Made by a program: the position numbers and the translations under genes | NCBI RefSeq assembly: GCF_013394795.1 | Contig: NZ_JABXYU010000001.1 | Coordinates: 186,001-250,000, forward strand | Length of the DNA: 64,000 bases | From: Leptotrichia sp. oral taxon 223 | GTDB lineage: Bacteria; Fusobacteriota; Fusobacteriia; Fusobacteriales; Leptotrichiaceae | Reading direction: 5' to 3' | Notes under the pieces: model-generated | What the model was told of the DNA's origin: nothing | What the model saw: the letters and a program-made list of their open reading frames with translations, nothing else | Database searches by the model: none | Part shown: positions 1 to 64,000 of the stretch, piece by piece | How the letters are laid out: each line of letters starts with the position of its first letter | Position numbering within the stretch: the stretch's first letter is position 1

Positions 1-972
1 TAATTTTTGAATCCAGTCCCTAATCTTTTTAACTTTAGATTCTATCTTATAGTTCTGTTGCTCCTTATGAACTTCACCCAATGCTCTGTTTCCACTATTT
101 CCGTCCACTCCAACAACAAGCGTACTTCCAAGTAAATATCTTTGCACCGATTTTGCTTTTTCGTTTAACAGTTCCTGGTAAATTTCAGGCTTCAAATCAT
201 CCAGCTTTATGAATTTTATAAAATCGTCCAATGATTTTTCCCCAGCACTTGGAACAGCCAGCACATCCTTACCTTTTGCAGCCTTTAAATCCTTAGCCTG
301 CGCCTCCACATCTTTCTGTCTTGCCTTAACAACTTCTGGTGGATCTGTTTCGGCGGATGGCTCATAAGCAAATACTGTAATTATATCTCCGTATTTATCA
401 ATAATTGCATTTAATTTCGATTCCAGCCTTTCCTTAGCTGTAAATACAGGAACAAGTGGCAACAAATCCGTGCTTCCTTGCAAATTATCTAACCGCTCTT
501 CATTAACGCAAACTAAAAAACGGCTAGGTTCACCCGCAATCGTAATTTCGCTATCACGAGTTTTAACAACCCAACCGCTATCTTTATCATACTTTATATA
601 TTTGTTTGGCAACAATATTAAATCTTTAATTACTGTATTTCCTGTATTATCTTTATCATATATTATTTCAAATATTGATTTCTTATATATTTCAGCTCTC
701 AAAATATTTTCCAGTAACTTTGATATATTAAGATTGTTCAAACGTCGTTGAATGTTCTCGGCAACTTCCACATATTCTGGTACATCTGTTTCAATTTTCC
801 ACTCTTTAGATGTAACCGTTTGTGTCATAAGCTGTAATGCCTGAGCAATATCCATATCCTTTAACATCTGTTCCAATAATTTATCATCAATGTTCTGTTC
901 TCCGCTCGAAATCGAACCTAATGATATTATCTCTTTTACTAATGCACTTACTACATTTTCCCTGATACTCAC
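1..972 (-). CDS. Phage portal protein, DUF935 (Mu gp29-like), partial
   Basis: The gene runs off the left edge of the window; 324 codons of its N-terminal part are visible. It starts at a GTG preceded by GAAAGGAGGAAAT. The translation matches the DUF935/Mu gp29 portal family: an N-terminal helical part (LLEQMLKDMDIAQALQLMTQ), a segment SKEWKIETDVPEYV, a central IYKKSIFEIIYD stretch, and near the edge LLGSTLVVGVDGNSGNRALG followed by EVHKEQQ, the usual C-terminal signature of the family. Portal proteins form the ring at the capsid vertex through which DNA is packaged and ejected. It lies directly downstream of the large terminase on the same strand (12 bp gap), the standard packaging order. 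The family name rests on motif recognition, not on a search. Confidence 0.72.
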   Translation of the reverse strand, partial: MSIRENVVSALVKEIISLGSISSGEQNIDDKLLEQMLKDMDIAQALQLMTQTVTSKEWKIETDVPEYVEVAENIQRRLNNLNISKLLENILRAEIYKKSIFEIIYDKDNTGNTVIKDLILLPNKYIKYDKDSGWVVKTRDSEITIAGEPSRFLVCVNEERLDNLQGSTDLLPLVPVFTAKERLESKLNAIIDKYGDIITVFAYEPSAETDPPEVVKARQKDVEAQAKDLKAAKGKDVLAVPSAGEKSLDDFIKFIKLDDLKPEIYQELLNEKAKSVQRYLLGSTLVVGVDGNSGNRALGEVHKEQQNYKIESKVKKIRDWIQKL

Positions 973-984
973 ATTTCCTCCTTT

Positions 985-2436
985 CTACACGCTTATAAAT
1001 TTTCTAATATACCTTTTTGAATTTTGTATTAAATCATTTATAACAATTCCAGCATAACTGCATACATCAACAGCGTCATCGTGTACAGCATTCGGAAATT
1101 TTAACAACTGCTCTTCCAGCTCCAATAAATTCTCTAAATTCTTATTGAAAAATACTTTTCCATTTTCAAACATGACTGAAATATTTAATGCTCTAGTCAT
1201 CTTGTCTGTATCTGCCTTTAATTCTTTTAATGGCATACCTTCACGTTTTGCCTGCTGCATTATTCCAATACCGCTACTCTTACTCTCTATCGCTTGGAAT
1301 CGTAAATTATATTTATGCCTATACTGCTTAATTACATTCCATTGATCTGGTACTTCTAATCTTTCAAGCATTAAATCAACTAAATATAAATTCCATTCCC
1401 TATCACAAACAAAGGTTGCTATTGCCGTAAAATCATTGTTTTTATGTGTACTCATTGCTGTATCTATCGTTTGAAAATAAAAACAGTCTTTGATATTAAC
1501 ATTTTTATTATCAGCTATAATAAAATCATTTTTTATATCAAAATATTTAAAGTATTGACGCTTAAATAATCCACCATCCTCAACTTGCGGCTTTTGCTGA
1601 TACAATGCTGAAAATTCACGACTTCCTATTGCCTTTTTTATATTTTCCAGTTCATCAATTCCATATCGTTCTTCCCACAATGGCTCGCCTACTTTTCTTC
1701 CAAGAATATCATTTTCTTCTGCAATAGCTGGCAAAACGATACTTTCAAAAGTTTCTCCAGTCCCATTTTCCATTTCCTTGACTATTCTACCAACTAAATC
1801 ATCTTCATGCCATCTAGTCTGAATTATTATTATTCCACCTCCAGGTGCTAACCTTGTACGAATAGTTGATTGATACCAAGCCCAAACCTTATCACGCTGT
1901 AATCTGCTGTTTGCGTCTTCCCTATTTTTAAACGGATCATCTATAATTGCAATATGTGCCCCTTTACCTGTTGCACTTCCACCTACTCCTGTACTGACAA
2001 CAGCCCCTCTGTGTTCTAAAATCCCCCAGTTATCACCAGCACTTTTATCTCTATCTATAACAGTGTTAAAAATCCCTGTCCCACTTTTACTGTGTTCTCT
2101 ATAAGTATCCCTAGCTATTTTCCCAAAGTCCCTTGCTAAATCCATTGAGTAACTTGCGATTATAATTTCAAAATCAGGATTATTCCCAATTACCCAAGCT
2201 GGATATTTTTTAGTCATAGTTTCAGATTTTGAATGTCGTGGCGGCATACTAACAAATAATCGTGGACTTTTGCCATCCTTGACATCTTCTACAAATTGCT
2301 GTGCTTTATCCGTCAAAAATTGTATGTGCCTTGCATTATTATATCTTCCGTTTCCGTCAAAAATAAGAAAATCCAATAAATTTCTACGTGATAGCTCCTT
2401 AACAGCTTCTAATCTTATCATTTCCATTTTATCCAT
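985..2436 (-). CDS. Phage terminase large subunit (packaging ATPase/nuclease)
   Basis: This is the motor of DNA packaging. It has an N-terminal ATPase with a Walker A-like SMPPRHSKS, Walker B IAIIDD and coupling motif IIIIQTRWHEDD, then a C-terminal RNase H-like nuclease with the acidic residues of FQTIDTAMS and HDDAVD. About 483 residues is normal for TerL. The open frame reaches a GTG at 2445, but ATG at 2436 is preferred: it follows GGTGGTAAGA and overlaps the end of the small subunit gene by only 8 bp. The order TerS-TerL-portal supports the call. Together with the DUF935 portal it marks the left part of the window as the start of a late (head) gene module. Confidence 0.93.
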   Translation of the reverse strand: MDKMEMIRLEAVKELSRRNLLDFLIFDGNGRYNNARHIQFLTDKAQQFVEDVKDGKSPRLFVSMPPRHSKSETMTKKYPAWVIGNNPDFEIIIASYSMDLARDFGKIARDTYREHSKSGTGIFNTVIDRDKSAGDNWGILEHRGAVVSTGVGGSATGKGAHIAIIDDPFKNREDANSRLQRDKVWAWYQSTIRTRLAPGGGIIIIQTRWHEDDLVGRIVKEMENGTGETFESIVLPAIAEENDILGRKVGEPLWEERYGIDELENIKKAIGSREFSALYQQKPQVEDGGLFKRQYFKYFDIKNDFIIADNKNVNIKDCFYFQTIDTAMSTHKNNDFTAIATFVCDREWNLYLVDLMLERLEVPDQWNVIKQYRHKYNLRFQAIESKSSGIGIMQQAKREGMPLKELKADTDKMTRALNISVMFENGKVFFNKNLENLLELEEQLLKFPNAVHDDAVDVCSYAGIVINDLIQNSKRYIRKFISV

Positions 2437-2830
2437 TCTTACCACCAGCTAATGCTCTTAACTCCTCAGTAGTAAGTCCTGAAAGTGGATTGGTATTCAC
2501 TTGTCCAGACAATTGCATTTTCTCGATATATTCACCATCCATTTTATTTAAAATATCTAATGCCTTTAATCTGTCCTGTACCTTTTCATTTCCATTTTTA
2601 ATAACTTCTGTTAAAAACTCTCGTCTTTCAACAGCCGTCATTATTCTGCTTGTCTTTGTTTTTTCCTGTAATTCTTTTATGTATTTTGATAACGTAGTAT
2701 TTTGTAGTAATTTTGGTGCATTTTGTCTTGCATACTTTTCTTTATACCCTGCCTTTATTGCGGATTCAGTAGCATTTCCACTAGCTACATAAAACTCACA
2801 AAAAGACTTCTGCCTTGCATTTAATTTCAA
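2429..2830 (-). CDS. Phage terminase small subunit
   Basis: DNA-recognition subunit of the packaging terminase. The N-terminus (KLNARQKSFCEFYVASGNAT, then ESAIKAGYKEKYARQNAPKL) is the classic Terminase_2 helix-turn-helix, followed by a helical segment with RREFLTEVIKNG and a short C-terminal tail. The preferred start is a TTG at 2830, eight bases after AAGGAGG; the GTG at 2839 lies too close to that ribosome site. It overlaps the start of the large subunit, suggesting translational coupling. A minus-strand terminator sits just upstream, so the gene must have its own promoter or be reached by antitermination. Confidence 0.88.
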   Translation of the reverse strand: MKLNARQKSFCEFYVASGNATESAIKAGYKEKYARQNAPKLLQNTTLSKYIKELQEKTKTSRIMTAVERREFLTEVIKNGNEKVQDRLKALDILNKMDGEYIEKMQLSGQVNTNPLSGLTTEELRALAGGKNG

Positions 2831-2852
2831 TGCTACCACCTCCTTTTTGTAA

Positions 2853-2879
2853 CAAAAAAAGACAGCCTTTAAACTGTCT
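2853..2879 (-). terminator. Rho-independent terminator upstream of the terminase genes
   Basis: On the minus strand the hairpin AGACAG...CTGTCT is followed by a run of seven T. It lies between the late regulator and the small terminase gene and would stop transcription arriving from upstream, separating early/cargo genes from late genes. Confidence 0.75.
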
Positions 2880-2990
2880 TATGCTTATATAAAATCAAGG
2901 ATTCAATAATAAGTACTCAACTCATACTCTTACATCTTGACATATTATAACATATTGAAAATTATATACAATATCAAAAAAGTATCATTT

Positions 2991-3518
2991 TCAATTTAAT
3001 ATATTTTTTATCACATCATCCGAAAATATAACTAGCTGTAACTGCCTAATCATTTTATTTTTGTATCTCTTTGCAGTTATAACACTTATATTTAATTTTT
3101 CGGATATATGCTCAAATGTTAATTCATCAAAATACTTCATCTCTATTATATCGTAATACTTGTTATTTCTAATTGTATCTAAAGCCCTTTCGACCATATT
3201 AACCACATTTTTTATTCTTGCAATTTCTTCCTCTAATTTTTCTATTTTATTTTCAACCTTTTCTAGTTCGGATAAATATACCTTACTAGCCTGCACATTA
3301 ACGCCTGTTTCCTTTTTCTGAATTGATATACCCTCTTTCTTTAAGTCCTCTATAAGCATATTTTTAGAATCAATAGCACCTTTCAGTAATGCTAATTCAG
3401 ATAATAATTTTTCTGTCTTTTGAAATGGTGTTAATTGTTTCTCTGTTTTTATTTCTTTATCATTTTTCATTCTTTCTATTATTTTGTCCGCTATTCTGTC
3501 TATGTCTTTTTCGTTCAT
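2991..3518 (-). CDS. Phage late-gene regulator, sigma region 4-like (RinA/ArpU type)
   Basis: 175 residues. The central part (about 60-115) is a charged coiled coil. The C-terminus carries a sigma70 region 4-like helix-turn-helix: IIEMKYFDELTFEHISEKLN then ISVITAKRYKNKMIRQL. Proteins of this build (RinA, ArpU and relatives) sit just before the terminase genes in many phages of low-GC hosts and activate the late promoter. The position immediately upstream of terS fits that role. The assignment to RinA/ArpU rather than another sigma-like family is inferred from layout and the C-terminal motif. Confidence 0.72.
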   Translation of the reverse strand: MNEKDIDRIADKIIERMKNDKEIKTEKQLTPFQKTEKLLSELALLKGAIDSKNMLIEDLKKEGISIQKKETGVNVQASKVYLSELEKVENKIEKLEEEIARIKNVVNMVERALDTIRNNKYYDIIEMKYFDELTFEHISEKLNISVITAKRYKNKMIRQLQLVIFSDDVIKNILN

Positions 3519-3556
3519 TTAATTTTATTTTCCTTTCCATTTTTATTTATTTTCCC

Positions 3557-3586
3557 ACAAAAAAAAGACCAATTTTATTTGGTCTT
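3557..3586 (-). terminator. Terminator after the three-TM cargo gene
   Basis: Minus-strand hairpin AAGACCAA...TTGGTCTT followed by a T run. It overlaps the last codons of the membrane protein gene and insulates that gene from the late regulator downstream. Confidence 0.78.
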
Positions 3587-4516
3587 ATTTTCTAAATTTA
3601 TTATTTTACTTTCAAGATTTAATCTTTTTTCTAATTCTATTTTATTATCTAATTCTTCTATTTTCTTTTCTAAAATTTTTATTTCTTTTTCAATTTCTTC
3701 ATTATTTTTTGCAGGAACATTCATAACCCCACCAAATATCATCATAACCATTCCTATTATTAACGGAATTAAAAAACCCCAGTTTTTAGATATTATAAAC
3801 TTTTGGTTTTCAAATTTAATCAAATAGAATAATGCTGTCATTGTAATTAAAATAAAACCATTCATCATTAATAATACAGAAATATGATTATTATGTAAAT
3901 TCAAAACACTAGAAGCACTTATACCGATAACTGAAAATATAGCTAAAAACATTCCCATTATATCCAATATTTTTTTATCATAAGCTTTTTGTTCTTTTAT
4001 CAAATCGTCTATTTTTTCTAAATTTTCCAAACCATAAAATACTTTTTTTTGTAGTAAGTTATTTCTTATTGATGTCATATCTATTAAAATTCCTTCCAAT
4101 TCATTTAAAAATGGATTTTCAGTTTCTAGATCAAAATACAGTATTCCCAATCTGTATATTGGAAGAAAATACTCGACTTTTTCGATACTTTCGCTATATT
4201 TTTCTTTAAAATCAAAATAATCCCATTTTTTGATTTCTGATTTTAAAATTTTTGTTGGTTCATAAGTGTTATTTTTTATCTTTCTTGAAATATATATAGC
4301 ATTTTCGAATTTCGAGCTTATTTCAAGCATATCTGATTTTATATATTTGTATTTTTTGTAACATTCTTCAGTTATACCTTTTTTGAATTTTTTTGATATT
4401 TCTTGAAATTCTATTTTTTCATCTTCTTCCAAAGGTTCATTTTCAACATTCTTTTCATTACTATAATATCTTTCAAACATATTGGATATATTTTGCATAA
4501 ATATAAATTCTTTCAT
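3575..4516 (-). CDS. Membrane protein of unknown function, three TM helices and C-terminal coiled coil (prophage cargo)
   Basis: 313 residues, not recognised. The N-terminal 180 residues are soluble, charged and helical. Three hydrophobic helices follow at about 186-206, 212-233 and 246-268, then a coiled coil (EKEIKILEKKIEELDNKIEL) to the end. The start has a good ribosome site (AGGAGGATTT). The gene is bounded by its own terminator and stands between early and late modules, a usual place for phage cargo (moron) genes. A large cytosolic domain on a small membrane anchor is seen in many superinfection-exclusion and abortive-infection proteins, but nothing in the sequence proves that role. Confidence 0.7.
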   Translation of the reverse strand: MKEFIFMQNISNMFERYYSNEKNVENEPLEEDEKIEFQEISKKFKKGITEECYKKYKYIKSDMLEISSKFENAIYISRKIKNNTYEPTKILKSEIKKWDYFDFKEKYSESIEKVEYFLPIYRLGILYFDLETENPFLNELEGILIDMTSIRNNLLQKKVFYGLENLEKIDDLIKEQKAYDKKILDIMGMFLAIFSVIGISASSVLNLHNNHISVLLMMNGFILITMTALFYLIKFENQKFIISKNWGFLIPLIIGMVMMIFGGVMNVPAKNNEEIEKEIKILEKKIEELDNKIELEKRLNLESKIINLENKTK

Positions 4517-4599
4517 AAATCCTCCTAAAATATAATAATATATTATACCTCAAGACCAAAAATATTCAACTGTCATTGTCCTAATTTCCAAAACTTTTT

Positions 4600-4830
4600 C
4601 TAAAAATCACATTTCTTCAATTTACGATTTTCTTCTATATCCTCATATTTTAATATTGGCGATACCTCGTGTATGCTTCCGTTTTCAAATTTCAGATATA
4701 TCTTTTTACTTGTTTTAGATTTTAACTTTTTGATAACTTTATATTGCCTACACTCTTGCTGAAATTTCTCATAATATGTACTACAACTTATAATTACTCC
4801 TAAAAATCCTATTAACAATAATTTTTTCAT
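4600..4830 (-). CDS. Small phage lipoprotein
   Basis: From ATG at 4830 (after GGGAGAGTG) the product is 76 residues. It begins with a short positive segment and hydrophobic core, MKKLLLIGFLGVIISCS, ending in a lipobox-like IISC, so the Cys would be lipidated. The rest is basic and small, with no recognised domain. The longer open frame to 4872 only adds residues without a signal-peptide character. In a diderm host it could be an outer-membrane spanin subunit or an exclusion lipoprotein; neither is supported by a partner gene here. Confidence 0.62.
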   Translation of the reverse strand: MKKLLLIGFLGVIISCSTYYEKFQQECRQYKVIKKLKSKTSKKIYLKFENGSIHEVSPILKYEDIEENRKLKKCDF

Positions 4831-4890
4831 TTTTTCACTCTCCCGATTTGCCATTTTCCCTGCACCATCCAAACGTTCTCAACACCATTT

Positions 4891-4938
4891 TGCCGACATC
4901 AACAATATGCCTTTTGTTGACTTCAACAAAATGGTTTT
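4891..4938. repeat. Nested inverted repeats upstream of the lipoprotein gene
   Basis: CCATTTTG and CAAAATGG bracket the site. Inside are three copies of one heptamer in alternating orientation: TCAACAA (4899), TTGTTGA (4914) and TCAACAA (4923). The last two form a palindrome with a 2-bp spacer. The arrangement looks like a multi-half-site operator for the lipoprotein gene that starts 61 bp away on the minus strand. Confidence 0.5.
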
Positions 4939-4957
4939 ACCCTGGATCTATTATTTT

Positions 4958-5125
4958 CTAAAGATACTTTATAAAAATATAAATTATTAAAAACATCAGT
5001 AAATACAAAAACGTCGAATAAAGTACACGGAAATAATTATTCCAATTCTTTGTTTCACTTGCAGCGTCAATTTTAACGATAACAACAATTACCATCACTA
5101 TCGTTGTTATTACTTTTAAAAACAT
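4958..5125 (-). CDS. Small two-TM membrane protein
   Basis: 55 residues beginning MFLKVITTIVMVIVVIVKID, with a second hydrophobic helix (FLYLLMFLIIYIFIKYL) at the C-terminus and a short polar loop between. The start is preceded by GGAGGAG. The size and two-helix topology resemble small phage holins or antiholins, but there is no lysin next to it, so the function is open. It ends in TAG, showing that this phage uses TAG as an ordinary stop. Confidence 0.6.
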   Translation of the reverse strand: MFLKVITTIVMVIVVIVKIDAASETKNWNNYFRVLYSTFLYLLMFLIIYIFIKYL

Positions 5126-5174
5126 TTCTCCTCCTAATTCTTTTCTAACTCAATCGACTTTCTGCGACTGAACT

Positions 5175-5405
5175 TTATTTTTCTTCGTAAATTTCTAAAG
5201 TTCCACGAAATTCATCGCTTTCAATTACAAATGTCCTGCCATTTGCAGTTTTGTAATAAAATAATGTGAATCCACCTTTTAATTTCTTTGTTTCCTGCAA
5301 TTTTAACAATTGACACATATCCATCAATAAAATTTTTTCCAATAAATTGTTATCCCAAATTTCTAAAAATATATTTTCATAGTTACGTCTTTCTTTTTGT
5401 GTCAT
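5175..5405 (-). CDS. Hypothetical phage protein, 76 aa
   Basis: Not recognised. The start ATG overlaps the stop of the HNH-type gene upstream (ATGA), after AAGGAGGATAAAGA, so the two genes are translationally coupled. The product has an acidic/helical N-terminal half and a likely beta-rich C-terminal half (GGFTLFYYKTANGRTFVIES). It is part of the leftward early operon. Confidence 0.68.
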   Translation of the reverse strand: MTQKERRNYENIFLEIWDNNLLEKILLMDMCQLLKLQETKKLKGGFTLFYYKTANGRTFVIESDEFRGTLEIYEEK

Positions 5406-6190
5406 TCTTTATCCTCCTTAAATGCCTTAAAATGATTTTTGTAAATCTTTTTCAATTCCTTTATCTGTTCATCATCTAAATAAATACCCCTCACATCATA
5501 CTTTCTTTCAAATGCTTCCACTCCAATATCGTGCTTTTCGGTATGATGTTCCCTACAAAGTGAAATATATCTTCCTTGTCCTTTATCATTCGCATAACCT
5601 CCCAAACTTCCAGCCGACTGCCAATGTTCAAAGTCAACTGGAGTTCTATTGCATACCGCACAACGTTTATATTTCAACTTTGCATAAATATATTTTTCTT
5701 CATTCTGCTGTTTATATAGCATTTGCATTTCTTCCCACATTGCTATATCATTTTGGAGAAAATAATCAAATAAATAATTAGTAAAGGCTATTGCTCCATT
5801 ATTGCTCATCATATCAAGTTTTAGACTGAATGTGCCTGTAAGAGTTAATAAAAATCTTTGCATTTCTTCCCGGACAAAATCTATCAAATCATTTGTTACA
5901 ATATTTATCTTGGTTTCCTTAGTATAATTCTTATCTAAAACTTCGTTCAGTCTGATTCTTAACTTTTCTTCTATATTTTTAAAAGGCTTGTAACCTTTCA
6001 AATTAATTCCGCTATGCTTAATATAAAGTTTTTTCAAGTCTTCCTTTGCCTTGTAAAGAAAATAATCAGAAATATTTGGTTTTTCCTTGCTACTTTTCCA
6101 GTTAATATCTACGCCTTTTAATTTATAGGCGTAACAATCTATAAACCAGTATATTAATTTTTGGTTTTTTCTGCTCATTTTCTTAGACAT
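5402..6190 (-). CDS. Putative HNH-type nuclease of the phage recombination module
   Basis: 262 residues. The C-terminal third has a zinc-binding HNH-like core: RCAVCNRTPVDFEHW, then GRYISLCREHHTEKHDIG, giving C-x2-C...H...C-x2-HH. This is the signature of the phage 'putative HNHc nuclease' family (HNHc_6 type). The N-terminal part is helical and basic. Members lie in replication/recombination blocks of phages from low-GC hosts and are thought to cut branched or phage DNA. Here the gene sits with RecU-like and MazG-like genes. The start at 6190 follows GGAAAGGAAAC and overlaps the upstream gene by 8 bp. Confidence 0.75.
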   Translation of the reverse strand: MSKKMSRKNQKLIYWFIDCYAYKLKGVDINWKSSKEKPNISDYFLYKAKEDLKKLYIKHSGINLKGYKPFKNIEEKLRIRLNEVLDKNYTKETKINIVTNDLIDFVREEMQRFLLTLTGTFSLKLDMMSNNGAIAFTNYLFDYFLQNDIAMWEEMQMLYKQQNEEKYIYAKLKYKRCAVCNRTPVDFEHWQSAGSLGGYANDKGQGRYISLCREHHTEKHDIGVEAFERKYDVRGIYLDDEQIKELKKIYKNHFKAFKEDKE

Positions 6191-6485
6191 CTAAGTTTCC
6201 TTTCCGCCAGGCGTGCCTGAAATTCATATATCCTACAAACCTTTTCTTTTTAGTTTCCTCGTTTGGCTCATATTCCTTGTCTGAATTTTGGATTTTTTGG
6301 CGACTTTTAACTATGTTGTTAATTGAATATCTGTCATATATCTTTGCCGCCTGATCCTGCGTTATTATTCCGTCCTCAACCAATATTAAGCACATAACAT
6401 ATGTGTCAGGATTTTCAGCATTCCGTGTTTCAGGATATTCTTCTAAAATATTCCTAACCCTTTCTTTTGCTAATCTTTTTCCCAT
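6183..6485 (-). CDS. Hypothetical early phage protein, 100 aa
   Basis: Not recognised. It is charged, with a helix-rich N-terminus (MGKRLAKERVRNILEEYPET) and a lysine-rich C-terminus. The start is preceded by TTAGGAGGCAATA and the end overlaps the HNH-type gene. It sits between the RecU-like and HNH-like genes, so it probably belongs to the DNA metabolism operon. Confidence 0.66.
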   Translation of the reverse strand: MGKRLAKERVRNILEEYPETRNAENPDTYVMCLILVEDGIITQDQAAKIYDRYSINNIVKSRQKIQNSDKEYEPNEETKKKRFVGYMNFRHAWRKGNLDV

Positions 6486-6494
6486 TATTGCCTC

Positions 6495-6986
6495 CTAACT
6501 AAACAAGCCGTCAATTTCATATCTGTAGCTTGTCCTCTTCTTTTGCTGAGATAATTGTTTTCCTAATTGCCTCACTTCGTCTATATTGATACTTTTCTTG
6601 TTAGTCATTTTGTAAAACTCATCAAAATTATGAATATCTATTGCATAAGTTTCTGATAAATCTCTAAAATTAAGTATCATATACGCTTTTACATTATTTT
6701 TCTTTGCTTCCAATCTCAAGTTATATAAAAACGTCTGCTGTTCATCAACTGTATCTTTAATGTTAGAAAACGGCATTGACTTGCCTAAAAAAGATTTTAA
6801 CTCAACAAGGACAAGCAAGCCATCCTTGAAAAGTAAAAAATCACATAAGTTCTTGTTTTTAAATCTAACCATTTGCCCGTTCACAGTTCCCGTTGTTCCG
6901 TCCTTGAATCTATGTAAAAAGATTTCGTTTGTATCAATACTATTCTTAAAATCGTTCTCAAATTTTTTCCCTGCATTCATTGCCAT
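6495..6986 (-). CDS. RecU-like Holliday junction resolvase
   Basis: 163 residues from ATG at 6986, which overlaps the stop of the upstream gene (TGATG). The core NKNLCDFLLFKDGLLVLVELKSF matches the PD-(D/E)XK active site of RecU (D...E-x-K), preceded by GKKFENDFKNSID, the usual RecU N-terminus. A later QQTFLYNLRLEAKKNNVKAY fits the conserved helix and strand after the active site. Phage RecU enzymes cleave four-way junctions made during replication and recombination. Its neighbours in the early operon agree with this. Confidence 0.8.
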   Translation of the reverse strand: MAMNAGKKFENDFKNSIDTNEIFLHRFKDGTTGTVNGQMVRFKNKNLCDFLLFKDGLLVLVELKSFLGKSMPFSNIKDTVDEQQTFLYNLRLEAKKNNVKAYMILNFRDLSETYAIDIHNFDEFYKMTNKKSINIDEVRQLGKQLSQQKKRTSYRYEIDGLFS

Positions 6987-8050
6987 CAATCAATTACCTC
7001 TGCTTCCTGAACAGTTACAAGTGTTGCTCCATATATGCCATCTTTTCCTTTTCTTGTAACCGTTATTTTCCTCTCGCTAATAAATTTTTCGACAATCCTT
7101 GTGCATTCCTTAGCCTGTATCTTAGTGTTTAGTTGAATATCACGTGCTTGGTAATAGTACGGTTCATTCTTTTTTACAAATTCAAAAACTTTGTTTTCCT
7201 TTCTGGCTTTCTCTTTTTCCTCACGGCTCTGTTTCTTGTTCTCTGCAACGCTAAATGATTTCGCCGGAGAATTTGTTGGCTGTTGTTCCTTTTCTTCGCT
7301 GATAGCTTCCTGTGAAGTTCTAGTGTCTTTATATTCAATCTTGTATGTTCCGTATTGTTCACTCTCAATTCTTTCAACTGTACGATTGATTTTAAATTTA
7401 ACCATTCTTATGATTTTTTCAATCATTTCAGTTTTAAAAATTTTAGTGTTGTCAACTAAGCCTTTAATAACGTTTTTAATCATTTTCACTTTATTGATTT
7501 GTAAAGCTATAACAAAACAGTCGGCTATTTCTTCAATCATATTGCTATTATCTTTATAAAATGATTTACGCCAGTTTTTGTGAGCTTCTTGCAACTCTTC
7601 GATTTCTTCATAAAGTTTCAGCAACTGCGGCTCTCCCCCGAAAAATCTTTTTATTTTTACAAGTTTTTCTCTGTCTTCTCTATTCAAAAGCAATTCCTTT
7701 GGATTTTCTCCAAATAATTTTTCTGAATTTATTTTTTTGATAATATTTCTTGAGATTTCGTCAAGTTTATTCATATCATCAATATCCGTAATTTCAAGCA
7801 TTTCATTTAATCTTGTACAATATTCAGATTCTGTTACATTTTCCCTTTGCGAATCAGTTAAGAAATTATTATATATAATTCCTGAAATCTTATCATTCGC
7901 AAACTCGATGTTTAATTTTAAATCACTTCTCTTGAATACAAACTGAACTTTCTTGTCTTCAACATTCTTTTTAATTAGTTTCGCATTTTCTAAATTGTAT
8001 GCTCCTTTACAGCTGTTTATCATATAGTCTACTACGTTATTTCCTAACAT
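6986..8050 (-). CDS. Early phage protein with MazG-like pyrophosphohydrolase domain and winged helix
   Basis: 354 residues. The middle (about 145-245) has the all-alpha NTP pyrophosphatase pattern: LLKLYEEIEELQEAHKNW and, 25 residues later, IEEIADCFVIALQIN, that is E-x2-E...E-x2-D as in MazG/dUTPase-like folds. An acidic, Gln-rich linker follows. The C-terminal 70 residues look like a winged-helix domain (VFEFVKKNEPYYYQARDI). The N-terminal 140 residues are unassigned. The role may be nucleotide pool control, but the unusual fusion makes this uncertain. The start follows CAGGAGGAAATAAA. Confidence 0.62.
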   Translation of the reverse strand: MLGNNVVDYMINSCKGAYNLENAKLIKKNVEDKKVQFVFKRSDLKLNIEFANDKISGIIYNNFLTDSQRENVTESEYCTRLNEMLEITDIDDMNKLDEISRNIIKKINSEKLFGENPKELLLNREDREKLVKIKRFFGGEPQLLKLYEEIEELQEAHKNWRKSFYKDNSNMIEEIADCFVIALQINKVKMIKNVIKGLVDNTKIFKTEMIEKIIRMVKFKINRTVERIESEQYGTYKIEYKDTRTSQEAISEEKEQQPTNSPAKSFSVAENKKQSREEKEKARKENKVFEFVKKNEPYYYQARDIQLNTKIQAKECTRIVEKFISERKITVTRKGKDGIYGATLVTVQEAEVID

Positions 8051-8079
8051 TTTATTTCCTCCTGATTTTATATATTTTT

Positions 8080-8130
8080 TTGACCCTTTATGTTATAATA
8101 TCTTTGTTAATGAGATTATGAAAGGGGGTG
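8080..8130 (+). promoter_or_regulatory. Extended -10 promoter and leader of the YjcQ gene
   Basis: An extended -10 box TGTTATAAT (8091-8099) has CCCTTTA just before it and a ribosome site (AAAGGGGG) downstream. The block resembles the 5' region of the 10416 gene: a C-run then TTT, TTATAAT, and GGTGTTGCTATG. No convincing -35 is seen. Confidence 0.6.
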
Positions 8131-8135
8131 TTGCT

Positions 8136-8450
8136 ATGTCTACAAAAGATATGATGTATATTATTTTAAATTTAATCGACAAATCTTATAAAAATAATGA
8201 TTTTGATGTCAATAAAACATTCATTCATCCAAAACTAGGAGTTTCTGAAAAAGAATTAAATCATTTACTGTCTCAATTAATCAATGACGAATACATTGAT
8301 GGTCTCTCTGTTGTTTTTGGTACTAATGACAATGTTGTATTCAATGCATCAAATCCACATCTAACAATTAAAGGGAAATTATTCTTAGAAGATAATTCCG
8401 CTTTAAAAAAAATTTATAATTTTGCAAAAGAAGCTAGATCCTGGATTTAA
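8136..8450 (+). CDS. YjcQ-family protein
   Basis: 104 residues from ATG at 8136, after AAAGGGGGTGTTGCT; an in-frame ATG at 8118 lacks a ribosome site. The start (MSTKDMMYIILNLIDKSY) and the end (LTIKGKLFLEDNSALKKIYN) are typical of YjcQ, a small winged-helix-like phage and chromosomal protein of unknown function. It is transcribed against the surrounding leftward replication operon from its own promoter and ends in its own terminator. It therefore looks like an independently controlled cargo gene. Confidence 0.75.
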   Translation: MSTKDMMYIILNLIDKSYKNNDFDVNKTFIHPKLGVSEKELNHLLSQLINDEYIDGLSVVFGTNDNVVFNASNPHLTIKGKLFLEDNSALKKIYNFAKEARSWI

Positions 8451-8463
8451 CTATTTTGATTTG

Positions 8464-8503
8464 GAAAGTGTTTTTTCTTTTAACACTTTCTTTTATTTTT
8501 TTT
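8464..8503 (+). terminator. Terminator of the YjcQ gene
   Basis: Plus-strand hairpin GAAAGTGTT...AACACTTTC followed by TTTTATTTTTTTT. It lies just past the end of the helicase loader gene on the opposite strand. Confidence 0.8.
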
Positions 8504-8511
8504 CTAATTCC

Positions 8512-9246
8512 TTATCCAAATATTTCCTTAAAAATCTCTTTCTTAACCTCTTTTCTTCTGCTTTCCCAGTTAAAAGCCAGCCCTTTGCAATTTTCCCTGA
8601 ATCTATCAAGGACATCATCACTTCCGTTTATGCTCAAATATTCTGACATTTGGCTAGGATCCATTGTTGTGGAAATTATTAGACATTTTTCCTGTTCGTA
8701 AAGCATATTGAATATTTCAAACAATTTTTCTTTTCCCCATTCCTCGCTTAAATATTCCTTTCCTAAATCATCAAGTATTATCAAATCTGCTTTTAGTAAA
8801 TCTCCTAGTACTTGGTCTTCATCCATATCTTTACTTTTCCAAGTTTTTTTAATTCTTTTGTAAATTCCCATTAAACTTGTTCTGTAAACCTTGTAATTTT
8901 TTGACAACTCATTGAATATGCACAAACTATAAAACGTTTTTCCTGTACCTCTCACACCATAAAAATACAATCCAATGCCATTCTCTAAAGCCTTGTAAAA
9001 ATTTTTACAGTATCTTTCAATAAGATTTTTGATTTTCTTTTCCTCTGAATTTTTTACAACTGCTTTTTCAAAAGTGCAATCATCAATTTTTTTAGGTAAA
9101 TTTGAAATATTTCTAAAATAATTTATTTCCTTGATTTTCTTAATTTCTCGAATATTAACGGTTTCAACACCTGTAAACGTGTTAGAATTCGAGGTCATAA
9201 TTTGGTTTCCTGTTCTTTGCTTTACCATTTCTGCTATTGCTTGCAT
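8512..9246 (-). CDS. DnaC/IstB-type helicase loader
   Basis: 244 residues. AAA+ ATPase of the DnaC/DnaI group with Walker A YGVRGTGKT and Walker B LIILDDLGKE, a sensor-1 region (LIISTTMDPSQM) and an arginine finger region near DVLDRFRENC. It would load the host replicative helicase on the phage origin. The start at 9246 has a strong ribosome site (AAGGAGGAAATAAC) and lies 65 bp inside the upstream initiator gene, a long overlap typical of compact phage operons. The initiator-loader order is that of many phage replication modules. Confidence 0.88.
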   Translation of the reverse strand: MQAIAEMVKQRTGNQIMTSNSNTFTGVETVNIREIKKIKEINYFRNISNLPKKIDDCTFEKAVVKNSEEKKIKNLIERYCKNFYKALENGIGLYFYGVRGTGKTFYSLCIFNELSKNYKVYRTSLMGIYKRIKKTWKSKDMDEDQVLGDLLKADLIILDDLGKEYLSEEWGKEKLFEIFNMLYEQEKCLIISTTMDPSQMSEYLSINGSDDVLDRFRENCKGLAFNWESRRKEVKKEIFKEIFG

Positions 9247-9961
9247 TGTTATTTCCTCCTTGTTTTTTATCTAGCGGAAAAATATCTTTCCAGCTGTTTA
9301 TAGTCGATTTGTTTAATATTTCTATTGCTAATTGCTCATTATTCCCTGCTAATCTGTGTAACTTCATAAGAATTAAATCCTCTGCTGGTTTCGATAATGG
9401 CTCTTTTTTACCAATTCTCATAATTTTAAAATCTGAAAACGCTTTTTCAAATTCCTTGCCCCTATATAAATATATAGAATCTATATTATTATATTCTATA
9501 TTAGTATTATCTATATTATTATGGTGGGGAAAATCCAAGTTTGGGTTTTCCTGATTTGGGTTTTCCATATCAGGCTTTTCCAGATTTGGGTTATCCAAGT
9601 TTAGGTTTTCGGTATCAGGCTCCTTTTCTTCGTTCTCTTTTTCCTCAACTTCTTCCTTATCCTGATAATCTCTTATATTATTTTCTGACTTGTCCTCAAA
9701 GATATAGTAATTTATTGTTCCGTCAGCATTTTTCTTTCTGCTTACATATCTTTCTTTTACCAATTCTTTCAGCCCTGAATAAACTGAATCCAGTCCATCT
9801 TTAGAATTTTTGGCAATTTCTTTTGCATTGTATCTCCAGTTGCTCGGTCTTGAAAGCATGTAAAGTAGTATTCCTTTCGCCTTCCAACTGATACTCTCAT
9901 CAAATATCAGATTATTATGTACCATTGTAAAGTTTTCTGTCTTTTTTATTACAGTTTTCAT
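9182..9961 (-). CDS. Phage replication initiator with N-terminal winged helix and internal origin repeats
   Basis: 259 residues. The first 90 residues form a helix-turn-helix/winged-helix domain (ISWKAKGILLYMLSRPSNWR, with KELVKERYVSRKK) common in phage replication proteins. A low-complexity middle follows with five-residue repeats of the form N-x-x-N-P (NLDNP, NLEKP, DMENP, NQENP, NLDFP). The C-terminal domain is DnaD-like in size and position (LSKPAEDLILMKLHRLAGN, ending in STINSWKDIFP). The peptide repeats reflect 15-bp DNA repeats that probably are the origin iterons. The next gene downstream is the helicase loader. The start follows AGAGGTGTAGAA. Confidence 0.8.
   Translation of the reverse strand: MKTVIKKTENFTMVHNNLIFDESISWKAKGILLYMLSRPSNWRYNAKEIAKNSKDGLDSVYSGLKELVKERYVSRKKNADGTINYYIFEDKSENNIRDYQDKEEVEEKENEEKEPDTENLNLDNPNLEKPDMENPNQENPNLDFPHHNNIDNTNIEYNNIDSIYLYRGKEFEKAFSDFKIMRIGKKEPLSKPAEDLILMKLHRLAGNNEQLAIEILNKSTINSWKDIFPLDKKQGGNNNASNSRNGKAKNRKPNYDLEF
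9466..9615 (-). other. Probable phage replication origin: 15-bp iterons plus AT-rich unwinding tract
   Basis: Five tandem 15-bp units at 9541-9615, each a variant of TTGGGTTTTCC plus four bases, with degenerate copies on both flanks. Next to them at about 9466-9522 is an almost pure A/T tract. Both lie inside the initiator gene. Iterons plus an AT-rich element within the initiator gene is the layout of many phage origins (for example lambda O), so this is read as the origin by analogy. Confidence 0.7.
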
Positions 9962-9992
9962 TTCTACACCTCTTTACTTAACTAATTAAATT

Positions 9993-10048
9993 TGATATAA
10001 TCAAATTATGAAAATATTTGTATGCACTTTATTTGAAGTGCTTTTTTT
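9993..10048 (+). ncRNA. Possible short plus-strand transcript (promoter and terminator only)
   Basis: An extended -10 box TGATATAAT (9993-10001) is followed after about 23 bases by a compact hairpin GCACTT...AAGTGC (10024-10041) and seven T. The stretch between is too short for a meaningful protein. It could be a tiny antisense or decoy RNA at the head of the initiator gene, or simply a terminator protecting it. Confidence 0.4.
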
Positions 10049-10090
10049 GTTACTTAAATTTTTTCAATTTCAATCTCTTCTGATCCCGAA

Positions 10091-10324
10091 TTATGAAATA
10101 TTATCAGCACCTGCAATAAGGTGCTTTTCTATTTTGGTTAACAAATCCACATACTCTCTTCTGATTTCTTGCAAATGCTTTATATATGCTTTTATTTCAT
10201 TCATAGATAAATTTTCTATTGAAAAAATTGCTCCCATTTTGCTTTCAATCTCTTTAATTCTTTTAAGTTCTTCTGAAACATATAATTCAGTTTCAAAAGA
10301 TATTCTTTCTTTTTTTTCATCCAT
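10091..10324 (-). CDS. Hypothetical early phage protein, 77 aa, coiled coil
   Basis: Not recognised. Acidic and helical, with two likely coiled-coil helices (LYVSEELKRIKEIESKMGAI and MNEIKAYIKHLQEIRREYVD). The ribosome site AGGGAGGT is well placed. It lies at the head of the leftward replication genes, just before the initiator. Confidence 0.66.
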   Translation of the reverse strand: MDEKKERISFETELYVSEELKRIKEIESKMGAIFSIENLSMNEIKAYIKHLQEIRREYVDLLTKIEKHLIAGADNIS

Positions 10325-10349
10325 TGTTTTACCTCCCTTATTTCATTCT

Positions 10350-10410
10350 TACCCCCTTTTGAGTTATAATAATATCGCCAAATAAAATTAAATACACAAG
10401 AAAGGAGGTG
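10350..10410 (+). promoter_or_regulatory. Promoter and leader of the 10416 gene
   Basis: TATAAT at 10375-10380 preceded by ACCCCCTTTT, and a ribosome site AAAGGAGGTGTTGCT directly before ATG. Spacing and wording parallel the leader at 8080-8135. Confidence 0.55.
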
Positions 10411-10415
10411 TTGCT

Positions 10416-10991
10416 ATGCTTCACATTATAATATTATCTATTCTAATAATTTTAGGTTTTGGAATATCAGTTAGAAATTATAATTCTATTAACGAAACTT
10501 ATTTAAAATTAGTTGAATTAAACAATTTATTTGTTAATTTCCTTAATACCAACGGAATTGAGGATACCGAAAAATTAAATTCACTTAGAATAACTTTATC
10601 TAATTACCTACATTTTTATAATCAAAAAATGTCTAAAAGTATTAAAATAATTTTGTTTTCTCAACAAATAGATCCGTTCAATTACTTTGTTCTAAATCAT
10701 AACGAAGATTTTGTTACAGAATACGATAGAAAACTCTTGCAAAAAATCATAGATGGCATAATCAAAACCTTTAATTTTAATTTCTCGTATTGCGAAGAAA
10801 GAAAAAGAATTTATTTCTCTCAACTATTCAATCCTGTCAAATGGTTTGAAAATGACTTAGAACTATTTGTTGGATATTTTAGTAAAGAATTATTTTTTAA
10901 ACTTCCTTCGGCTATTAAAAGGATAATTTCTATACTTACTGCTTCTTACCTTCTTTGGCAAACTTTTACCTATATCAAAGAGCATATCTAA
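10416..10991 (+). CDS. Membrane-anchored protein of unknown function (prophage cargo)
   Basis: 191 residues with an N-terminal membrane helix (MLHIIILSILIILGFGI), a long soluble helical part containing aromatic-rich stretches (LHFYNQKMSK, FNYFVLNHNEDF), and a second hydrophobic helix near the C-terminus (IISILTASYLLW). Not recognised. It has its own promoter and a strong ribosome site and runs against the neighbouring genes. Its last 102 bp overlap the end of a convergent gene. Expression apart from the lytic operons suggests a lysogenic or cargo role. Confidence 0.66.
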   Translation: MLHIIILSILIILGFGISVRNYNSINETYLKLVELNNLFVNFLNTNGIEDTEKLNSLRITLSNYLHFYNQKMSKSIKIILFSQQIDPFNYFVLNHNEDFVTEYDRKLLQKIIDGIIKTFNFNFSYCEERKRIYFSQLFNPVKWFENDLELFVGYFSKELFFKLPSAIKRIISILTASYLLWQTFTYIKEHI

Positions 10992-11147
10992 TGCTCTTTG
11001 GCTCTCTATCAATCTTTGAGTTTCCAGATAATCCAGTTCATACAAATCTTTTGAAATTTTTTCTATTTTTTTCTCTACTCTGTTTTGCGAAACTCCAAAC
11101 TCTGCTAAAACATATGAAATAATAAATAATATTATAAAATCTTTCAT
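10890..11147 (-). CDS. Small membrane-anchored coiled-coil protein, 85 aa
   Basis: Begins MKDFIILFIISYVLAEFGVS after a strong ribosome site (GAAAGGAGGTGTGAG). A coiled coil follows (VEKKIEKISKDLYELDYLET), then a very basic C-terminal tail. Not recognised. The last third lies antisense to the 10416 gene; the start region is clear of it. Both genes have good start signals, so the overlap seems real, although the natural end of this one could differ if the frame has drifted. Confidence 0.52.
   Translation of the reverse strand: MKDFIILFIISYVLAEFGVSQNRVEKKIEKISKDLYELDYLETQRLIESQRALDMLFDIGKSLPKKVRSSKYRNYPFNSRRKFKK
10976..11000. repeat. Perfect 10-bp inverted repeat at the convergent gene overlap
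   Basis: CAAAGAGCAT and ATGCTCTTTG flank a 5-bp loop that contains the stop codon of the 10416 gene. There is no T run on either side, so it is either a weak two-way pause/terminator or an mRNA end-protecting hairpin. Confidence 0.6.
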
Positions 11148-11225
11148 CTCACACCTCCTTTCTTTTGAATTGTAATTTAATCATTATTAAAATAATTACA
11201 TCTTTAAACGAAAGGAGTAATTATT

Positions 11226-11306
11226 ATGGAAAATAATGATAAAAAATTAAAAGAAATCGCTGAATTGATTAACTTGATTATTATTTTAAAAAAATCAAGT
11301 AATTAA
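11226..11306 (+). CDS. 26-residue small protein
   Basis: ATG at 11226 follows AAACGAAAGGAGTAATTATT, a good ribosome site. The peptide is a charged helix with a hydrophobic middle (MENNDKKLKEIAELINLIII, then LKKSSN). Too small to assign. It sits on the plus strand between two minus-strand genes, like the other isolated plus-strand cargo genes of this prophage. Confidence 0.45.
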   Translation: MENNDKKLKEIAELINLIIILKKSSN

Positions 11307-11328
11307 ATCGTTTACTTTTAACAACGAA

Positions 11329-11526
11329 TTAACCAAAAAAATTTAATTTTCTAAAAATTTGCTGGATTTGTTTTTTCCTATCCCATTTAAAAAAATTATA
11401 AATTGCATTTCTTGAACACCCAATTTTTTTAGAAAATTCATCTATTGTCAATTTATTCTTTTCTATCAAATATTTAAATCTAGCAAATTCAGGGTGTTCA
11501 TTTGATTTTTTATATTTTCTAGCCAT
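11329..11526 (-). CDS. Cro-like helix-turn-helix protein
   Basis: 65 residues with a helix-turn-helix in the middle (LTIDEFSKKIGCSRNAIYNF). The start ATG follows AACGAGGTGATAAT. It is the first gene behind the leftward lytic promoter at 11544-11572, which carries the same operator as the rightward promoter, so it occupies the position of a Cro repressor. The short basic C-terminus resembles dimerising tails of Cro-type proteins, but no partner domain is evident. Confidence 0.68.
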   Translation of the reverse strand: MARKYKKSNEHPEFARFKYLIEKNKLTIDEFSKKIGCSRNAIYNFFKWDRKKQIQQIFRKLNFFG

Positions 11527-11543
11527 ATTATCACCTCGTTAAA

Positions 11544-11573
11544 ACTATATCACATCTGTTGTTAAATGTCAAC
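11544..11573 (-). promoter_or_regulatory. Leftward lytic promoter with repressor operator
   Basis: On the minus strand TTGACA (11567-11572), 17 bp, TATAGT (11544-11549). The -35 box lies inside the 16-bp site GTTGACATTTAACAAC (11558-11573), identical to the operator over the rightward promoter. It drives the Cro-like gene and probably the genes beyond it. Confidence 0.85.
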
Positions 11574-11596
11574 GAATATAAAAAATTTATTTTAAC

Positions 11597-11625
11597 AAAA
11601 AAAAGAGCCTTTTTTAAAAACTCTT
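11597..11625 (-). terminator. Terminator of the repressor/VRR-NUC operon
   Basis: Minus-strand hairpin with AAGAG...CTCTT arms and inner A/T pairing, followed by eight T. It stops the lysogenic transcript just before the leftward lytic promoter. Confidence 0.68.
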
Positions 11626-11635
11626 AAAAAATTTA

Positions 11636-12613
11636 CTATCTCTTTTTTTTGAATATTAAATATAATATATAAAATGGAAAAAATGCAATTATAAAAGTAA
11701 TTATAATTATAAAAGCAAAAATATTAATTCCGTTATTTTCTCCATATTCCAAATAGCTATTTAAATTATGTTTTTCTGATTTTTCCAAAAAAGTCGGTAA
11801 TGATTCAGGATATTTTATAATAATACTTTCTGAATTTTCTTTTATTTTTTTAGTAAGATTATTCAATTTTCGTTCAGTATGATTTATAGTTAAAATTTCT
11901 GATTTTATATTATTTTGATTCAATAACATAATCTTCTCAATTTGATGTTCTTTTATTGTATCATTTGGTCCTTTTACTTCAATAAATTTCAATTCGTTTT
12001 CATTAAAAATCATCAAATCAGGAAACCCAGAACGATTTTGAGCAATATTATTCATATAAAATAAAAGCACTCTTACTATATCTTCGATATTGTAATACTT
12101 AAATATAAGTTTTAAATCTTCTATTTTAAATCTGTCTATATCTCGCTCCAACATTCTGAAAATTCTATTATTATTTTTGAAACTTTGTTTTTTTGCTAAA
12201 TTATAATTTTCTTCTAGAATTTTTTCAGCATCATTTTCTAAAATTTGTTGCATTTTGTAAGCTATTATTTCTTCTCTATTTTTTAAGAAAACATCTGTAA
12301 ATAAATCAAATGGCATATCTTGTTTTATCCGTATTTTTTCTAATTCAAATGATTTTTTTATATATTTTGGAAATTTATCAGATTGATATTTCAAATCAAT
12401 AATATCCCATATTTCCTGCCAAAATAAAAAAGAAAAAATGTGAGCCCAATAAAAATTCTGAGTAAATATCCCGTTATATCCTTTTTCCCTATAATGTTCT
12501 AATGCTATCTCTTCGATAAACTTATATTCTTTATTATTAAATGTATATAATCTATTAGATTTTTCTAATTCTAAATCAATATTTTCTATTCTTAAATTTA
12601 TATCTCCTGTTAT
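11636..12613 (-). CDS. VRR-NUC domain nuclease with C-terminal membrane helix, non-canonical start
   Basis: The open frame has no ATG, GTG or TTG until 12394, but the 219 bp before that clearly code for the family's N-terminal part (NFYWAHIFSFLFWQEIWDII, then PFDLFTDVFLKNREE). The most plausible start is ATA at 12613, six bases after AAGAGGTGG; this gives 325 residues. The VRR-NUC active site is present: SGFPDLMIF and, after 12 residues, FIEVKGPND (D...E-x-K). A membrane helix (about 297-320) with a basic tail ends the protein. It is the second gene of the lysogenic operon, downstream of the repressor and in the same frame as it. A phage-exclusion or defence nuclease anchored at the membrane is an inference from position and domain. 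Confidence 0.74.
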   Translation of the reverse strand: MTGDINLRIENIDLELEKSNRLYTFNNKEYKFIEEIALEHYREKGYNGIFTQNFYWAHIFSFLFWQEIWDIIDLKYQSDKFPKYIKKSFELEKIRIKQDMPFDLFTDVFLKNREEIIAYKMQQILENDAEKILEENYNLAKKQSFKNNNRIFRMLERDIDRFKIEDLKLIFKYYNIEDIVRVLLFYMNNIAQNRSGFPDLMIFNENELKFIEVKGPNDTIKEHQIEKIMLLNQNNIKSEILTINHTERKLNNLTKKIKENSESIIIKYPESLPTFLEKSEKHNLNSYLEYGENNGINIFAFIIIITFIIAFFPFYILYLIFKKKR

Positions 12614-12631
12614 TTTAAGCCACCTCTTTCT

Positions 12632-13081
12632 TTATAATTCATCTATTTTTTCTTTTGTTTTTTGTATCAATGCTTCCGCTTCCTTGTAGTCGCCATTTTT
12701 TAATTTTATATATTCAATTTTTTCTACCATTTCATTTAAAATATTCTTTTGACTTTTAACATCTAATAATTTTAACAAATTTAACATCTCGTCATCAATT
12801 TTATAATCTTCTATTTCATCGGACATTTCGCCTTCGTTATCCATATATCCAATTATTTTATATAACTTACTCAAATCTATTTTATAAAAGGCTGATAATG
12901 CCTTCAAATAAAAAGGATTAGGCTTTTTCTTTTGTCCATTTTCAAGCATAAATATTTCCTTCTTATTCAAATTTGTATATGCTGCTACTTGTCCATACGA
13001 ATAATCTTTACTCTCTCTAACTTTTTTTAAATAATCTCCTAATTCTTTTAATTGTTCATCTTTTATTCTAAAATCTGACAT
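12632..13081 (-). CDS. Phage repressor, XRE/HTH_3 family
   Basis: 149 residues from ATG at 13081 (after AAAGGGATGATACTT; the ATG at 13090 touches the ribosome site). The N-terminal helix-turn-helix domain reads LGDYLKKVRESKDYSYGQVA then NLNKKEIFMLENGQKKKPNP, typical of CI-like repressors. The C-terminal 70 residues are acidic and helical and lack a recognisable LexA-type peptidase Ser/Lys pair, so induction would not be by simple self-cleavage. It lies between the two operator-bearing promoters and is read leftward with the VRR-NUC gene. Confidence 0.85.
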   Translation of the reverse strand: MSDFRIKDEQLKELGDYLKKVRESKDYSYGQVAAYTNLNKKEIFMLENGQKKKPNPFYLKALSAFYKIDLSKLYKIIGYMDNEGEMSDEIEDYKIDDEMLNLLKLLDVKSQKNILNEMVEKIEYIKLKNGDYKEAEALIQKTKEKIDEL

Positions 13082-13120
13082 AAGTATCATCCCTTTTTTC
13101 TATAATTATACAATATTTTT

Positions 13121-13238
13121 GTTGTCATTTGATAATTTTTTCAAAAAAGTGTTGACATTTAACAACAAATGATATATAATATCTATGTAAATGAAATTTT
13201 ACAAAAAATTTTTACTTATTTCGTTGTCAAATGTAAAC
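13121..13238 (+). promoter_or_regulatory. Rightward lytic promoter and three operators
   Basis: TTGACA (13152-13157), 17 bp, TATAAT (13175-13180): a consensus promoter. Three related 16-bp sites lie here: GTTGTCATTTGATAAT (13121), GTTGACATTTAACAAC (13151, over the -35) and GTTGTCAAATGTAAAC (13223, inverted). With the exact copy at 11558 there are four sites with consensus GTTGACATTT-A/G-ACAAC. The leftmost one lies in the upstream region of the repressor gene and may set autoregulation. Confidence 0.88.
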
Positions 13239-13262
13239 GAGAAATAATAGGAGTTGATAAAC

Positions 13263-13547
13263 ATGAGCTACAGCGAAGCATTAAAATACGCCTCAGAAGT
13301 CGAAAGAGGCTGGGACAGAAGATTATACAACTTGGATATGGAAAACGCAGAGTACGAAGAGCAACGTGATTACAGATACAACCAACTTTGCAAAGAGTTG
13401 AAATCAAGAAAAGCAGAACTCACAGAAGAGGATTTCACAGAAGCTGAGTATAAAATGCTTGAGGATTATTTAAGAGATTATACTTTAGCTCCAGATACGG
13501 AGTTGCAGGAAGTTATAGAAGCATTTATTGTAGAAATTGATAATTAA
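13263..13547 (+). CDS. Hypothetical early phage protein, 94 aa
   Basis: First gene of the rightward lytic operon; ATG at 13263 follows AGGAGTTGATAAAC (an in-frame TTG at 13254 overlaps that site). It is strongly acidic and helical (YEEQRDYRYNQLCKELKSRK; LAPDTELQEVIEAFIVEIDN). Not recognised; possibly a regulator or an inhibitor of a host function, given its first position. Confidence 0.68.
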   Translation: MSYSEALKYASEVERGWDRRLYNLDMENAEYEEQRDYRYNQLCKELKSRKAELTEEDFTEAEYKMLEDYLRDYTLAPDTELQEVIEAFIVEIDN

Positions 13548-13564
13548 TTTAAGGAGGAATAACA

Positions 13565-13672
13565 ATGAATTTTGAAGCGTTAGAGATTGTAAACAAAAAC
13601 AACAAAAAGGTTTTAAAAGAAAAGGAAGCTAAGAAATTAGTAAACAGAATTAAAAAATTATTTAAAAAGTAA
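13565..13672 (+). CDS. 35-residue basic early protein
   Basis: ATG after AAGGAGGAATAACA. The peptide is highly basic in its second half (KEKEAKKLVNRIKKLFKK). Too small to assign; the strong ribosome site and operon position support translation. Confidence 0.5.
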   Translation: MNFEALEIVNKNNKKVLKEKEAKKLVNRIKKLFKK

Positions 13673-13840
13673 TTGATGTTTTACCAAGCCTATAACAATT
13701 ACTGTTGTAGGTTTGGATAAGATATTAATAAACAAGATTTTTACAGCCTTTAAAAGCAAGTCCAGTAAAAAAAAGGCATATCAATATATCAAATTAAACT
13801 TATCTGTAATGCTGTTAAAAATCTAAAATTAGGAGGCTAA
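13673..13840 (+). other. Non-coding gap in the early operon with an imperfect hairpin
   Basis: No credible gene. CCAAGCCTATAACAA pairs imperfectly with TTGTAGGTTTGG (about 13684-13717), without a following T run. It could be an RNA processing or stability element. Confidence 0.35.
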
Positions 13841-14089
13841 ATGGAATATAAAAAAGAAGAAAAACAAGCAATAGAGGAATTTAGAAAACTTAGAGGAAAT
13901 AATCCTCAAGTATCAGTTACAATCGAACTTGCAAATTATGGATTCTGGCTAAGAGGATTTAAGAAAAAACAGGAATACTTTAAACCTGTTCGATATTCAG
14001 ACTGTGAAGTTTCTTGTCTTTATGGAAAAGAAGATGTATTACAAAAAATTAAGGAATTTAAACTAAAAATAAAAAAATTAGGAGAGTGA
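13841..14089 (+). CDS. Hypothetical early phage protein, 82 aa
   Basis: Good ribosome site (TTAGGAGGCTAA). Mixed alpha/beta composition with an aromatic stretch (ELANYGFWLRGFKKKQEYFK) and a basic C-terminal helix. Not recognised. The stop overlaps the GTG start of the next, frameshifted gene (GTGA), showing coupling. Confidence 0.62.
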   Translation: MEYKKEEKQAIEEFRKLRGNNPQVSVTIELANYGFWLRGFKKKQEYFKPVRYSDCEVSCLYGKEDVLQKIKEFKLKIKKLGE

Positions 14090-14333
14090 TTAAAACGAAT
14101 GAAAAATTAACAAAAGAATTGAACAGCTTACAAGCAACTGAATTAATACAGATTGCAAAAAAGTAAAATCCATTTTCAGAAAATATTATTCTGTTGAGGC
14201 TTATACACTTGACAGGAATAAAAGAATATTAGAGCTGGAAACAAAAGATAGAAATATAATCAAAGTTAAATTTAAAAAGGTAAGAAATAAAAATAAATTT
14301 AAAATAGTGAATTACGAAATTAAGGAGGAATAA
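14086..14333 (+). CDS. Small early gene in two frames joined by an A AAA AAG slippery site (possible -1 frameshift)
   Basis: The first frame starts at a GTG overlapping the previous stop and gives 26 codons ending QIAKK-stop (14164-14166). The last sense codons are GCA AAA AAG, that is the heptamer A AAA AAG in the correct phase for -1 slippage, directly before TAA. The -1 frame then stays open for 56 codons (VKSIFRKYYSVEAYTLDRNK, further on KRILELETKDRNIIKVKFKK) to TAA at 14331, overlapping the start of the next gene. The joined product would be about 81 residues. Either a programmed frameshift or a one-base loss in the A run explains this. Function unknown. Confidence 0.5.
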
Positions 14334-14470
14334 TGACAATAAGAGAACAGCTGGAAAAAGAAATGGATCAAGAAGAAATTAAGGAACTGGAGGAAAACAG
14401 CATTGATGACAACAAAGGATATGATGAAATGGATGATTTTGATACTGACATCAATTTGGATTCAGATTGA
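14333..14470 (+). CDS. 45-residue very acidic early protein
   Basis: ATG overlaps the upstream stop (TAATG) after AAGGAGGAA. The product is extremely acidic (KEMDQEEIKELEENSIDD; DEMDDFDTDINLDSD). Such DNA-mimic-like composition is common in phage anti-host or anti-restriction proteins, but nothing more specific can be read. Confidence 0.55.
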   Translation: MTIREQLEKEMDQEEIKELEENSIDDNKGYDEMDDFDTDINLDSD

Positions 14471-14603
14471 AGTTATCCAAATCAAAGGGCATTGGATATT
14501 TGGTGGCAATGTGGCGTTTCCATTTTTAATGGCTATACTACTTTGGTGGTGTCCTAGAGTGATTAAGGATTTTAAAGGAGAAATATGGAATACAAAGAAA
14601 TAA
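14424..14603 (+). CDS. Small two-TM membrane protein overlapping its neighbours
   Basis: 59 residues in a frame different from the flanking genes: MKWMILILTSIWIQIEVIQI, then a second hydrophobic stretch VAFPFLMAILLWWCP and a basic tail. An AAAGGAT ribosome site precedes the ATG. It overlaps the acidic gene by 47 bp and the exonuclease gene by 19 bp. The hydrophobic profile supports it, the heavy overlap argues for caution. Confidence 0.42.
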   Translation: MKWMILILTSIWIQIEVIQIKGHWIFGGNVAFPFLMAILLWWCPRVIKDFKGEIWNTKK

Positions 14604-15253
14604 GTTATAAAAATGAAGAAGAGTGGCTTGATATACGCAAAAAAGGTATCGGCGGAAGCGATGCAGGAGCAATAATGGGAAAAAATAAATATAAAAATAT
14701 TATTGACGTTTGGAAAGACAAAACTGGAAGAGTACAAAATAATTTCATAAGCCCTGCAGCTCAAAGAGGTAAGAACCTTGAAAAAAATATATTTAATTCC
14801 TACAAAGAGGACCATCCTGATAAAAAAATATTAGAAGTCAATAAAATGTATGTTCATCCAAAATACGACTTCATACGGGCTAATTTGGACGGAGAAATTG
14901 TTTATCAGGATAAAAAAGGAATACTGGAAATAAAAACAACTACAATTAACAAATGGAACAAATATATCGAAGAATGGCAAAATAACATTCCTGAAAGCTA
15001 TTTATATCAAATTTTACATTACTTTTTAGTAACTGGCTATGAATATGCCGTATTGGTTGCTGAAATAAAATTTGAATGTTTTAAAAGCGAAAATACAACA
15101 CCGTTCGATCTAGATAAAAGATTGCAGACAATTGTAATCAATAGAACCGATTGGGAAGATGAAATACAGGAACTTTTAAATAAAGAAATTGAATTTTGGG
15201 AATGTGTCAAAAACGATACAGAGCCAAGAATGATAAAAACTTATGGAGGTTAG
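14585..15253 (+). CDS. YqaJ-type phage exonuclease (lambda exonuclease fold)
   Basis: 222 residues. The N-terminus has RKKGIGGSDAGAIMGKNKYK, the YqaJ signature. The active site follows as NLDGEI and GILEIKTTT (D...E-x-K), with YLYQILHYFLVTG (the Q-x2-H-Y motif) after it. It resects double-stranded ends 5'-3' to make 3' overhangs for the RecT annealase two genes downstream. Start by AAAGGAGAAAT. Together with DUF1351 and RecT it forms the phage recombination block. Confidence 0.9.
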   Translation: MEYKEISYKNEEEWLDIRKKGIGGSDAGAIMGKNKYKNIIDVWKDKTGRVQNNFISPAAQRGKNLEKNIFNSYKEDHPDKKILEVNKMYVHPKYDFIRANLDGEIVYQDKKGILEIKTTTINKWNKYIEEWQNNIPESYLYQILHYFLVTGYEYAVLVAEIKFECFKSENTTPFDLDKRLQTIVINRTDWEDEIQELLNKEIEFWECVKNDTEPRMIKTYGG

Positions 15254-15255
15254 GA

Positions 15256-15492
15256 ATGAAAAAATTAGCAAATGGAAATTATGAATTAACAAGAGATGAA
15301 TTAAAAGTATATCTTGAGGGATACCATAAAAACAATGCTTTAGAATACGGGGGAGTAGATAACTAGGATTGGTATGGAGATAGTTTGTATGACTATTGCG
15401 AGGACGAAAGAAAAGAAACAGGGAATGAAGACTATGATATAGAAAATCTAGTTAAAGATATAATTGACAATTTAGAAAAGGAGAATCTTTGA
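15256..15492 (+). pseudogene. Small early gene interrupted by an in-frame TAG
   Basis: From ATG at 15256 the frame codes 36 residues (MKKLANGNYELTRDELKVYL; ending YGGVDN), meets TAG at 15364-15366, and continues in the same frame for 41 codons (DWYGDSLYDYCEDERKET; IENLVKDIIDNLEKENL) to TGA at 15490, two bases before the next start. The uninterrupted downstream reading and even composition show that both halves were one 78-codon gene. A TGG or CAG to TAG mutation is the simplest cause. Other genes in this phage end in TAG, so general recoding of TAG is not supported. Confidence 0.62.
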
Positions 15493-15493
15493 A

Positions 15494-16447
15494 ATGAAAA
15501 ATAAAAATGTAGAAATTGAAACAGAAACATCATTAGTTACATTGCCTAAAATGGAGTTTGTTTTTGACAGTGCAAAAATAACTCCAGCTAAAATTGATAA
15601 AGGTATGATTGATTTTGAAAAAGCAGAAAGAGATGTTAAAGAAATAGAAAAACTTTATAACGTGGTATTCACAGATTTGGAAGATGTGAAACGATACAGA
15701 GAGGAAGTTGCAAGCAAAAAATCAAATGCTGAAAAATTCAAAAAGGATTTGATGGATTATTTGACGGCAGACTCTAAAGAAGTTAATCAAAAACTTATCA
15801 ATCTGATTAAAAGGGTGGAAGCAGTAAGAAAATTTTTGCATGAAAAAGAGAAAGAGCTAGATAATGTTAAAAGAGAGAAAATAAAATCTATTAAAGAATT
15901 AATTTTTAAAGATAGACCTGATTATCTGATTTACTTGATAGATAACGAAAAATGGGAAAAGAAAACTTTTAAGGAAACAAATATCGAAGCTGAAATACAG
16001 CAACAATATGATGAACTGATTAAAAAAGAAAACTTTATAAAACAAGAAATCGAAAAAGCAAATAAAGAAATTCAATTTAAAATATTATTTGAAAATGTAA
16101 AATTTTTAATCAAGGAGGAGTATACAACTATTTCGGAAGCTATCACAAATAAGATGAACGAAATAAAACAAACAGAAGAAAATTTAAGAAAACAAGCGGA
16201 AGAAAAAGCAGAAAAAGAGAAACAACAGGAAATTGAAGCCTTAAAGCAACAACAGGAGCAAGAAAAGCAAGAAGCAGTTGCTAAGGCTGTTAAAGAAAAA
16301 GAAATTCAAGAAAATTCAAATGATAATTCCGAAAAAACAGACACATATATCTGTATAAAAGTAAATGGACTTACAAAAGAAGCAACTAACGATTTGCTGG
16401 AAGTAATTAAAAAACACAACTTGAAATATATAAAGGAGATGAAATAA
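15494..16447 (+). CDS. DUF1351 protein of the recombination block
   Basis: 317 residues. The first 200 residues are the DUF1351 region (VFDSAKITPAKIDKGMIDFE; YREEVASKKSNAEKFKKDLM), then a long charged coiled coil rich in K, E and Q (about 225-275), then a small C-terminal domain (YICIKVNGLTKEATNDLLEV). The family is found next to RecT or Erf genes in phages and is thought to assist recombination; the exact activity is not known. Ribosome site AAAAGGAGAAT; it lies directly between the exonuclease region and recT. Confidence 0.82.
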   Translation: MKNKNVEIETETSLVTLPKMEFVFDSAKITPAKIDKGMIDFEKAERDVKEIEKLYNVVFTDLEDVKRYREEVASKKSNAEKFKKDLMDYLTADSKEVNQKLINLIKRVEAVRKFLHEKEKELDNVKREKIKSIKELIFKDRPDYLIYLIDNEKWEKKTFKETNIEAEIQQQYDELIKKENFIKQEIEKANKEIQFKILFENVKFLIKEEYTTISEAITNKMNEIKQTEENLRKQAEEKAEKEKQQEIEALKQQQEQEKQEAVAKAVKEKEIQENSNDNSEKTDTYICIKVNGLTKEATNDLLEVIKKHNLKYIKEMK

Positions 16448-16448
16448 A

Positions 16449-17330
16449 ATGGCAGGAACTTTAATGAATCCAAAAAAACAAACAAAAGGAACAGTGGGTA
16501 CAACTACACTAAAATCAATGATAAACGACGAAAGAACAAAAAATAAATTTAAAGAATTACTAGGAAATAAGGCTGCTGGATTCTTAACTTCACTACTAAA
16601 TACTACAAATGGAAATGCACAGCTACAAGAAGCAGAACCACAAAGCATTTTGAAGGCTGGAGCAATAGCTGCAACATTAGATTTACCAATCGATCCAAAT
16701 TTAGGATTTGCCTATGTAGTGCCTTACAAGAACAAATATAAAGACAGTTATGGTAACTGGCAAGAAAAAAATGAGGCACAATTTCAATTAGGCTACAAAG
16801 GATTTATACAACTAGCAATCAGAACTGGACAGTATAAAAAAATTAATGTTACAGAACTTTATGAGGGGCAGTTTGAAAGCTATGATCCAATTACTGATGA
16901 ACTAAAATACAATCTTGGCGGAAAAATAAGTGATGAAGTAACTCACTATATCGCGTATTTCCAAACTATGAATGGATTTGAGAAATATAATGTAATGAGC
17001 AAGGAAGAAATAAGGGAACACGCTAAAAAGTTCAGCAAGACGTTTTTAAGTAGATTTTCAAGCTGGCAAACTAACTTCGACAGTATGGCGAAGAAAACGG
17101 TATTAAAACTACTATTAAGCAAATTTGGAATACTAAGCATTGAAATGCAGACAGCACAAAAAGTAGATCAGGCTGTTATAAAAGAAGTTGAGCCAAACGG
17201 AAATGTAGAAGTCGAATACGTAGACAGTCCTGGCAATGCAAGCGATATTATTGAAGAAGAAACAGCAAATAACGATGTTCAAAGCGATAATGAAATCGTT
17301 GAGAATTTTAATTCAGAAGATTTATTTTAA
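16449..17330 (+). CDS. recT: RecT-family single-strand annealing protein
   Basis: 293 residues. The RecT core is clear: ILKAGAIAATLDLPIDPNLG, FAYVVPYKNK, AQFQLGYKGFIQLAIRTGQY and MAKKTVLKLLLSKFGILS. The C-terminus is an acidic tail as in other RecT proteins. It coats single-stranded DNA left by the YqaJ exonuclease and promotes annealing and strand exchange. Start after AAAGGAGATGAAATAAA. Confidence 0.93.
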   Translation: MAGTLMNPKKQTKGTVGTTTLKSMINDERTKNKFKELLGNKAAGFLTSLLNTTNGNAQLQEAEPQSILKAGAIAATLDLPIDPNLGFAYVVPYKNKYKDSYGNWQEKNEAQFQLGYKGFIQLAIRTGQYKKINVTELYEGQFESYDPITDELKYNLGGKISDEVTHYIAYFQTMNGFEKYNVMSKEEIREHAKKFSKTFLSRFSSWQTNFDSMAKKTVLKLLLSKFGILSIEMQTAQKVDQAVIKEVEPNGNVEVEYVDSPGNASDIIEEETANNDVQSDNEIVENFNSEDLF

Positions 17331-17380
17331 AAAAACGAGGGTTAATTGAGAGTACTTTTAAACAAAACAGGAGGATTAAA

Positions 17381-17875
17381 ATGGAAAGAGAAAGTGTGTT
17401 AGAAATAGAATTTAAGCCTATTTGGGATAAATGGGCTTGGAAAATTACAAAACAGAACGAAGAAATATTGAGAAGAAATGAATTCATAGATAAAGAATTG
17501 AATGTTGAATCTTTTCGTTCTCCAGAATTTTATACAATTCAGGATAAATTATTTATAAGAGGTTCTTCTAAAAAAGGAGATGAGGATATTCAGTTTTGTA
17601 CATCAGAAGAAAAAGAATTAATAGAAGAAAAAGTAAAAGCTATCAATGAAAAATACGGGATTCCGAAGAGATGGAGAGCAGAAGAAGGAAATATTTATTA
17701 TTTTTTAAATAATATATTTAATATAATGAATAGTGAAGAAAATTATACATGTCTCGAAGATAAAAGATATGAAAATGGTAATTACTTTGAAACAGAAGAA
17801 GAAGCATTAAAATATGCAAAGTACATGAAAAAATGTAGCCTTGAATGGCACGAGAAGAGGGATAATAATGAGTAG
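17381..17875 (+). CDS. Hypothetical phage protein, 164 aa
   Basis: The C-terminal half (GIPKRWRAEEGNIYYFLNN, later YENGNYFETEEEALKYAKYM) follows a pattern seen in many phage hypothetical proteins, a small domain that presents an aromatic-rich sheet and ends with a GNYF-x-TEEEA helix. The N-terminal half is acidic. Function unknown. Ribosome site AGGAGGATTAAA. It ends 8 bp into the next gene. Confidence 0.7.
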   Translation: MERESVLEIEFKPIWDKWAWKITKQNEEILRRNEFIDKELNVESFRSPEFYTIQDKLFIRGSSKKGDEDIQFCTSEEKELIEEKVKAINEKYGIPKRWRAEEGNIYYFLNNIFNIMNSEENYTCLEDKRYENGNYFETEEEALKYAKYMKKCSLEWHEKRDNNE

Positions 17876-18269
17876 AGAAATAAAATTCAGAGCTTGGCTT
17901 AAAGAAGACAAGAGAATGGTAAATGTTGAAACAATGGATTTTACAGATAAATCAATGCAATATCTGGAAAAGAGCGAAATTATTAATGCACATTTTTTAA
18001 GAAGAGTGAGCTTTGATGATGTTGAATTAATGCAATTTACAGGAGTAAATGATAAAAATGGTAAAGAAATTTATGAAAATGACTTAATTTCTTGTAATAA
18101 ATATAAAAATATAGTTGTATTTTTTGAAAACGGATGTTTCAAAATCAAATATCCAAAAAGCGATACAACTAATACAATATGTACATTAGATACATTTTTA
18201 GAAAAATATAAGTGCAAAATTTCAGGAAATATTTATGAAAACAAAAACTTACTGGAGGAAAACAATTGA
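17868..18269 (+). CDS. YopX-family protein
   Basis: 133 residues from ATG at 17868 (after AGAGGGATAATA). The start SREIKFRAWLKEDKRMV, the middle DDVELMQFTGVNDKNGKEIY and ENDLISCNKYKNIVVFFENG are the YopX signature. YopX proteins are small beta-rich phage proteins of unknown function, often in early regions. The start overlaps the previous gene by 8 bp. Confidence 0.87.
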   Translation: MSREIKFRAWLKEDKRMVNVETMDFTDKSMQYLEKSEIINAHFLRRVSFDDVELMQFTGVNDKNGKEIYENDLISCNKYKNIVVFFENGCFKIKYPKSDTTNTICTLDTFLEKYKCKISGNIYENKNLLEENN

Positions 18270-18457
18270 TTAAACACGCTGAGATACACAAAATCAAAAT
18301 CGAAAATGAAATAAGATTTATAGCAAAAGTGTATATTGAAAGAGAAGAAATAGAAGACGAAAATTTTAGCAGTCCAACTTTTGAAGAAACTGCTAAGCAC
18401 ATTTTGAAAGATTGTGTTATATCGAATTACTTTGATATGACGGAAATGGAGGAATGA
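18266..18457 (+). CDS. Hypothetical early phage protein, 63 aa, TTG start
   Basis: TTG start overlaps the stop of the YopX gene (TTGA) and follows GGAGGAAAACAA. Acidic alpha/beta product (FIAKVYIEREEIEDENFSSP). Not recognised. Confidence 0.58.
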   Translation: MIKHAEIHKIKIENEIRFIAKVYIEREEIEDENFSSPTFEETAKHILKDCVISNYFDMTEMEE

Positions 18458-18633
18458 TGAAAAAGTGGTTTTATGAATGTGATGATATTATGAAAATAAT
18501 TGGTGTTAAAGAGGGCAAGGCATATAAGATTATAAGAAAATTGAACGAAGAATTGAGAGAAAAAGGATTTTTAACGCAGCAAGGTAAAGTAAATGCTAAA
18601 TACTTCAATGAACGTTACAATATAGGACAGTGA
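18457..18633 (+). CDS. Excisionase-like DNA-binding protein
   Basis: 58 residues from the second of two adjacent ATGs, after GGAGGAATG. It reads KKWFYECDDIMKIIGVKEGK, then AYKIIRKLNEELREKGFLTQ and a basic end with KYFNERYNI. This is the pattern of the small excisionase/Xis-like helix-turn-helix proteins of phages and ICEs of low-GC hosts. It lies directly upstream of the integrase and overlaps its extended frame, the normal xis-int order. It would steer integrase toward excision. Confidence 0.75.
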   Translation: MKKWFYECDDIMKIIGVKEGKAYKIIRKLNEELREKGFLTQQGKVNAKYFNERYNIGQ

Positions 18634-18638
18634 TTTTT

Positions 18639-19688
18639 ATGCCAGCATATAAGGATGAAAAAAGCAAAAAATGGTATGTTTCTTTTTATGTAAAAGAAAA
18701 TGGAATTTCTAAAAAAGTTAAAAAAATGGGATTTAATAAAAAGCAAGAAGCAATGGAGTATGAAAGAAATTATATAAACTCTTTTGTGTCTGATACTGAA
18801 ATAACATTTGAAAATCTATATAAATCTTATATGGACGATCAAAAAAATAGATTAAAACCAAGTACATTAGAAAGTAAAACATATATTTTCAATAAAAAGA
18901 TATTACCATTTTTTCAAAAATATAAAATTAAAGAAATAACACCTTTATTGATTAGGAAATGGCAAAATGAACTAATAAAAGAAAACTTTGCTCAAACATA
19001 TTTAAGAGCCATCCATGAACAACTTGTTGCTATATTAAATTATGCGGTTAAATTTTACAATTTAAACAAAAATCCTTGTTCAGCAGCTGGAAGAATTGGA
19101 AAAAAGAATGCTGGCGAAATGAATATATGGACATTAGAAGAATTTAAACAATTTATAAAGGCAATTAATCATAAAAAAGAAGCCGTGGTTGGATTCAATA
19201 TATTGTTTTATACAGGTATGAGAGTAGGCGAAATGTTAGCACTAACGATTTCAGATATAGATTTTGAGAAATGTAAAATAAGGATAAATAAAACTTTTCA
19301 GAGAATAAAAAGAACTGATGTTATATCAACACCAAAAACTCCTAAGTCCAAAAGAACTATTGATTGTCCTAAATTTGTTATAGACATTATACAAGACTAC
19401 ATCAAAGTATTGTATAAGCCTACGTCAAAAACTAGACTATTTGAGGGGTTTACAAAGTCTAAATTTCAAAACGATGTGAACGTCTATTCTCGGAAAGCCA
19501 ACTTGAAAAAAATCAGAGTTCACGATTTAAGACATTCCCACGCAACTTTTTTATTATCGAAAGGTGTTAATATAGTATCACTTTCAAGAAGATTAGGGCA
19601 CGAAAGAGTATCAACTACTTTAGATATATATTCACACGTTCTAAAAGAAGACGATGATTTAATTAAAGATATACTAAACAATTTATAG
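18639..19688 (+). CDS. int: Phage integrase (tyrosine recombinase)
   Basis: 349 residues. An N-terminal AP2-like arm-binding domain (MPAYKDEKSKKWYVSFYVKE), a SAM-like core-binding domain (about 60-145) and a C-terminal catalytic domain with all key residues: Arg in GMRVGEMLAL, His-x-x-Arg in VHDLRHSHATFL, His in LGHERVSTT and the nucleophile Tyr in DIYSHV. It integrates and excises the prophage. ATG at 18639 is preferred over the GTG at 18630, which overlaps the excisionase. It is the last gene of the rightward operon, next to the phage end. Confidence 0.95.
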   Translation: MPAYKDEKSKKWYVSFYVKENGISKKVKKMGFNKKQEAMEYERNYINSFVSDTEITFENLYKSYMDDQKNRLKPSTLESKTYIFNKKILPFFQKYKIKEITPLLIRKWQNELIKENFAQTYLRAIHEQLVAILNYAVKFYNLNKNPCSAAGRIGKKNAGEMNIWTLEEFKQFIKAINHKKEAVVGFNILFYTGMRVGEMLALTISDIDFEKCKIRINKTFQRIKRTDVISTPKTPKSKRTIDCPKFVIDIIQDYIKVLYKPTSKTRLFEGFTKSKFQNDVNVYSRKANLKKIRVHDLRHSHATFLLSKGVNIVSLSRRLGHERVSTTLDIYSHVLKEDDDLIKDILNNL

Positions 19689-19690
19689 AA

Positions 19691-19718
19691 AACAGTACTA
19701 AAAAGGTACTGTTTTTTT
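19691..19718 (+). terminator. Terminator of the rightward prophage operon
   Basis: AACAGTAC...GTACTGTT followed by T7, a few bases after the integrase stop. Confidence 0.88.
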
Positions 19719-19988
19719 GTGAAAATATTTAAAATTTAAAGTTTTTGACTTTTTTTGGAAAAATGAAAACAAGCCAAAACAAGTATTTAAACCATAAATA
19801 AATTTTAAACCATACATCATCCAGAGAAACGACGGTTTTATCCAAGTCATTCTGTTTAAACTGAACTTGCTTCCAAATTTTCCTAACTTTAAAGCCTCAT
19901 CTGCTATTTCATTGTTATACGCCTGATAAACTCTTATTGTCTTGTCATCAAATACAGCATAAATATTTCTTTCCTCTTCTTTTTTCAT
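19698..19988 (-). pseudogene. DUF4291 gene truncated at the prophage end
   Basis: From ATG at 19988 (after GAAAGGAATAATT) the first 60 residues match the N-terminus of DUF4291 proteins (RNIYAVFDDKTIRVYQAYNN; LNRMTWIKPSFLWMMY). At about 19811 the match stops and the frame runs on into unrelated AT-rich sequence and the integrase terminator. Complete DUF4291 proteins are about twice as long, so the 3' part is missing. The break lies about 120 bp from the integrase stop, so the prophage probably inserted in this gene and carries the other half beyond the left edge of the window. Confidence 0.75.
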
Positions 19989-19999
19989 AATTATTCCTT

Positions 20000-20563
20000 T
20001 CATTCAAAATCCTTATTTGTAAAGTCACATCTGTTTAATTGTTCCATCGCATGTTTTCTTATCATTTCTTCCTCACTTTGCAACAATAGTTCCAGTTTTT
20101 CTTTCGCCTTAGGAGTATTTATATCTCCTAAAGCAAAACAGCATTTTCTCACTAATGCAAAATTATCATCCCAACGGTATTTTTCAAAATTCGAAGTTGC
20201 TAGTTCATATATACTATCTATTGTTTGTGGTAAGTGAAAACCTTGAAAATATGATGCTATAGTTTCATGTTCTTCATGAAATTCTTCTTTTCCTAATTTA
20301 ATATAATCTTCAATAAATTCAGATCTATCATATAATTTAAAAAAACTAATTGAAAGCATCAAATTATATATTTCAGATGAATTTTTCTTTTGACATGCTA
20401 TTTTTATTCCCTCTTTTATTATATTTATTTTTTCTTCATCTGTAACATCAGAGAAATTTGAAATTAATTCCTCATTTCTCAGTTGAAAATTTACAACATG
20501 AGTTTTTTTACTTAATTCAAACAATTTCTTTAGTTCATTTTGGTATTTTGCTGATATTTTCAT
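20000..20563 (-). CDS. HEAT-repeat immunity-like protein
   Basis: 187 residues, all helical, with HEAT-like repeats (IDSIYELATSNFEKYRWDDN; ALVRKCCFALGDINTPKAKE; MIRKHAMEQLNRCDF). Its ATG overlaps the stop of a small ORF that looks like the tip of a polymorphic toxin. A second gene with a 41-residue identical core lies upstream. Small HEAT-repeat proteins placed right behind toxin tips are typical immunity proteins of contact-dependent or polymorphic toxin systems; the role is inferred from this layout. Confidence 0.68.
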   Translation of the reverse strand: MKISAKYQNELKKLFELSKKTHVVNFQLRNEELISNFSDVTDEEKINIIKEGIKIACQKKNSSEIYNLMLSISFFKLYDRSEFIEDYIKLGKEEFHEEHETIASYFQGFHLPQTIDSIYELATSNFEKYRWDDNFALVRKCCFALGDINTPKAKEKLELLLQSEEEMIRKHAMEQLNRCDFTNKDFE

Positions 20564-20754
20564 TATTCATTCTCCTTTATAAATTCATACTTTTTCAAAT
20601 TCTGATTAAATATTTCTAATCCTTTCCCTCCTTCTTGTCCTAGTTGTATATGTATTGCATTTTCTCTAGTTACTTTATTCGCCTCTTCTTTAAAAGAAAT
20701 CATTTTTTTAACATCTTCAGTCTTCTCACTCAAAATCCTTATTTGTGAAATCAC
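20563..20754 (-). pseudogene. Orphan C-terminal tip of a polymorphic toxin
   Basis: 63 codons, of which the last part (HIQLGQEGGKGLEIFNQNLK) resembles the stub before the other immunity gene (INLGKGSGLEIFNQ). The frame begins inside the end of the upstream immunity gene and lacks a ribosome site. The stop overlaps the start of the next immunity gene (TAATG). It is read as the displaced or truncated end of a toxin. Confidence 0.55.
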
Positions 20755-21262
20755 GTCTATTCAACTCTCTTTTTGCTGATTCCCTTAAGTCTTGTGTCTC
20801 ATTTAAATTATTAGCCAAAAGTTCTAATTTTTCTTTCGCCTTAGGAGTGTTTATGTCTCCCAAAGCAAAACAGCATTTTCTGACTAGTGCAAAATTATCA
20901 TCCCAACGGTATTTTTCAAAATTCGAAGTTGCTAATTCATAAAGACATTCTACCGTAGACGGTAACTCCATTTCCATGAAATAAATAGCAATATCCTCAT
21001 GTCTTTCATGCCATTCTTCTTTTGAAATCTTACATAAGATATTTATGAACTCCTCAGAATACAAATCAAATGTAAATATTAACCAAAATAAAATATCTAA
21101 TTTTGTTTTATTTTTAAATAAATAGGCTTTTTCTAATTCTTCTTTTATAAATTTTATATCATCAATAAAATAATTTTTTTTCAATTTGTTTACTGATATT
21201 TTTTTATCTAAATATTTTTCTAGCAAATTTTTAGCTTCATTGAAATCATTTATTTTTTCCAT
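20726..21262 (-). CDS. HEAT-repeat immunity-like protein, paralogue
   Basis: 178 residues from ATG at 21262 (after GAGGAGATATTCATC). N-terminal half unlike its neighbour, C-terminal half nearly the same (CLYELATSNFEKYRWDDNFA; LVRKCCFALGDINTPKAKEK), pointing to gene duplication with conversion of the core, or selection for a shared fold with a variable recognition half. It follows a toxin-tip stub and so belongs to the same cassette array. Confidence 0.68.
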   Translation of the reverse strand: MEKINDFNEAKNLLEKYLDKKISVNKLKKNYFIDDIKFIKEELEKAYLFKNKTKLDILFWLIFTFDLYSEEFINILCKISKEEWHERHEDIAIYFMEMELPSTVECLYELATSNFEKYRWDDNFALVRKCCFALGDINTPKAKEKLELLANNLNETQDLRESAKRELNRRDFTNKDFE

Positions 21263-21350
21263 GATGAATATCTCCTCGTTTAACATTTATCTGTTTAATC
21301 CGTTGATTAAATATCTCTAAACCACTACCTTTACCTAAATTTATAGTTAT
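21246..21350 (-). pseudogene. Second toxin-tip stub
   Basis: A 34-codon open stretch without start codon: INLGKGSGLEIFNQRIKQIN followed by a basic end, closing inside the start of the immunity gene. Shares I-x-LG-x-G-GLEIFNQ with the stub at 20563. Confidence 0.55.
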
Positions 21351-21498
21351 TTAATTACCATATCATCTTAATTTTATTTTTAGTTGTGATTTTAAAAATA
21401 TAAGATTAAAGTTTATAAAAAAATTATTCCTGCCCATTTTTTTATTTGAGTGGACACACTCCATATATAAAAAAATGCATAGTATTTTTATATAAAAA
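21351..21498. other. Gap without a recognisable gene
   Basis: Very AT-rich remains between cassette pieces; nothing supportable seen. Confidence 0.4.
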
Positions 21499-21819
21499 TT
21501 ACCAATCTATTACATTCTCTGAACGTAATATGTCCAAAAATTTTTTTCTTAATTCTAAATTACCATCAATAACCTCATCTAATAAATCTTTTTCTATTAA
21601 TGCCCAATGAAATATCCCTGGAAGATGCCCAGAAAGATAAATTGTTCTAAAGTTTATATTTGGATCGATAATCTCAACTTCACTTTCTGAATAAACATAT
21701 AATCCACTATATTTATCTGTCATACCCAAAAAAAGTGTTTGATTTCTTTCTTCATCCCAATAAATACCAAAAATTTCTGCAATTTCATCTCCATTTCTAT
21801 CTCTTTTTATTATTCTCAT
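21499..21819 (-). CDS. Probable immunity-type protein, 106 aa
   Basis: Not recognised by name. Beta-rich N-terminal half (GDEIAEIFGIYWDEERNQTL; DKYSGLYVYSESEVEIID) and helical C-terminus. Ribosome site AAGGAAGGGATGTAAA. Small acidic single-domain proteins of this build in a toxin/immunity array are usually immunity proteins; this is context inference. Confidence 0.6.
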   Translation of the reverse strand: MRIIKRDRNGDEIAEIFGIYWDEERNQTLFLGMTDKYSGLYVYSESEVEIIDPNINFRTIYLSGHLPGIFHWALIEKDLLDEVIDGNLELRKKFLDILRSENVIDW

Positions 21820-21922
21820 TTTACATCCCTTCCTTAGTTTGAAATATTTTATTTGGATTAAGTATATTTCTTTATTATTTTGGTAAATTTCATTTTAAAC
21901 TTTCCCTATAGTTTCGTTGTAT

Positions 21923-21979
21923 TGTTATTTTTGTTCATATTTGGTAATATATCCTAACGCAAAGCAACAATTTCTCACT
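21923..21979 (-). pseudogene. Remnant of a third HEAT-repeat immunity gene
   Basis: Open fragment LVRNCCFALGYITKYEQK followed by TAA, matching LVRKCCFALGDI of the two intact paralogues. Only about 18 codons remain, pressed against the end of the next gene. Confidence 0.6.
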
Positions 21980-22388
21980 AAAAACTTTCTATCCAACTTT
22001 CATAAAATTCCTCTTGCTCTTTAACACTACCAATTTTTAATCCGTTATCATAATCAAAGATATCTACTACATCAGTTAAAGTTGCTTGTTTTCCCATTTG
22101 TAATTTGTACGCTTTTGTCCCTCCAAATTCTTTTTGCATTCCAGAAGGATAAACATTAATAGCTGAAGCATTACAAAGTAAATAAATGTTATTTAATTCT
22201 AATTTTTTTCGTAATTCTACAACAGAATCAAAAATATTATCACTTTTTGAAAAATATATTGTTCTTTCAATTTCTATTTTTAAATTAATTTCATCTTCAA
22301 TTTCTGATAAAAATAGTTTATTTTTTTCTATTTTTCCATTATTAATAATGTTAATCTCAAATATTTCCATATTATTTTCATCTTTCAC
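21978..22388 (-). CDS. Probable immunity-type protein, about 136 aa
   Basis: Not recognised. Start uncertain: GTG at 22388 has the best spaced ribosome site (GAAAGGG), other candidates are GTG 22406, ATG 22397 and ATG 22370. The N-terminal half is strand-rich and lysine-rich; the C-terminal half has LLCNASAINVYPSGMQKEFG and VVDIFDYDNGLKIGSVKEQE. The last helix ends in aromatic/acidic residues. It follows another toxin-tip stub, so an immunity role fits. Confidence 0.58.
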   Translation of the reverse strand: MKDENNMEIFEINIINNGKIEKNKLFLSEIEDEINLKIEIERTIYFSKSDNIFDSVVELRKKLELNNIYLLCNASAINVYPSGMQKEFGGTKAYKLQMGKQATLTDVVDIFDYDNGLKIGSVKEQEEFYESWIESF

Positions 22389-22509
22389 ATTTACCATCCC
22401 TTTCACTCACTTTTAATTTCTTCATATTCCTCCAAAAACGCCATTTCAACTTTCTAATATCATTAATTCCAGTATTTTCCAATACCAAATCATATTCTTT
22501 TTCTCTAGT
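22378..22509 (-). pseudogene. Third toxin-tip stub
   Basis: 43 codons open without a start: TREKEYDLVLENTGINDIRK, then LKWRFWRNMKKLKVSERDGK. Basic and rich in Trp/Arg, as in nuclease-type toxin tips. It ends overlapping the start of the immunity-type gene, the same geometry as the other two stubs. Confidence 0.55.
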
Positions 22510-24896
<2,387 letters not shown>

Positions 24897-25009
24897 TTTT
24901 TTTAAAATAACACTAATATAATATAATTATACTGAAATACGCTGTTTTATTCTTGTGCTAATATTACCTCGTTTCAACTGATCATGTTAAAATAACTGTT
25001 ATTGCGAAA

Positions 25010-25033
25010 AAGGGCATGACGTCTGATGCCCTT
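25010..25033 (-). repeat. Solo palindrome of the dispersed repeat family
   Basis: AAGGGCAT, 8-bp loop, ATGCCCTT. Read on the minus strand the loop is CAGACGTC, close to the CAnnCGCC loop of the other copies at 28950, 59196 and 59557. Confidence 0.6.
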
Positions 25034-25054
25034 GTGTTGAAAAATATATAAATA

Positions 25055-25088
25055 AAAAAGACTGTGATTTATAATTTTCAGTCTTTTT
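25055..25088. terminator. Bidirectional terminator between ligA and lon
   Basis: AAAAAGACTG...CAGTCTTTTT, with A/T runs on both sides, so it can serve both convergent genes. Confidence 0.85.
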
Positions 25089-25127
25089 ATTTTTTTGCTT
25101 TTTAAATTACTTCTCAATTCCTTTTTC

Positions 25128-27497
25128 TTATTTTTTAGTCACTTTTTTTACAGTTTTTCTATCTCTTGAAACTGGCTTTTCATCAGTAAAAACAATCTTT
25201 TTCACATCATCGTAAGTTTTTGCAAAATAGAATTTCATCTGATCTGCAATTTCCTTTGGCAGCTCCTCCGTATCAACTTTGTTGTCATAAGGAAGCACAA
25301 CATCTCTTATTCCAACTCTATGGGCTCCAATTACCTTTTCCTTGATTCCGCCAACTGCTAGAACCTCTCCAGTAATTGTAATTTCTCCAGTCATTGCCAC
25401 ATCCTGCCTAACTTCCTTGTCAGTCAATACTGAAATTATTGCTGTCGTAATTGTAATACCTGCTGATGGTCCGTCTTTTGGCACTGCTCCTTCAGGAAAG
25501 TGCAAATGAACATCGGTTGTTTCGTTGAATTTTTCCTTTATTCCAAGTTCATTTTTTATATGTCGCACGTAAGAATAAGCCACTCTGGCTGATTCCTGCA
25601 TTACATCTCCCAGTTTTCCTGTAAGCTGCAGCACACCTTTTCCTTCCATTTTTACTGCCTGCACTTCTAGAGTTGTACCTCCGACAACCGTCCATGCAAG
25701 TCCATTTACAACTCCGATTTTACCTTCTTTTTCCTTGACTTTATCTATTCTGAATTTTGCATTTCCTAGATACTTCTTGACTTTTGCTTCAGAAACAGAG
25801 ATTTTTTTGCTGTCAGATTTTGATACAAGTATTTCTTTTGCTATTTTTCTGAATAATTTACCAATTTCTCTTCGTAAATTTCTGACTCCAGCTTCTCTTG
25901 TATACTCGTTTATGATTTTCATAACTGCTTTATCAGAAAATGAAATTTTAAATTCTTTTAATCCGTTTTCTTCTTGTGTTTGTGGAATTAAAAATCTTTT
26001 TGCAATATTCAATTTTTCAAACTCTGTATATGATTCAATTGAAATAATTTCCATTCTGTCACGAAGAGGTCCTGGAATTCCGCCTAAATCATTTGCAGTA
26101 CAAATAAAGAATACGTTTGACAAGTCAAAAGTATGGTCAATGTAGTGATCTTCAAATGAGTTATTCTGTGCAGGATCTAAAACTTCCAGCATTGCCGAAG
26201 CGGGATCTCCTCTAAAATCAGAAGCCATTTTGTCAATTTCGTCAAACAGCATTACTGGATTATTTACTCCGACTTGTTTCAATGAATTTATAATTCTTCC
26301 TGGCATTGCTCCCACGTAAGTTCTTCTATGCCCACGAATTTCAGCCTCATCTCTTACTCCGCCAAGCGAGATTCTTGTGAACTTTCTGTTCATTGAACGT
26401 GCCACCGAATGTGCAAGCGATGTTTTACCCACACCTGGAGGTCCCACAAGACAAATAATCGAACCTTTTAATGTTTTATTTAATTTCTTAATTGCCAAAA
26501 ATTCCAAAATTCTTTCCTTAACTTCTTCCAACCCATAATGATCCTCATTCAGGATTGTTTCAGCTTTTTCAATATCAATCTCATCATTTGAAGAAACTTC
26601 CCACGGCAATTCAAGCACAGTTTCAAGGTATGTTCTGATTACTGAAGATTCTGCAGAAAAATCTGGCATTTTTTTCATTCTTGAAAGCTCCTTTACCAAT
26701 TTATCCTTCAAATCTTGAGGAATCTTAGCATCTTGAACTCTCTGATCCAGCTCTTCCAATTCTTCTTCGGAATCAGTTCCTTCTCCCATTTCTTCACGCA
26801 TTACTTTTATTTTTTCACGTAAATAATAGTTTTTCTGAACTTCTGCCATTTGCTCTTTTACACGATTTTCAATTTCACGCTCAAGCAGAAAAATTTCAAT
26901 TTCTCTTTCAAGAATACCCAAAATTTTATACGCCCTCGCTTCCACATCAAGCGTTTCAAGCAAGTCTTGTTTCGTTTCCACTGCAATCATCAAGTTCGTG
27001 CAAATTAAATCAAAGACCTTGTCAATATTGTTAATCTCTTTTATGTTGTAAATAATGTCAGGCAGCACCTTGTTAGTCTTTTGCGCATAATTTGAAAACT
27101 CGTCAATAACTCTGCGTTTTAAAGCCTCAGCCTTGCTTTCATCAATCGGTTTTGAAAAAATTTCTTCGTATTCAGCATAAATAACGCCTTTATCATCTTT
27201 TGGAAATTGATTGATTAAAACCCTATGTTTTGCCTCAACCAGAACTTTCACATTTCCATTCGGCATTTTTACCGTCTGTATTACATGAACCAGCACCCCT
27301 GTTTCGTACACATCTTCCGGAAATTTTGGCTCTTCCACATTCGCATCTTTTTGTGCTGAAAGAATTAGCTTGCTGTCAAATCTTGAAATTGATTCTTCAA
27401 GGCTTTTCAGGCTTGACTGCCTACCGATAAAAATCGGAGTTACAACACCTGGAAATACAACTAATTCTCTTGTAGCTATAAATGGTTTGTTTTGCAT
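25128..27497 (-). CDS. lon: ATP-dependent protease Lon
   Basis: 789 residues from ATG at 27497 (after AAAGGGGAAATT). N-terminal LAN domain (FIATRELVVFPGVVTPIFIG), coiled-coil region, AAA+ module with Walker A LVGPPGVGKTSLAHS and Walker B VMLFDEIDKM, and the Ser-Lys protease domain with PKDGPSAGITITT (catalytic Ser in DGPSAG) and a downstream Lys in GGIKEKVIGAH. Cytosolic quality-control and regulatory protease. Last gene of the tig-clpP-clpX-lon cluster, 40 bp behind clpX. Confidence 0.97.
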   Translation of the reverse strand: MQNKPFIATRELVVFPGVVTPIFIGRQSSLKSLEESISRFDSKLILSAQKDANVEEPKFPEDVYETGVLVHVIQTVKMPNGNVKVLVEAKHRVLINQFPKDDKGVIYAEYEEIFSKPIDESKAEALKRRVIDEFSNYAQKTNKVLPDIIYNIKEINNIDKVFDLICTNLMIAVETKQDLLETLDVEARAYKILGILEREIEIFLLEREIENRVKEQMAEVQKNYYLREKIKVMREEMGEGTDSEEELEELDQRVQDAKIPQDLKDKLVKELSRMKKMPDFSAESSVIRTYLETVLELPWEVSSNDEIDIEKAETILNEDHYGLEEVKERILEFLAIKKLNKTLKGSIICLVGPPGVGKTSLAHSVARSMNRKFTRISLGGVRDEAEIRGHRRTYVGAMPGRIINSLKQVGVNNPVMLFDEIDKMASDFRGDPASAMLEVLDPAQNNSFEDHYIDHTFDLSNVFFICTANDLGGIPGPLRDRMEIISIESYTEFEKLNIAKRFLIPQTQEENGLKEFKISFSDKAVMKIINEYTREAGVRNLRREIGKLFRKIAKEILVSKSDSKKISVSEAKVKKYLGNAKFRIDKVKEKEGKIGVVNGLAWTVVGGTTLEVQAVKMEGKGVLQLTGKLGDVMQESARVAYSYVRHIKNELGIKEKFNETTDVHLHFPEGAVPKDGPSAGITITTAIISVLTDKEVRQDVAMTGEITITGEVLAVGGIKEKVIGAHRVGIRDVVLPYDNKVDTEELPKEIADQMKFYFAKTYDDVKKIVFTDEKPVSRDRKTVKKVTKK

Positions 27498-27536
27498 AAT
27501 TTCCCCTTTCATACTTTCATATTTAATTATTAAACG

Positions 27537-28766
27537 TTACTCAACAATTACTTTCTTCTTATCTGTAACTGCTTCTTTAGTAATTATTACTTTTTTAACA
27601 TTATCTTTTGATGGAATTTCATACATCAAGTCAGTCATGACACTCTCAATAATCGAACGAAGCCCCCTTGCCCCAATTTTTCTTTTCAGTGCCAACTGTG
27701 CAATCTCAACAATTGCATCCTTCTCAAATTCCAGATCTACATTTTCCATTTCAAAATATTTTTTATATTGCTTAACAAGCGAGTTTTTAGGCTCTGTCAA
27801 TATTTTTATCATAGCTTCCTCATCAAGCCCATGAAGTGCCGTAATTACCGGCAAACGTCCTATTAATTCAGGAATTAATCCAAATTTTATCAAATCTTCC
27901 GGCAAAACATTTTCAAACAGAGTCAAATCATCCAGCTTAGTCTTATTCGTTTCCAGCCCAAATCCTACTCTCTTTTCATTAACTCTGTCCTTAACTTTGG
28001 CTTCCAGTCCTTCAAACGCCCCTCCAACGATAAATAAAATATCCTTTGTGTTAATTTCAATCATTTCCTGGTTTGGATGCTTTCTTCCACCTTGTGGCGG
28101 CACGCTCGCAACAGTCCCTTCAATGATTTTAAGTAATGCCTGCTGGACTCCTTCTCCAGAAACATCCCTTGTAATTGACATATTTTCCGATTTTCTCGCA
28201 ATTTTGTCAATTTCATCAATATAAATTATTCCATGTTCTGCCGCTTCAATGTCATAATCAGCAGCTTTTATTAATTTTAAAAGTACATTCTCGACATCAT
28301 CCCCAACATATCCAGCTTCCGTCAATGTCGTTGCATCTGCAATCGCCAAAGGCACATTCAATGTTTTCGCCAATGTCTGTGCAAGCAAAGTTTTCCCGCT
28401 TCCAGTAGGCCCCACCAGCAGCACATTTGATTTTTGAAGCTCCACATCATTATCTACATTTTTCTGTTTATGCATTATTCTCTTAAAATGATTATAAACC
28501 GCCACAGACAACACCTTTTTAGGCTGTTCCTGTCCGATAATATATTCATCAAGTTTTGCCTTTATTTCTTTTGGCTTTAACAGCGTGATTTCCCTGTTAG
28601 GTTCATTTTCGTCATATTCCCTAAAACTGTCCAGCAATTCCGCACTGTCTTCTATACATTCATTACAGATAAACACATCATCCTCTTCAGGACTCTGTAT
28701 TAACCGTTCCACTTCATGCTCTTCCCTGCCACAAAATGAACAGTAATTTTTTTTCTTATTTGCCAA
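27537..28766 (-). CDS. clpX: ClpX, ATPase subunit of the ClpXP protease
   Basis: 409 residues. The N-terminal zinc-binding domain has Cys9, Cys12, Cys34 and Cys37 ([16 protein letters not shown]). AAA+ domain with Walker [18 protein letters not shown], Walker [14 protein letters not shown], pore loop GYVGDDVE and the conserved GAFEGLEA region. It unfolds substrates for ClpP, whose gene is upstream. The IGF-like loop needed for docking on ClpP is not obvious at the expected place (VGFGLETN) and could be checked. Confidence 0.97.
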
Positions 28767-28949
28767 TATTTTTCACCTCGTTTTTTCTTTATATATAATT
28801 TACTATTAACAATAAATTTATTTAGCAACTTCATCAAGATGTTATACTTTCAAAAAATTAAATACAATCTTTAAATATTTATGTAAATGATTTTTCTTTA
28901 GATTTTATAAAGTGAATTATATTATATAGATATTTTTTCTTTTTTCTAC

Positions 28950-29073
28950 GTAAAGGGGATCAATCGCCATCCCCTTTACAATCCCCGCTTGTCTAAGCAT
29001 TTTTTGAAAATAAAAATTAAACTCACTTCGTTCAGACAGAAATTTTTATTTCCAAAAAATCACGACATTTTTA
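28950..29073 (+). repeat. Dispersed intergenic repeat, copy A
   Basis: GTAAAGGGGAT, loop CAATCGCC, ATCCCCTTTAC (28950-28979), then CCCCGCTTGTCTAAGCATTT, an inverted pair TGAAAATAAAAATT / AATTTTTATTTCC, and AAAAAATCACGACATT. The same order occurs inverted at 59467-59590 and more loosely at 51840-51970. It fills most of the clpX-clpP gap. Confidence 0.75.
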
Positions 29074-29156
29074 ATCCAATTATAAAAGCCTTTACAAGAA
29101 ATACTTAACGATAAATTTTTAATTTAAGAACTGTTTTTAAAGTTACCAAATAAATT

Positions 29157-29732
29157 TTACAATATCTTATCAATCAATCCATAATTTACAGCTTCGTCTG
29201 GGGACATAAAGTTGTCTCTTTCAGTATCTGCATAGATTTCTTCTACTGATTTTCCAGTTGCTTCTGATAAAATTTTGCTTATAATTTCCTTCATTCTTTC
29301 AATTTCTTTTGCCTGAATCTGAATGTCTGTTGCTTGACCTCTTGCTCCGCCTAGTGGCTGGTGAATCATGATTCTTGAATTTGGCAATGAGTATCTTTTG
29401 CCTTTTGCTCCAGCTGACAGTAATACTGCCCCCATACTTGCTGCCTGTCCTACACATACTGTAGAAACATCGCTTTTAATGTGACGCATTGTGTCATAAA
29501 TCGCAAGTCCTGCGGTAATTACTCCTCCCGGACTGTTTATATACATAACAATATCTTTTTCATTATCCTGTGCATCTAGAAACAGCAGCTGTGCAACAAT
29601 CGCATTTGCCATCCCATCTTCAACTTCTCCGCTTACAAAAATTATTCTATCCTTTAAAAGTCTTGAATAAATATCATAGCTTCTCTCCCCACGTCCATCA
29701 TTTTCAATAACTACTGGACTATATACTGACAT
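29157..29732 (-). CDS. clpP: ClpP proteolytic subunit
   Basis: 191 residues from ATG at 29732 (after GAGGAGGAAATAAT; the longer frame lacks a ribosome site). Catalytic Ser99 in GQAASMGA, His124 in IMIHQPLGG and an Asp in [10 protein letters not shown]. Forms the tetradecameric peptidase chamber of ClpXP. Located between tig and clpX, but separated from both by repeat-bearing spacers. Confidence 0.97.
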
Positions 29733-29800
29733 ATTATTTCCTCCTCTTTCTGTCAATTTTTCTTTCATTTTTTATTTTTTCTCATTATTGTAAAATTACG

Positions 29801-29925
29801 TAATACTAAACCCTATTTAAAAAAACAGAAATTATATTTTATGTTATTTGATAACAAGATCCCTTGATCCCTTGCTAAAAAATTCATAACTAATCTGCTA
29901 TTCAAATGGGAAATAGTATAAAATC
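29801..29925. repeat. Short inverted-repeat element, copy D
   Basis: TACTAAACCCTATTTAAA at the left end and, inverted at the right, TACTATTTCCCATTTGAATA. Related to the arms at 51716, 52070, 59023 and 59760. It lies between clpP and tig. Confidence 0.55.
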
Positions 29926-30041
29926 ATTTTAAAATTTTGCAGTTTAAATATAGAGAAAAAGAATTCCGCAATAAACTATTTTATCACAAAATTCTTCTAA
30001 AATCAAAATATTCTTTTTATTTATCAATTTTTCTAAAATTA

Positions 30042-31328
30042 CTATTTAACTTTTGCTTCATTTACTAATAAATCAATTGTTTTTTGATTTACTAATCTAT
30101 AGTTTGTTTCATCAATGAATCTTTCATAGTTTCCATTTTTTCTTACATCAGCGATTAATGCTTCTTTTTCAAGTCCGTACATTGCAGCCAATGTTTCGAT
30201 TTCTTTTGATACTTCTTCGTCAGTTGCCTTGATTGCTTCAGCTTTTGCGATTTCAGCTAGCACTAATTCTGTTTTTACTGATTTTTCAGCGTTTTCTTTT
30301 GAGTTTTCTCTCATTGTTTCCATTGTTTGCCCAGTCATTTGGAAGTATTGGTTAAGATTAATTCCTTGCATTTGCAGTTGTTGTGCAAATCTGTTGATTT
30401 GATAGTCAATTTCTCTTTGAACTAATGCTTCTGGAACTTCAACTTCTATTGCGCTTACCACAGCGTCCACAACTTTGTTCTTAAATTCGTTTTCAGCTCT
30501 TGCTTCTTCTCTTTTTGTAATATTTTCTCTAGTTTTAGCTGTCATATCTTCAACAGAGTCAAATCCTAATTCTTTTGCCAAATCGTCATTTAATTCAGCT
30601 TCTTCTTTTCTCTTGATTGAATTTACTTTTACTTTGAATAAAGCTGGTTTTCCTTTTAGGCTTTCAGCGTGATATTCTTCAGGGAATGTAACATTTACGT
30701 CAAATTCATCGCCTTTTTTATGCCCTGCGATTTGATCTTCGAAAGTATCAATAAAACTGTGAGAACCCAATGTCAAGTCATATCCTTCAGCTTTTCCACC
30801 GTCAAATGGCTTACCATCTATAAATCCTTCAAAGTTAATATTTACAACATCATCATTTTTAGCTTCTTCATTTTCTTCAACTTCTTTTAGTTTTGCAGCA
30901 TTTTCTCTTAATCTTTCGATTTCTTCATTTACTTTTTCGTCAGTAATTTCCACTTTTCCCTTTTCTACTTCCACACCTTTATATTGTCCCAATTCAAATG
31001 AAGGCAATACAGGTATTGTAAATACTACTTCAACTTTATCATCGTTATGTTCATATTTTTCAAGTTTAATATCAGCAATTGGTTTTAATTCGTTTTCTGC
31101 AACCGCTTTTCTGTATTCGTCAGAAATAATATGGTTTAAGATTTCCCCTTCAATTTCTTTTTTGAATTTATTTTCAATAACTTTTGCAGGCACATGCCCT
31201 GGACGGAATCCGTCGACTTTTGCATCTTTAAAATGTGCTAAAACATGTTCCTTTAAGTGTTTTAATTCTTCTCCTTCCCTAACTGCTGATACTTCATAAG
31301 TAGTTCCATTTAATTTTTTTACTGCCAT
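30042..31328 (-). CDS. tig: Trigger factor
   Basis: 428 residues. Ribosome-binding N-terminal domain with the signature region DGFRPGHVPAKVIENKF, a PPIase (FKBP-like) domain (VNINFEGFIDGKPFDGGKAE) and a helical C-terminal chaperone domain. Binds nascent chains at the ribosome exit. First gene of the folding/protease cluster. Ribosome site TAGGAGGAATTAAAGAA. Confidence 0.96.
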   Translation of the reverse strand: MAVKKLNGTTYEVSAVREGEELKHLKEHVLAHFKDAKVDGFRPGHVPAKVIENKFKKEIEGEILNHIISDEYRKAVAENELKPIADIKLEKYEHNDDKVEVVFTIPVLPSFELGQYKGVEVEKGKVEITDEKVNEEIERLRENAAKLKEVEENEEAKNDDVVNINFEGFIDGKPFDGGKAEGYDLTLGSHSFIDTFEDQIAGHKKGDEFDVNVTFPEEYHAESLKGKPALFKVKVNSIKRKEEAELNDDLAKELGFDSVEDMTAKTRENITKREEARAENEFKNKVVDAVVSAIEVEVPEALVQREIDYQINRFAQQLQMQGINLNQYFQMTGQTMETMRENSKENAEKSVKTELVLAEIAKAEAIKATDEEVSKEIETLAAMYGLEKEALIADVRKNGNYERFIDETNYRLVNQKTIDLLVNEAKVK

Positions 31329-31385
31329 TTCTTTAATTCCTCCTAAAATTTTTTTATTATATATATTTTTTTAATTAATTTATTT

Positions 31386-33083
31386 TTATTTAAAATCCTT
31401 TATCTTAAGTTCGATAAATAAATCTGAATGAACTGACTTAAATATCGGAGTATAAACCATTTTAACTTTTTTCTTATAAAAATTATTTGTCTTCAATTTA
31501 TGTCCTAAATTGTACCCAATTACCGAGATAATACGGTTATTTTTTCTGACAAATCCCTTAAAATGCCGATTATTTATTCCAAATTTCGTTAAATTCAGAA
31601 AACTCACGTCTGAATCCATAAAGTTTGGCTCCTGATTATCCAGCCCAAAAGGCGAAAGCCTGTTTATTTCGTGCAATTTTCTTTTGTTTAAATGCTCAAT
31701 GTTCAACCAAGCATCCACATATAAAGTTTTTTGAACATTTTCCCTATTTTTTCTAGCAAGTTTCTGCCGCAGATGCTTTTCAATTTCACCTAAATATTTT
31801 TCTGAAACAAGAAATCCTGCCGCCAAGTCATGCCCTCCAAACCTCTCCAGCTTATCCGATACACTTTTTAAAATATCAAAAATATTAATCCCTTCGATAC
31901 TTCTGCATGATGCTTTTCCGTATCCATTTTTTATTGAAATAAGAATTACTGGAATATTGTATTTTATGGAAATTCTTGAACAGACTACTCCAATTACGCC
32001 AGAATGCCATTTTCTGCTTTTCATAAAAATATACTTTGGACGTTCCAGGCGCTGTATCTTTTCTTCCAGCTCATTATAAATCTCATTTTCCAGATAACGC
32101 CTGATTTTGTTTGCACGCTTCATTTCCTCGATTATTGCAAAAAGTTTGAAATCATCTTCTTGAATAAAGAAATTTACAACAATTTTTGAATTATCAATTC
32201 TTCCAAGCGCATTGAAAATTGGCGCAATAAAAAATCCAATATCGCTAGTCGTTATATTTCTAGGATTTATCTTCAAATAGTTAATAATATACTTCAAACC
32301 TTTTATTTTAGTTTTTTTTAAGTTATTTAACCCTTTTTTGATGATAAACCTGTTTTCATCCGTCATTGGCACAACATCTGCAACCGTTCCAATCATTATA
32401 ATGTCCATATAGTCATACAGTATTTTTTTATTTACACCGTATCTCTCATAGACAGCATCCGCAAGTTTGAAGGCAACTCCTGAGCCTGATAGGGATTTAT
32501 TAGGATAAGTCTCACTAGTCTTTGGATTTATTGTAAGAATATCCAATTCTTTTTCCTGCTCTCTATCCTCCAAAATCCCAATTTGTCTATGATGATCTGT
32601 TATAATTATGTCAATGCCACTAGTTTTTAACATCAATATTTCTTCACGGTTATTTATTGAAATATCAACTGTTATAAACAATTTTGCGTCCCGTTTTTTC
32701 AAAAAATTCAAGAGATTTTTATTTATTCCTATTCCTTCATGAGCACGATTTGGAATATAATAATCCACATTAAGCCCCAATTTTCGCAGCATTATCACCA
32801 GATACGCTACACCAGAGATGCCGTCAACGTCATAATCTCCATAAATTACAATTTTTTCCTTATTTCTTCCAGCTTTTTTTATTCTTTCCACAACTTTTTC
32901 CATATTTTCAAACAAAAATGGATCATGTATGTCCTTCTTATCTGAATTTAAAAATTTAGAAACTTTTTCCTCTGTATCAATTCCCCGATTTAAAAGCAGC
33001 CTTGAAATTAACTTGCTTTCACCAAATTCAGAACTTTTTGATGTCAAATAATCTTCATTATAGCTTTTTAATTCCCATTTCAT
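31386..33083 (-). CDS. recJ: Single-stranded-DNA exonuclease RecJ
   Basis: 565 residues from ATG at 33083; the frame is open to 33131, and no ribosome site clearly decides (AAGGAAG lies 14 bases before 33083). DHH domain with YGDYDVDGISG, the ITVDISI region and TDHH, then DHHA1 (GHDLAAGF) and an OB-like C-terminus. 5'-3' exonuclease in RecF-type recombination and base-excision repair. Last gene of the rimP-nusA-ylxR-infB-rbfA-recJ run. Confidence 0.94.
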   Translation of the reverse strand: MKWELKSYNEDYLTSKSSEFGESKLISRLLLNRGIDTEEKVSKFLNSDKKDIHDPFLFENMEKVVERIKKAGRNKEKIVIYGDYDVDGISGVAYLVIMLRKLGLNVDYYIPNRAHEGIGINKNLLNFLKKRDAKLFITVDISINNREEILMLKTSGIDIIITDHHRQIGILEDREQEKELDILTINPKTSETYPNKSLSGSGVAFKLADAVYERYGVNKKILYDYMDIIMIGTVADVVPMTDENRFIIKKGLNNLKKTKIKGLKYIINYLKINPRNITTSDIGFFIAPIFNALGRIDNSKIVVNFFIQEDDFKLFAIIEEMKRANKIRRYLENEIYNELEEKIQRLERPKYIFMKSRKWHSGVIGVVCSRISIKYNIPVILISIKNGYGKASCRSIEGINIFDILKSVSDKLERFGGHDLAAGFLVSEKYLGEIEKHLRQKLARKNRENVQKTLYVDAWLNIEHLNKRKLHEINRLSPFGLDNQEPNFMDSDVSFLNLTKFGINNRHFKGFVRKNNRIISVIGYNLGHKLKTNNFYKKKVKMVYTPIFKSVHSDLFIELKIKDFK

Positions 33084-33154
33084 TACAAGATTAATCGCTT
33101 CCTTTTTTGTATAGTTGCAGGACTGCCTCAAAATTCAATTTATTTTTATAATTT

Positions 33155-33544
33155 TCAAAACAGCCCAGTATTTCTGTTATTCGATATCGTTATTTTCTTT
33201 TTTATTTCATTTAATATCGAAGCAATTTTTACACCGTATTCAACGCTGTCATCCATATGAATCCTTACTTCTGGAACAAATCTTATCGACAGCTGCGAAC
33301 CAATTTTTTTTCTAAAAAAACCTTTTAATTTATTCAAATCCTCAGCGATTCTTTCCTTGTTTATATTGTCTTTTAAATCCAGTATTGAAAAGGTTAAATC
33401 AAGGTATCGCCCATCTTTTGTCAGCTCAACCTTGTGAATTGACACAAGATTTTTTATTTTCTCATTTTTTATCTCTGTCAAAAGCGTCATTCCGACAATT
33501 CTTGATATTTCTTTTTCCAGTCCTCTTTTTCTTCTGTCATTCAT
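33155..33544 (-). CDS. rbfA: Ribosome-binding factor A
   Basis: 129 residues with a KH-like fold: RRKRGLEKEISRIVGMTLLT, LVSIHKVELTKDGRYLDLTF and LSIRFVPEVRIHMDDSVEYG. Needed for late 30S maturation. It lies directly after infB in the usual order. Confidence 0.94.
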   Translation of the reverse strand: MNDRRKRGLEKEISRIVGMTLLTEIKNEKIKNLVSIHKVELTKDGRYLDLTFSILDLKDNINKERIAEDLNKLKGFFRKKIGSQLSIRFVPEVRIHMDDSVEYGVKIASILNEIKKKITISNNRNTGLF

Positions 33545-33566
33545 ACAATTATCACCTATCTATCCG

Positions 33567-36500
33567 TTATCTTGGGATTTCTTCCATAATGTACGATTCG
33601 ATGATATCCCCGGCTTTAATATCATTAAAGTCTTGGATGCCAATTCCACATTCCTGTCCCGTTACAACTTCCTTAACATCATCTTTAAACCGTTTCAATG
33701 AACCTAATTCACCGTCAAAAATAATAATTCCATCACGAATTACACGGATTTTTGAATCTTTTGTAACTTTTCCATCAACAACGACAGCTCCAGCAATATT
33801 TCCAACATTTGATACTTTGAATACTTGCTTAACTTCAATTCTTCCATAGTAAACTTCCTTAAATTCTGGATCAAGCATTCCTTTCATCGCTTTTTCAATT
33901 TCCTCAGTTGCGTGGTAGATCACGTTATAGTTTCTAATTTCCACTCCCGTTTTTTCAGCAATGATTCTGGCTGGTGTCGTTGGACGTACGTTAAATGCGA
34001 TTATAATTGCATTCGATGCTTCTGCAAGTTTTACGTCCCCTTCCGTTACAGCTCCTGCACTTCCCTGAATTACATTAATCACAACTTTTTCAGTATTAAG
34101 TTTTTCAAGCGATTCCTTAAGCGCCTCAACAGAACCTCTTGAATCGGCCCTTATGATACATTTCAATTCTTTTAATTCCTGCTCTTCCAGCTCTTGAGAT
34201 AAACTTTCCAGTGAAATATGTTTTTTCTTGTTTTGCTCATTTACTTTTCTTTCCCTGATAAAGTCCTCAACAATTTTCTTAGCCTGTTTATCGCTTTCTA
34301 CGCCGTACAAAATATCCCCTGCATTCGGCACGACATTAAATCCTATAATTTCAACTGGCTGTGAAATGATAGCCTTGCTTATTTTCTTACCTCTGTCATC
34401 AAGCATTGAACGGACTCTCCCATGAGATTCCCCTGCTACAAACACATCTCCTATTTTAAGCGTTCCTTCCTGCACAAGCACATCGGCAACTGCTCCCATT
34501 TTCGGATCCAGTCTTGATTCCACAACAACCGCTTTTGGACGTTTGTTTGGATTAGCCTTCAATTCTTGAAGTTCCGCTGTAATTAATATTGTTTCAAGAA
34601 GCTCTTCCAAATTAATTTTCTGTTTTGCAGAAATTTCAACAAATTCAGTAGTTCCTCCCCATTCAGGTGACATTAGCCCATATTCAGTCAATTCAGTTCT
34701 AACTTTCATAGGATCCGCACCTGGCTTGTCAATTTTATTAATTGCAACAATTATAGGAACTCCAGCTTCCTTAGCGTGAGAAATGGCTTCCACAGTTTGA
34801 GGCTTTACCCCGTCATCAGCGGCTACAATTAGAATAGAAATATCTGTAATATTCGCACCTCTTGCCCGCATTTCAGTAAACGCCTCATGCCCCGGAGTAT
34901 CAATAAATGTAATTCTCTGTCCTTTCCAGTTTACTTGGTAAGCCCCGATCTTTTGTGTAATTCCTCCAGCTTCGTCACTCATTACGTTTGTATGTCTAAG
35001 CGCATCCAGCAAAGAAGTTTTACCGTGATCGACGTGTCCCATTATCGTAATAACTGGCGCTCTCGTTACAAGCTCCTCAGGCTTGTCTTCCTGTTCAAGA
35101 TGATATTTTTCACCGTAACTGACTTCCTCTACTACTTCCTTTTCTACGATTACTTCATAGTCAAGTGCCACTTCTTCAGCTTCCTCAAATGATAAAATGG
35201 CGTTCGCAGTAAGCAGTTTTCCTTCCATAAAGAATTTTTTGATTATATCAGAAACATTGATTCCCAATTTTTCAGCTAAATCTTTAATAACAATTTCTTC
35301 TCCAATCGTTATCATTCCTATGCTCTCTCCTTCAATTCTGATAATTTCATCCTTGACAGCTTTTTCCTGTTTCTTATTTTTCTTTTTCTTTTTGTCATCT
35401 TTTCTAAAGTCAGAACGAAGTTCCTTTTCCTGATGTTCCCTGTCCCTTCTATTTTTCTCATATTTTTTCTTGTCAAATTTGCCTTTTCCTTTTCCACCTG
35501 CTTTTCCCTTTTCAGCCACTGCCGCTGCTGGGATTTCAGATGATGTTTCCTTTTTGGCATTAGAAAAATTTCGGCTGTCTTTTCTAAAGTCATCTCTGTC
35601 CTTATTAAATCCGCCTCTTTCGGAAAAACTTCTATTGTCCTGTCTATCCCTAAAGTTTCTTCCGCCTCCCTGGTTATCTCTATCTCTATTTTGGAAGCTT
35701 CTGTTCTCACGGTTATCTCTTGTCTGACTATTTCCATCCCTGTTAAAGTTCCGGTTATCCCTTCTGAAGCTGTCTCTTCCCTCTTTCCTGAATCCGTCCT
35801 TGTTTCTGTCTTCCCTGTTCCGGTTATCTCTTGTCTGGAAATTTCTTCCGCCTCCCTGGTTATCTCTATCTCTATTTTGGAAGCTTCTGTTCTCACGGTT
35901 ATCTCTTGCCTGGTTATTTCCATCCCTGTTAAAGTTCCGGTTATCCCTTCTGAAGCCGTCTCTTCCTTCTTTTCTGAATCCGTCCCTGTTTCTGTCTTCC
36001 CTGTTCCGATTATCTCTTGTCTGGAAATTTCTTCCGCCATTTTCTCTATTATCTTTACTGTCTCGGCTATCTCTATTTTGAAAACTTTGCTTTTCCTTAT
36101 TTAATTCATTCGCTTTATTATTTTGGCTACTCAAATTAATTTTCATCTCCATTTTCCTATTATTTTCTTTTTTATCAAATCTATTTGATTTTTCAAATTT
36201 TTGATTTTTATTATTATCTAAATTTTTCTTATTCAGATTACCTTTGCTAATGTTATCTGATTTCTTTTCTGTATTTAGTTTAATATCTTTTTGCAGCGGT
36301 TGTTTTGGCTTCTCATAATTTTTACTAATATTTTTATCCTCATTAATTTTACTATGTTCAGCATTACTGTTTTTTTGACTGTCTGAATGGCTATTTGCCG
36401 CTTTTGCAACATTTTCTTTTGTATTCAGATTTTCAGTTTTACTTGTATTCTGATTTTGGACGTCTTTTTGAAGTTTTTTCCTTATCAGGCTTACTTCTTC

Positions 36501-36611
36501 ATCACTTAGTACATTCATATGATGTTTTTTATCTATCCCAAATTTTCTGATTTCTTCCATAAATTTAGTTGCAGTAAAACCATTTTCCTTTGCTAATTCA
36601 TGCACTTTCAT
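33567..36611 (-). CDS. infB: Translation initiation factor IF-2 with repeat-rich N-terminus
   Basis: 1014 residues. N-terminal IF2_N helix ([20 protein letters not shown]), then a long basic low-complexity region with two tandem 62-residue repeats rich in R, N and D (residues about 194-317), a second IF2_N subdomain, and the GTPase core with G1 [19 protein letters not shown] and [11 protein letters not shown]-terminal domains II-IV complete the protein. It brings initiator tRNA to the ribosome. The RNA-binding-like repeat region is longer than in most IF-2 proteins. Confidence 0.96.
35661..36032 (-). repeat. Two tandem 186-bp repeats inside infB
   Basis: Each unit codes 62 residues starting [14 protein letters not shown] and ending [10 protein letters not shown]; the two differ by a few substitutions only. 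A third, partial unit follows. High identity suggests recent duplication and copy-number variability between strains. Confidence 0.85.
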
Positions 36612-37177
36612 CCATTCATCACCTCCACTTTGCTTAATATTCCTTTTATTACTTTTTTATCAAAAATACCAACAACATTCACATCTCTTGAAAAAAGCTT
36701 TATTAATTCGATTTTTTTTTCAATAAATACGATTTTAAAATTAAACTTCTCACTTAATTTCTTAAATTCCTCAATGTATTTTGCCTTTATGTCTTTTGGA
36801 ACAATAACAAGCTTTACTTTTTCACGCTTTATCCCGTTAATTGTTTCCTCTACTCCAAAGACAAAATATTCAGAATTTTTCATTGGCTTTAAAATATCAA
36901 TTATATTTTTCTTTTGTTTTTTTACTTCTTCCAGCATCTGCACGAGCTGCTCCATTTCAATATTATACTTCTTATGTTTTGACAGTCTTTCAATACATTC
37001 GTTCGTTTTACAGACATAAAATCCTCTTGCCTGCACTTTCATTTCCTTATCATAAACATATTTCCCGTCCTGCTCGGCAATTCTAAAAAAACTTTCCTTT
37101 TCACCTTTTTTCCTACAGCAAATGCACATTCTCTCAGGTTTATTAATTTCTTTTTTTTCTTTTCTTAATGTATCCAA
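36608..37177 (-). CDS. YlxR (RNase P modulator) fused to an L7Ae-like domain
   Basis: 189 residues. The N-terminal 75 residues are YlxR/DUF448 (PERMCICCRKKGEKESFFRI; GRGFYVCKTNECIER-type end, here ARGFYVCKTNECIER). The C-terminal part looks like an L7Ae/YlxQ RNA-binding domain (EYFVFGVEETINGIKREKVK; LVIVPKDI; NVVGIFDKKVIKGILS). In Firmicutes ylxR and ylxQ are two genes between nusA and infB; here they appear as one. It overlaps the infB start by 4 bp. Confidence 0.8.
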   Translation of the reverse strand: MDTLRKEKKEINKPERMCICCRKKGEKESFFRIAEQDGKYVYDKEMKVQARGFYVCKTNECIERLSKHKKYNIEMEQLVQMLEEVKKQKKNIIDILKPMKNSEYFVFGVEETINGIKREKVKLVIVPKDIKAKYIEEFKKLSEKFNFKIVFIEKKIELIKLFSRDVNVVGIFDKKVIKGILSKVEVMNG

Positions 37178-37249
37178 ACTCTCTAATCATCTCCTTGTTT
37201 GATACTTTTTCAATGCTTATCTTTTATAATTTTTTTGTAAATTTAAGTT

Positions 37250-38443
37250 TTATTCTTCTCCGTGAAGTTCAGCAAATGCGCTTTCCTCAACTTCATAATC
37301 ATCATTTGAATTATGTGTTCCTTCAATATTTTCAGCTTCATCTTCAAATGAATCATTAAAGGCTGTTTCTTCTTCAAATTCATCAATTTCAGCAGGTTCT
37401 GTATGAATGTCAATTTTCACGCCGCACAGTCTTGCCGCAAGTCTTGAATTTTGCCCTTTCTTACCGATTGCAAGCGATAACTGATTTTCTGCTACAAGCA
37501 CTCTTGCAACTTTCATATTTTCCTCGCCTTCCTCAACAATTTCCACTGACAGAACTTCAGCAGGATTCAAGGCATTTTTTACAAATTCCGTTATATCCTC
37601 ATTCCAAAGAACAATGTCTATTTTTTCTCCGCAAAGTTCATCAATGATATTTTGAATTCTCATTCCATTACGTCCAATACATGCACCTTTTACATCTAGA
37701 TTTTCATCATTTGAGTAAACAGCGACTTTAGAACGGCTTCCTGCTTCCCTTGCAATATTTTTGATTTCAATAATTTCCTCATAAATTTCAGGAACTTCTA
37801 ATTCAAGCAGTCCTCGAAGCAATTCCTCAGATTTTCTTGAAACAAAAGTTTTTGTAAATTTCGTAGACTCTTCCACAGCGTCGATATAAATTTTAATTCT
37901 ATCTCCCTGTCTAAATATGTCAACTGGCGATAATTCCTTTGCTGGCACAATTGCTTCAAGTCCGTTTATATCCACATACAGATTCCCTTTTTCATCAGTT
38001 TTTCTAACATTTGCAGAAACAATTGAATTTTCAATTTCCTTAAATTTGTTAAAGATATTTCTTTTTTCACATTCCCTAACCTTTTGCACAACGATCTGCT
38101 TTGCATTCTGAATCGCATTTCTCTTAAAACTTTCAGCATTAATTTCCAAATCCAGAATATCTCCCAGCTTAGCACGTTTTTTTACAGAAATTGCATCTTC
38201 CAGGCTAATTTCCTCATCTGGATTTTCCACATTTTCCACAACCAGCCTTTGTGAATAAACTTTTACATCTCCGCTGTTTCTATTAATCGTTACCTTCACG
38301 TTATCCTTTTCACCATAATTTTTTTTATACGCCGCAAGCAGCGCAATTTCTATAGTTTCCAGCAATTCTTCCTTTAAAATTCCCTTTTCCTTTTCAAGTT
38401 CATCAAGTGCTTCCAAAAATATTTTTTGATCTCGCCCTTTCAT
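37250..38443 (-). CDS. nusA: Transcription termination/antitermination factor NusA
   Basis: 397 residues from the second ATG (38443), spaced correctly from GAGGAGGA. N-terminal RNAP-binding domain (FLEALDELEKEKGILKEELL), S1 domain (IVPAKELSPVDIFRQGDRIK) and two KH domains (GACIGRNGMRIQNIIDELCG; LAIGKKGQNSRLAARLCG), then an acidic tail. No C-terminal AR repeats, as usual outside Proteobacteria. The start overlaps the rimP stop. Confidence 0.95.
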   Translation of the reverse strand: MKGRDQKIFLEALDELEKEKGILKEELLETIEIALLAAYKKNYGEKDNVKVTINRNSGDVKVYSQRLVVENVENPDEEISLEDAISVKKRAKLGDILDLEINAESFKRNAIQNAKQIVVQKVRECEKRNIFNKFKEIENSIVSANVRKTDEKGNLYVDINGLEAIVPAKELSPVDIFRQGDRIKIYIDAVEESTKFTKTFVSRKSEELLRGLLELEVPEIYEEIIEIKNIAREAGSRSKVAVYSNDENLDVKGACIGRNGMRIQNIIDELCGEKIDIVLWNEDITEFVKNALNPAEVLSVEIVEEGEENMKVARVLVAENQLSLAIGKKGQNSRLAARLCGVKIDIHTEPAEIDEFEEETAFNDSFEDEAENIEGTHNSNDDYEVEESAFAELHGEE

Positions 38444-38931
38444 CATTCCTCCTCACTATTTAATATGCCATTTGGTAATTCATATATTAAATTTGCTTTC
38501 TTTAATTTAGAAAGTGGTATTTCCACTATTTTTTCCAATTTATCATCCAAAAGAAAAATTGTATCATTCTCAAATTTTTCCAATTTTCCTAAAAATTTTT
38601 TTACCCCTTCAATATTGCTCTTAGCCTGAACATTAATTCTCTCTCCCAAAAATCTCATAAAATCCTTAGGCTTTCTCAATCTACGCTCAACCCCAGGTGT
38701 CGAAACCTCCAGAAAAAACTTCTCTTCTATCAAGTCATCTGCAATCCCGTCAATCTCACGGCTAAAATCAATACAGTCATCAAGCGTCGTAGTTCCATCC
38801 AATTTCTCCACATAAACCCTCAAATAATTATATCCCCCATCCCTTACATATTCCAAATCTGCCAATTCCAGATTCATCTCTTTTAAATGCGATTCGATTT
38901 TCTTCTCAAACTCATTTAAAATCTGTTCCAT
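38443..38931 (-). CDS. rimP: Ribosome maturation factor RimP
   Basis: 162 residues from ATG at 38931 (after ATGAGGTGTAATTTT). The N-terminal domain has LADLEYVRDGGYNYLRVYVE and DCIDFSREIDGIADD; FFLEVSTPGVERRLRKPKDF is the RimP signature; an SH3-like C-terminal domain follows. Required for 30S assembly. First gene of the nusA-infB operon. Confidence 0.95.
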   Translation of the reverse strand: MEQILNEFEKKIESHLKEMNLELADLEYVRDGGYNYLRVYVEKLDGTTTLDDCIDFSREIDGIADDLIEEKFFLEVSTPGVERRLRKPKDFMRFLGERINVQAKSNIEGVKKFLGKLEKFENDTIFLLDDKLEKIVEIPLSKLKKANLIYELPNGILNSEEE

Positions 38932-38958
38932 AAAATTACACCTCATATCTAAAACTAA

Positions 38959-38978
38959 AGAGTGGGCTGACCCACTCT
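38959..38978 (-). promoter_or_regulatory. Leader hairpin before rimP, possible attenuator
   Basis: AGAGTGGG-loop-CCCACTCT with 4-base loop, followed on the minus strand by TTTAGTTTT, 28 bp before the rimP ATG and about 20 bp after the predicted transcription start. It could act as an attenuator of the operon that contains nusA itself. Confidence 0.6.
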
Positions 38979-39003
38979 CTACCTGAAATTATTTTCTGTA
39001 ACT

Positions 39004-39032
39004 ATAATAACACATTTTCTCTTTTTTTTCAA
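39004..39032 (-). promoter_or_regulatory. Promoter of the rimP-nusA-infB operon
   Basis: Minus strand TTGAAA (39027-39032), 17 bp, TATTAT (39004-39009). Confidence 0.6.
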
Positions 39033-39210
39033 CCCTCTATCTAAAAATTTACTTTATTATATTATTTTTACTTTTTGTTGCACTTGACTTGACAATACGC
39101 CTTTGTATTTCTTCTAATATATGCAATTTTTTTTATTTTAAGTCAATAAAATCAAACATTTTCAATAATTTTTACCTGTTTCCATCTATATATTAATTTT
39201 TTGCCAAATT

Positions 39211-41211
39211 TTAAAATTCTGCTCCAAAACCTAACTTCACAAGGCTATTTTTGCTATCTCTTAATTCATATGAAGTCTTAATTTTAAAATTATCTGAAAT
39301 ATTATATTTCAAACCAGCTTCCACATTAATAGTGCCACTTGCATAATTTAATGGTGCAATAGTATACCTTCTAGAGTATTCTCTTTCAGAATGATAGGAT
39401 TTTTTATTAAATCTCTGTTCGTATTTTAAATTACCAAATAAATCAAGTTTGCCAAATGATTTTTCTCCATACACTCCGACAATTCCTTCTGAGATAGTTT
39501 TGGATGTATTTGAAATATGTAATTTATCAATGCTTCCTTCCTTTACTTTTGTTATTCCTAGCCCGGCATAAGGTTTTACATACCCATTGTCAAATAAAAA
39601 TTTATATCCAACTTTTACGCTAAAGTCTAAGATTTTTGATTTATATTCGGCATTGGCAATAGCTCCTAACCCGGTATTTGTATCAAATGCATGCTTATTT
39701 GAAGAATATATCAGATTCCCTGTTAAATCTATATTATCATTAAAGTCATATTTACCATTTAATCCAAACTGAGATGATGTTATTTTTTCTTTTACATTAC
39801 TAAATTTCCCCCTGTAATTAACTTTTGATTTTTGAGAGCCGAAAACAGTTCCTAAAGAGAATTTTCCAAAATCTTTAGACACATCCGCTAAAACGCCGTC
39901 AGTATCTGAATCATATCGTACATTGCTTTCCTTATCTTTATATTTTCCGCCATAATTTCCCATATAGGCAATGTCAATCTTATACTGCCCGTCTTTTGAA
40001 TTTTCAAGATTTTTATAAATTGCGCTTCTTGCAGCTTTTGTTAAATCTAAATCAACTTTTGAACGAGGCATTTCAACAGTAACTTTTTCCGCCGCCCGAT
40101 TCTCAGGTGAAAACAAACTTCCTGTTTTTGGAGTAAAGTTATTAATTGTCATCATCAGATCTTCAAAATATGTAGGCAAGTCATCATACCCGTTGGGATA
40201 AGCATTCGTATCTGAAGTAATAAACAAATTTCCTGCATTACGTTCACGAGATAATTTTATAATTTCTTCATATTGTTCTGGCGTCGCATTATAAATTACA
40301 TGTAAAATATGATTGGAATTTGCAGGATCCTTTTCAAATTCGGATGTTCTGGTACGATAATTATTCAAATATTCCGTTGCGCTAACTTCCTGAGTCATCC
40401 AAATATCAGCATAAGGTGCGATTCCATCTCTGATTCCCCATCCATTATTTGCAATAACGGTCATTTCTGGATATTTAGACTTTATATAATTATAAATTTT
40501 AGCCATATAATCAATTTGTGCCTGAGTCGCTCCTCCTTCAATTTCATCGATAAAATATCCCGCTATATTTTCTCTTCCATAAAAATTGACAAAATTATCA
40601 ATATCAGCATAAACTAAATCAAGATTTCTAGTAGAACCATGTGTATATGTATATCCTATATTTTTTATTCCTGCCGCTTTATTTCTCGCTATCTGTTCCA
40701 TATCTTCATCTCTTTTAACCAAATATTGCTGATGAGGATCTCCAGACGGTGCAGCTTTATATGAACCAAAAGCTACATAAGGGATTAATCCGCCTCCAAC
40801 ATCTGTGATTCCTTTCCAAAAAGAAACGTTGTCACCACTCTTTCCAGTCCATCGAAATGCAGGCATAACAACTTGCTGGCTTTTTATAATTTCATTATCA
40901 GAATCTTTATGTTTTTTTGAAAATCCTCCCATATATTCCAAATTAATCTGTATTCTATCAGGATCATCATAATTTTCTTTTTTAGTGTTAAAATTGCTAT
41001 TCTGCTTAAAATTACGTTTTTCTGAAATAGAATTATCTGAAATTAATTTTTCTGAACTGTTTTTTGCTTCCAAATTTTCCGCAATCTTATTTTCATTTTC
41101 TGATATTTTTATCAAATTATCTGTATCGTCTTTAGAATTTGTATTTCCATAACTTATTCCAGTAATTCCTGCCATTATGCAAGGTAATATTTTTTTTAAT
41201 TGTTTTTTCAT
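39211..41211 (-). CDS. Autotransporter with Spherulin-4/GH135-like passenger
   Basis: 666 residues from ATG at 41211 (after AGGGAGCATAGAG). A signal peptide (MKKQLKKILPCIMAGITGIS) is followed by an Asn/Glu-rich linker. At about 95-355 a TIM-barrel-like domain matches the Spherulin-4 family: GLIPYVAFGSYKAAPSGDPH, KNIGYTYTHGSTR, NIAGYFIDEIEGGATQAQID, PEMTVIANNGW and LHVIYNATPEQYEE. The last 260 residues are an outer-membrane beta barrel of alternating strands that ends in Phe (KLGFGAEF). The cell would thus display a predicted galactosaminoglycan-type glycosidase. The acidic pair in FIDEIEGG is the likely active site. Glycosidase activity is inferred from the family. Confidence 0.8.
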   Translation of the reverse strand: MKKQLKKILPCIMAGITGISYGNTNSKDDTDNLIKISENENKIAENLEAKNSSEKLISDNSISEKRNFKQNSNFNTKKENYDDPDRIQINLEYMGGFSKKHKDSDNEIIKSQQVVMPAFRWTGKSGDNVSFWKGITDVGGGLIPYVAFGSYKAAPSGDPHQQYLVKRDEDMEQIARNKAAGIKNIGYTYTHGSTRNLDLVYADIDNFVNFYGRENIAGYFIDEIEGGATQAQIDYMAKIYNYIKSKYPEMTVIANNGWGIRDGIAPYADIWMTQEVSATEYLNNYRTRTSEFEKDPANSNHILHVIYNATPEQYEEIIKLSRERNAGNLFITSDTNAYPNGYDDLPTYFEDLMMTINNFTPKTGSLFSPENRAAEKVTVEMPRSKVDLDLTKAARSAIYKNLENSKDGQYKIDIAYMGNYGGKYKDKESNVRYDSDTDGVLADVSKDFGKFSLGTVFGSQKSKVNYRGKFSNVKEKITSSQFGLNGKYDFNDNIDLTGNLIYSSNKHAFDTNTGLGAIANAEYKSKILDFSVKVGYKFLFDNGYVKPYAGLGITKVKEGSIDKLHISNTSKTISEGIVGVYGEKSFGKLDLFGNLKYEQRFNKKSYHSEREYSRRYTIAPLNYASGTINVEAGLKYNISDNFKIKTSYELRDSKNSLVKLGFGAEF

Positions 41212-41288
41212 CTCTATGCTCCCTAATAATCCAAAGTCTTGCCTTGTTAATTGCATACTTTATTAACGTTAAGAAGTTTAAACATAAA

Positions 41289-42182
41289 TTAACAAACTTC
41301 TGCGCCCCTCAAATTAATCTTCTTCTTCTCGATAATCCAGTTATCCGATAATTCTGCAAGTTCTTTTTTCATATTTTCCAAAAACTCCTCATTATCGTAA
41401 TTCAAAGAAATTAAAGTCGGACCTGCACCGCTTATGTATTCTCCCAAAGCGCCGTGTTTTTTAGACGCTTCAAAGATTTTTTCTGAATCATTTATTAATG
41501 CGAATCTGTAAGGCTGGTGAATCTTATCGCCTAAAAGGAAGCGTAAATTGTCGTATTCTCCTTTGTTAAAAGCATTTACAAGTAATCCTAGCTTTGAGAT
41601 GTTGTTTATTGCATCAGAAACCAGATACGTTTTTGGCAGGACGCTTCTTGCTTTTTCTGTCGACAATTTAAAATCTGGAATCATTACGTAGAAACATAAA
41701 TCATCAGAGTTTATTAATGAACTGTATACAAGGTTTTCCTTATCATGTGCAGTAAGCACCATTCCTCCGAAGATTGCAGGCACTACATTGTCAGGATGCC
41801 CTTCCATTTCCACAGCCAATTTTGCCACTTCGTTAATATCCAGCACATCTCCAGCAAATTTATTCGCAATCAAAATTCCAGCAACGATAGCAGATGAGCT
41901 GCTCCCCAGCCCACGTGCAATTGGAATATCATTTTTCACAATGTTTACTTTATAACTCGGAATATTTTTTACCAAATGTTTTTCCGTATATTTTATCGCT
42001 TCAAAAATCAAATTTTCCTCAATCGGAATCGAAAACGGCTCTCCATTTTCCAAAAATTCAATTTTATCGCTTTCCTCCACTTCCAGTTCCAGAAAGTAAT
42101 CCAGCGCAACTCCCAGACAATCATAACCTACACCAATATTAGCCGATGTTCCCGGCACTTTTACTCTAAATTTCAAACCCAT
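41289..42182 (-). CDS. thrB: Homoserine kinase
   Basis: 297 residues, GHMP kinase. It has PGTSANIGVGYDCLGVALDY at the N-terminus, the ATP loop ARGLGSSSSAIVAGI and the C-terminal GALGEYISGAGPTLISL. Phosphorylates homoserine on the way to threonine; threonine synthase is encoded at 61564. It follows serA by 18 bp and is probably co-transcribed with it. Confidence 0.95.
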   Translation of the reverse strand: MGLKFRVKVPGTSANIGVGYDCLGVALDYFLELEVEESDKIEFLENGEPFSIPIEENLIFEAIKYTEKHLVKNIPSYKVNIVKNDIPIARGLGSSSSAIVAGILIANKFAGDVLDINEVAKLAVEMEGHPDNVVPAIFGGMVLTAHDKENLVYSSLINSDDLCFYVMIPDFKLSTEKARSVLPKTYLVSDAINNISKLGLLVNAFNKGEYDNLRFLLGDKIHQPYRFALINDSEKIFEASKKHGALGEYISGAGPTLISLNYDNEEFLENMKKELAELSDNWIIEKKKINLRGAEVC

Positions 42183-42200
42183 TTTTTCATCCTTTCATTC

Positions 42201-43793
42201 CTATATTGTCAAATCCAAATAATAAGCCCATTTTATCTGACTCAGTCCTCTAAGTTTCTTCAATGATCTTCTGCCAACTTCACTGTCAACTGTAAGCAGC
42301 ATAATTGCGCTGTTTTCACGTCTACCTACGTTCATTGTGGCAATATTTATATTCTCTTTTCCAAGAGTTGCCCCCACAGCTCCGATAACTCCCGGCACAT
42401 CTTCATTTCCTAAATAAATCATATTGTCAGAAATTGCCATATCCACATCATGATTCTTTATGCTGATAATTCTTTCCTCGTTGTTCATTCCAATTGTTCC
42501 AACAACATATATTTTCTTGCCTTCTTCATTTGTTATTATAAATTCTATTGCTGAAGAATAATTTTTGTATTTGTGTTCTTTTTTATTTATTGAGATATTA
42601 ATTCCTCTTTTTTCAGCAAGCGGCTTTGAATTAATGTAATTAACTTCCTCTTTTAAAACTGGCTCCAGAATCCCTTTTATCGCTGTCGAATCCACAAGTG
42701 CTGTTTCCTGCTCGGCAATTTCTCCATAATAATTAAGCACAACATTTGTAATTGGAGTTTTTTCAATTTGGAAATAAATTTTTCCTAATTTTTCAGCCAG
42801 ATTTATAAATGGTTTTACAATTAAAAACTCTTCTCTTCCAATCGCAGGCAAATTCACAGCCGTTTCAACTATTTCCCCACGAAGTCCATTTAATACCTGC
42901 TTTACAACCTGAGTCCCCACATTTCTCTGTGCTTCGTAAGTTGTCGCTCCAATATGTGGCGTTGTAATTGCATTTTCAAATTCATACAGAATACATTCAG
43001 AACATGGCTCAACAGTATGAACATCGTATCCGAAACTTGCAATTTTCCCGCTTTTTAGCCCTTCAGCTACAGCCTCTTCGTTAAATAGCCCTCCACGTGC
43101 AGCATTTACAAGCCTTACACCATCTTTTAACTTATGAAGATTTTCAGCATTTATCATATCCACGGTTTCTTTAGTCTTAGGCGTATGAATCGTTATCACA
43201 TCTGATTTTTCCATCAATTCATCCAATGTTTTAGCCTTTTCACAATTATATCTTTTAAAGCGCTCATCTGAAATATATGGATCATAAGCAACGAGTTTCA
43301 TTCCAAATGCTCTCATTCTTGTAGCAACCAGTCCACCAATTCTTCCAAGTCCGATAATTCCTAATGTTTTTTCAAACAATTCATTTCCTACAAAAATTTC
43401 TCTTTCCCATTTTCCACTTTTTATAAAATTATTCGCCGCAACAATATTTCTCGCAGACGCAATCATCAGCCCAATTGCAATTTCACAAGCTGAAACCGTA
43501 TTGCTGTCAGGAGTATTTGCCACAATCACTCCATGTGCAGTCGCCTCAGGAATATTGATATTGTCTGTACCATTTCCAGCACGCCCCACTATTTTCAGCT
43601 TTTTAGCCTTATCCAGCAGCTCCTTATCCACCTTTATAACACTTCTTACAATCAAAGCGTCGTATTCATCAATTATATCCAAAATTTCCTCACGTGAAAT
43701 CCCAACCTTCACATCAACTTTTACATCTCTGGCTTTCTGCAGCCCCGCAATCGCATCATCATCAATATACTCACCAACTAATACTCTATACAT
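42201..43793 (-). CDS. serA: D-3-phosphoglycerate dehydrogenase, long (ACT) form
   Basis: 530 residues. NAD-binding GLGRIGGLVATRMRAFGMKL, catalytic Arg in VNAARGGLFNEEA and the His motif in TTPHIGATTYEAQ. An intervening domain and a C-terminal ACT domain (DVPGVIGAVGATLGKENINI) complete the long form. First step of serine synthesis. Ends 18 bp before thrB. Confidence 0.96.
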   Translation of the reverse strand: MYRVLVGEYIDDDAIAGLQKARDVKVDVKVGISREEILDIIDEYDALIVRSVIKVDKELLDKAKKLKIVGRAGNGTDNINIPEATAHGVIVANTPDSNTVSACEIAIGLMIASARNIVAANNFIKSGKWEREIFVGNELFEKTLGIIGLGRIGGLVATRMRAFGMKLVAYDPYISDERFKRYNCEKAKTLDELMEKSDVITIHTPKTKETVDMINAENLHKLKDGVRLVNAARGGLFNEEAVAEGLKSGKIASFGYDVHTVEPCSECILYEFENAITTPHIGATTYEAQRNVGTQVVKQVLNGLRGEIVETAVNLPAIGREEFLIVKPFINLAEKLGKIYFQIEKTPITNVVLNYYGEIAEQETALVDSTAIKGILEPVLKEEVNYINSKPLAEKRGINISINKKEHKYKNYSSAIEFIITNEEGKKIYVVGTIGMNNEERIISIKNHDVDMAISDNMIYLGNEDVPGVIGAVGATLGKENINIATMNVGRRENSAIMLLTVDSEVGRRSLKKLRGLSQIKWAYYLDLTI

Positions 43794-43914
43794 TTATTTT
43801 TCCTCCTCAATTCTAATCAACACATTTATTTAATTAATATATTACCATAATTTGTGGTACAATTCAATAACATCACTTCTTTACATCAAAATAAATTAAT
43901 TTTAAAACATTTTT

Positions 43915-44138
43915 TACACAAATAAAAATAACCGCTGCCTTTTACAACGATTATCTAAATTATCTTCAATTTCGCTCACAAATACTCTTAAATTTTTATC
44001 GTTATCAAAATTTGGTAATTTTTCAAAACTTTCTTCAACTTTATCAGCAATAACTTGTCTTGAATAATCATTTATTTTAATCACTTCATTATTTTTAGCA
44101 CATAAATTTAAACAACATATTACAGTTTCATATGGTAT
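43915..44138 (-). pseudogene. Unidentified gene remnant without a start codon
   Basis: 74 codons open between two stops, with protein-like composition (CLNLCAKNNEVIKINDYSRQ; VIADKVEESFEKLPNFDNDK; NLRVFVSEIEDNLDN) but no start codon or ribosome site. Not recognised. It occupies the centre of an otherwise empty 500-bp spacer between serA and nrdF. Confidence 0.5.
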
Positions 44139-44296
44139 CTACTATATTATGGAAAATGTTTCAATCCTTATTTTACTGGATATACTACTTTTACTCGTAC
44201 TTTTGTGAAAATCCTTTATTTATAAGTGTTACAGAAGTTTTTTCAAAAAAAATGAGAACCAGTAATTAAAGCTCTCATTTTCGTACGTTTCCAAAC

Positions 44297-45304
44297 TTAA
44301 ATCAATTCATCCGCATTCACTTCTTCATCAAACTTAAAGTCATCATCATGCAAATGTACCACTTCCAGTGCTTTCTCATAATTCGTAGATTTTTTCGAGA
44401 AGAAATCGTGCTGTGTTGTTTCCACATTTAAACCATTTAACACAATTGGATTTACATTCTTCACTTCAAATTCTTCTTCAAATCCTAGATTCATCAAGGC
44501 TTTGTTCGCATTGTAACGGATGTATTCCTTCACATCGCCTGTAAGCCCAATATCCCCATAAATTTCATCAGTATATCTTGCTTCATTTTCGTACAAGTCG
44601 TACATCAATTTTTTCAGTTCAGCCCTCATATCAACTTTTTCCTCTTCACTGAAAGAATTATATAATTCCTGGAACAATAATCCAACAAAAACTCCGTGAA
44701 TCGACTCATCCGCAATGATTTTCTTGATTATATCGCAACTTGCAACCATTTCTCCCTGTCCTGCAAGCCAAAGCGGTAAAAAGAATCCGCTGTAAAACAA
44801 ATATGTTTCCAAATAAACCGAAGCCGCCAGAGCCATCGCTATTTCTCTTTTTGAAGCCTCAGGATTGTTCATTTTCTGATAATATCCGTCAATTTTATTA
44901 GCTTTATACTGCAAGTGCGGATTTTCCTGAACCCATCTGAATGTTTCGTTAATCTCCCTTGTAGACGCAACCGTTGTAAATATTGTTGAATAAGACTTCG
45001 CATGAATCGTTTCCATCATACACATATATGAAAGAACCGAACGATTTTGCAACGACTCAATATGATCAATAATCTTGGGCATCCCCGTATGGCTCTGCAA
45101 CGTATCCAAAAGCGTAAGCCCTCCCAACACGTGCAAATACGCCAATTTCATCGCAGGCTCAAGCGAATTCCAACTATCTATATCCTTCGACGGAATATAC
45201 TCCGTATCAATCCAAAACTGCTTCAAATTCTGCTCCCAAAACATCTCCACATAATTATTTTCCGGTGTATTCCAGTTTACTGCTTCATATATTTTTTTCT
45301 CCAT
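44297..45304 (-). CDS. nrdF: Class Ib ribonucleotide reductase, radical subunit
   Basis: 335 residues. All dimetal ligands are present: Asp67 (LTLLDTLQ), Glu98 and His101 (METIHAKSY), Glu166 (YLETYLF), Glu200 and His203 (DESIHG); the radical Tyr is Tyr105. The presence of nrdI and an nrdH-like gene in the cluster marks it as class Ib, so a Mn- or Fe-tyrosyl enzyme activated with NrdI. It is separated from nrdE by a 4.1-kb accessory island. Confidence 0.93.
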   Translation of the reverse strand: MEKKIYEAVNWNTPENNYVEMFWEQNLKQFWIDTEYIPSKDIDSWNSLEPAMKLAYLHVLGGLTLLDTLQSHTGMPKIIDHIESLQNRSVLSYMCMMETIHAKSYSTIFTTVASTREINETFRWVQENPHLQYKANKIDGYYQKMNNPEASKREIAMALAASVYLETYLFYSGFFLPLWLAGQGEMVASCDIIKKIIADESIHGVFVGLLFQELYNSFSEEEKVDMRAELKKLMYDLYENEARYTDEIYGDIGLTGDVKEYIRYNANKALMNLGFEEEFEVKNVNPIVLNGLNVETTQHDFFSKKSTNYEKALEVVHLHDDDFKFDEEVNADELI

Positions 45305-45321
45305 TTTTTTGTTTTCCTTTC

Positions 45322-45342
45322 TTGATAAAATTGTTTTATCAA
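45322..45342. promoter_or_regulatory. 9-bp perfect inverted repeat before nrdF
   Basis: TTGATAAAA, 3-bp spacer, TTTTATCAA, 18 bp upstream of the nrdF ATG. It is unlike the NrdR boxes at 52933 and could be an operator for a separate nrdF transcript or an mRNA hairpin near the ribosome site. Confidence 0.45.
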
Positions 45343-45382
45343 TTTATATTATCTCAATCAACTCCCACATTTTATATAAAAT

Positions 45383-45808
45383 TTAGAATAGTTCACTATG
45401 ACTACCTGATGCTAATAAAATCAACATTAATTTATCTTCAACTATCTCGTAGATTAATAACCAATCTGGAGTTATATGACATTCTCTTGCCCCGTCATAA
45501 TTATTGACTAATTTATGATCCTTGTTTTTAATCTTCTCCCAAGACATCTTTAAACATTTCTTCTGGACTACTGTACGATTTATAATTTGAAGGATTTTTC
45601 TTAATTTTTTAGCTTCTTCAAATGCTTGAGCCAATTCTGAATTTTCAGGTAAAGAATTTATATAAAATGGTATGCCTTTTTCTCTTATAGCTTGTTTTAA
45701 AAATATATTAATTGCTGCACTAAGGCTTAATCCTAAATCTTTAAATAATTTCTGTGCTTCTTTTTTAGTTTCTTCATCTATTTTTATACTTGTATTAACT
45801 GTTGCCAT
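45383..45808 (-). pseudogene. Decayed DinJ/YafQ-type toxin-antitoxin pair, merged into one frame
   Basis: The first 70 residues are a RelB/DinJ antitoxin (TVNTSIKIDEETKKEAQKLF; LGLSLSAAINIFLKQAIREK). At an A5 run (45594-45598) the natural ending is in the neighbouring frame (NPSNYKSYSSPEEMFKDVLG then ED-stop). Beyond it the last 45 residues are the C-terminal half of a YafQ-type RNase (DGARECHITPDWLLIYEIVE; GSHSELF). The toxin lacks its N-terminal half. So the antitoxin is frameshifted and the toxin truncated; the long frame is a by-product. Start after AAAAGGAAGTGATATTTT. Confidence 0.75.
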
Positions 45809-45883
45809 AAAATATCACTTCCTTTTATATTTATTATACATACAAAGTATATCTTTTGTCAATCAATTAGTTTATCATAATGT

Positions 45884-46741
45884 CTATTTATCCCAATCTC
45901 TTGGAAAGTCCCTCTCTGTTTCTGGATAATCCTGAAATCTCTTTTGATAAACTTCTTTCGGATTAATTCCATTCTTTTTTAAATATTCTTCAAACTTCAT
46001 TTTTGTATCTTCATCAAAATATTTATAATACATCCAAAAAGTATTTTCAACACTCTTTTCTATAAAATCAGCAAGCAACTCGTAATTTGATTCAACTTGT
46101 GCTGTTTCCAAAGCAGTATAGTATTCATCTCTGTCTTCATTTCGTATAACTATAATCGGATAACCATTTTTCATAAGCTCCAAATTCAGGAGTAATCTCC
46201 CAGTCCGTCCATTACCATCAATAAATGGATGAATCTTTTCAAAATCAGCATGAAAATGAGCAACCCTCATTATCAAATCATTATTTTCACTACTATTAAA
46301 TTTTTCAATTAATTCTGTCAGCTTCTCTTCAACAAGATAGTAAGGCGTCGTTTCAAATCCAGCACCCAAAATTTCATTATTACTTTTCTTAAACTTTCCT
46401 CTATTCTCAATATCATCATTCAATACAAGAGCATGAAACTCTCTTATCAACCTCAGCGATAAAGATTCATTTGTTTTTATAACTTCCTTGAGAAAATTAA
46501 GAGCATATTCCTGCCCCTTCACTTCCTCATGTTCTTTCAAACTTTTCCCTTTCACAGTAACCCCATATTGAAGAATAATATCCGTTTCTTTCAAAGTAAG
46601 AGTGCTACCTTCAATCGCATTTGAATTATAAATAAAATTTGTTTTAAGATTGTTTTCCAATTTTGTCAAAATCCCCTTGTTTAAGGGGCTTTCTTTTTCT
46701 AAAAAGTTTTTGAAAATTTCAATTTTAGATATTTTAAACAT
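45884..46741 (-). CDS. Fic-family protein (AMP transferase), self-inhibited class II
   Basis: 285 residues. The Fic active-site motif is intact: KIHPFIDGNGRTGRLL (residues about 170-184). An N-terminal inhibitory helix motif YNSNAIEGSTLTL (S/T-x3-E-G) precedes it, as in class II Fic proteins, so activity is held off in cis. The Fic core includes GAGFETTPYYLVEE as target-docking flap. A short C-terminal extension ends RDFPRDWDK. Fic proteins transfer AMP to target proteins and act as toxins or regulators. It stands in the accessory island with other mobile-type genes. Confidence 0.9.
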   Translation of the reverse strand: MFKISKIEIFKNFLEKESPLNKGILTKLENNLKTNFIYNSNAIEGSTLTLKETDIILQYGVTVKGKSLKEHEEVKGQEYALNFLKEVIKTNESLSLRLIREFHALVLNDDIENRGKFKKSNNEILGAGFETTPYYLVEEKLTELIEKFNSSENNDLIMRVAHFHADFEKIHPFIDGNGRTGRLLLNLELMKNGYPIIVIRNEDRDEYYTALETAQVESNYELLADFIEKSVENTFWMYYKYFDEDTKMKFEEYLKKNGINPKEVYQKRFQDYPETERDFPRDWDK

Positions 46742-46766
46742 TTTTTTATTTCTTCCTTCTTTTCAA

Positions 46767-47183
46767 CTATCTAATCATTTGTTTTAATTTTCTTTCATTA
46801 TTCAATAATTTACTTAAATATTGATTTTCACTTTCAGTTTTATTTAATTTTCCTTCAAGTCTTTCTATTTCTACCTCATATTCATCTAATAATTTTTCAT
46901 AATTAGATACTTCATTTATCAATAATTCTTTTTGGTTTATAAAATGTTCTGCCTGTGATAATAATTTTTCTTCATATTCTTTTGAAGCATCTACGTAACC
47001 CTGTTTTTTACCTTCGTATTTACCCATATTATAAATATTTGATACAATTGGAGTATCTTCAAGATCTTCTCTTACAGTTCTTTTCAATCCATTTTTTATA
47101 CTTCCTTCTTCAATTATATTTTTTGTAGTGTCAATTATCCTAACAATCGAGTTAGTTCTTCGTAAAAATCTACCTATTCCCAT
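46767..47183 (-). CDS. Small coiled-coil partner of an unrecognised two-gene operon
   Basis: 138 residues. Basic N-terminus (MGIGRFLRRTNSIVRIIDTT), a middle with EDTPIVSNIYNMGKYEGKKQ and then about 75 residues of coiled coil (INEVSNYEKLLDEYEVEIER). The ATG overlaps the stop of the upstream gene (TAATG) and its ribosome site GGAGG lies inside that gene, so the two are translationally coupled. No known family recognised. Confidence 0.65.
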   Translation of the reverse strand: MGIGRFLRRTNSIVRIIDTTKNIIEEGSIKNGLKRTVREDLEDTPIVSNIYNMGKYEGKKQGYVDASKEYEEKLLSQAEHFINQKELLINEVSNYEKLLDEYEVEIERLEGKLNKTESENQYLSKLLNNERKLKQMIR

Positions 47184-48448
47184 TATTCTATTTCCTCCAA
47201 ATTTAATTTATCTCCTTTTATCATATCCTTAAACCCATTTAGAACAAATTCTTCTTTTATTTTTTGAATATATCTTGTATCATAAATCAAATGATATAAT
47301 GTTACTAATAATCCTCCTATATCTAAATCTTTTATGGCTTTTTCATTTCCAGAGTACATATTAGCCCCTACCCATATTACATTACTTGAAGAAGCAATTA
47401 AATTAGAATATAAAATTATTTTCTTTGTTTTTACATTATACAGTTCTCTTGATGAATATTTTTGTTCATCATATAATAAATTATGAAAAACTGTTATAAT
47501 ATTATTTATTAATTCGGATATTTTCGCTGAAAATTCTATTTTAATAAAATCACCTGTGCTAATATATCTAGTAAATTTTTCTGTTTCTTTATTAGATAAA
47601 ACTAAATTTGCTCCTGGAATTTGAATACCACAAGGAGTATATAAATCTGTGCCTATATGAATAATTTGTTTTATTAATGAAGCAACAAAAACTTTAGGAT
47701 CGTCAATTGTTCTTTTAACAGACTGATTAAACATCTCTAAAGTAGAAGCATTTTTACCTATACTTGGATTTTTGTATAAACTAGTATAAACAACATGATT
47801 TGTTTTTATAATTGGTAACACCCCTTCTTTTTTCACACTTGTTATTGTATTTGTCATTATGTTAGCCGTACCAAAAATTAATCCCAATATAGGATCATGC
47901 CCTAATGTTGCAAATCTATGATTAGCACCTTTAAAAATTTTTAAATTTTCTGTTTTTAAATCATTTGGATCAAAATTCCATGTATGTCCTTTATTAAGAT
48001 ACAATTCTATTGTTTTATCATTTAAATATCTTGTTGCATCATATGGAACTCCCAATGTTGTAATTATATGTTTTAAAGAAGAATAATACGGCTTTTCTGT
48101 ATTATTATTTTGAATCAAATCTTTATTAAGTATTTTATTTTGCATTTCATGAAGTTTATGCTCTTTTTTATTTTCAACTCCAGCTTTTTCTATTTTTGTT
48201 AACATATTTATTATTATTATTCTAGAAAGTTGTAGAGCAGTTGCAAGAAAAAGAAATGAAACATCTACTCCATTTAATCCTGTTTGTTTACTAAATTCAT
48301 TTTCCAAATCATTTATTAGATATTCAGCATTGTGTGCTACTTTCGCAACTCTATGATTTTCTTTTATAATTATATTCATATCTCTATTTACTTTTTCTAT
48401 ATTTTCCTTTAATTTTTTTCGTTTGACTCTTAAATCTTCAAGCGACAC
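47183..48448 (-). CDS. Unrecognised 421-aa protein, main gene of a two-gene operon
   Basis: Starts at GTG 48448 after AAAGGAGACAAAAA (an ATG 21 bp earlier lacks a ribosome site). An N-terminal coiled coil (RKKLKENIEKVNRDMNIIIK) precedes a hydrophobic helix (VSFLFLATALQLSRIIIINM). A conserved-looking core has RFATLGHDPILGLIFGTANI and TCCGIQ-like loop LYTPCGIQIPGANLVLS; the C-terminal part is helical with NLIASSSNVIWVGANMYSGN. No catalytic motif of a known nuclease or kinase is apparent. Placement among Fic, toxin-antitoxin and PIN-like genes suggests a conflict (defence or toxin) role, by context only. Confidence 0.68.
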   Translation of the reverse strand: MSLEDLRVKRKKLKENIEKVNRDMNIIIKENHRVAKVAHNAEYLINDLENEFSKQTGLNGVDVSFLFLATALQLSRIIIINMLTKIEKAGVENKKEHKLHEMQNKILNKDLIQNNNTEKPYYSSLKHIITTLGVPYDATRYLNDKTIELYLNKGHTWNFDPNDLKTENLKIFKGANHRFATLGHDPILGLIFGTANIMTNTITSVKKEGVLPIIKTNHVVYTSLYKNPSIGKNASTLEMFNQSVKRTIDDPKVFVASLIKQIIHIGTDLYTPCGIQIPGANLVLSNKETEKFTRYISTGDFIKIEFSAKISELINNIITVFHNLLYDEQKYSSRELYNVKTKKIILYSNLIASSSNVIWVGANMYSGNEKAIKDLDIGGLLVTLYHLIYDTRYIQKIKEEFVLNGFKDMIKGDKLNLEEIE

Positions 48449-48515
48449 TTTTTGTCTCCTTTGTATCATCTATCGTTATTAAACAAAAATAAATATTGAG
48501 GTTTTTATTAAACTT

Positions 48516-49423
48516 TTAAATTGATACGACTAAGTTATAAATCTCTTCATAGGTTAATTCTTGTATATCATTAAATTTTAGGATAGTGTAGTTATCATGT
48601 TTCTTTACCTTTGTATATCCTAATTTCAAAAATTCTTCTATCATACGTTTGTCTTGTGTTAAAATATGAGCGTCTAAATAATTAGTAGATAAAAATCCTA
48701 AATCAAAAAAATCATTTTTTCTATCTCCTATATTTTGATTTTCTAAAATTTTTGCTATAATTCTTAAATATCCCACAGAATATAATATTTTTTCTTTTTT
48801 TGAAAGAAATTCATGTTCTTTTGCGACAAAAAATTGTTCCATCTTTTGAAAAAATATTTCTTTTTTTACATTTTCAATATCTTCAATTCCATATATTTTT
48901 AATTTCTCATAAAATTCTTTTATTAATTCTATTTCGTCTTTTCTGTTTTTTAAATTATAGTATTTTGTTTCAAAATTTTTAAATTCTTTTTCTATAAGAT
49001 CAATTTTTTTATTATTTTTTTCTCTATTATTGATTGAATCACTGAAAAAATATATAAAATATTTTTTAATTCTATATATTTTTTTAATTTTATATATTTT
49101 TCAGAATTATCTGTTTTTAAGAGCTCATTAACTGAAAAATAGTTTATACTATCTTGACGACTTATCATTTCCATTTCAGTTGGCAATACTTTTACATGTT
49201 TTAAAAGTTTTAATGTTTCTATCCCATCTCTAGTTTTATTGTTTTTTAATTCAATTGCTGTTAAGCTAGATACATAAATTTCATAATTACTACTCAATCT
49301 AGATAAGCTTTTTTTAAAATTTTCTTCATTTGATTTATAGTTACGTAAAAAATTAGTATCCAAAAATAAATATGTTTTTCCTTTAAATTTTTTTCTTTTC
49401 ATCGATTTTATTTTTCTTACCAC
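48516..49423 (-). pseudogene. PIN-like nuclease gene split by a frameshift in an A7 run
   Basis: Upstream part: GTG 49423 (after GGAGG) or ATG 49402, with KTYLFLDTNFLRNYKSNEEN, a PIN-domain first strand with its Asp, down to TAG at 48992. At the A7 run (49004-49010) the -1 frame continues without a stop (DLIEKEFKNFETKYYNLKNR) into the downstream frame that ends with FFDLGFLSTNYLDAHILTQD, the acidic end of a PIN-like fold. One added A restores a single product of about 300 residues. The heptamer is A AAA AAA, also suited to -1 slippage. Domain identity is from motif reading. Confidence 0.65.
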
Positions 49424-49457
49424 TTTAAATAAACCTCCTCTATTATCATTCTCCCAA

Positions 49458-51557
49458 CTACACCGAACATGATATACACTCCTCAATAGTCGCCTTCCTA
49501 GTTCGAGTATAATAAAGCGACTTCAACCCCAGCCTATGTGCATAAATATAAAGTCTAGCCAAATCTCTAGTGCTGTCTGTACTCTTTGTATACAAAATAG
49601 TCGAAATTCCTTGATCTACGTGTCTTTGAATTACAGAAATTAGTTTCAAGATATTTTTTTGATCCATATCGTATGCTGACTTATAGAAGAAGTAGTTGTC
49701 GTTTGTTAGGTACGGCATTGGGTAGAAAGTTGTGCTGTCTCCATATTCTCTTACTTCGATTGTGTCAACTACTGGCATTACTGAGGCTGTCGAGTTCATT
49801 ATGTAGGATGTTGACTGGTTTGGGGCGATTGCCATTCGGTAGGCGTTGTAGACTCCGTGTTTCATTACTTGCTCTTTTAGGTTTGCCCAGTCTTCTTTTG
49901 TTGGGATGTGGATTCCTTCAAATAGCTGTTTTATTTTTTCTGTTTGTGGCATGTATTCTTTTGTAATGTATTTGTCAAAATAGTTTCCGTTGGCGTATTC
50001 AGATTTTTCAAAGTCCTTGAAAGTTTCGCCTTTTTCTTTTGCAATTTCCATTGAACGTTCTAATGAATAGAAGTTTACCATCATAAAGAATACGTTACAG
50101 AAGTCAAGTGCTTCCTTGCTTTCGTACATAATAAAGTTTTTAGCCAAGTATCCGTGCAGGTTCATTGCTCCCAGCCCTACTGAGTGCAGTTCTTCGTTCG
50201 CTTTTTTTATTGACGGAACAATATCAATGTTTGTCAAGTCTGATACCATTGTAAGTGAATCAATTGCTGCTTTTGTGGCTTCTTTTATTCTTTTGTTTTC
50301 CATTACTGTAGCAATATTTAATGAACCTAAATTACATGAAATTCCACGTCTTATCGTGTCTTCCTCATAATATGCGTTAATGTCTGAAACTTCTGATAAT
50401 TGCATAATTTCAGTACATAGATTTGAGAACTTAACTGTTCCAATTTCTTTTAATGCGTGTTCCTTATTTGCATTGTCTTTAAAGAATAAATACGGGTATC
50501 CACTTTCTTTTTGAGTTTGAGAAATTTTTACAAGTAGTTCCCTTGCGTTTATTTTTTTCTTTTTAACATTTGGATTATCAACCAGTTTTTCATACATTTC
50601 GTTCATATCCATTTCATCCAGATATTGTCCATATTCTAGGAATACTGTGTGTGGATTAAACGTGTAGCAAACTTCATCTTCCATTGCCAATTGCATAAAT
50701 TTATCTGGAACAATAACTCCGATTGACAATGATTTTATCCTGATTTTTTCATCTACATTTATTTTTTTACTATCCAAAAATTCATTAATATCAGAATGGA
50801 AAACATTCAAATAAACCGCTCCAGCTCCAGCTCTTTGCCCCAGCTGATTTGCATACGAAAAAATATCCTCTAAAATCTTCATAATCGGCAAAACTCCAGA
50901 AGCTCTGCCTTCCACTCCTTTTATAGCTTCCCCTCTTGCCCTGATTTTAGAGAGGTTTATCGAAACTCCTCCACCAATCGAAGAAAGTTTCATAGATGAA
51001 TCAAAAATATACCCGATTCCGCTCAAATTATCCCCCATTTCATCAAGAAAGCAGGAAACAAGTTCCCCAGAACGTTTTTTCCCAGAATTCAAAAAAGTAG
51101 GAGTAGCTGGCTGATATTCTTGATTTATCAACATCAAGGCATATTCTTTCGCCTTCTCAGCATTCCCCTGTGCCAAGTACAGCGAAACCGTTGCAATCCT
51201 GTCTTCATATCTTTCCAAAAATTTCTCCCCAGAATCATCCATCAAAGCATAACTTTGATAAAATTTCGATGCACTCATAAACGAAGCAAACCTGAACTTT
51301 TTATCATAAACCAGCTTAAACACTTCCTTTATCTCATCATGGCTATACATCTCATAAAAATCAATATAATAATCATTTTTTATCAAATATCTCATCTTTT
51401 CCTCAAGGTTATGAAAAAACACCGTATTTTTGTTCACATAATCCACAAAATACGAATAAACAGCTTCCTTATCCTTTTCAAGCTGAAAATCTTCCCCTTT
51501 TTTTACCATTATCTCGTTATTTAAGTATATCCATTTTTTTGCTCTTTTATCTACCAT
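49458..51557 (-). CDS. nrdE: Class Ib ribonucleotide reductase, catalytic subunit
   Basis: 699 residues, the length of NrdE. Active-site regions are present: substrate-site Cys in GELVSCFLDEMGDNLSG, the radical loop FSNLCTEI with Cys, GISCNLGSLN with the second Cys, and the Tyr-Tyr pair in LKSLYYTRTRK. The C-terminal redox Cys pair is ECISC-SV. No N-terminal ATP cone, as in class Ib. Reduces ribonucleoside diphosphates with NrdF; NrdH supplies electrons. Start after ATAGGAGAAGATT. Confidence 0.95.
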   Translation of the reverse strand: MVDKRAKKWIYLNNEIMVKKGEDFQLEKDKEAVYSYFVDYVNKNTVFFHNLEEKMRYLIKNDYYIDFYEMYSHDEIKEVFKLVYDKKFRFASFMSASKFYQSYALMDDSGEKFLERYEDRIATVSLYLAQGNAEKAKEYALMLINQEYQPATPTFLNSGKKRSGELVSCFLDEMGDNLSGIGYIFDSSMKLSSIGGGVSINLSKIRARGEAIKGVEGRASGVLPIMKILEDIFSYANQLGQRAGAGAVYLNVFHSDINEFLDSKKINVDEKIRIKSLSIGVIVPDKFMQLAMEDEVCYTFNPHTVFLEYGQYLDEMDMNEMYEKLVDNPNVKKKKINARELLVKISQTQKESGYPYLFFKDNANKEHALKEIGTVKFSNLCTEIMQLSEVSDINAYYEEDTIRRGISCNLGSLNIATVMENKRIKEATKAAIDSLTMVSDLTNIDIVPSIKKANEELHSVGLGAMNLHGYLAKNFIMYESKEALDFCNVFFMMVNFYSLERSMEIAKEKGETFKDFEKSEYANGNYFDKYITKEYMPQTEKIKQLFEGIHIPTKEDWANLKEQVMKHGVYNAYRMAIAPNQSTSYIMNSTASVMPVVDTIEVREYGDSTTFYPMPYLTNDNYFFYKSAYDMDQKNILKLISVIQRHVDQGISTILYTKSTDSTRDLARLYIYAHRLGLKSLYYTRTRKATIEECISCSV

Positions 51558-51715
51558 AATCTTCTCCTATTTTTTTATTTTATAATTTAACTAAACTCAA
51601 TGCTTACATAAAATTAATAATTTTTCTTTCAATTTTAAAACTTTTTCCAAAAGCTCAAACAGTTCTTTTTCCTTTAACGAAATTTTGCTTATTAATTTTT
51701 CACCAAAACAGTTTT

Positions 51716-52070
51716 TATACTAAAATCCCATTTAAATAACGAATTTATTACAAACTTTTCTAATAAAAGATATAAACCTAATATTTTCAAATAATTTAAG
51801 ATATAATTTTTATTTTTCAAACATAGTCTAGTATAAACTAATCCGTCGGAGCATTTTTTTGTGCTGGCAAAACTGTCTGAGCATAGCGAGTTTTTTGTCA
51901 GTGCAGAAAAATGTCGTAGACTAGCCATAGGTTGTAGGATTTGCGGCAATGAGCAATCCTACGAAAATAAAAAAGAAAAAACATAGTAATTAGTTAAACA
52001 ATTATGAATTAATTGTCAAACAATCCTACTATAAAAATTTATTCTTATTTTTAAATGAGGTTTAGTATTA
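51716..52070. repeat. Composite dispersed repeat, copy B
   Basis: Outer arms TATACTAAAATCCCATTTAA (51716) and, inverted, TTAAATGAGGTTTAGTATTA (52051-52070). Inside, in reverse orientation, is a copy of the palindrome module: GTAGGATT, 13-base loop, AATCCTAC (51934-51962), then the AGTCTACGACATT and CTCGCTATGCTC parts. A separate 28-bp match (TTTTTCCTTTAACGAAATTT and on) lies just outside at 51666 and again at 59376. It fills the nrdI-nrdE gap. Confidence 0.7.
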
Positions 52071-52113
52071 TAATTAAACTAAAATTGTTGTGATTTCTTA
52101 CTTTAAAATAAAG

Positions 52114-52485
52114 TTAATTATTTTCCAAATACTCAATATAATTTTCTACTTCCGTACTTGTTCCCGACAGCTCAAATTTCATCAATACTGGAATTCCATA
52201 TTTTTGCTGAATTTTATCAGCTGCTAGTGCGAAAAATTGTCCCCAGTTTCTGTTTCCGCTGGAACTTACTGATTTTAATAGTTTGCTGTTGTTTTCGTTT
52301 TGTAGAAATTCGTCTGTTGTTGCTGGAATTTCTCCGATTTTTGTTGTGAAAGTTAGGAAATGTCCTTCGTTTTCGATTGTCATTGTCGGTTCTATTTTAA
52401 TAAAATGCCAGTCTGGGCGTTGTGCTTGCATTTTTTTTATAAATCTTTCTACATTTCCTGTTTTTGAATCGTAATATATATACAT
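52114..52485 (-). CDS. nrdI: NrdI, flavodoxin-like activator of class Ib reductase
   Basis: 123 residues. FMN-binding loops YYDSKTGNVERFIKKM and SSSGNRNWGQFFALAADK, and the C-terminal MKFELSGTSTEVENYIEYL. It supplies the oxidant to build the Mn(III)2-tyrosyl radical of NrdF. Start after AAGGTGAAATAA. Confidence 0.93.
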   Translation of the reverse strand: MYIYYDSKTGNVERFIKKMQAQRPDWHFIKIEPTMTIENEGHFLTFTTKIGEIPATTDEFLQNENNSKLLKSVSSSGNRNWGQFFALAADKIQQKYGIPVLMKFELSGTSTEVENYIEYLENN

Positions 52486-52578
52486 TTATTTCACCTTGCT
52501 TTTTGTCATTTATTCTATTTTTTGCTGAATAAATGACTGAAATTTTGTTTTGTTTTCCAAATTTTAGACATAAAATAT

Positions 52579-52616
52579 ACTCAAAACTAGATATTTTAAT
52601 AAAAACCGTTTTGAGT
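52579..52616. repeat. Hairpin between nrdH-like gene and nrdI
   Basis: ACTCAAAAC and GTTTTGAGT with a 20-bp A/T-rich loop, flanked by T-rich sequence on either strand; a partial terminator or processing site within the operon. Confidence 0.45.
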
Positions 52617-52660
52617 AGTATTATTTATTATTTTGAAATTGTATTTTAAATTGTTCTTTA

Positions 52661-52900
52661 TTACATCATTGAGATGATTTCATTGATTTCTTCTGGCTTA
52701 AATCCGATTGTTCTTTTTATTTCTTCATTTTCTTCAAATAAAATTACTGTTGGAACACTTCTTACTCTATATTTTACAGCCATTTCTGGATTATCAAATG
52801 GATTTATTCTTTCGTATTCCACACCTTTTTTATCTAATAAGTCTGACACCATTGCACATGGATTGCAGTCATTTTTTTCAAATTTTATTATTTTTTTCAT
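52661..52900 (-). CDS. NrdH/thioredoxin-like electron donor
   Basis: 79 residues, glutaredoxin/thioredoxin fold with the redox pair Cys12-x-x-Cys15 in FEKNDCNPCAMV, cis-Pro in VRSVPTVILF and a GFKPEEI end. First gene of the nrd cluster; NrdH proteins reduce NrdE. The CNPC motif differs from the CVQC of classical NrdH, so a small thioredoxin used in its place is possible. Start after AAGGAGGAGAAAAAAATA. Confidence 0.82.
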   Translation of the reverse strand: MKKIIKFEKNDCNPCAMVSDLLDKKGVEYERINPFDNPEMAVKYRVRSVPTVILFEENEEIKRTIGFKPEEINEIISMM

Positions 52901-52932
52901 TATTTTTTTCTCCTCCTTTTTTTACGCATAAA

Positions 52933-52980
52933 ACACAATATGTTGTGTTTCATCTGAATTTTTTATCGTATATGTAGTGT
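52933..52980. promoter_or_regulatory. Tandem NrdR boxes upstream of the nrd cluster
   Basis: ACACAATATGTTGTGT (52933-52948) and ATCGTATATGTAGTGT (52965-52980), start to start 32 bp, i.e. three helical turns. Both fit the NrdR consensus ACACWATATATWGTGT, the first almost perfectly. NrdR represses nrd genes when dATP is high; the nrdR gene itself is not in this window. Confidence 0.85.
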
Positions 52981-53284
52981 ATCTTATTTTCAGAATTTTT
53001 TCAATAAGATTATATTTAATTTTTCATTAAAGTGTTTTCTAAGCGGATGGATAAAGGGATTTTATAAATTATATATTTTATATATTAAAATCCAGTTATT
53101 TATTATATGTTAAAAGGATTCCGAAAAAATGACAGTTTGTATAACAATTTTATTTTATAAAATTTAACTTGATAATATGTACTTTTGAACATATTTTTCA
53201 ATTAATTTCATATTTTTATATACACATAAAGTTTTTTATGATAAAATAATAGGATAAAATTTACTAAAAATAGGAGTTGATTAA

Positions 53285-56200
53285 ATGCCTACAAACCAAT
53301 ACAAAAATTCTTACAATTTATTACAAAATGATTTGAAAAATAGAATATTACTGCTGGATGGAGCGATGGGGACTATGATTCAGCAAGAAAAGCTGACTGC
53401 CGATGATTTTGGTGGGGAAAAATATGAAGGGTGCAATGACTATCTTGCACTGCAAAGACCTGACGTTATTAAAAATATTCATAAAAGATATCTAGAGGCT
53501 GGGAGTGATATTATTGAAACTAACAGTTTTGGGGCTTTGGATATTGTGCTGAAAGATTATGATTTGGAAGATAAGGTTTTTGAGATGAATAAGGCGGCGG
53601 CAGAACTTACAAATGAAGCGATTGCAGAATACAAAAACGAACATCCAGAAGTTACTCGAAATCTTTATGTTGCAGGGGCTTTGGGACCTTCCAACAAATC
53701 CATCAGCGTTACTGGAGGAGTGACTTTTGAAGAGCTTATTCACACGTATTATACAGCTGTTTCAGGGCTTCTGTCTGGTGGAGTTGACCTAATTCTGTTT
53801 GAAACAATTCAGGACACGAGAAACTTGAAGGCGGCTTATCTGGGGCTTAAAAAGGCGATGGAAGAAAATTATACTGTGCCGCTAATGCTGTCGTTTACAA
53901 TTGAAAGTACAGGAACTACACTTGCAGGACAGACTGCGGATGCCTTTTATTACGCTGTAAACCACATGAATCCATTTTCCGTGGGACTGAACTGTGCAAC
54001 TGGGCCTGAATTTATGACTCAATTTTTAAAGACATTGAACAATATTTCAAATACGTATATTTCGGTTTACCCGAATGCGGGACTGCCTAACGAAGATGGG
54101 GAATATGAAGAAACTCCAAACACATTATCGGCAAAGATTGAGCCGTTTTTCCAAAATAATTATTTAAATATTGTTGGAGGGTGCTGCGGAACTACGCCTG
54201 AACATATTCAGAAAATTAAGGAAAAAAGTGTAAACTATTCTCCAAGAGTTATTGATAAAAATAAAAATTTCAATGATGTATCGGGGCTAATTGCTCTAGA
54301 AATGCCAAAAGATCGACCAATTTACGTGGGGGAACGTACAAACGTAATCGGTTCACGTATTTTTAAGAACTTAATTGCCAGCGAGAAATTTGACGAGGCG
54401 ACAGAAGTTGCAAGATTGCAGATTAAGGGGCGAGCGGATGTAATTGATATTTGTCTTGCGAATCCTGATAGAGATGAGATTGCAGATATGAAAGCATTTT
54501 TAGATAAAGTTGCAAAATTTGCAAAAGTTCCGCTTATGATTGATTCGACTGATATAAATGTCGTTAAGGAAGGGCTTACTTACTTGCAAGGAAAAGGAAT
54601 TATAAATTCGATTAACCTTGAAGATGGGGAAAAGAAATTTGCTGATATGGCAAAAGTTATCAAGAACTTTGGGGCTTCTGTCGTTGTGGGACTGATTGAT
54701 GAGGAAGGAATGGCTGTTTCAGTTGAGAAAAAATTGAAAGTTGCCAGAAGAAGTTACGAACTTCTTACGAAAAAATACGAAATTGATGAAAGAGACATAA
54801 TTTTTGACACATTAGTTTTCCCAGTTGCTACAGGAGATCAGAAGTACATTGGCTCTGCCACCGCCACAATTGAAGCAATTAGACAAATTAAAGCTGAAAT
54901 GCCAAATGTAAAGACAATTTTAGGTGTGAGTAACATTTCATTTGGACTGCCGATTGCTGGAAGGGAAGTTTTAAACACTTACTATATGCAAAAGGCTTAC
55001 GAAGCTGGGCTTGACTATGCGATCATAAATACTGAAAAAGTTATTCCAATGAGTGAAATTTCAGATGAGGAAAAGAAATTATCAGAAAATATTTTATTTC
55101 ACACAGATGACGAAAATGTATCAAAATTCGCAAACTTCTACCGTGAGAAAAAAGCCGTTCAAAAAGTTGTTGACACAAGCAATCTAACTACCGAAGAAAA
55201 GGTTTCAAATCTTGTCGTAGAAGGAAGTAAAAAAGATTTGACAATGCATCTTGATGAACTACTAAAAAAATATTCTCCAATTGATATAATAAATGGTCCT
55301 CTAATGGCTGGAATGGATGAAGTTGGAAGACTGTTTAACAACAATGACTTAATTGTTGCCGAAGTTTTGCAAAGTGCGGAAGTTATGAAAGCCTCAGTTT
55401 CCTATCTGGAACAGTTTATGGAAAAAGACGAATCGTCTGTAAAAGGAAAAGTAATTATGGCAACAGTAAAAGGGGACGTTCATGACATTGGAAAAAATCT
55501 GGTTGGGATAATCATTGGAAATAATGGTTACGAAGTAATTGACTTGGGAATAAATACGCCTGCCGAAAAAATCCGTGAAGCAATTATTGAGCATAAAGCT
55601 GACTTTTTAGGACTTTCTGGACTTCTTGTAAAATCTGCCACAGAAATGGTAAATACTATGGAAGTTCTGCATGAAGCCGGCATTGATATCCCAATATTTG
55701 TAGGAGGTGCGGCACTTACAGAGAAATTTACTGTAAATAAAATTGAGCCTGCCTACAAAAATAATATCGTAATTTACTCAAGAGACGCAATGACAGCTCT
55801 TGCTGACTTGAATAAAATGATTGATGAGAAAAAATTTGAAGAATTTAAGGAACATTTACAAAAACGTAGAGAATTAGTGACAATTAAAGATGCGAAAAAA
55901 CTTGAACAGTTGAAGGTTAAACCAACAGTAAGCGATATTAAGGATGCTGATGGAACATTTGACTTTTCAAAAGTTGAGCTGCCAAAATATAATTTTGAAA
56001 AAATTTATAAGCCTGAAACACTAAATAAACAAATTATAACAAATATAAAAGCAAAGGATGTATTTCCATTTGTAAACTTACAAATGCTTATCGGAAAACA
56101 TCTGGGAATGAAATGGATTGTAAATAATCTAATTGAAAAGCAGGATCCTAGAACAATAAAATTGTACAATGAAATTTTGGATATTATTGAAAATGGTGAT

Positions 56201-56794
56201 GAATACTTTGATATAAAAGCTATCTACAAGTTTTTCCCTGTACGTCGAAAAGCTGGAGAAAGAAAGGAAGATTTCAAAATCGAAGTTTTATCAGATGACT
56301 TGTCAACTGTTTTAGAAACATTTGATTTCCCAAGACAAAAATATGGACAGTATTTATCATTAAATGATTACGTAAGTCCAGATGGAATCGACTACATCGG
56401 ATTCTTTGTCGCAACCGCAGGAGAAAAATCAAGACTTGTTTCAAATGAACTTAAAGAAAAAGGTGAATTTTACAGAGGACATATTGTAAACTCCGTAGGA
56501 CTTGAACTTGCTGAAGCAACATCAGAATATATTCACAAGATGATGCGTCAGGATGTAGGAATTATCGATAAAGACATTACCCTGAATGAAATTCTAAACG
56601 CCCAATACCAAGGGAATCGTTACTCTTTCGGCTACCCAGCCTGCCCAGACTTGAGCGATCAAAGAAAATTATTTAATTTATTAAAGCCTGAAAGATACGG
56701 AATTTCACTAACCGAAGAGTTTATGATGTATCCAGAAGCCACAGTAAGTGCAATTGTGTTTTCACAACCATTTTGTAAGTATTTTAATATGTAA
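53285..56794 (+). CDS. metH: Cobalamin-dependent methionine synthase
   Basis: 1169 residues. Modules in order: homocysteine domain (LLLDGAMGTMIQQEKL; the zinc Cys in GLNCATGPEF and GGCCGTTPEHI), folate domain (YVGERTNVIGSRIFKN), cap domain, cobalamin domain with the B12 His733 in GDVHDIGKNLVGIIIGNN, and the AdoMet reactivation domain (RGHIVNSVGLELAEATSEYI; YSFGYPACPDL). Methylates homocysteine to methionine. About 60 residues shorter than E. coli MetH, spread over loops. Start after AGGAGTTGATTAA. No cobalamin or SAM riboswitch could be recognised in the 300 bp before it. Confidence 0.96.
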   Translation: MPTNQYKNSYNLLQNDLKNRILLLDGAMGTMIQQEKLTADDFGGEKYEGCNDYLALQRPDVIKNIHKRYLEAGSDIIETNSFGALDIVLKDYDLEDKVFEMNKAAAELTNEAIAEYKNEHPEVTRNLYVAGALGPSNKSISVTGGVTFEELIHTYYTAVSGLLSGGVDLILFETIQDTRNLKAAYLGLKKAMEENYTVPLMLSFTIESTGTTLAGQTADAFYYAVNHMNPFSVGLNCATGPEFMTQFLKTLNNISNTYISVYPNAGLPNEDGEYEETPNTLSAKIEPFFQNNYLNIVGGCCGTTPEHIQKIKEKSVNYSPRVIDKNKNFNDVSGLIALEMPKDRPIYVGERTNVIGSRIFKNLIASEKFDEATEVARLQIKGRADVIDICLANPDRDEIADMKAFLDKVAKFAKVPLMIDSTDINVVKEGLTYLQGKGIINSINLEDGEKKFADMAKVIKNFGASVVVGLIDEEGMAVSVEKKLKVARRSYELLTKKYEIDERDIIFDTLVFPVATGDQKYIGSATATIEAIRQIKAEMPNVKTILGVSNISFGLPIAGREVLNTYYMQKAYEAGLDYAIINTEKVIPMSEISDEEKKLSENILFHTDDENVSKFANFYREKKAVQKVVDTSNLTTEEKVSNLVVEGSKKDLTMHLDELLKKYSPIDIINGPLMAGMDEVGRLFNNNDLIVAEVLQSAEVMKASVSYLEQFMEKDESSVKGKVIMATVKGDVHDIGKNLVGIIIGNNGYEVIDLGINTPAEKIREAIIEHKADFLGLSGLLVKSATEMVNTMEVLHEAGIDIPIFVGGAALTEKFTVNKIEPAYKNNIVIYSRDAMTALADLNKMIDEKKFEEFKEHLQKRRELVTIKDAKKLEQLKVKPTVSDIKDADGTFDFSKVELPKYNFEKIYKPETLNKQIITNIKAKDVFPFVNLQMLIGKHLGMKWIVNNLIEKQDPRTIKLYNEILDIIENGDEYFDIKAIYKFFPVRRKAGERKEDFKIEVLSDDLSTVLETFDFPRQKYGQYLSLNDYVSPDGIDYIGFFVATAGEKSRLVSNELKEKGEFYRGHIVNSVGLELAEATSEYIHKMMRQDVGIIDKDITLNEILNAQYQGNRYSFGYPACPDLSDQRKLFNLLKPERYGISLTEEFMMYPEATVSAIVFSQPFCKYFNM

Positions 56795-56857
56795 CAATTT
56801 TTATTTTTATGTAAGGTTTGTAATAAAAAGAAAAATTGGAAGCAATTGATAATTAAC

Positions 56858-56914
56858 AAAAAAATTGGAAGAAAATCTAAATATTAAATATATATAGATA
56901 ACTTCCAATTTTTT
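56858..56914. terminator. Bidirectional terminator behind metH
   Basis: AAAAAATTGGAAG and CTTCCAATTTTTT with an A/T-rich 30-bp loop; suits metH and the convergent gene at 56957. Confidence 0.75.
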
Positions 56915-56956
56915 AGTGCATACTCTAATTCTTTATTCTCTAAATTCTAAAAATTC

Positions 56957-57796
56957 CTATTTTTTCTGAACTTCATCCACTTTCTTCATAAGGCTGTCCC
57001 ACAATTTACCGCCTTCTTCCATAGCCTGCTGTCCTATTTCGCTATTTTTAACATTATTTATGCCTTTTTCAATTTCCTTTAACACACCTAACATCTTTTC
57101 AACATCAATTTGTTTTGATGAATAAAGTTCCTTTCCTTTTTCAAGCAGTTTTGGACATTCTTTATCAAAAGTGGCATCTCCAGTCGGATTACATTTCGCA
57201 TTTTTAAATAAATTATTAGATTTTTTTACGTTTTCCAATGCTTTTTCTCCATTTTTAATTCCGGATGCTGTATCCTTTTTATCTAAACTTTTTTTCAATG
57301 ATTCAAATAGACTTTCTGTATTTTTTTGGCTGTCAGCAAACATTTTATCAATTCTAGCCTGTTCTTTTCTAACATTTTCCTGAATCTGTGCATCATTGGA
57401 ATCAGTAATTATGTTATTTTGAATAGCCGGTATTCCTTGATTTTGCTGATTCTGCTGATTTTGGGGACTTTGGGGATTTTGACTCTGATCCGTTGTGATT
57501 TGTGCCATTGTTTTTTCTGACTGCTGCTGAGCACCCATATTGTCAGAATTTTCATTTTCATACAAATAAAAGTTATAAAACCCACCACCAAGCAAAGCTA
57601 CAAAAGACAAATAAAACAGCCCTTCAATAACTTTGTCATTCGTAGTCTTGGCATCTTTTATTTTTCCAATCGCCTCGTGCTTTCCAAGCCCCTGTTCAAC
57701 GTATTCCTTCATTAAATTTCTATTTTCAATCCCTTTTTTCACAAATGGTATCCCTGTCGCAATGACGACAACTAATGCAAATATTACAAATAACAT
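56957..57796 (-). CDS. Membrane protein of unknown function, two TM helices, Gln-rich linker
   Basis: 279 residues from ATG at 57796 (after AAGAGGGTGAATATA). Membrane helices at the N-terminus (LFVIFALVVVIATGIPF) and at about 60-80 (LFYLSFVALLGGGFYNF), then an Asn/Gln/Pro-rich linker (NPQSPQNQQNQQNQ) and a helical soluble domain with two Cys (NAKCNPTGDATFDKECPK) that could form a disulphide outside the cytoplasm. Not recognised. It follows the cupin gene closely. Confidence 0.72.
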   Translation of the reverse strand: MLFVIFALVVVIATGIPFVKKGIENRNLMKEYVEQGLGKHEAIGKIKDAKTTNDKVIEGLFYLSFVALLGGGFYNFYLYENENSDNMGAQQQSEKTMAQITTDQSQNPQSPQNQQNQQNQGIPAIQNNIITDSNDAQIQENVRKEQARIDKMFADSQKNTESLFESLKKSLDKKDTASGIKNGEKALENVKKSNNLFKNAKCNPTGDATFDKECPKLLEKGKELYSSKQIDVEKMLGVLKEIEKGINNVKNSEIGQQAMEEGGKLWDSLMKKVDEVQKK

Positions 57797-57830
57797 TATA
57801 TTCACCCTCTTTTTATTTATTCTCAACTTT

Positions 57831-58187
57831 TTAATCAAAAAAGATACAAATCCATATACAGCAAGGATTTTTACTCGTATAACTAACTCTATGCCTTTCT
57901 CCCTTGTTAATTAACACTGTATCTCCCTTTGACAATTGTAGTTTCTTATTATTAGTATTTTTTTTGTCCCTTATTATATTTTCATTTTTTTCAAGGTTTG
58001 TATTTTCAAAATACTCAATTTCAGCCTCACCTTGAACCAAAATAACAAATTCATTTTGCCCAGATTCCTGCCAATCTGTAGTTTGTCCAGTCGAAATAAT
58101 CTTCTCAATCTTGACATTCTCATTCTGTGCCAAGATTTTAACAATTTCCTCTCTTTCAGACAAATCCTTCAAATCAAAAATATTCAT
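57831..58187 (-). CDS. Small cupin-domain protein
   Basis: 118 residues. Cupin fold with FVILVQGEAEIEYFE, LSKGDTVLINKGERHRVSY and a C-terminal strand. The first motif lacks the usual His pair (only Glu residues), the second keeps HR. The family includes metal-dependent enzymes and sensors; substrate unknown. It is between the DUF1003 and the two-TM gene on the same strand. Confidence 0.8.
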   Translation of the reverse strand: MNIFDLKDLSEREEIVKILAQNENVKIEKIISTGQTTDWQESGQNEFVILVQGEAEIEYFENTNLEKNENIIRDKKNTNNKKLQLSKGDTVLINKGERHRVSYTSKNPCCIWICIFFD

Positions 58188-58236
58188 TCTTGCCTTTTCT
58201 TTCTAAAATAATAAATTTATTTTCACAAAATCATTT

Positions 58237-58923
58237 TTATTTATTTTTTTTTGTATCATACTCCGAAATATCAATAAACTTATACGCCCTCTTTTCTTTA
58301 GCTGGCGGCACTTTTTTCTTAGTTTCCAGTTCTGATACCCGCTTTGCAATCTCATTTTGCTTCTCAATCAGATCGTCCAGTTTATAATGTAAATCTTCAA
58401 TTATAATTTCATTTTTTAAATTCACTTTATAATCATTTTCAGACTTTTTTTCATCAATTTTTTTCTTCTTATTTTGATTAAAAACTATAAGTGAACAAAA
58501 AATAAGCATAAAACAAGATAAAACAACATTTAATATGACAAATGAGTACGGATTAAACTGTTTAATCACAAGAAATAAAATATTTATCCCAACCCACAAT
58601 GCCACAAACATTATCATTAAAACAACAAATTCCCTGCTTCCAACAAAATTTGAAAATTTATATGATAACTTTTTTTTATCAATTTTCTCTTCCTTTATAA
58701 CTTTTGAAACTTTCTGTTCCAACAGCATATGGATAATTTCTTCCCTTTTTGCCTCATCATCCGCATCTTTTAACATTTTCTTCAATATTTCCTCTTTTTG
58801 TCCATTTATATTTTGTATTTTCACATCGTTTTTATTTAATTCAATATTCTCTTTTTTTAAATTACCTGAACTTATATTCTCCAGCCTTAATCTACCATTT
58901 TTTTCTTCAACCCTGCTTTTCAA
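58237..58923 (-). CDS. DUF1003-like membrane protein
   Basis: 228 residues from TTG at 58923, which follows GAGGAGGG; an ATG at 58968 lacks a ribosome site. Two membrane helices with the DUF1003 pattern (GSREFVVLMIMFVALWVGIN; FNPYSFVILNVVLSCFMLIF, then VFNQNKKKK), flanked by charged helices and a C-terminal coiled coil (DLIEKQNEIAKRVSELETK). Function unknown. Confidence 0.75.
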   Translation of the reverse strand: MKSRVEEKNGRLRLENISSGNLKKENIELNKNDVKIQNINGQKEEILKKMLKDADDEAKREEIIHMLLEQKVSKVIKEEKIDKKKLSYKFSNFVGSREFVVLMIMFVALWVGINILFLVIKQFNPYSFVILNVVLSCFMLIFCSLIVFNQNKKKKIDEKKSENDYKVNLKNEIIIEDLHYKLDDLIEKQNEIAKRVSELETKKKVPPAKEKRAYKFIDISEYDTKKNK

Positions 58924-58969
58924 TTTCGTATTTCCCTCCTCGCATATTTTCCACCAGTATGATACCATT

Positions 58970-59022
58970 TTCAGAAAAAAAATACAAGTAAATAAATTCT
59001 TTTTATTATTATAACTCTATTT
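58970..59022. other. Short spacer before the inverted-repeat complex
   Basis: AT-rich, no gene seen. Confidence 0.4.
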
Positions 59023-59760
59023 TATACTAAATCCCATTTAAAAAATAGAAGTAATTCTATAATTAATCTGATAACTTTGTTAAAAAAATCAAATTTAATT
59101 CTTAAGTATCCATCTTAAAGACTTTTATAATTTTATTTATAAATATTATGATTAATAATGATTTTTTCTATTTTTTTATTCAATTTTTTTGTAACGTAAG
59201 GGCATCAGGCGCCATGCCCTTACAACCCCGCTTTACGCAAAACTTTCTTATAAAGAAAAAATAAAACTCGCTTCGTAAAAACTACGCTCACTTTCGCAAA
59301 TAAGAGTTATTTTTACATAAATAAGTTTTATTATTATAAAAATTATGGCGAAAGAAATACATTCGTATTTAGTTATTTTTCCTTTAACGAAATTTTGCTT
59401 ATTTAATATTTTCCAAATTTAAAAACTTAAAATTTAAACATAATAATCTTTGTAATTTAATATAGAATGTCGTGATTTTTTTGGAATGAAAACGACTGTT
59501 TGAGCGTCAGCGAGTTTCGTTTTTGTTTCAAAAAAATGCTTAGACAAGCCAGGGTTGCAAGGGAAATGGCGACTGATTTCCCTTGCTTTATAAAAAGAAA
59601 AAACATAAAAATTATAGGAAAAATATTTATTATAAGCAGTTTTTTTTTAATAAAAGTTACTTATATGGATACTTAAAGATTAGATTTGATTTTTTTAACA
59701 AGGCTATCAAATTAATTATTATAGAATTTTATTTCTATTTTTTAAATGAGATTTAGTATA
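59023..59760. repeat. 738-bp palindromic repeat complex, copy C
   Basis: Outer arms of about 100 bp are inverted copies: TATACTAAATCCCATTTAAA at 59023 and its complement ending at 59760, with shared inner words (TTGTTAAAAAAATCAAAT; TTAAGTATCCAT). Inside are two palindrome modules facing each other: GTAAGGGCAT-CAGGCGCC-ATGCCCTTAC (59196-59223) and GCAAGGGAAAT-8-ATTTCCCTTGC (59557-59586, inverted). No protein is coded. It looks like two copies of one mobile or structured element head to head. Confidence 0.75.
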
Positions 59761-59962
59761 AATTAAATAATTTACCGTTATATGCCTGTTTTTTTATACA
59801 ATAAAATAGGCGATTGCAAAAGTAAATGAACTAAGGACAGTATTTATAACCGCAAGGGGTCAAGTTCCTTTGTCAAAGAGTGGAGAAAAATAATAGAACT
59901 AAAAATTTAAAAATGCTGTGTTTATTGGAATTTTTATACTTTTACAAATGACTATTATACAA
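59761..59962. other. Spacer without a gene
   Basis: AT-rich; a slightly GC-richer patch near 59850-59880 (CCGCAAGGGGTCAAG) is not assignable. Confidence 0.4.
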
Positions 59963-59990
59963 TAAAAAACAAGGAGAATATAAAATCTCC
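59963..59990 (-). terminator. Terminator of the TPR lipoprotein gene
   Basis: Minus-strand GGAGA...TCTCC hairpin followed by TTGTTTTTTATT, 14 bp after the stop codon. Confidence 0.75.
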
Positions 59991-60003
59991 CTGCTAATTT
60001 GAT

Positions 60004-61380
60004 CTATAAACCTTTTATAACTCTTGCAAGTTCTTCTAACTCCGTATGCGCTTTTTGATCCATTGCATTGTAAGCCCTGTTTCTCATTTCATTTCTTCCT
60101 AGCGGGGATTCCCTTACTGACTTGTAATTTTCAGGAACATCTCCTACATAGATTATTTCACTATATTCATTTTTTAATGAAAAATTTCCACTAAAACTTC
60201 TATTTGCCATTCCATTTAAATTTATTCTGTATCTTACGTCAACTGTTTCAATTGAAACTTTCTTAGTTTCTTCAAATATATACTGTTTTGGAGCATACAC
60301 GCCATTTGCATCCCGTACTTTCCCTAGTTCATTACGTCTTTGCGTTCTCGGGGATTCAGTGTAAACTTTATAATTGGTGTCAATATTGCAGGAAATAACT
60401 ACATCAGCATAACTTCTTGACATTCTTCTTCTTCCGACTTTTGATAAGCTGCTGCTTATTGAATTTTCAACTGAATGTGGACAATCTGAAATATAGTAGT
60501 CTATATTCCCCATTTCTTCGTATTTTCTTGCCAATTCTTTACTGTCCTTGTAATTAGAAATAAATTTTGCCGCTTTTTCAAAATGCTCTGCAGCTTTTCT
60601 ATAACTTGATTTAGTGCCTTCCCTTGCCTTTGAAATCCCTAAATCATAGCTTTTTTCCGCATCAATCAGATCAGCCTTATGTTTTATTTCAAAATATTTA
60701 TTTTTTGCCTGTCTATAATTTTCATCATAATGTGAATAAGTTTTGCTCGCTTCTAAATATAATTTTTCAGCTTCCCTGTACTTTCTTGAATATTCATATT
60801 TCTGTGCAAGTTCTATTAATTTATCAGCTTTTGATTTTGTCATTTTTTTATCTATTTCCCTATAAATTGCCATTTTTCCGCTTGATGTATTTCCGTTCAT
60901 TAATTCTTCCATAAATTCTATATGCTTATTATAGTCTTCTTTTATCATTTTATACGTATTTTCATAGCTCATTCTATCAATGTTTCTTCTTATTCTTTCT
61001 GAAATCATATTTTCATAATTTCCATAAATTGAACTTAAATCATGTTTTTTAGTAAAATCGGTAAACTGTTGTGAAATTGGATATTTATCCATTAACATAT
61101 AAATTTGTCCTAAATTTGAATATCCTTCTATCTTCTCATCAAAATTCCCATTATAAGCCTTTCCTTCGTAAATATTTACAATATTCGAAAATTTCCCCAT
61201 AATATCATTTTTTACTTCCGGCTTTATTTTTGCCAATTTATTAGGATTTTTTTCAAAATATTTTAAAACAATCCTCATGCTTTTCAAATATTCCTTTTTA
61301 TCATAGGCCTCCTGAGCCTTTTTCAACTCACAGGAAACGACACAAAATATCAACAGCAACATTAAAAATATTTTTTTCAT
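60004..61380 (-). CDS. TPR-type lipoprotein
   Basis: 458 residues. Lipoprotein signal (MKKIFLMLLLIFCVVSC) with lipobox VVSC. Helical repeats of TPR type follow (AQEAYDKKEYLKSMRIVLKY; AEKLYLEASKTYSHYDENYR; YRKAAEHFEKAAKFISNYKD), then a beta-rich C-terminal third (DVRYRINLNGMANRSFSGNF) and a final helix. It would sit on the outer or inner membrane facing the periplasm. Specific role unknown; TPR lipoproteins often serve as envelope assembly scaffolds. Single-gene unit. Confidence 0.82.
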   Translation of the reverse strand: MKKIFLMLLLIFCVVSCELKKAQEAYDKKEYLKSMRIVLKYFEKNPNKLAKIKPEVKNDIMGKFSNIVNIYEGKAYNGNFDEKIEGYSNLGQIYMLMDKYPISQQFTDFTKKHDLSSIYGNYENMISERIRRNIDRMSYENTYKMIKEDYNKHIEFMEELMNGNTSSGKMAIYREIDKKMTKSKADKLIELAQKYEYSRKYREAEKLYLEASKTYSHYDENYRQAKNKYFEIKHKADLIDAEKSYDLGISKAREGTKSSYRKAAEHFEKAAKFISNYKDSKELARKYEEMGNIDYYISDCPHSVENSISSSLSKVGRRRMSRSYADVVISCNIDTNYKVYTESPRTQRRNELGKVRDANGVYAPKQYIFEETKKVSIETVDVRYRINLNGMANRSFSGNFSLKNEYSEIIYVGDVPENYKSVRESPLGRNEMRNRAYNAMDQKAHTELEELARVIKGL

Positions 61381-61491
61381 AGTTTCTACCAGCCTTTCTA
61401 CAAATTATTATTTTTAACAACGCTTCCTTTCTTTCAATTATATTATACAAAATGATTGTTAAAGAAAAATGAGAAAAATGCTTCATTTCAA

Positions 61492-61520
61492 TTGATTGGG
61501 TTATTTTTTTATGTTATAAT
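61492..61520 (+). promoter_or_regulatory. Promoter of thrC
   Basis: TTGATT (61492-61497), 17 bp, TGTTATAAT extended -10 (TATAAT 61515-61520). Ribosome site GAAGAGGTG precedes the ATG. Confidence 0.72.
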
Positions 61521-61563
61521 ACTTTATAAATATAAATAAAATAATTAAAGAAGAGGTGTAGTT

Positions 61564-63057
61564 ATGAATTATAAAAGCACAAGAGGCGGCGAGTTACAAA
61601 GCTCAACTTTTGCCACATTACATGGACTTGCAAATGGCGGAGGACTTTATATTCCTGAAAAATTGCCAGATGTGAAATTGACTTACGATGAATTGAAAGG
61701 CTTATCTTACCAGGAACTTTCAGAAAAAATTATAAAATTATTTTTTACAGAATTTTCAGACGAAGAAATAAAAAAGGCTGTGAATAGTGCCTATAACAGC
61801 TCCACTTTCAATGACGAAAATATTGTCCCTGTACATAAATTAAATGAAAAAGTGAGTTTTGGAGAACTGTTCCACGGAAGAACATTGGCATTTAAAGATT
61901 TGGCACTTTCATTATTTCCATATTTACTGCTTTTGAGCAAGGAAAAACAAAAAGAAAACAAAAAAATATTGATTCTGGCTGCGACTTCTGGAGATACTGG
62001 AAAGGCTGCACTTGAAGGATTTAAAGATGTTGACGGAATTAACATTGTCGTATTTTATCCTAAAAATGGAGTTAGCCCAATGCAGGAAGAACAAATGCGA
62101 AAACAGCTTGGAAACAATGTAGAAATAGTTGCAATAAACGGAAACTTTGACGATGCCCAAAGCGCCATAAAAGTCATTTTTTCAAGCGAAGAATTTAAAA
62201 AGTACGCAAATAACTACAATGTAATGTTTTCAAGTGCAAACTCAATTAATATCGGAAGATTATTTCCACAAATCATATATTACGTGTCAACTTACGTAAA
62301 CTTGATAAAGGCTGGAACAATTAAGCCTAACGAAGAATTTAATGTGGTAGTTCCAACTGGGAATTTTGGAAATATTTTAGCTGGATTTATTACCAAAAAA
62401 CTTGGAATACCGATCAGAAAATTTATTTCAGCTTCAAATAAAAATAAAGTTCTGGCTGACTTCTTCCAAACTGGAATATACAATAAAAATAGAGATTTTT
62501 ACGCAACAAACTCACCATCAATGGATATTCTTCTTTCTTCAAATTTTGAAAGATACCTGTATTACGCATTAAATGAAAACTCTGAAAGAGTAAACGAATT
62601 AATCACAAACTTGCTTTCAGGCGGAGAATTGTCAGTAACTAAAGAAGAATTGAAAAATATTCAAAATGAATTTTACGGAGAATTTGCAAATGATGATGAA
62701 ACTGTAAATGCAATTAAGAGTGTCTATGAAAATTATCATTATTTAATGGATCCGCACACAGCAGTAGCTTATTCTGTTTATGAAAAGCTGAGTGAAAAAA
62801 AGTTGGATAAAAATTTTCACACAGTAATAATGTCAACAGCACATCCTTTCAAATTCCCAGCTCCAATTGCAAAAGCATTGGGAATCGATGAAACGAAAGA
62901 GCCTTACGCAATTTTGGATGAAGTATCAAAAATTACTGGCGTAAAATTCCCGGAAAAATTGACAGAAGTGAGAAATTCAGAAATAAGATTTTCAAATGTA
63001 ATTGATAAGGCTGAAATTCAGGACTTCGTGAAAAAATATATAAAAAATTTGAAATAA
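61564..63057 (+). CDS. thrC: Threonine synthase
   Basis: 497 residues, the long (fold-type II) form. N-terminal MNYKSTRGGELQSSTFATLH, PLP-binding Lys111 in GRTLAFKDLALSLFPYL, AATSGDTGKAALEGF for phosphate binding and VPTGNFGNILAGF. Converts phosphohomoserine, the product of thrB in this window, to threonine. Own promoter. Confidence 0.96.
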   Translation: MNYKSTRGGELQSSTFATLHGLANGGGLYIPEKLPDVKLTYDELKGLSYQELSEKIIKLFFTEFSDEEIKKAVNSAYNSSTFNDENIVPVHKLNEKVSFGELFHGRTLAFKDLALSLFPYLLLLSKEKQKENKKILILAATSGDTGKAALEGFKDVDGINIVVFYPKNGVSPMQEEQMRKQLGNNVEIVAINGNFDDAQSAIKVIFSSEEFKKYANNYNVMFSSANSINIGRLFPQIIYYVSTYVNLIKAGTIKPNEEFNVVVPTGNFGNILAGFITKKLGIPIRKFISASNKNKVLADFFQTGIYNKNRDFYATNSPSMDILLSSNFERYLYYALNENSERVNELITNLLSGGELSVTKEELKNIQNEFYGEFANDDETVNAIKSVYENYHYLMDPHTAVAYSVYEKLSEKKLDKNFHTVIMSTAHPFKFPAPIAKALGIDETKEPYAILDEVSKITGVKFPEKLTEVRNSEIRFSNVIDKAEIQDFVKKYIKNLK

Positions 63058-63097
63058 AAATTATTGGAGTTTTAAGAATTAAACTAACTGTAATAAA

Positions 63098-63150
63098 AAA
63101 TACTCAGGCAATAGTTATTTTATCAGAAGGCTGCTTGAGTATTTATTTTT
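63098..63150. terminator. Bidirectional terminator behind thrC
   Basis: AAATACTCA...TGAGTATTT with GCA/TGC inner pairs and T-rich sequence after it on the plus strand. Confidence 0.75.
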
Positions 63151-63168
63151 TATCTTTTGTATTTTTCT

Positions 63169-63411
63169 TTATCTTTCAAATTTAACTTCCATTTCTTTTC
63201 CTAAAAATGCCACTCCAATTTTTAAAATATTCTCAACTCCTGCATTTTTAAGTGCTGAAATATATTCTTTCTCAGTAATTTGCTTCAATGCAAGTGTACA
63301 TTCCTCTTGCAATTTTTCCTGAACCTTATTTTGACTTATATTTTTCCCATAATTTGATTCCAAATTTGAAAAAGTCATATTCTCATTTATCCTTTTTATT
63401 TTTAACATCAA
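63169..63411 (-). pseudogene. C-terminal remnant of a PD-(D/E)XK nuclease-family protein (DUF1703 type)
   Basis: 80 codons. The part EECTLALKQITEKEYISALK, NAGVENILKIGVAFLGKEME is the C-terminal end of the large AAA-ATPase/PD-(D/E)XK nuclease family (about 500-570 residues). The ATPase and nuclease core are absent and the N-terminal 30 residues do not match, so it is a stub of a deleted gene. Confidence 0.68.
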
Positions 63412-63537
63412 AAAAATATTTTATCATTGACATATTCAATGTTTTCCCATTTTTATTCTTTAACCTCTATATTTAAATTATACTGAAATGATAAATAAAA
63501 TGCAAGTAGTTTAAATTCTTATTTTCTAAAATCCAAG

Positions 63538-64000
63538 TTAATCTACATCATCCACATTAACCCTGCCTTCCAGCGATCTCCCCAGCGTCGCCATATCCGT
63601 GTATTCAATATTTCCTCCCATTGGAATTCCACTGGCAATTTTTGAAATTTTTACATTTTTATCTTTTAAAAATTTTGTTAGATAAAGGCTTGTTGTTTCC
63701 CCTTCCAAATCAGGATTTAAAGCCAATATCACTTCCTTAACATCTCCATTTAGACGATCCATTAGTTTTCTCAAATTCAAATCTTCAATAGTAACTCCAT
63801 TTAATGGATCAATTTTCCCGCCAAGAACATGATAAAGCCCATTGTACGTTTCAGACTTTTCAAATGCAATTACATCTCTTACGCCTTCAACAACACAGAT
63901 TACTTCCTTGTCTCTTTTCTCGTTGGCACAAATTTCACAAATGTCATTTTCAGATAAATTTCCACAAATTTCACAATGTTTAATATTAGTATGTGAATCT
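63538..64000 (-). CDS. recR: Recombination protein RecR, partial
   Basis: The C-terminal 153 residues are visible; the gene continues beyond the right edge. Cys4 zinc finger (HCEICGNLSENDICEIC), then the Toprim domain with VICVVEGVRDVIAFEKS, YNGLYHVLGGKIDPLNGV and EVILALNPDLEGETTSLYLT, and the C-terminal RVNVDDVD. Acts with RecF/RecO in gap repair. Confidence 0.95.
   Translation of the reverse strand, partial: DSHTNIKHCEICGNLSENDICEICANEKRDKEVICVVEGVRDVIAFEKSETYNGLYHVLGGKIDPLNGVTIEDLNLRKLMDRLNGDVKEVILALNPDLEGETTSLYLTKFLKDKNVKISKIASGIPMGGNIEYTDMATLGRSLEGRVNVDDVD

Follow-up and report, generated by a model that had tools for sequence, protein, structure and literature searches.

A small early prophage gene of Leptotrichia apparently split at A_AAA_AAG: a candidate site of -1 ribosomal frameshifting

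The window analysed here, a 64,000-nucleotide stretch of the genome of Leptotrichia sp. oral taxon 223 (G000:C1:186001-250000), contains the right part of a prophage, including a gene (985-2445) that, judging from its sequence, we take to be terminase-like. Between the repressor and the RecE/RecT genes sits a probable small gene that spans 14086-14333 on the plus strand once its two parts, which lie in different reading frames, are joined (Table 1). The acidic 45-aa ORF that follows it is overlapped in another frame by a hydrophobic ORF (14403-14603), and ORFs like these two are present in several related prophages. A 35-aa lysine-rich ORF further upstream (13565-13672), with the end AAA AAG TAA/TAG, recurs ahead of related exonucleases in several congeners. 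Just past the integrase, the adjacent minus-strand ORFs 20000-20563 and 20726-21286 have C-termini that are almost the same over one stretch (FEKYRWDDNFALVRKCCFALGDINTPKAKEKLELL) and form a tandem duplication.

Table 1 Features of the split gene and its surroundings (window positions)
Feature	Position	Strand	Basis or remark
HTH repressor	12632-13090	-	
Sigma-70-type TTGACA-17-TATAAT before the rightward early genes	13152..13180	+	perfect consensus match only
Preceding 82-aa gene, no assigned function	13841..14089	+	95% identical in the G004 prophage
Zero-frame ORF, 26 codons, GTG start, ends AAA AAG TAA	14086..14166	+	sequence reading
TGA closing the -1 frame upstream	14139..14141	+	identical in 3/3 copies
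Slippery heptamer A_AAA_AAG	14157..14163	+	identical in 3/3 copies
-1 frame part, 56 sense codons and TAA 14331-14333	14163..14333	+	from GTA 14163
Predicted 10-pair hairpin, -10 kcal/mol, 25 nt past the heptamer	14189..14217	+	kept in 3/3 copies
Stretch matched by a host spacer, 6 mismatches of 37	14193..14229	-	type I-B CRISPR array G000:C4:229240-229464
Following 45-aa acidic gene, start overlapping the -1 stop	14333..14470	+	ORF reading
RecE-like exonuclease with YqaJ domain	14585-15253	rightward	
RecT	16449-17330		
Tyrosine integrase	18630-19688		

The zero-frame part starts at a GTG that shares bases with the TGA of the preceding gene (GTGA) and encodes the peptide VIKTNEKLTKELNSLQATELIQIAKK. 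Its last codons are GCA (14155-57), AAA (14158-60) and AAG (14161-63), followed by TAA (14164-66). An earlier note on this DNA had placed the heptamer in the exact phase for -1 slippage, with the zero-frame stop directly behind it and the -1 frame open for 56 codons up to the start of the next gene, and all three observations were borne out. Of the two product lengths it gave, 26 residues was correct and 81 was off by one, as the joined product has 26 + 56 = 82 residues, with a predicted junction reading ...LIQIAKKVKSIFRKYYSVE. The -1 frame terminates within TAATG, where its stop shares bases with the ATG that opens the next gene. At the other end, 22 nt separate the upstream -1 stop from the zero-frame stop, and because that TGA closes the frame, the -1 ORF has no ATG, GTG or TTG ahead of the slip site or of its conserved part. 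Among the eight codon pairs listed for the overlap of the two frames, AAA AAG was the only one with near-full re-pairing in the -1 frame (three and two of three bases). Since the -1 frame lacks a standard start, the plausible routes into it are a -1 slip of the ribosome, a slip of the polymerase on the A6 run or an unusual initiation.

A DNA search of the same genome and 12 congeners found a second copy at C1:954960-955222 (94% DNA identity) and another in a prophage of a congener (G004, 95%), making three non-identical copies from two species-level genomes. The TGA, the heptamer, the adjacent TAA and the open -1 frame were kept in all three, the 25-nt overlap of the two frames was invariant and the A run was six long throughout. 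In each copy the stop of the -1 frame overlaps the start codon that follows, the junction reading TAATG in the window and L002 and ATGA in L006; the gene end of L006 differs by a 3-nt indel and several changes that leave the -1 frame intact. The copies occupy two phage types, one with RecE-like, RecT and tyrosine integrase genes (the window) and one with ERF, SSB and serine recombinase genes (L119); in this second prophage a DNA methylase gene lies upstream of the copy, and the ERF recombinase, SSB and serine recombinase genes follow in that order. The serine recombinase gene (L119:12840-14195) ends beside a tRNA cluster (tRNA-Leu at 14220). Homopolymers such as this A run are error-prone in some chemistries, and a mistake of sequencing or assembly might be suspected, but the same six A's are seen in both copies of this genome and in the G004 copy; with the arrangement recurring in two related prophages, we regard such an error as very unlikely.

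Beyond these copies, tblastn (E 1) against 50,697 phage and 72,556 plasmid records found no further homologue, and neither did a search of GTDB genome contigs. The single match among viral contigs (IMG/VR) is identical to G004 over 3256 nt, so the two are not independent and were counted once. A search of the class gave matches in 7 of 98 genomes, and those in two (G000 and G004) were accepted. L065 and L067 were dropped because their sequences read as what we take to be UvrC; L066 and L068, with matches in frames of a length similar to those of L065 and L067, were not accepted, nor were the stop-laden L092 and several weak DNA and pattern matches, five of which had translations without similarity. 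The heptamer and stop, which the earlier note had suggested following in homologues, are kept in 3/3 copies, yet these are 94-95% identical and 96 of the 98 class genomes have no accepted homologue. The genomes, phage, plasmid and viral contigs searched yielded neither a copy whose A run is one base longer or whose frame is continuous, nor a homologue combining a continuous frame with the lack of a slippery site. A search for prophages with related exonucleases returned 20 loci, of which 15 were looked at, seven of them as reverse complements, with L100, L101 and L107 outside that set of seven; those examined carry other genes in the slot, such as an apparently antirepressor-type gene in L106, and tblastn with the two gene parts against both strands of all collected loci gave no further copy. 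The best PHROG match of the joined product was phrog_19219 (E 0.17); a search for this family in the 98 genomes gave no match, and its controls likewise gave none, which leaves this search without weight. Rfam had no match within the window.

To assess coding in the -1 frame we counted substitutions over the first 150 nt of the -1 part, leaving out the stretch past the indel. The three copies differ by 11 changes, six synonymous and five nonsynonymous in the -1 frame; read in frame 0, the same changes would be one synonymous and ten nonsynonymous, one of them creating a stop. Random placement of the changes in a neutral simulation yielded six or more synonymous ones with P 0.029. For the window and L006 the -1 frame counts are 6 synonymous changes over 28.5 sites and 4 nonsynonymous over 118.5 sites. 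The upstream 26 codons, compared between the window and L002, have two synonymous and eight nonsynonymous changes, with no purifying selection seen. Because the copies are 94-95% identical in DNA, few independent events are visible among them.

A CRISPR spacer of the host offers a further test of the reading frame at low cost: it preserves part of a gene variant that is otherwise unseen, with differences that are mostly silent in the -1 frame. The 37-nt spacer, which came up as a DNA match within the same genome, is the middle one of an array with four repeats (C4:229240-229464), which lies beside the type I-B cas genes Cas8b, Cas7b, Cas5b and Cas3b. Of the four complete codons that differ, three are synonymous in the -1 frame (GTT>GTC, TAT>TAC, AGG>AGA) and one is nonsynonymous (ACA>ATG), whereas four of five changes would be nonsynonymous in frame 0. 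The two arrays of the genome (G000:C4:218751-220209 and 229240-229464), both beside type I-B cas genes, hold 25 spacers in total; in the long array, spacers 1-2 recur as spacers 3-4. Four of the 25 (three distinct) match the early region of this prophage, at window positions 14193, 15666 and 16414, with 1, 4 and 6 mismatches (the 6 being at 14193), and only 1 of 125 shuffled spacers matched any target at <=8 mismatches, a contrast that strengthens the case for a true match. Host spacers set against a resident prophage in this way amount to imperfect self-targeting. With the spacer variant added to the copies, 10 of 18 changes were synonymous where 4.7 would be expected (P 0.012); taken by itself the spacer falls short of significance (P 0.15), and the slip site lies outside its match. 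Together, these counts point to a conserved, coding-like -1 frame, with a selection signal that is modest.

The predicted structure is consistent with such a region. AlphaFold2 gave the -1 ORF at 14142-14330 (63 residues from ATT 14142) a mean pLDDT of 83.7 and a pTM of 0.66, with a fold of one helix and four strands. The slip point falls inside the predicted helix, and the zero-frame residues would therefore probably extend it. At E 0.001, Foldseek matched the predicted fold to nothing in PDB or BFVD. The top rows of VIA-align were VirB8/TraE and cystatin-like folds at Z 7-8.5, a range stated as common, and for that reason no family or function was assigned from them.

The substitution data also bear on the view that the split is an inherited lesion, in which a base was lost from the A run in a common ancestor of the three copies, leaving the -1 frame as the dying remnant of a once continuous gene. 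The earlier note had remarked that a one-base loss in the run would look the same, and we agree: such a change would give exactly this picture. The copies are closely related, selection has left a modest signal and the N-terminal codons seem free of constraint. On the other hand, no stop has been gained in the -1 frame over 11 changes and the synonymous excess is kept, the frame has absorbed a 3-nt indel while keeping its end at the start codon of the following gene, and three prophages on two backbones carry the split, with no continuous-frame copy seen in the collections searched. We consider a lesion unlikely on balance, though it retains real plausibility because there are only three close copies. 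An independent start for the -1 ORF, at ATT 14142 or ATT 14172 and perhaps through re-initiation after TAA 14164, is a good deal less credible still. Both ATT codons occur in 3/3 copies and the second lies just past the zero-frame stop, but AUU starts are rare and a Shine-Dalgarno (SD)-like sequence was not found in the 20 nt ahead of ATT 14142.

We compared the slip site with chance expectation, using 100 third-order Markov versions of the 64-kb window. An ORF closed by A_AAA_AAG and a stop, with a -1 continuation of 56 codons or more, arose in 3 of the 100 versions; this rate of 0.03 per 64 kb is uncorrected for the site having been picked by eye from 64 kb. The window itself has 12 ends of the form X_XXY_YYZ before a stop among its 716 ORFs of at least 20 aa; two of these are A_AAA_AAG, and a long -1 extension is found only at 14157-14163. 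In phase, the heptamer occurs 12 times in the 16,321 codons of 48 non-overlapping window ORFs, so a random seven-codon overlap would hold it with P ~0.005, likewise uncorrected for a site chosen by eye from 64 kb.

A slippery motif is a mandatory component of -1 frameshifting (PMC4066793), and one stands in phase at this frame transition. The host carries one tRNA-Lys(CUU) gene (G000:C1:302230-302303) and two for tRNA-Lys(UUU), and so differs from the single tRNA-Lys(UUU) associated with dnaX/IS911-type signals. The tRNA-Lys(CUU) gene stands alone and is the top-scoring tRNA of the genome. In E. coli, which has a single tRNA-Lys, A_AAA_AAG slips very readily, and a dedicated reader of AAG has been suggested to disfavour the slip (PMC5009743); in this host, with its dedicated tRNA-Lys(CUU), AAG should be less prone to slippage. 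Five SD patterns were sought within 40 nt upstream of the heptamer in the window copy and none was present, and no stem of note started 3-12 nt past it in that copy, as judged without a dedicated pseudoknot program. The best stems starting at that distance had -3.4 to -4.0 kcal/mol (window and L002), and a fold of -13.1 in L006, starting 11 nt downstream, merely encloses a distant hairpin. That hairpin-forming potential is predicted in all copies (Table 1), but at 25 nt from the heptamer it is too far away to be a classical stimulator, and the 81-nt segment that holds it is not unusual for its composition (z-score -1.4). From the tRNA set and the absence of stimulators we argue that slippage here is probably of low efficiency, as in some tailed-phage frameshifts without evident stimulators (PMC5009743).

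The A run at the junction would also allow RNA polymerase to add an A, with ordinary translation of the joined frame to follow, and this route has been tied to Thermus, which has two tRNA-Lys (PMC5009743). The run is, however, six long in 3/3 copies, below the usual eight or nine: slippage-prone runs are described as mostly nine A or T (PMC1088944) or as more than seven A (PMC3711429). Transcriptional slippage therefore seems improbable to us.

Our interpretation is based on the sequence, its phase, its conservation, the stop-start overlaps and the predicted fold of the -1 part. We think it fairly probable that 14086-14333 is one small early prophage gene that needs a change of frame at the A run, with ribosomal slippage at the heptamer as the most likely route into the -1 frame; from these features we infer the slip, its probably low level and any role of the joined protein. 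In this scheme most ribosomes would terminate at TAA 14164 after 26 residues. In a minority, the two tRNA-Lys on AAA AAG would re-pair one base back on AAA AAA, before or during entry of the stop into the A site, and these ribosomes would read on through GTA AAA TCC to give the 82-residue protein, in which the helix would continue across the junction into the four strands. Their termination would fall on the next gene's start codon, and they could aid translation of that gene. The programmed -1 frameshift that the earlier note had put forward is upheld in part: the conserved, coding-like -1 frame and a site and stop kept in 3/3 copies speak for it, whereas the tRNA set and the missing stimulators argue for a low efficiency. 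More speculatively, the split gene is a candidate sensor, in which slippage would rise only when tRNA-Lys(CUU), as the strict reader of AAG, runs short, is cleaved or loses out to tRNA-Lys(UUU), for example under a tRNA-Lys-cleaving defence, and only then would the folded 82-residue protein and the coupling to the next gene appear; we give this idea little chance of being right.

Genome-wide sets of frame transitions of the kind to which this gene would belong have been described (PMC4066793, PMC3711429), and annotated phage cases are strongly those of tail chaperones (PMC10885494). In titles and abstract openings of the literature on Leptotrichia prophage frameshifts, early phage genes and small phage proteins, the gene was not found. 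If the frameshift reading is right, an early, non-structural gene of the lysogeny region would join known cases that come mostly from tail, capsid and transposase genes; with two tRNA-Lys types in the host and no evident stimulators, it would also probe the minimal requirements of a -1 signal. Gene callers that expect one open frame would miss such a split gene.

Among known systems, E. coli dnaX has the same heptamer in the same phase, with two tRNA-Lys re-pairing. In dnaX an SD precedes the heptamer and a hairpin follows it (PMC3711429), neither of which was found at the candidate site, and E. coli has a single tRNA-Lys (PMC5009743) where this host has two types; the dnaX shift shortens its product, whereas the shift proposed here would lengthen it. 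Transposases of the IS3/IS911 type resemble the candidate in having a short zero-frame ORF and a longer -1 fusion at the same kind of heptamer, and their shifts use an SD and/or a stem-loop or pseudoknot (PMC4066793). The candidate gene has no transposase similarity; a host search for an IS transposase as comparator gave one match, with an internal stop. The tail assembly chaperones G/GT are, like the candidate, phage genes with two products from one start, and some lack evident stimulators (PMC5009743). They are late structural genes beside the tape measure, whereas the candidate is a short early gene, and a tail chaperone identity was rejected given its neighbours (HTH repressor, RecE-like exonuclease and RecT) and the lack of a PHROG match better than E 0.17. 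GeneTack clusters share with the candidate a conserved disrupted frame at an A-rich heptamer and a longer fusion (PMC3711429, PMC4066793); in contrast to them, it comprises three copies only and belongs to no described family.

Follow-up and report, generated by a model that had tools for sequence, protein, structure and literature searches.

A minimal two-gene relative of Bunzi as a putative defence module between nrdA and nrdB in Leptotrichia

The defence system Bunzi is composed of BnzA and BnzB (Millman et al. 2022, as listed in PMC10952713); TerB is its hallmark domain, as reported in PMC10952713, and its mechanism is given as unknown (PMC12926258). In the window, that is, the whole stretch of 64,000 nucleotides from Leptotrichia sp. 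oral taxon 223 analysed here, two adjoining genes encode proteins of 421 and 138 residues, the larger of which matches the PADLOC model of BnzB over residues 104–411 (E value, 2e-26); the match begins at position 193 of the 504 in the profile, leaving about the first 190 positions unmatched. Genuine BnzB proteins score far more strongly (1e-136 to 1e-150, against 2e-26 for the window protein), and the identity between the large protein and BnzB from the same genus is 25%. Because a strong BnzB (E value, about 1e-136) is present in three species of the genus, and a second BnzB-like copy, 49% identical to the window protein, in its own genome, the window protein is to be placed on a divergent branch rather than among the orthologues; in the tree it groups with BnzB-like relatives, the genuine BnzB sequences being on long branches. 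Judged from its sequence, the large protein is distantly homologous to BnzB, and the pair therefore belongs to a known kind of defence system. The preliminary description had called the pair unrecognised, which is no longer tenable for the large protein but holds insofar as the pair is not Bunzi itself: the Bunzi kind was already known, and the minimal two-gene variant is new.

Like Bunzi, the window pair follows a two-gene logic in a defence-island setting, and its large protein is homologous over the conserved core of BnzB, with all eight invariant residues described below in common. In contrast to Bunzi, it contains neither BnzA nor TerB, and the partner is a coiled-coil protein of 138 residues. 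No BnzA was found in 13 genomes of the genus, the 138-residue partner did not match the BnzA model, and TerB matched neither window protein. As a positive control, the same BnzA model detected BnzA of a Lactococcus plasmid (E value, 1.6e-129) as well as BnzA-like proteins in the genomes G098, G100, G101, and G103. Plain membership in Bunzi was thus tested and rejected, and the window pair should not be filed under that name, since BnzA was not found. The two-gene form with no detectable BnzA occurs in three lineages, namely in the window and its sister species (G008), in Clostridium paridis (L028), and in a Treponema (L031); in the Clostridium and the Treponema, the pair is preceded by a WYL regulator.

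The two coupled open reading frames joined by TAATG, as proposed in the preliminary description, are borne out, with strong Shine–Dalgarno sites. The BnzB-like gene lies at positions 47183–48448 and the partner gene at 46767–47183, both on the minus strand, with a one-base overlap. The longest open reading frame of the large gene has 428 codons (47183–48469) and starts with ATG at 48469; the GTG at 48448, giving 421 residues, is the better start, because the AAAGGAG ribosome-binding site (48457–48463, minus strand), equally spaced in the sister species, is well placed and because in G008 stop codons break the frame upstream of the corresponding GTG. Residues are numbered here by the 428-residue reading, from which 7 is subtracted for numbering from the GTG. 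For the partner gene, the ribosome-binding site is GGAGG (47194–47198, minus strand), situated within the 3′ end of the BnzB-like gene and about 10 nucleotides before the partner's ATG. Between the window and G008, the large protein is 88% and the small protein 93% identical, and the dN/dS values against the sister species (0.28 for the large gene, 0.27 for the small gene) indicate that both genes are maintained by purifying selection. These values, together with conservation in unrelated lineages, confirm that the pair is real beyond chance. Its G+C content (24.5%, compared with 35–38% for nrdA and nrdB) fits horizontal arrival.

Two sister loci (L027 and L029) have the same gene order with overlapping genes, and their large and small proteins are about 53–61% identical to those of the window; they differ from the window in an extra upstream protein, which has the BnzA N-terminal domain and the coiled-coil tail shared with the small protein. 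L027 thereby comprises a WYL regulator followed by BnzA-like, BnzB-like, and small proteins. The upstream BnzA-like gene of these loci, missing from the window, and the broken state of the PIN and YafQ genes adjoining the pair would suit the decay of a larger Bunzi-like operon into a non-functional remnant after loss of its BnzA-like gene. We nevertheless consider such decay very improbable, for both genes are intact and under purifying selection, and the identical two-gene form is found in three lineages.

In L027, L028, L029, and L031, the gene immediately following the BnzB-like gene encodes a homologue of the small protein (46–56% identity), in agreement with the expectation that the two genes would co-occur elsewhere. 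Full-length small proteins were found only adjoining the large gene, in 4 of the 15 genomes holding the latter, and none was found in plasmids and viral contigs. The distances among large and among small proteins correlate with r = 0.95, for a small sample of six loci. A C-terminal module of the partner (residues 52–134; 46782–47030, minus strand) has its homologue in the C-terminal tail of the upstream protein in L027, L029, L030, and L032, the N-terminal domain of which matches BnzA (E value, 3.6e-15). From this shared tail and the BnzA-matching domain, it follows that the partner is the counterpart of a BnzA-like protein's coiled-coil tail.

Eight residues of the large protein, Asp144, His184, His191, Pro193, Gly196, His271, Asp275, and Pro285, are invariant in all 41 sequences of an alignment that was widened from 27 members and includes genuine BnzB. 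Five of the eight are Asp or His, in the order D...H-x6-H...HxxxD...P: Asp144 (Asp137 from the GTG; 48038–48040, minus strand), His184 and His191 within HRFATLGH (His177 and His184 from the GTG; 47897–47920, minus strand), and His271 and Asp275 within HIGTD (His264 and Asp268 from the GTG; 47645–47659, minus strand), followed by Pro285 of the motif TPxGIQxPG (47615–47617, minus strand). The core sequence of the large protein is LGHDPILGLIFGTANI. The AlphaFold model of the large protein is confident (mean pLDDT, 86–87) and consists largely of helices, with one small beta insert, and in this model His271 and Asp275 stand four residues apart on a single predicted helix (residues 258–276). We infer that the five Asp and His residues form a putative metal site, although the invariant residues could instead be structural. 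The absence of a familiar enzyme motif, as previously noted, stands insofar as no classical enzyme domain is present, but has to be qualified by this invariant set. None of Pfam, NCBIfam, and PHROGs matched the large protein convincingly, nor did sequence searches of the PDB; weak Pfam matches (Arcadin_1, PglZ, CodY HTH) were discarded as chance hits, being below the cut-off and absent from most relatives. Fold searches with the full model and with the core alone matched no solved or viral fold, and no phospholipase C, P1 nuclease, or other enzyme stood out; the best Z scores, 6.8 for the full model and 7.2 for the core, were to helical bundles, and the Foldseek E values exceeded 0.09.

The order of the invariant residues invites comparison with the YdjM family, which has been linked to the phospholipase C alpha-toxin and S1-P1 nuclease domains (PMC8557891). 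Both YdjM and the BnzB-like family present the order D...HR...H...HxxxD...P; a loose pattern of this form, drawn post hoc after both families had been seen, matches all 50 BnzB-like proteins, 11 of 12 YdjM proteins, and 4 of 366 other open reading frames (about 1%), one of the four being Lactococcus BnzB itself. As to the all-alpha fold of the superfamily, the model of the large protein is mainly helical, its best Z score being on helical bundles, and YdjM itself is without a solved relative by sequence. YdjM differs from the BnzB-like proteins in spacing and size, hhalign between the two families gave a probability of 0.6–1.4% with equally high scores in 3 of 200 column shuffles, and the Pfam YdjM family (PF04307) was not among the matches listed for 27 members at E values up to 10. 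Homology of the BnzB-like family to YdjM was therefore considered but is unproven, and we do not claim it.

The presence of a long N-terminal helix or coiled coil and one hydrophobic helix, anticipated from the sequence, is reproduced by the helix at residues 10–46 (48332–48442, minus strand; AlphaFold, mean pLDDT 86.7) and by the single strong Kyte–Doolittle peak (1.85) at residues 72–90; long helices or coiled coils are indeed found in both proteins. We propose, with about even confidence, a minimal anti-phage module related to Bunzi, in which the effector resembles a metal-dependent hydrolase; this confidence leaves the substrate aside. In the predicted mechanism, the BnzB-like protein with its mainly helical domain would be the effector core, in which Asp144, His184, His191, His271, and Asp275 would bind a metal for hydrolysis. 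The 138-residue coiled-coil protein would bind it, probably through the long N-terminal helix of the effector, and so keep it assembled and inactive. Infection would then release or activate the effector, which would attack a host target, with membrane phospholipid as a first guess, so that the infected cell stops. Formation of a complex by the two proteins appears likely; its location at the membrane, as previously suggested, is hypothetical, there being only one clear hydrophobic helix. That the BnzB-like protein is a metal-dependent enzyme is the somewhat favoured view, and abortive infection seems, to a similar degree, the more plausible mode of action of the pair; phospholipid as the substrate, by comparison, is rather doubtful. 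The proposal is based on the BnzB homology, the Bunzi-linked relatives, the TerB fusions, the partner tail shared with BnzA-like proteins, the recurrence of the pair in three lineages with correlated distances, the hotspot, the WYL regulators, the purifying selection, and the eight invariant residues; the lack of a matching solved or viral fold, the weak YdjM comparison, and a possible structural role of the invariant residues count against it.

The BnzB-like relatives span Bacillota, Spirochaetota, Actinomycetota, Lactococcus plasmids including pNP40, and phage or viral contigs, and a scan of viral sequences with Lactococcus BnzB as the query gave no match. Their partners vary. In homologues from Actinomycetota and Clostridia (L034, L037, L041, L044), the core is fused behind a weak but consistent TerB match, and another relative is accompanied by a WYL regulator and a dynamin (L021). 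Two Lactococcus plasmid loci share with the window a homologous large protein, with a WYL regulator upstream of it, but at 30–31% identity and with other partners: in L022 the BnzB-like gene stands beside a complete Bunzi pair (BnzA, E value, 5e-128; BnzB, 2.7e-150), and in L023, on the phage-resistance plasmid pNP40 (PMC8194271, PMC6458302), it is found with a WYL regulator and a protein containing EF-Tu domain 3. The latter partner (L023:10233-11693) ends in this domain (PF03143, 7e-23) and is possibly an EF-Tu-linked mimic or sensor. WYL regulators precede five relatives, and one that is split into two pieces precedes a sixth; such regulators, in the form of the BrxR family, are found together with defence systems (PMC9122601). 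The second BnzB-like locus in the window's own genome (L006:7146-14406) comprises an upstream SoFic-like Fic gene, the BnzB-like gene, a gene for a 601-residue protein matching no known family, and one for an OLD-type AAA ATPase, and is a candidate for a further defence operon. Elsewhere in the genus, strong BnzB is accompanied by PDC-M09A-like and DUF697 genes (L016:3848-9496 and L018:3234-6996), and in L016 also by an IRG-like GTPase; neither locus has a detectable BnzA.

The BnzB core is thus found with several partner types. Three other readings stand beside the preferred one. One, tentative and on balance unlikely, is that BnzB-like proteins constitute a superfamily of metal-dependent hydrolases, distantly akin to YdjM and phospholipase C, and at the same time serve as the swappable effector core of Bunzi, of the two-gene minimal and the TerB-fused single-gene types, and of those with dynamin, OLD-ATPase, or EF-Tu-domain partners. 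Unlikely too is a defence of the Bunzi type whose BnzB-like core acts as a sensor or scaffold rather than an enzyme, leaving the damage to another, trans-acting partner such as a BnzA-like or membrane protein. Genuine Bunzi does have BnzA, the fold of the large protein is without a known enzyme match, and pairing with many different partners is what a shared sensor would show; yet no BnzA lies beside the pair in the window, the sister species, Clostridium paridis, or the Treponema, and the strict Asp and His invariance is better suited to catalysis or metal binding. The third reading, a toxin–antitoxin-like pair, would make the large protein a growth-arresting toxin and the small one its proteinaceous antitoxin, with phage protection secondary or absent; the overlap of the genes, the occurrence of the full-length small protein only beside the large one, and the toxin–antitoxin and Fic genes adjoining the pair are in its favour. 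We hold it to be unlikely and rank it below the defence reading: the large protein has homologues that lack the small one and have BnzA-like, dynamin, or OLD-ATPase partners instead or are fused to TerB, a variety that looks like the modularity of defence systems rather than of toxin–antitoxin pairs, and searches of Pfam and NCBIfam assigned neither protein to a known toxin or antitoxin family. The significance of the family assembled here is that it pares Bunzi down to two genes and points to five invariant Asp and His residues that can be mutated, so that the role of BnzB can be tested directly.

The pair lies in a variable, defence-rich cargo interval (45305–49457) between nrdB (44297–45304) and nrdA (49458–51557). 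Each of the 13 species of the genus has changing cargo in this interval (about 1.5–5.7 kb; window 44297–51557 and L094–L104), including Abi_2/AbiD, AbiH, a type II methyltransferase, Fic, RelB/YafQ, a PDC-M09B-like protein, and a SMODS-associated NUDIX protein, and the pair itself is present in 2 of the 13 species. The defence-island setting that had been suspected is thus a true hotspot for defence genes, revealed here as varying between species. The Fic, toxin–antitoxin, and PIN-like neighbours named at the outset are all there, as Fic, RelB/YafQ, and PIN, except that the PIN gene is frameshifted. The Fic gene adjoining the pair (45884–46741, minus strand; PADLOC PDC-S04, 3.5e-45; SoFic, 3.6e-31) is separate hotspot cargo, and Fic occurs in the same interval of other species that do not have the pair. 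In the PIN-like gene (48516–49486), which lies in a stretch of 21% G+C, a frameshift splits the reading frame in two, and the gene is probably a pseudogene. At 45383–45808, RelB is fused to a truncated YafQ; as the YafQ reading frame is longer in other species, the RelB/YafQ pair looks broken by a deletion. A perfect sigma-70 consensus (45862–45833) precedes it. Three further cargo proteins of 461 (L096:7252-8637), 816 (L097:1114-3564), and 573 residues (L094:2870-4591), which matched no Pfam or PADLOC family, are candidates for unknown defence genes. Finally, in two sister species nrdA contains an intein with a LAGLIDADG homing domain (L099:5541-8645 and L103:2519-5623; 1034 versus 699 residues), and this intein-bearing nrdA directly adjoins the hotspot.
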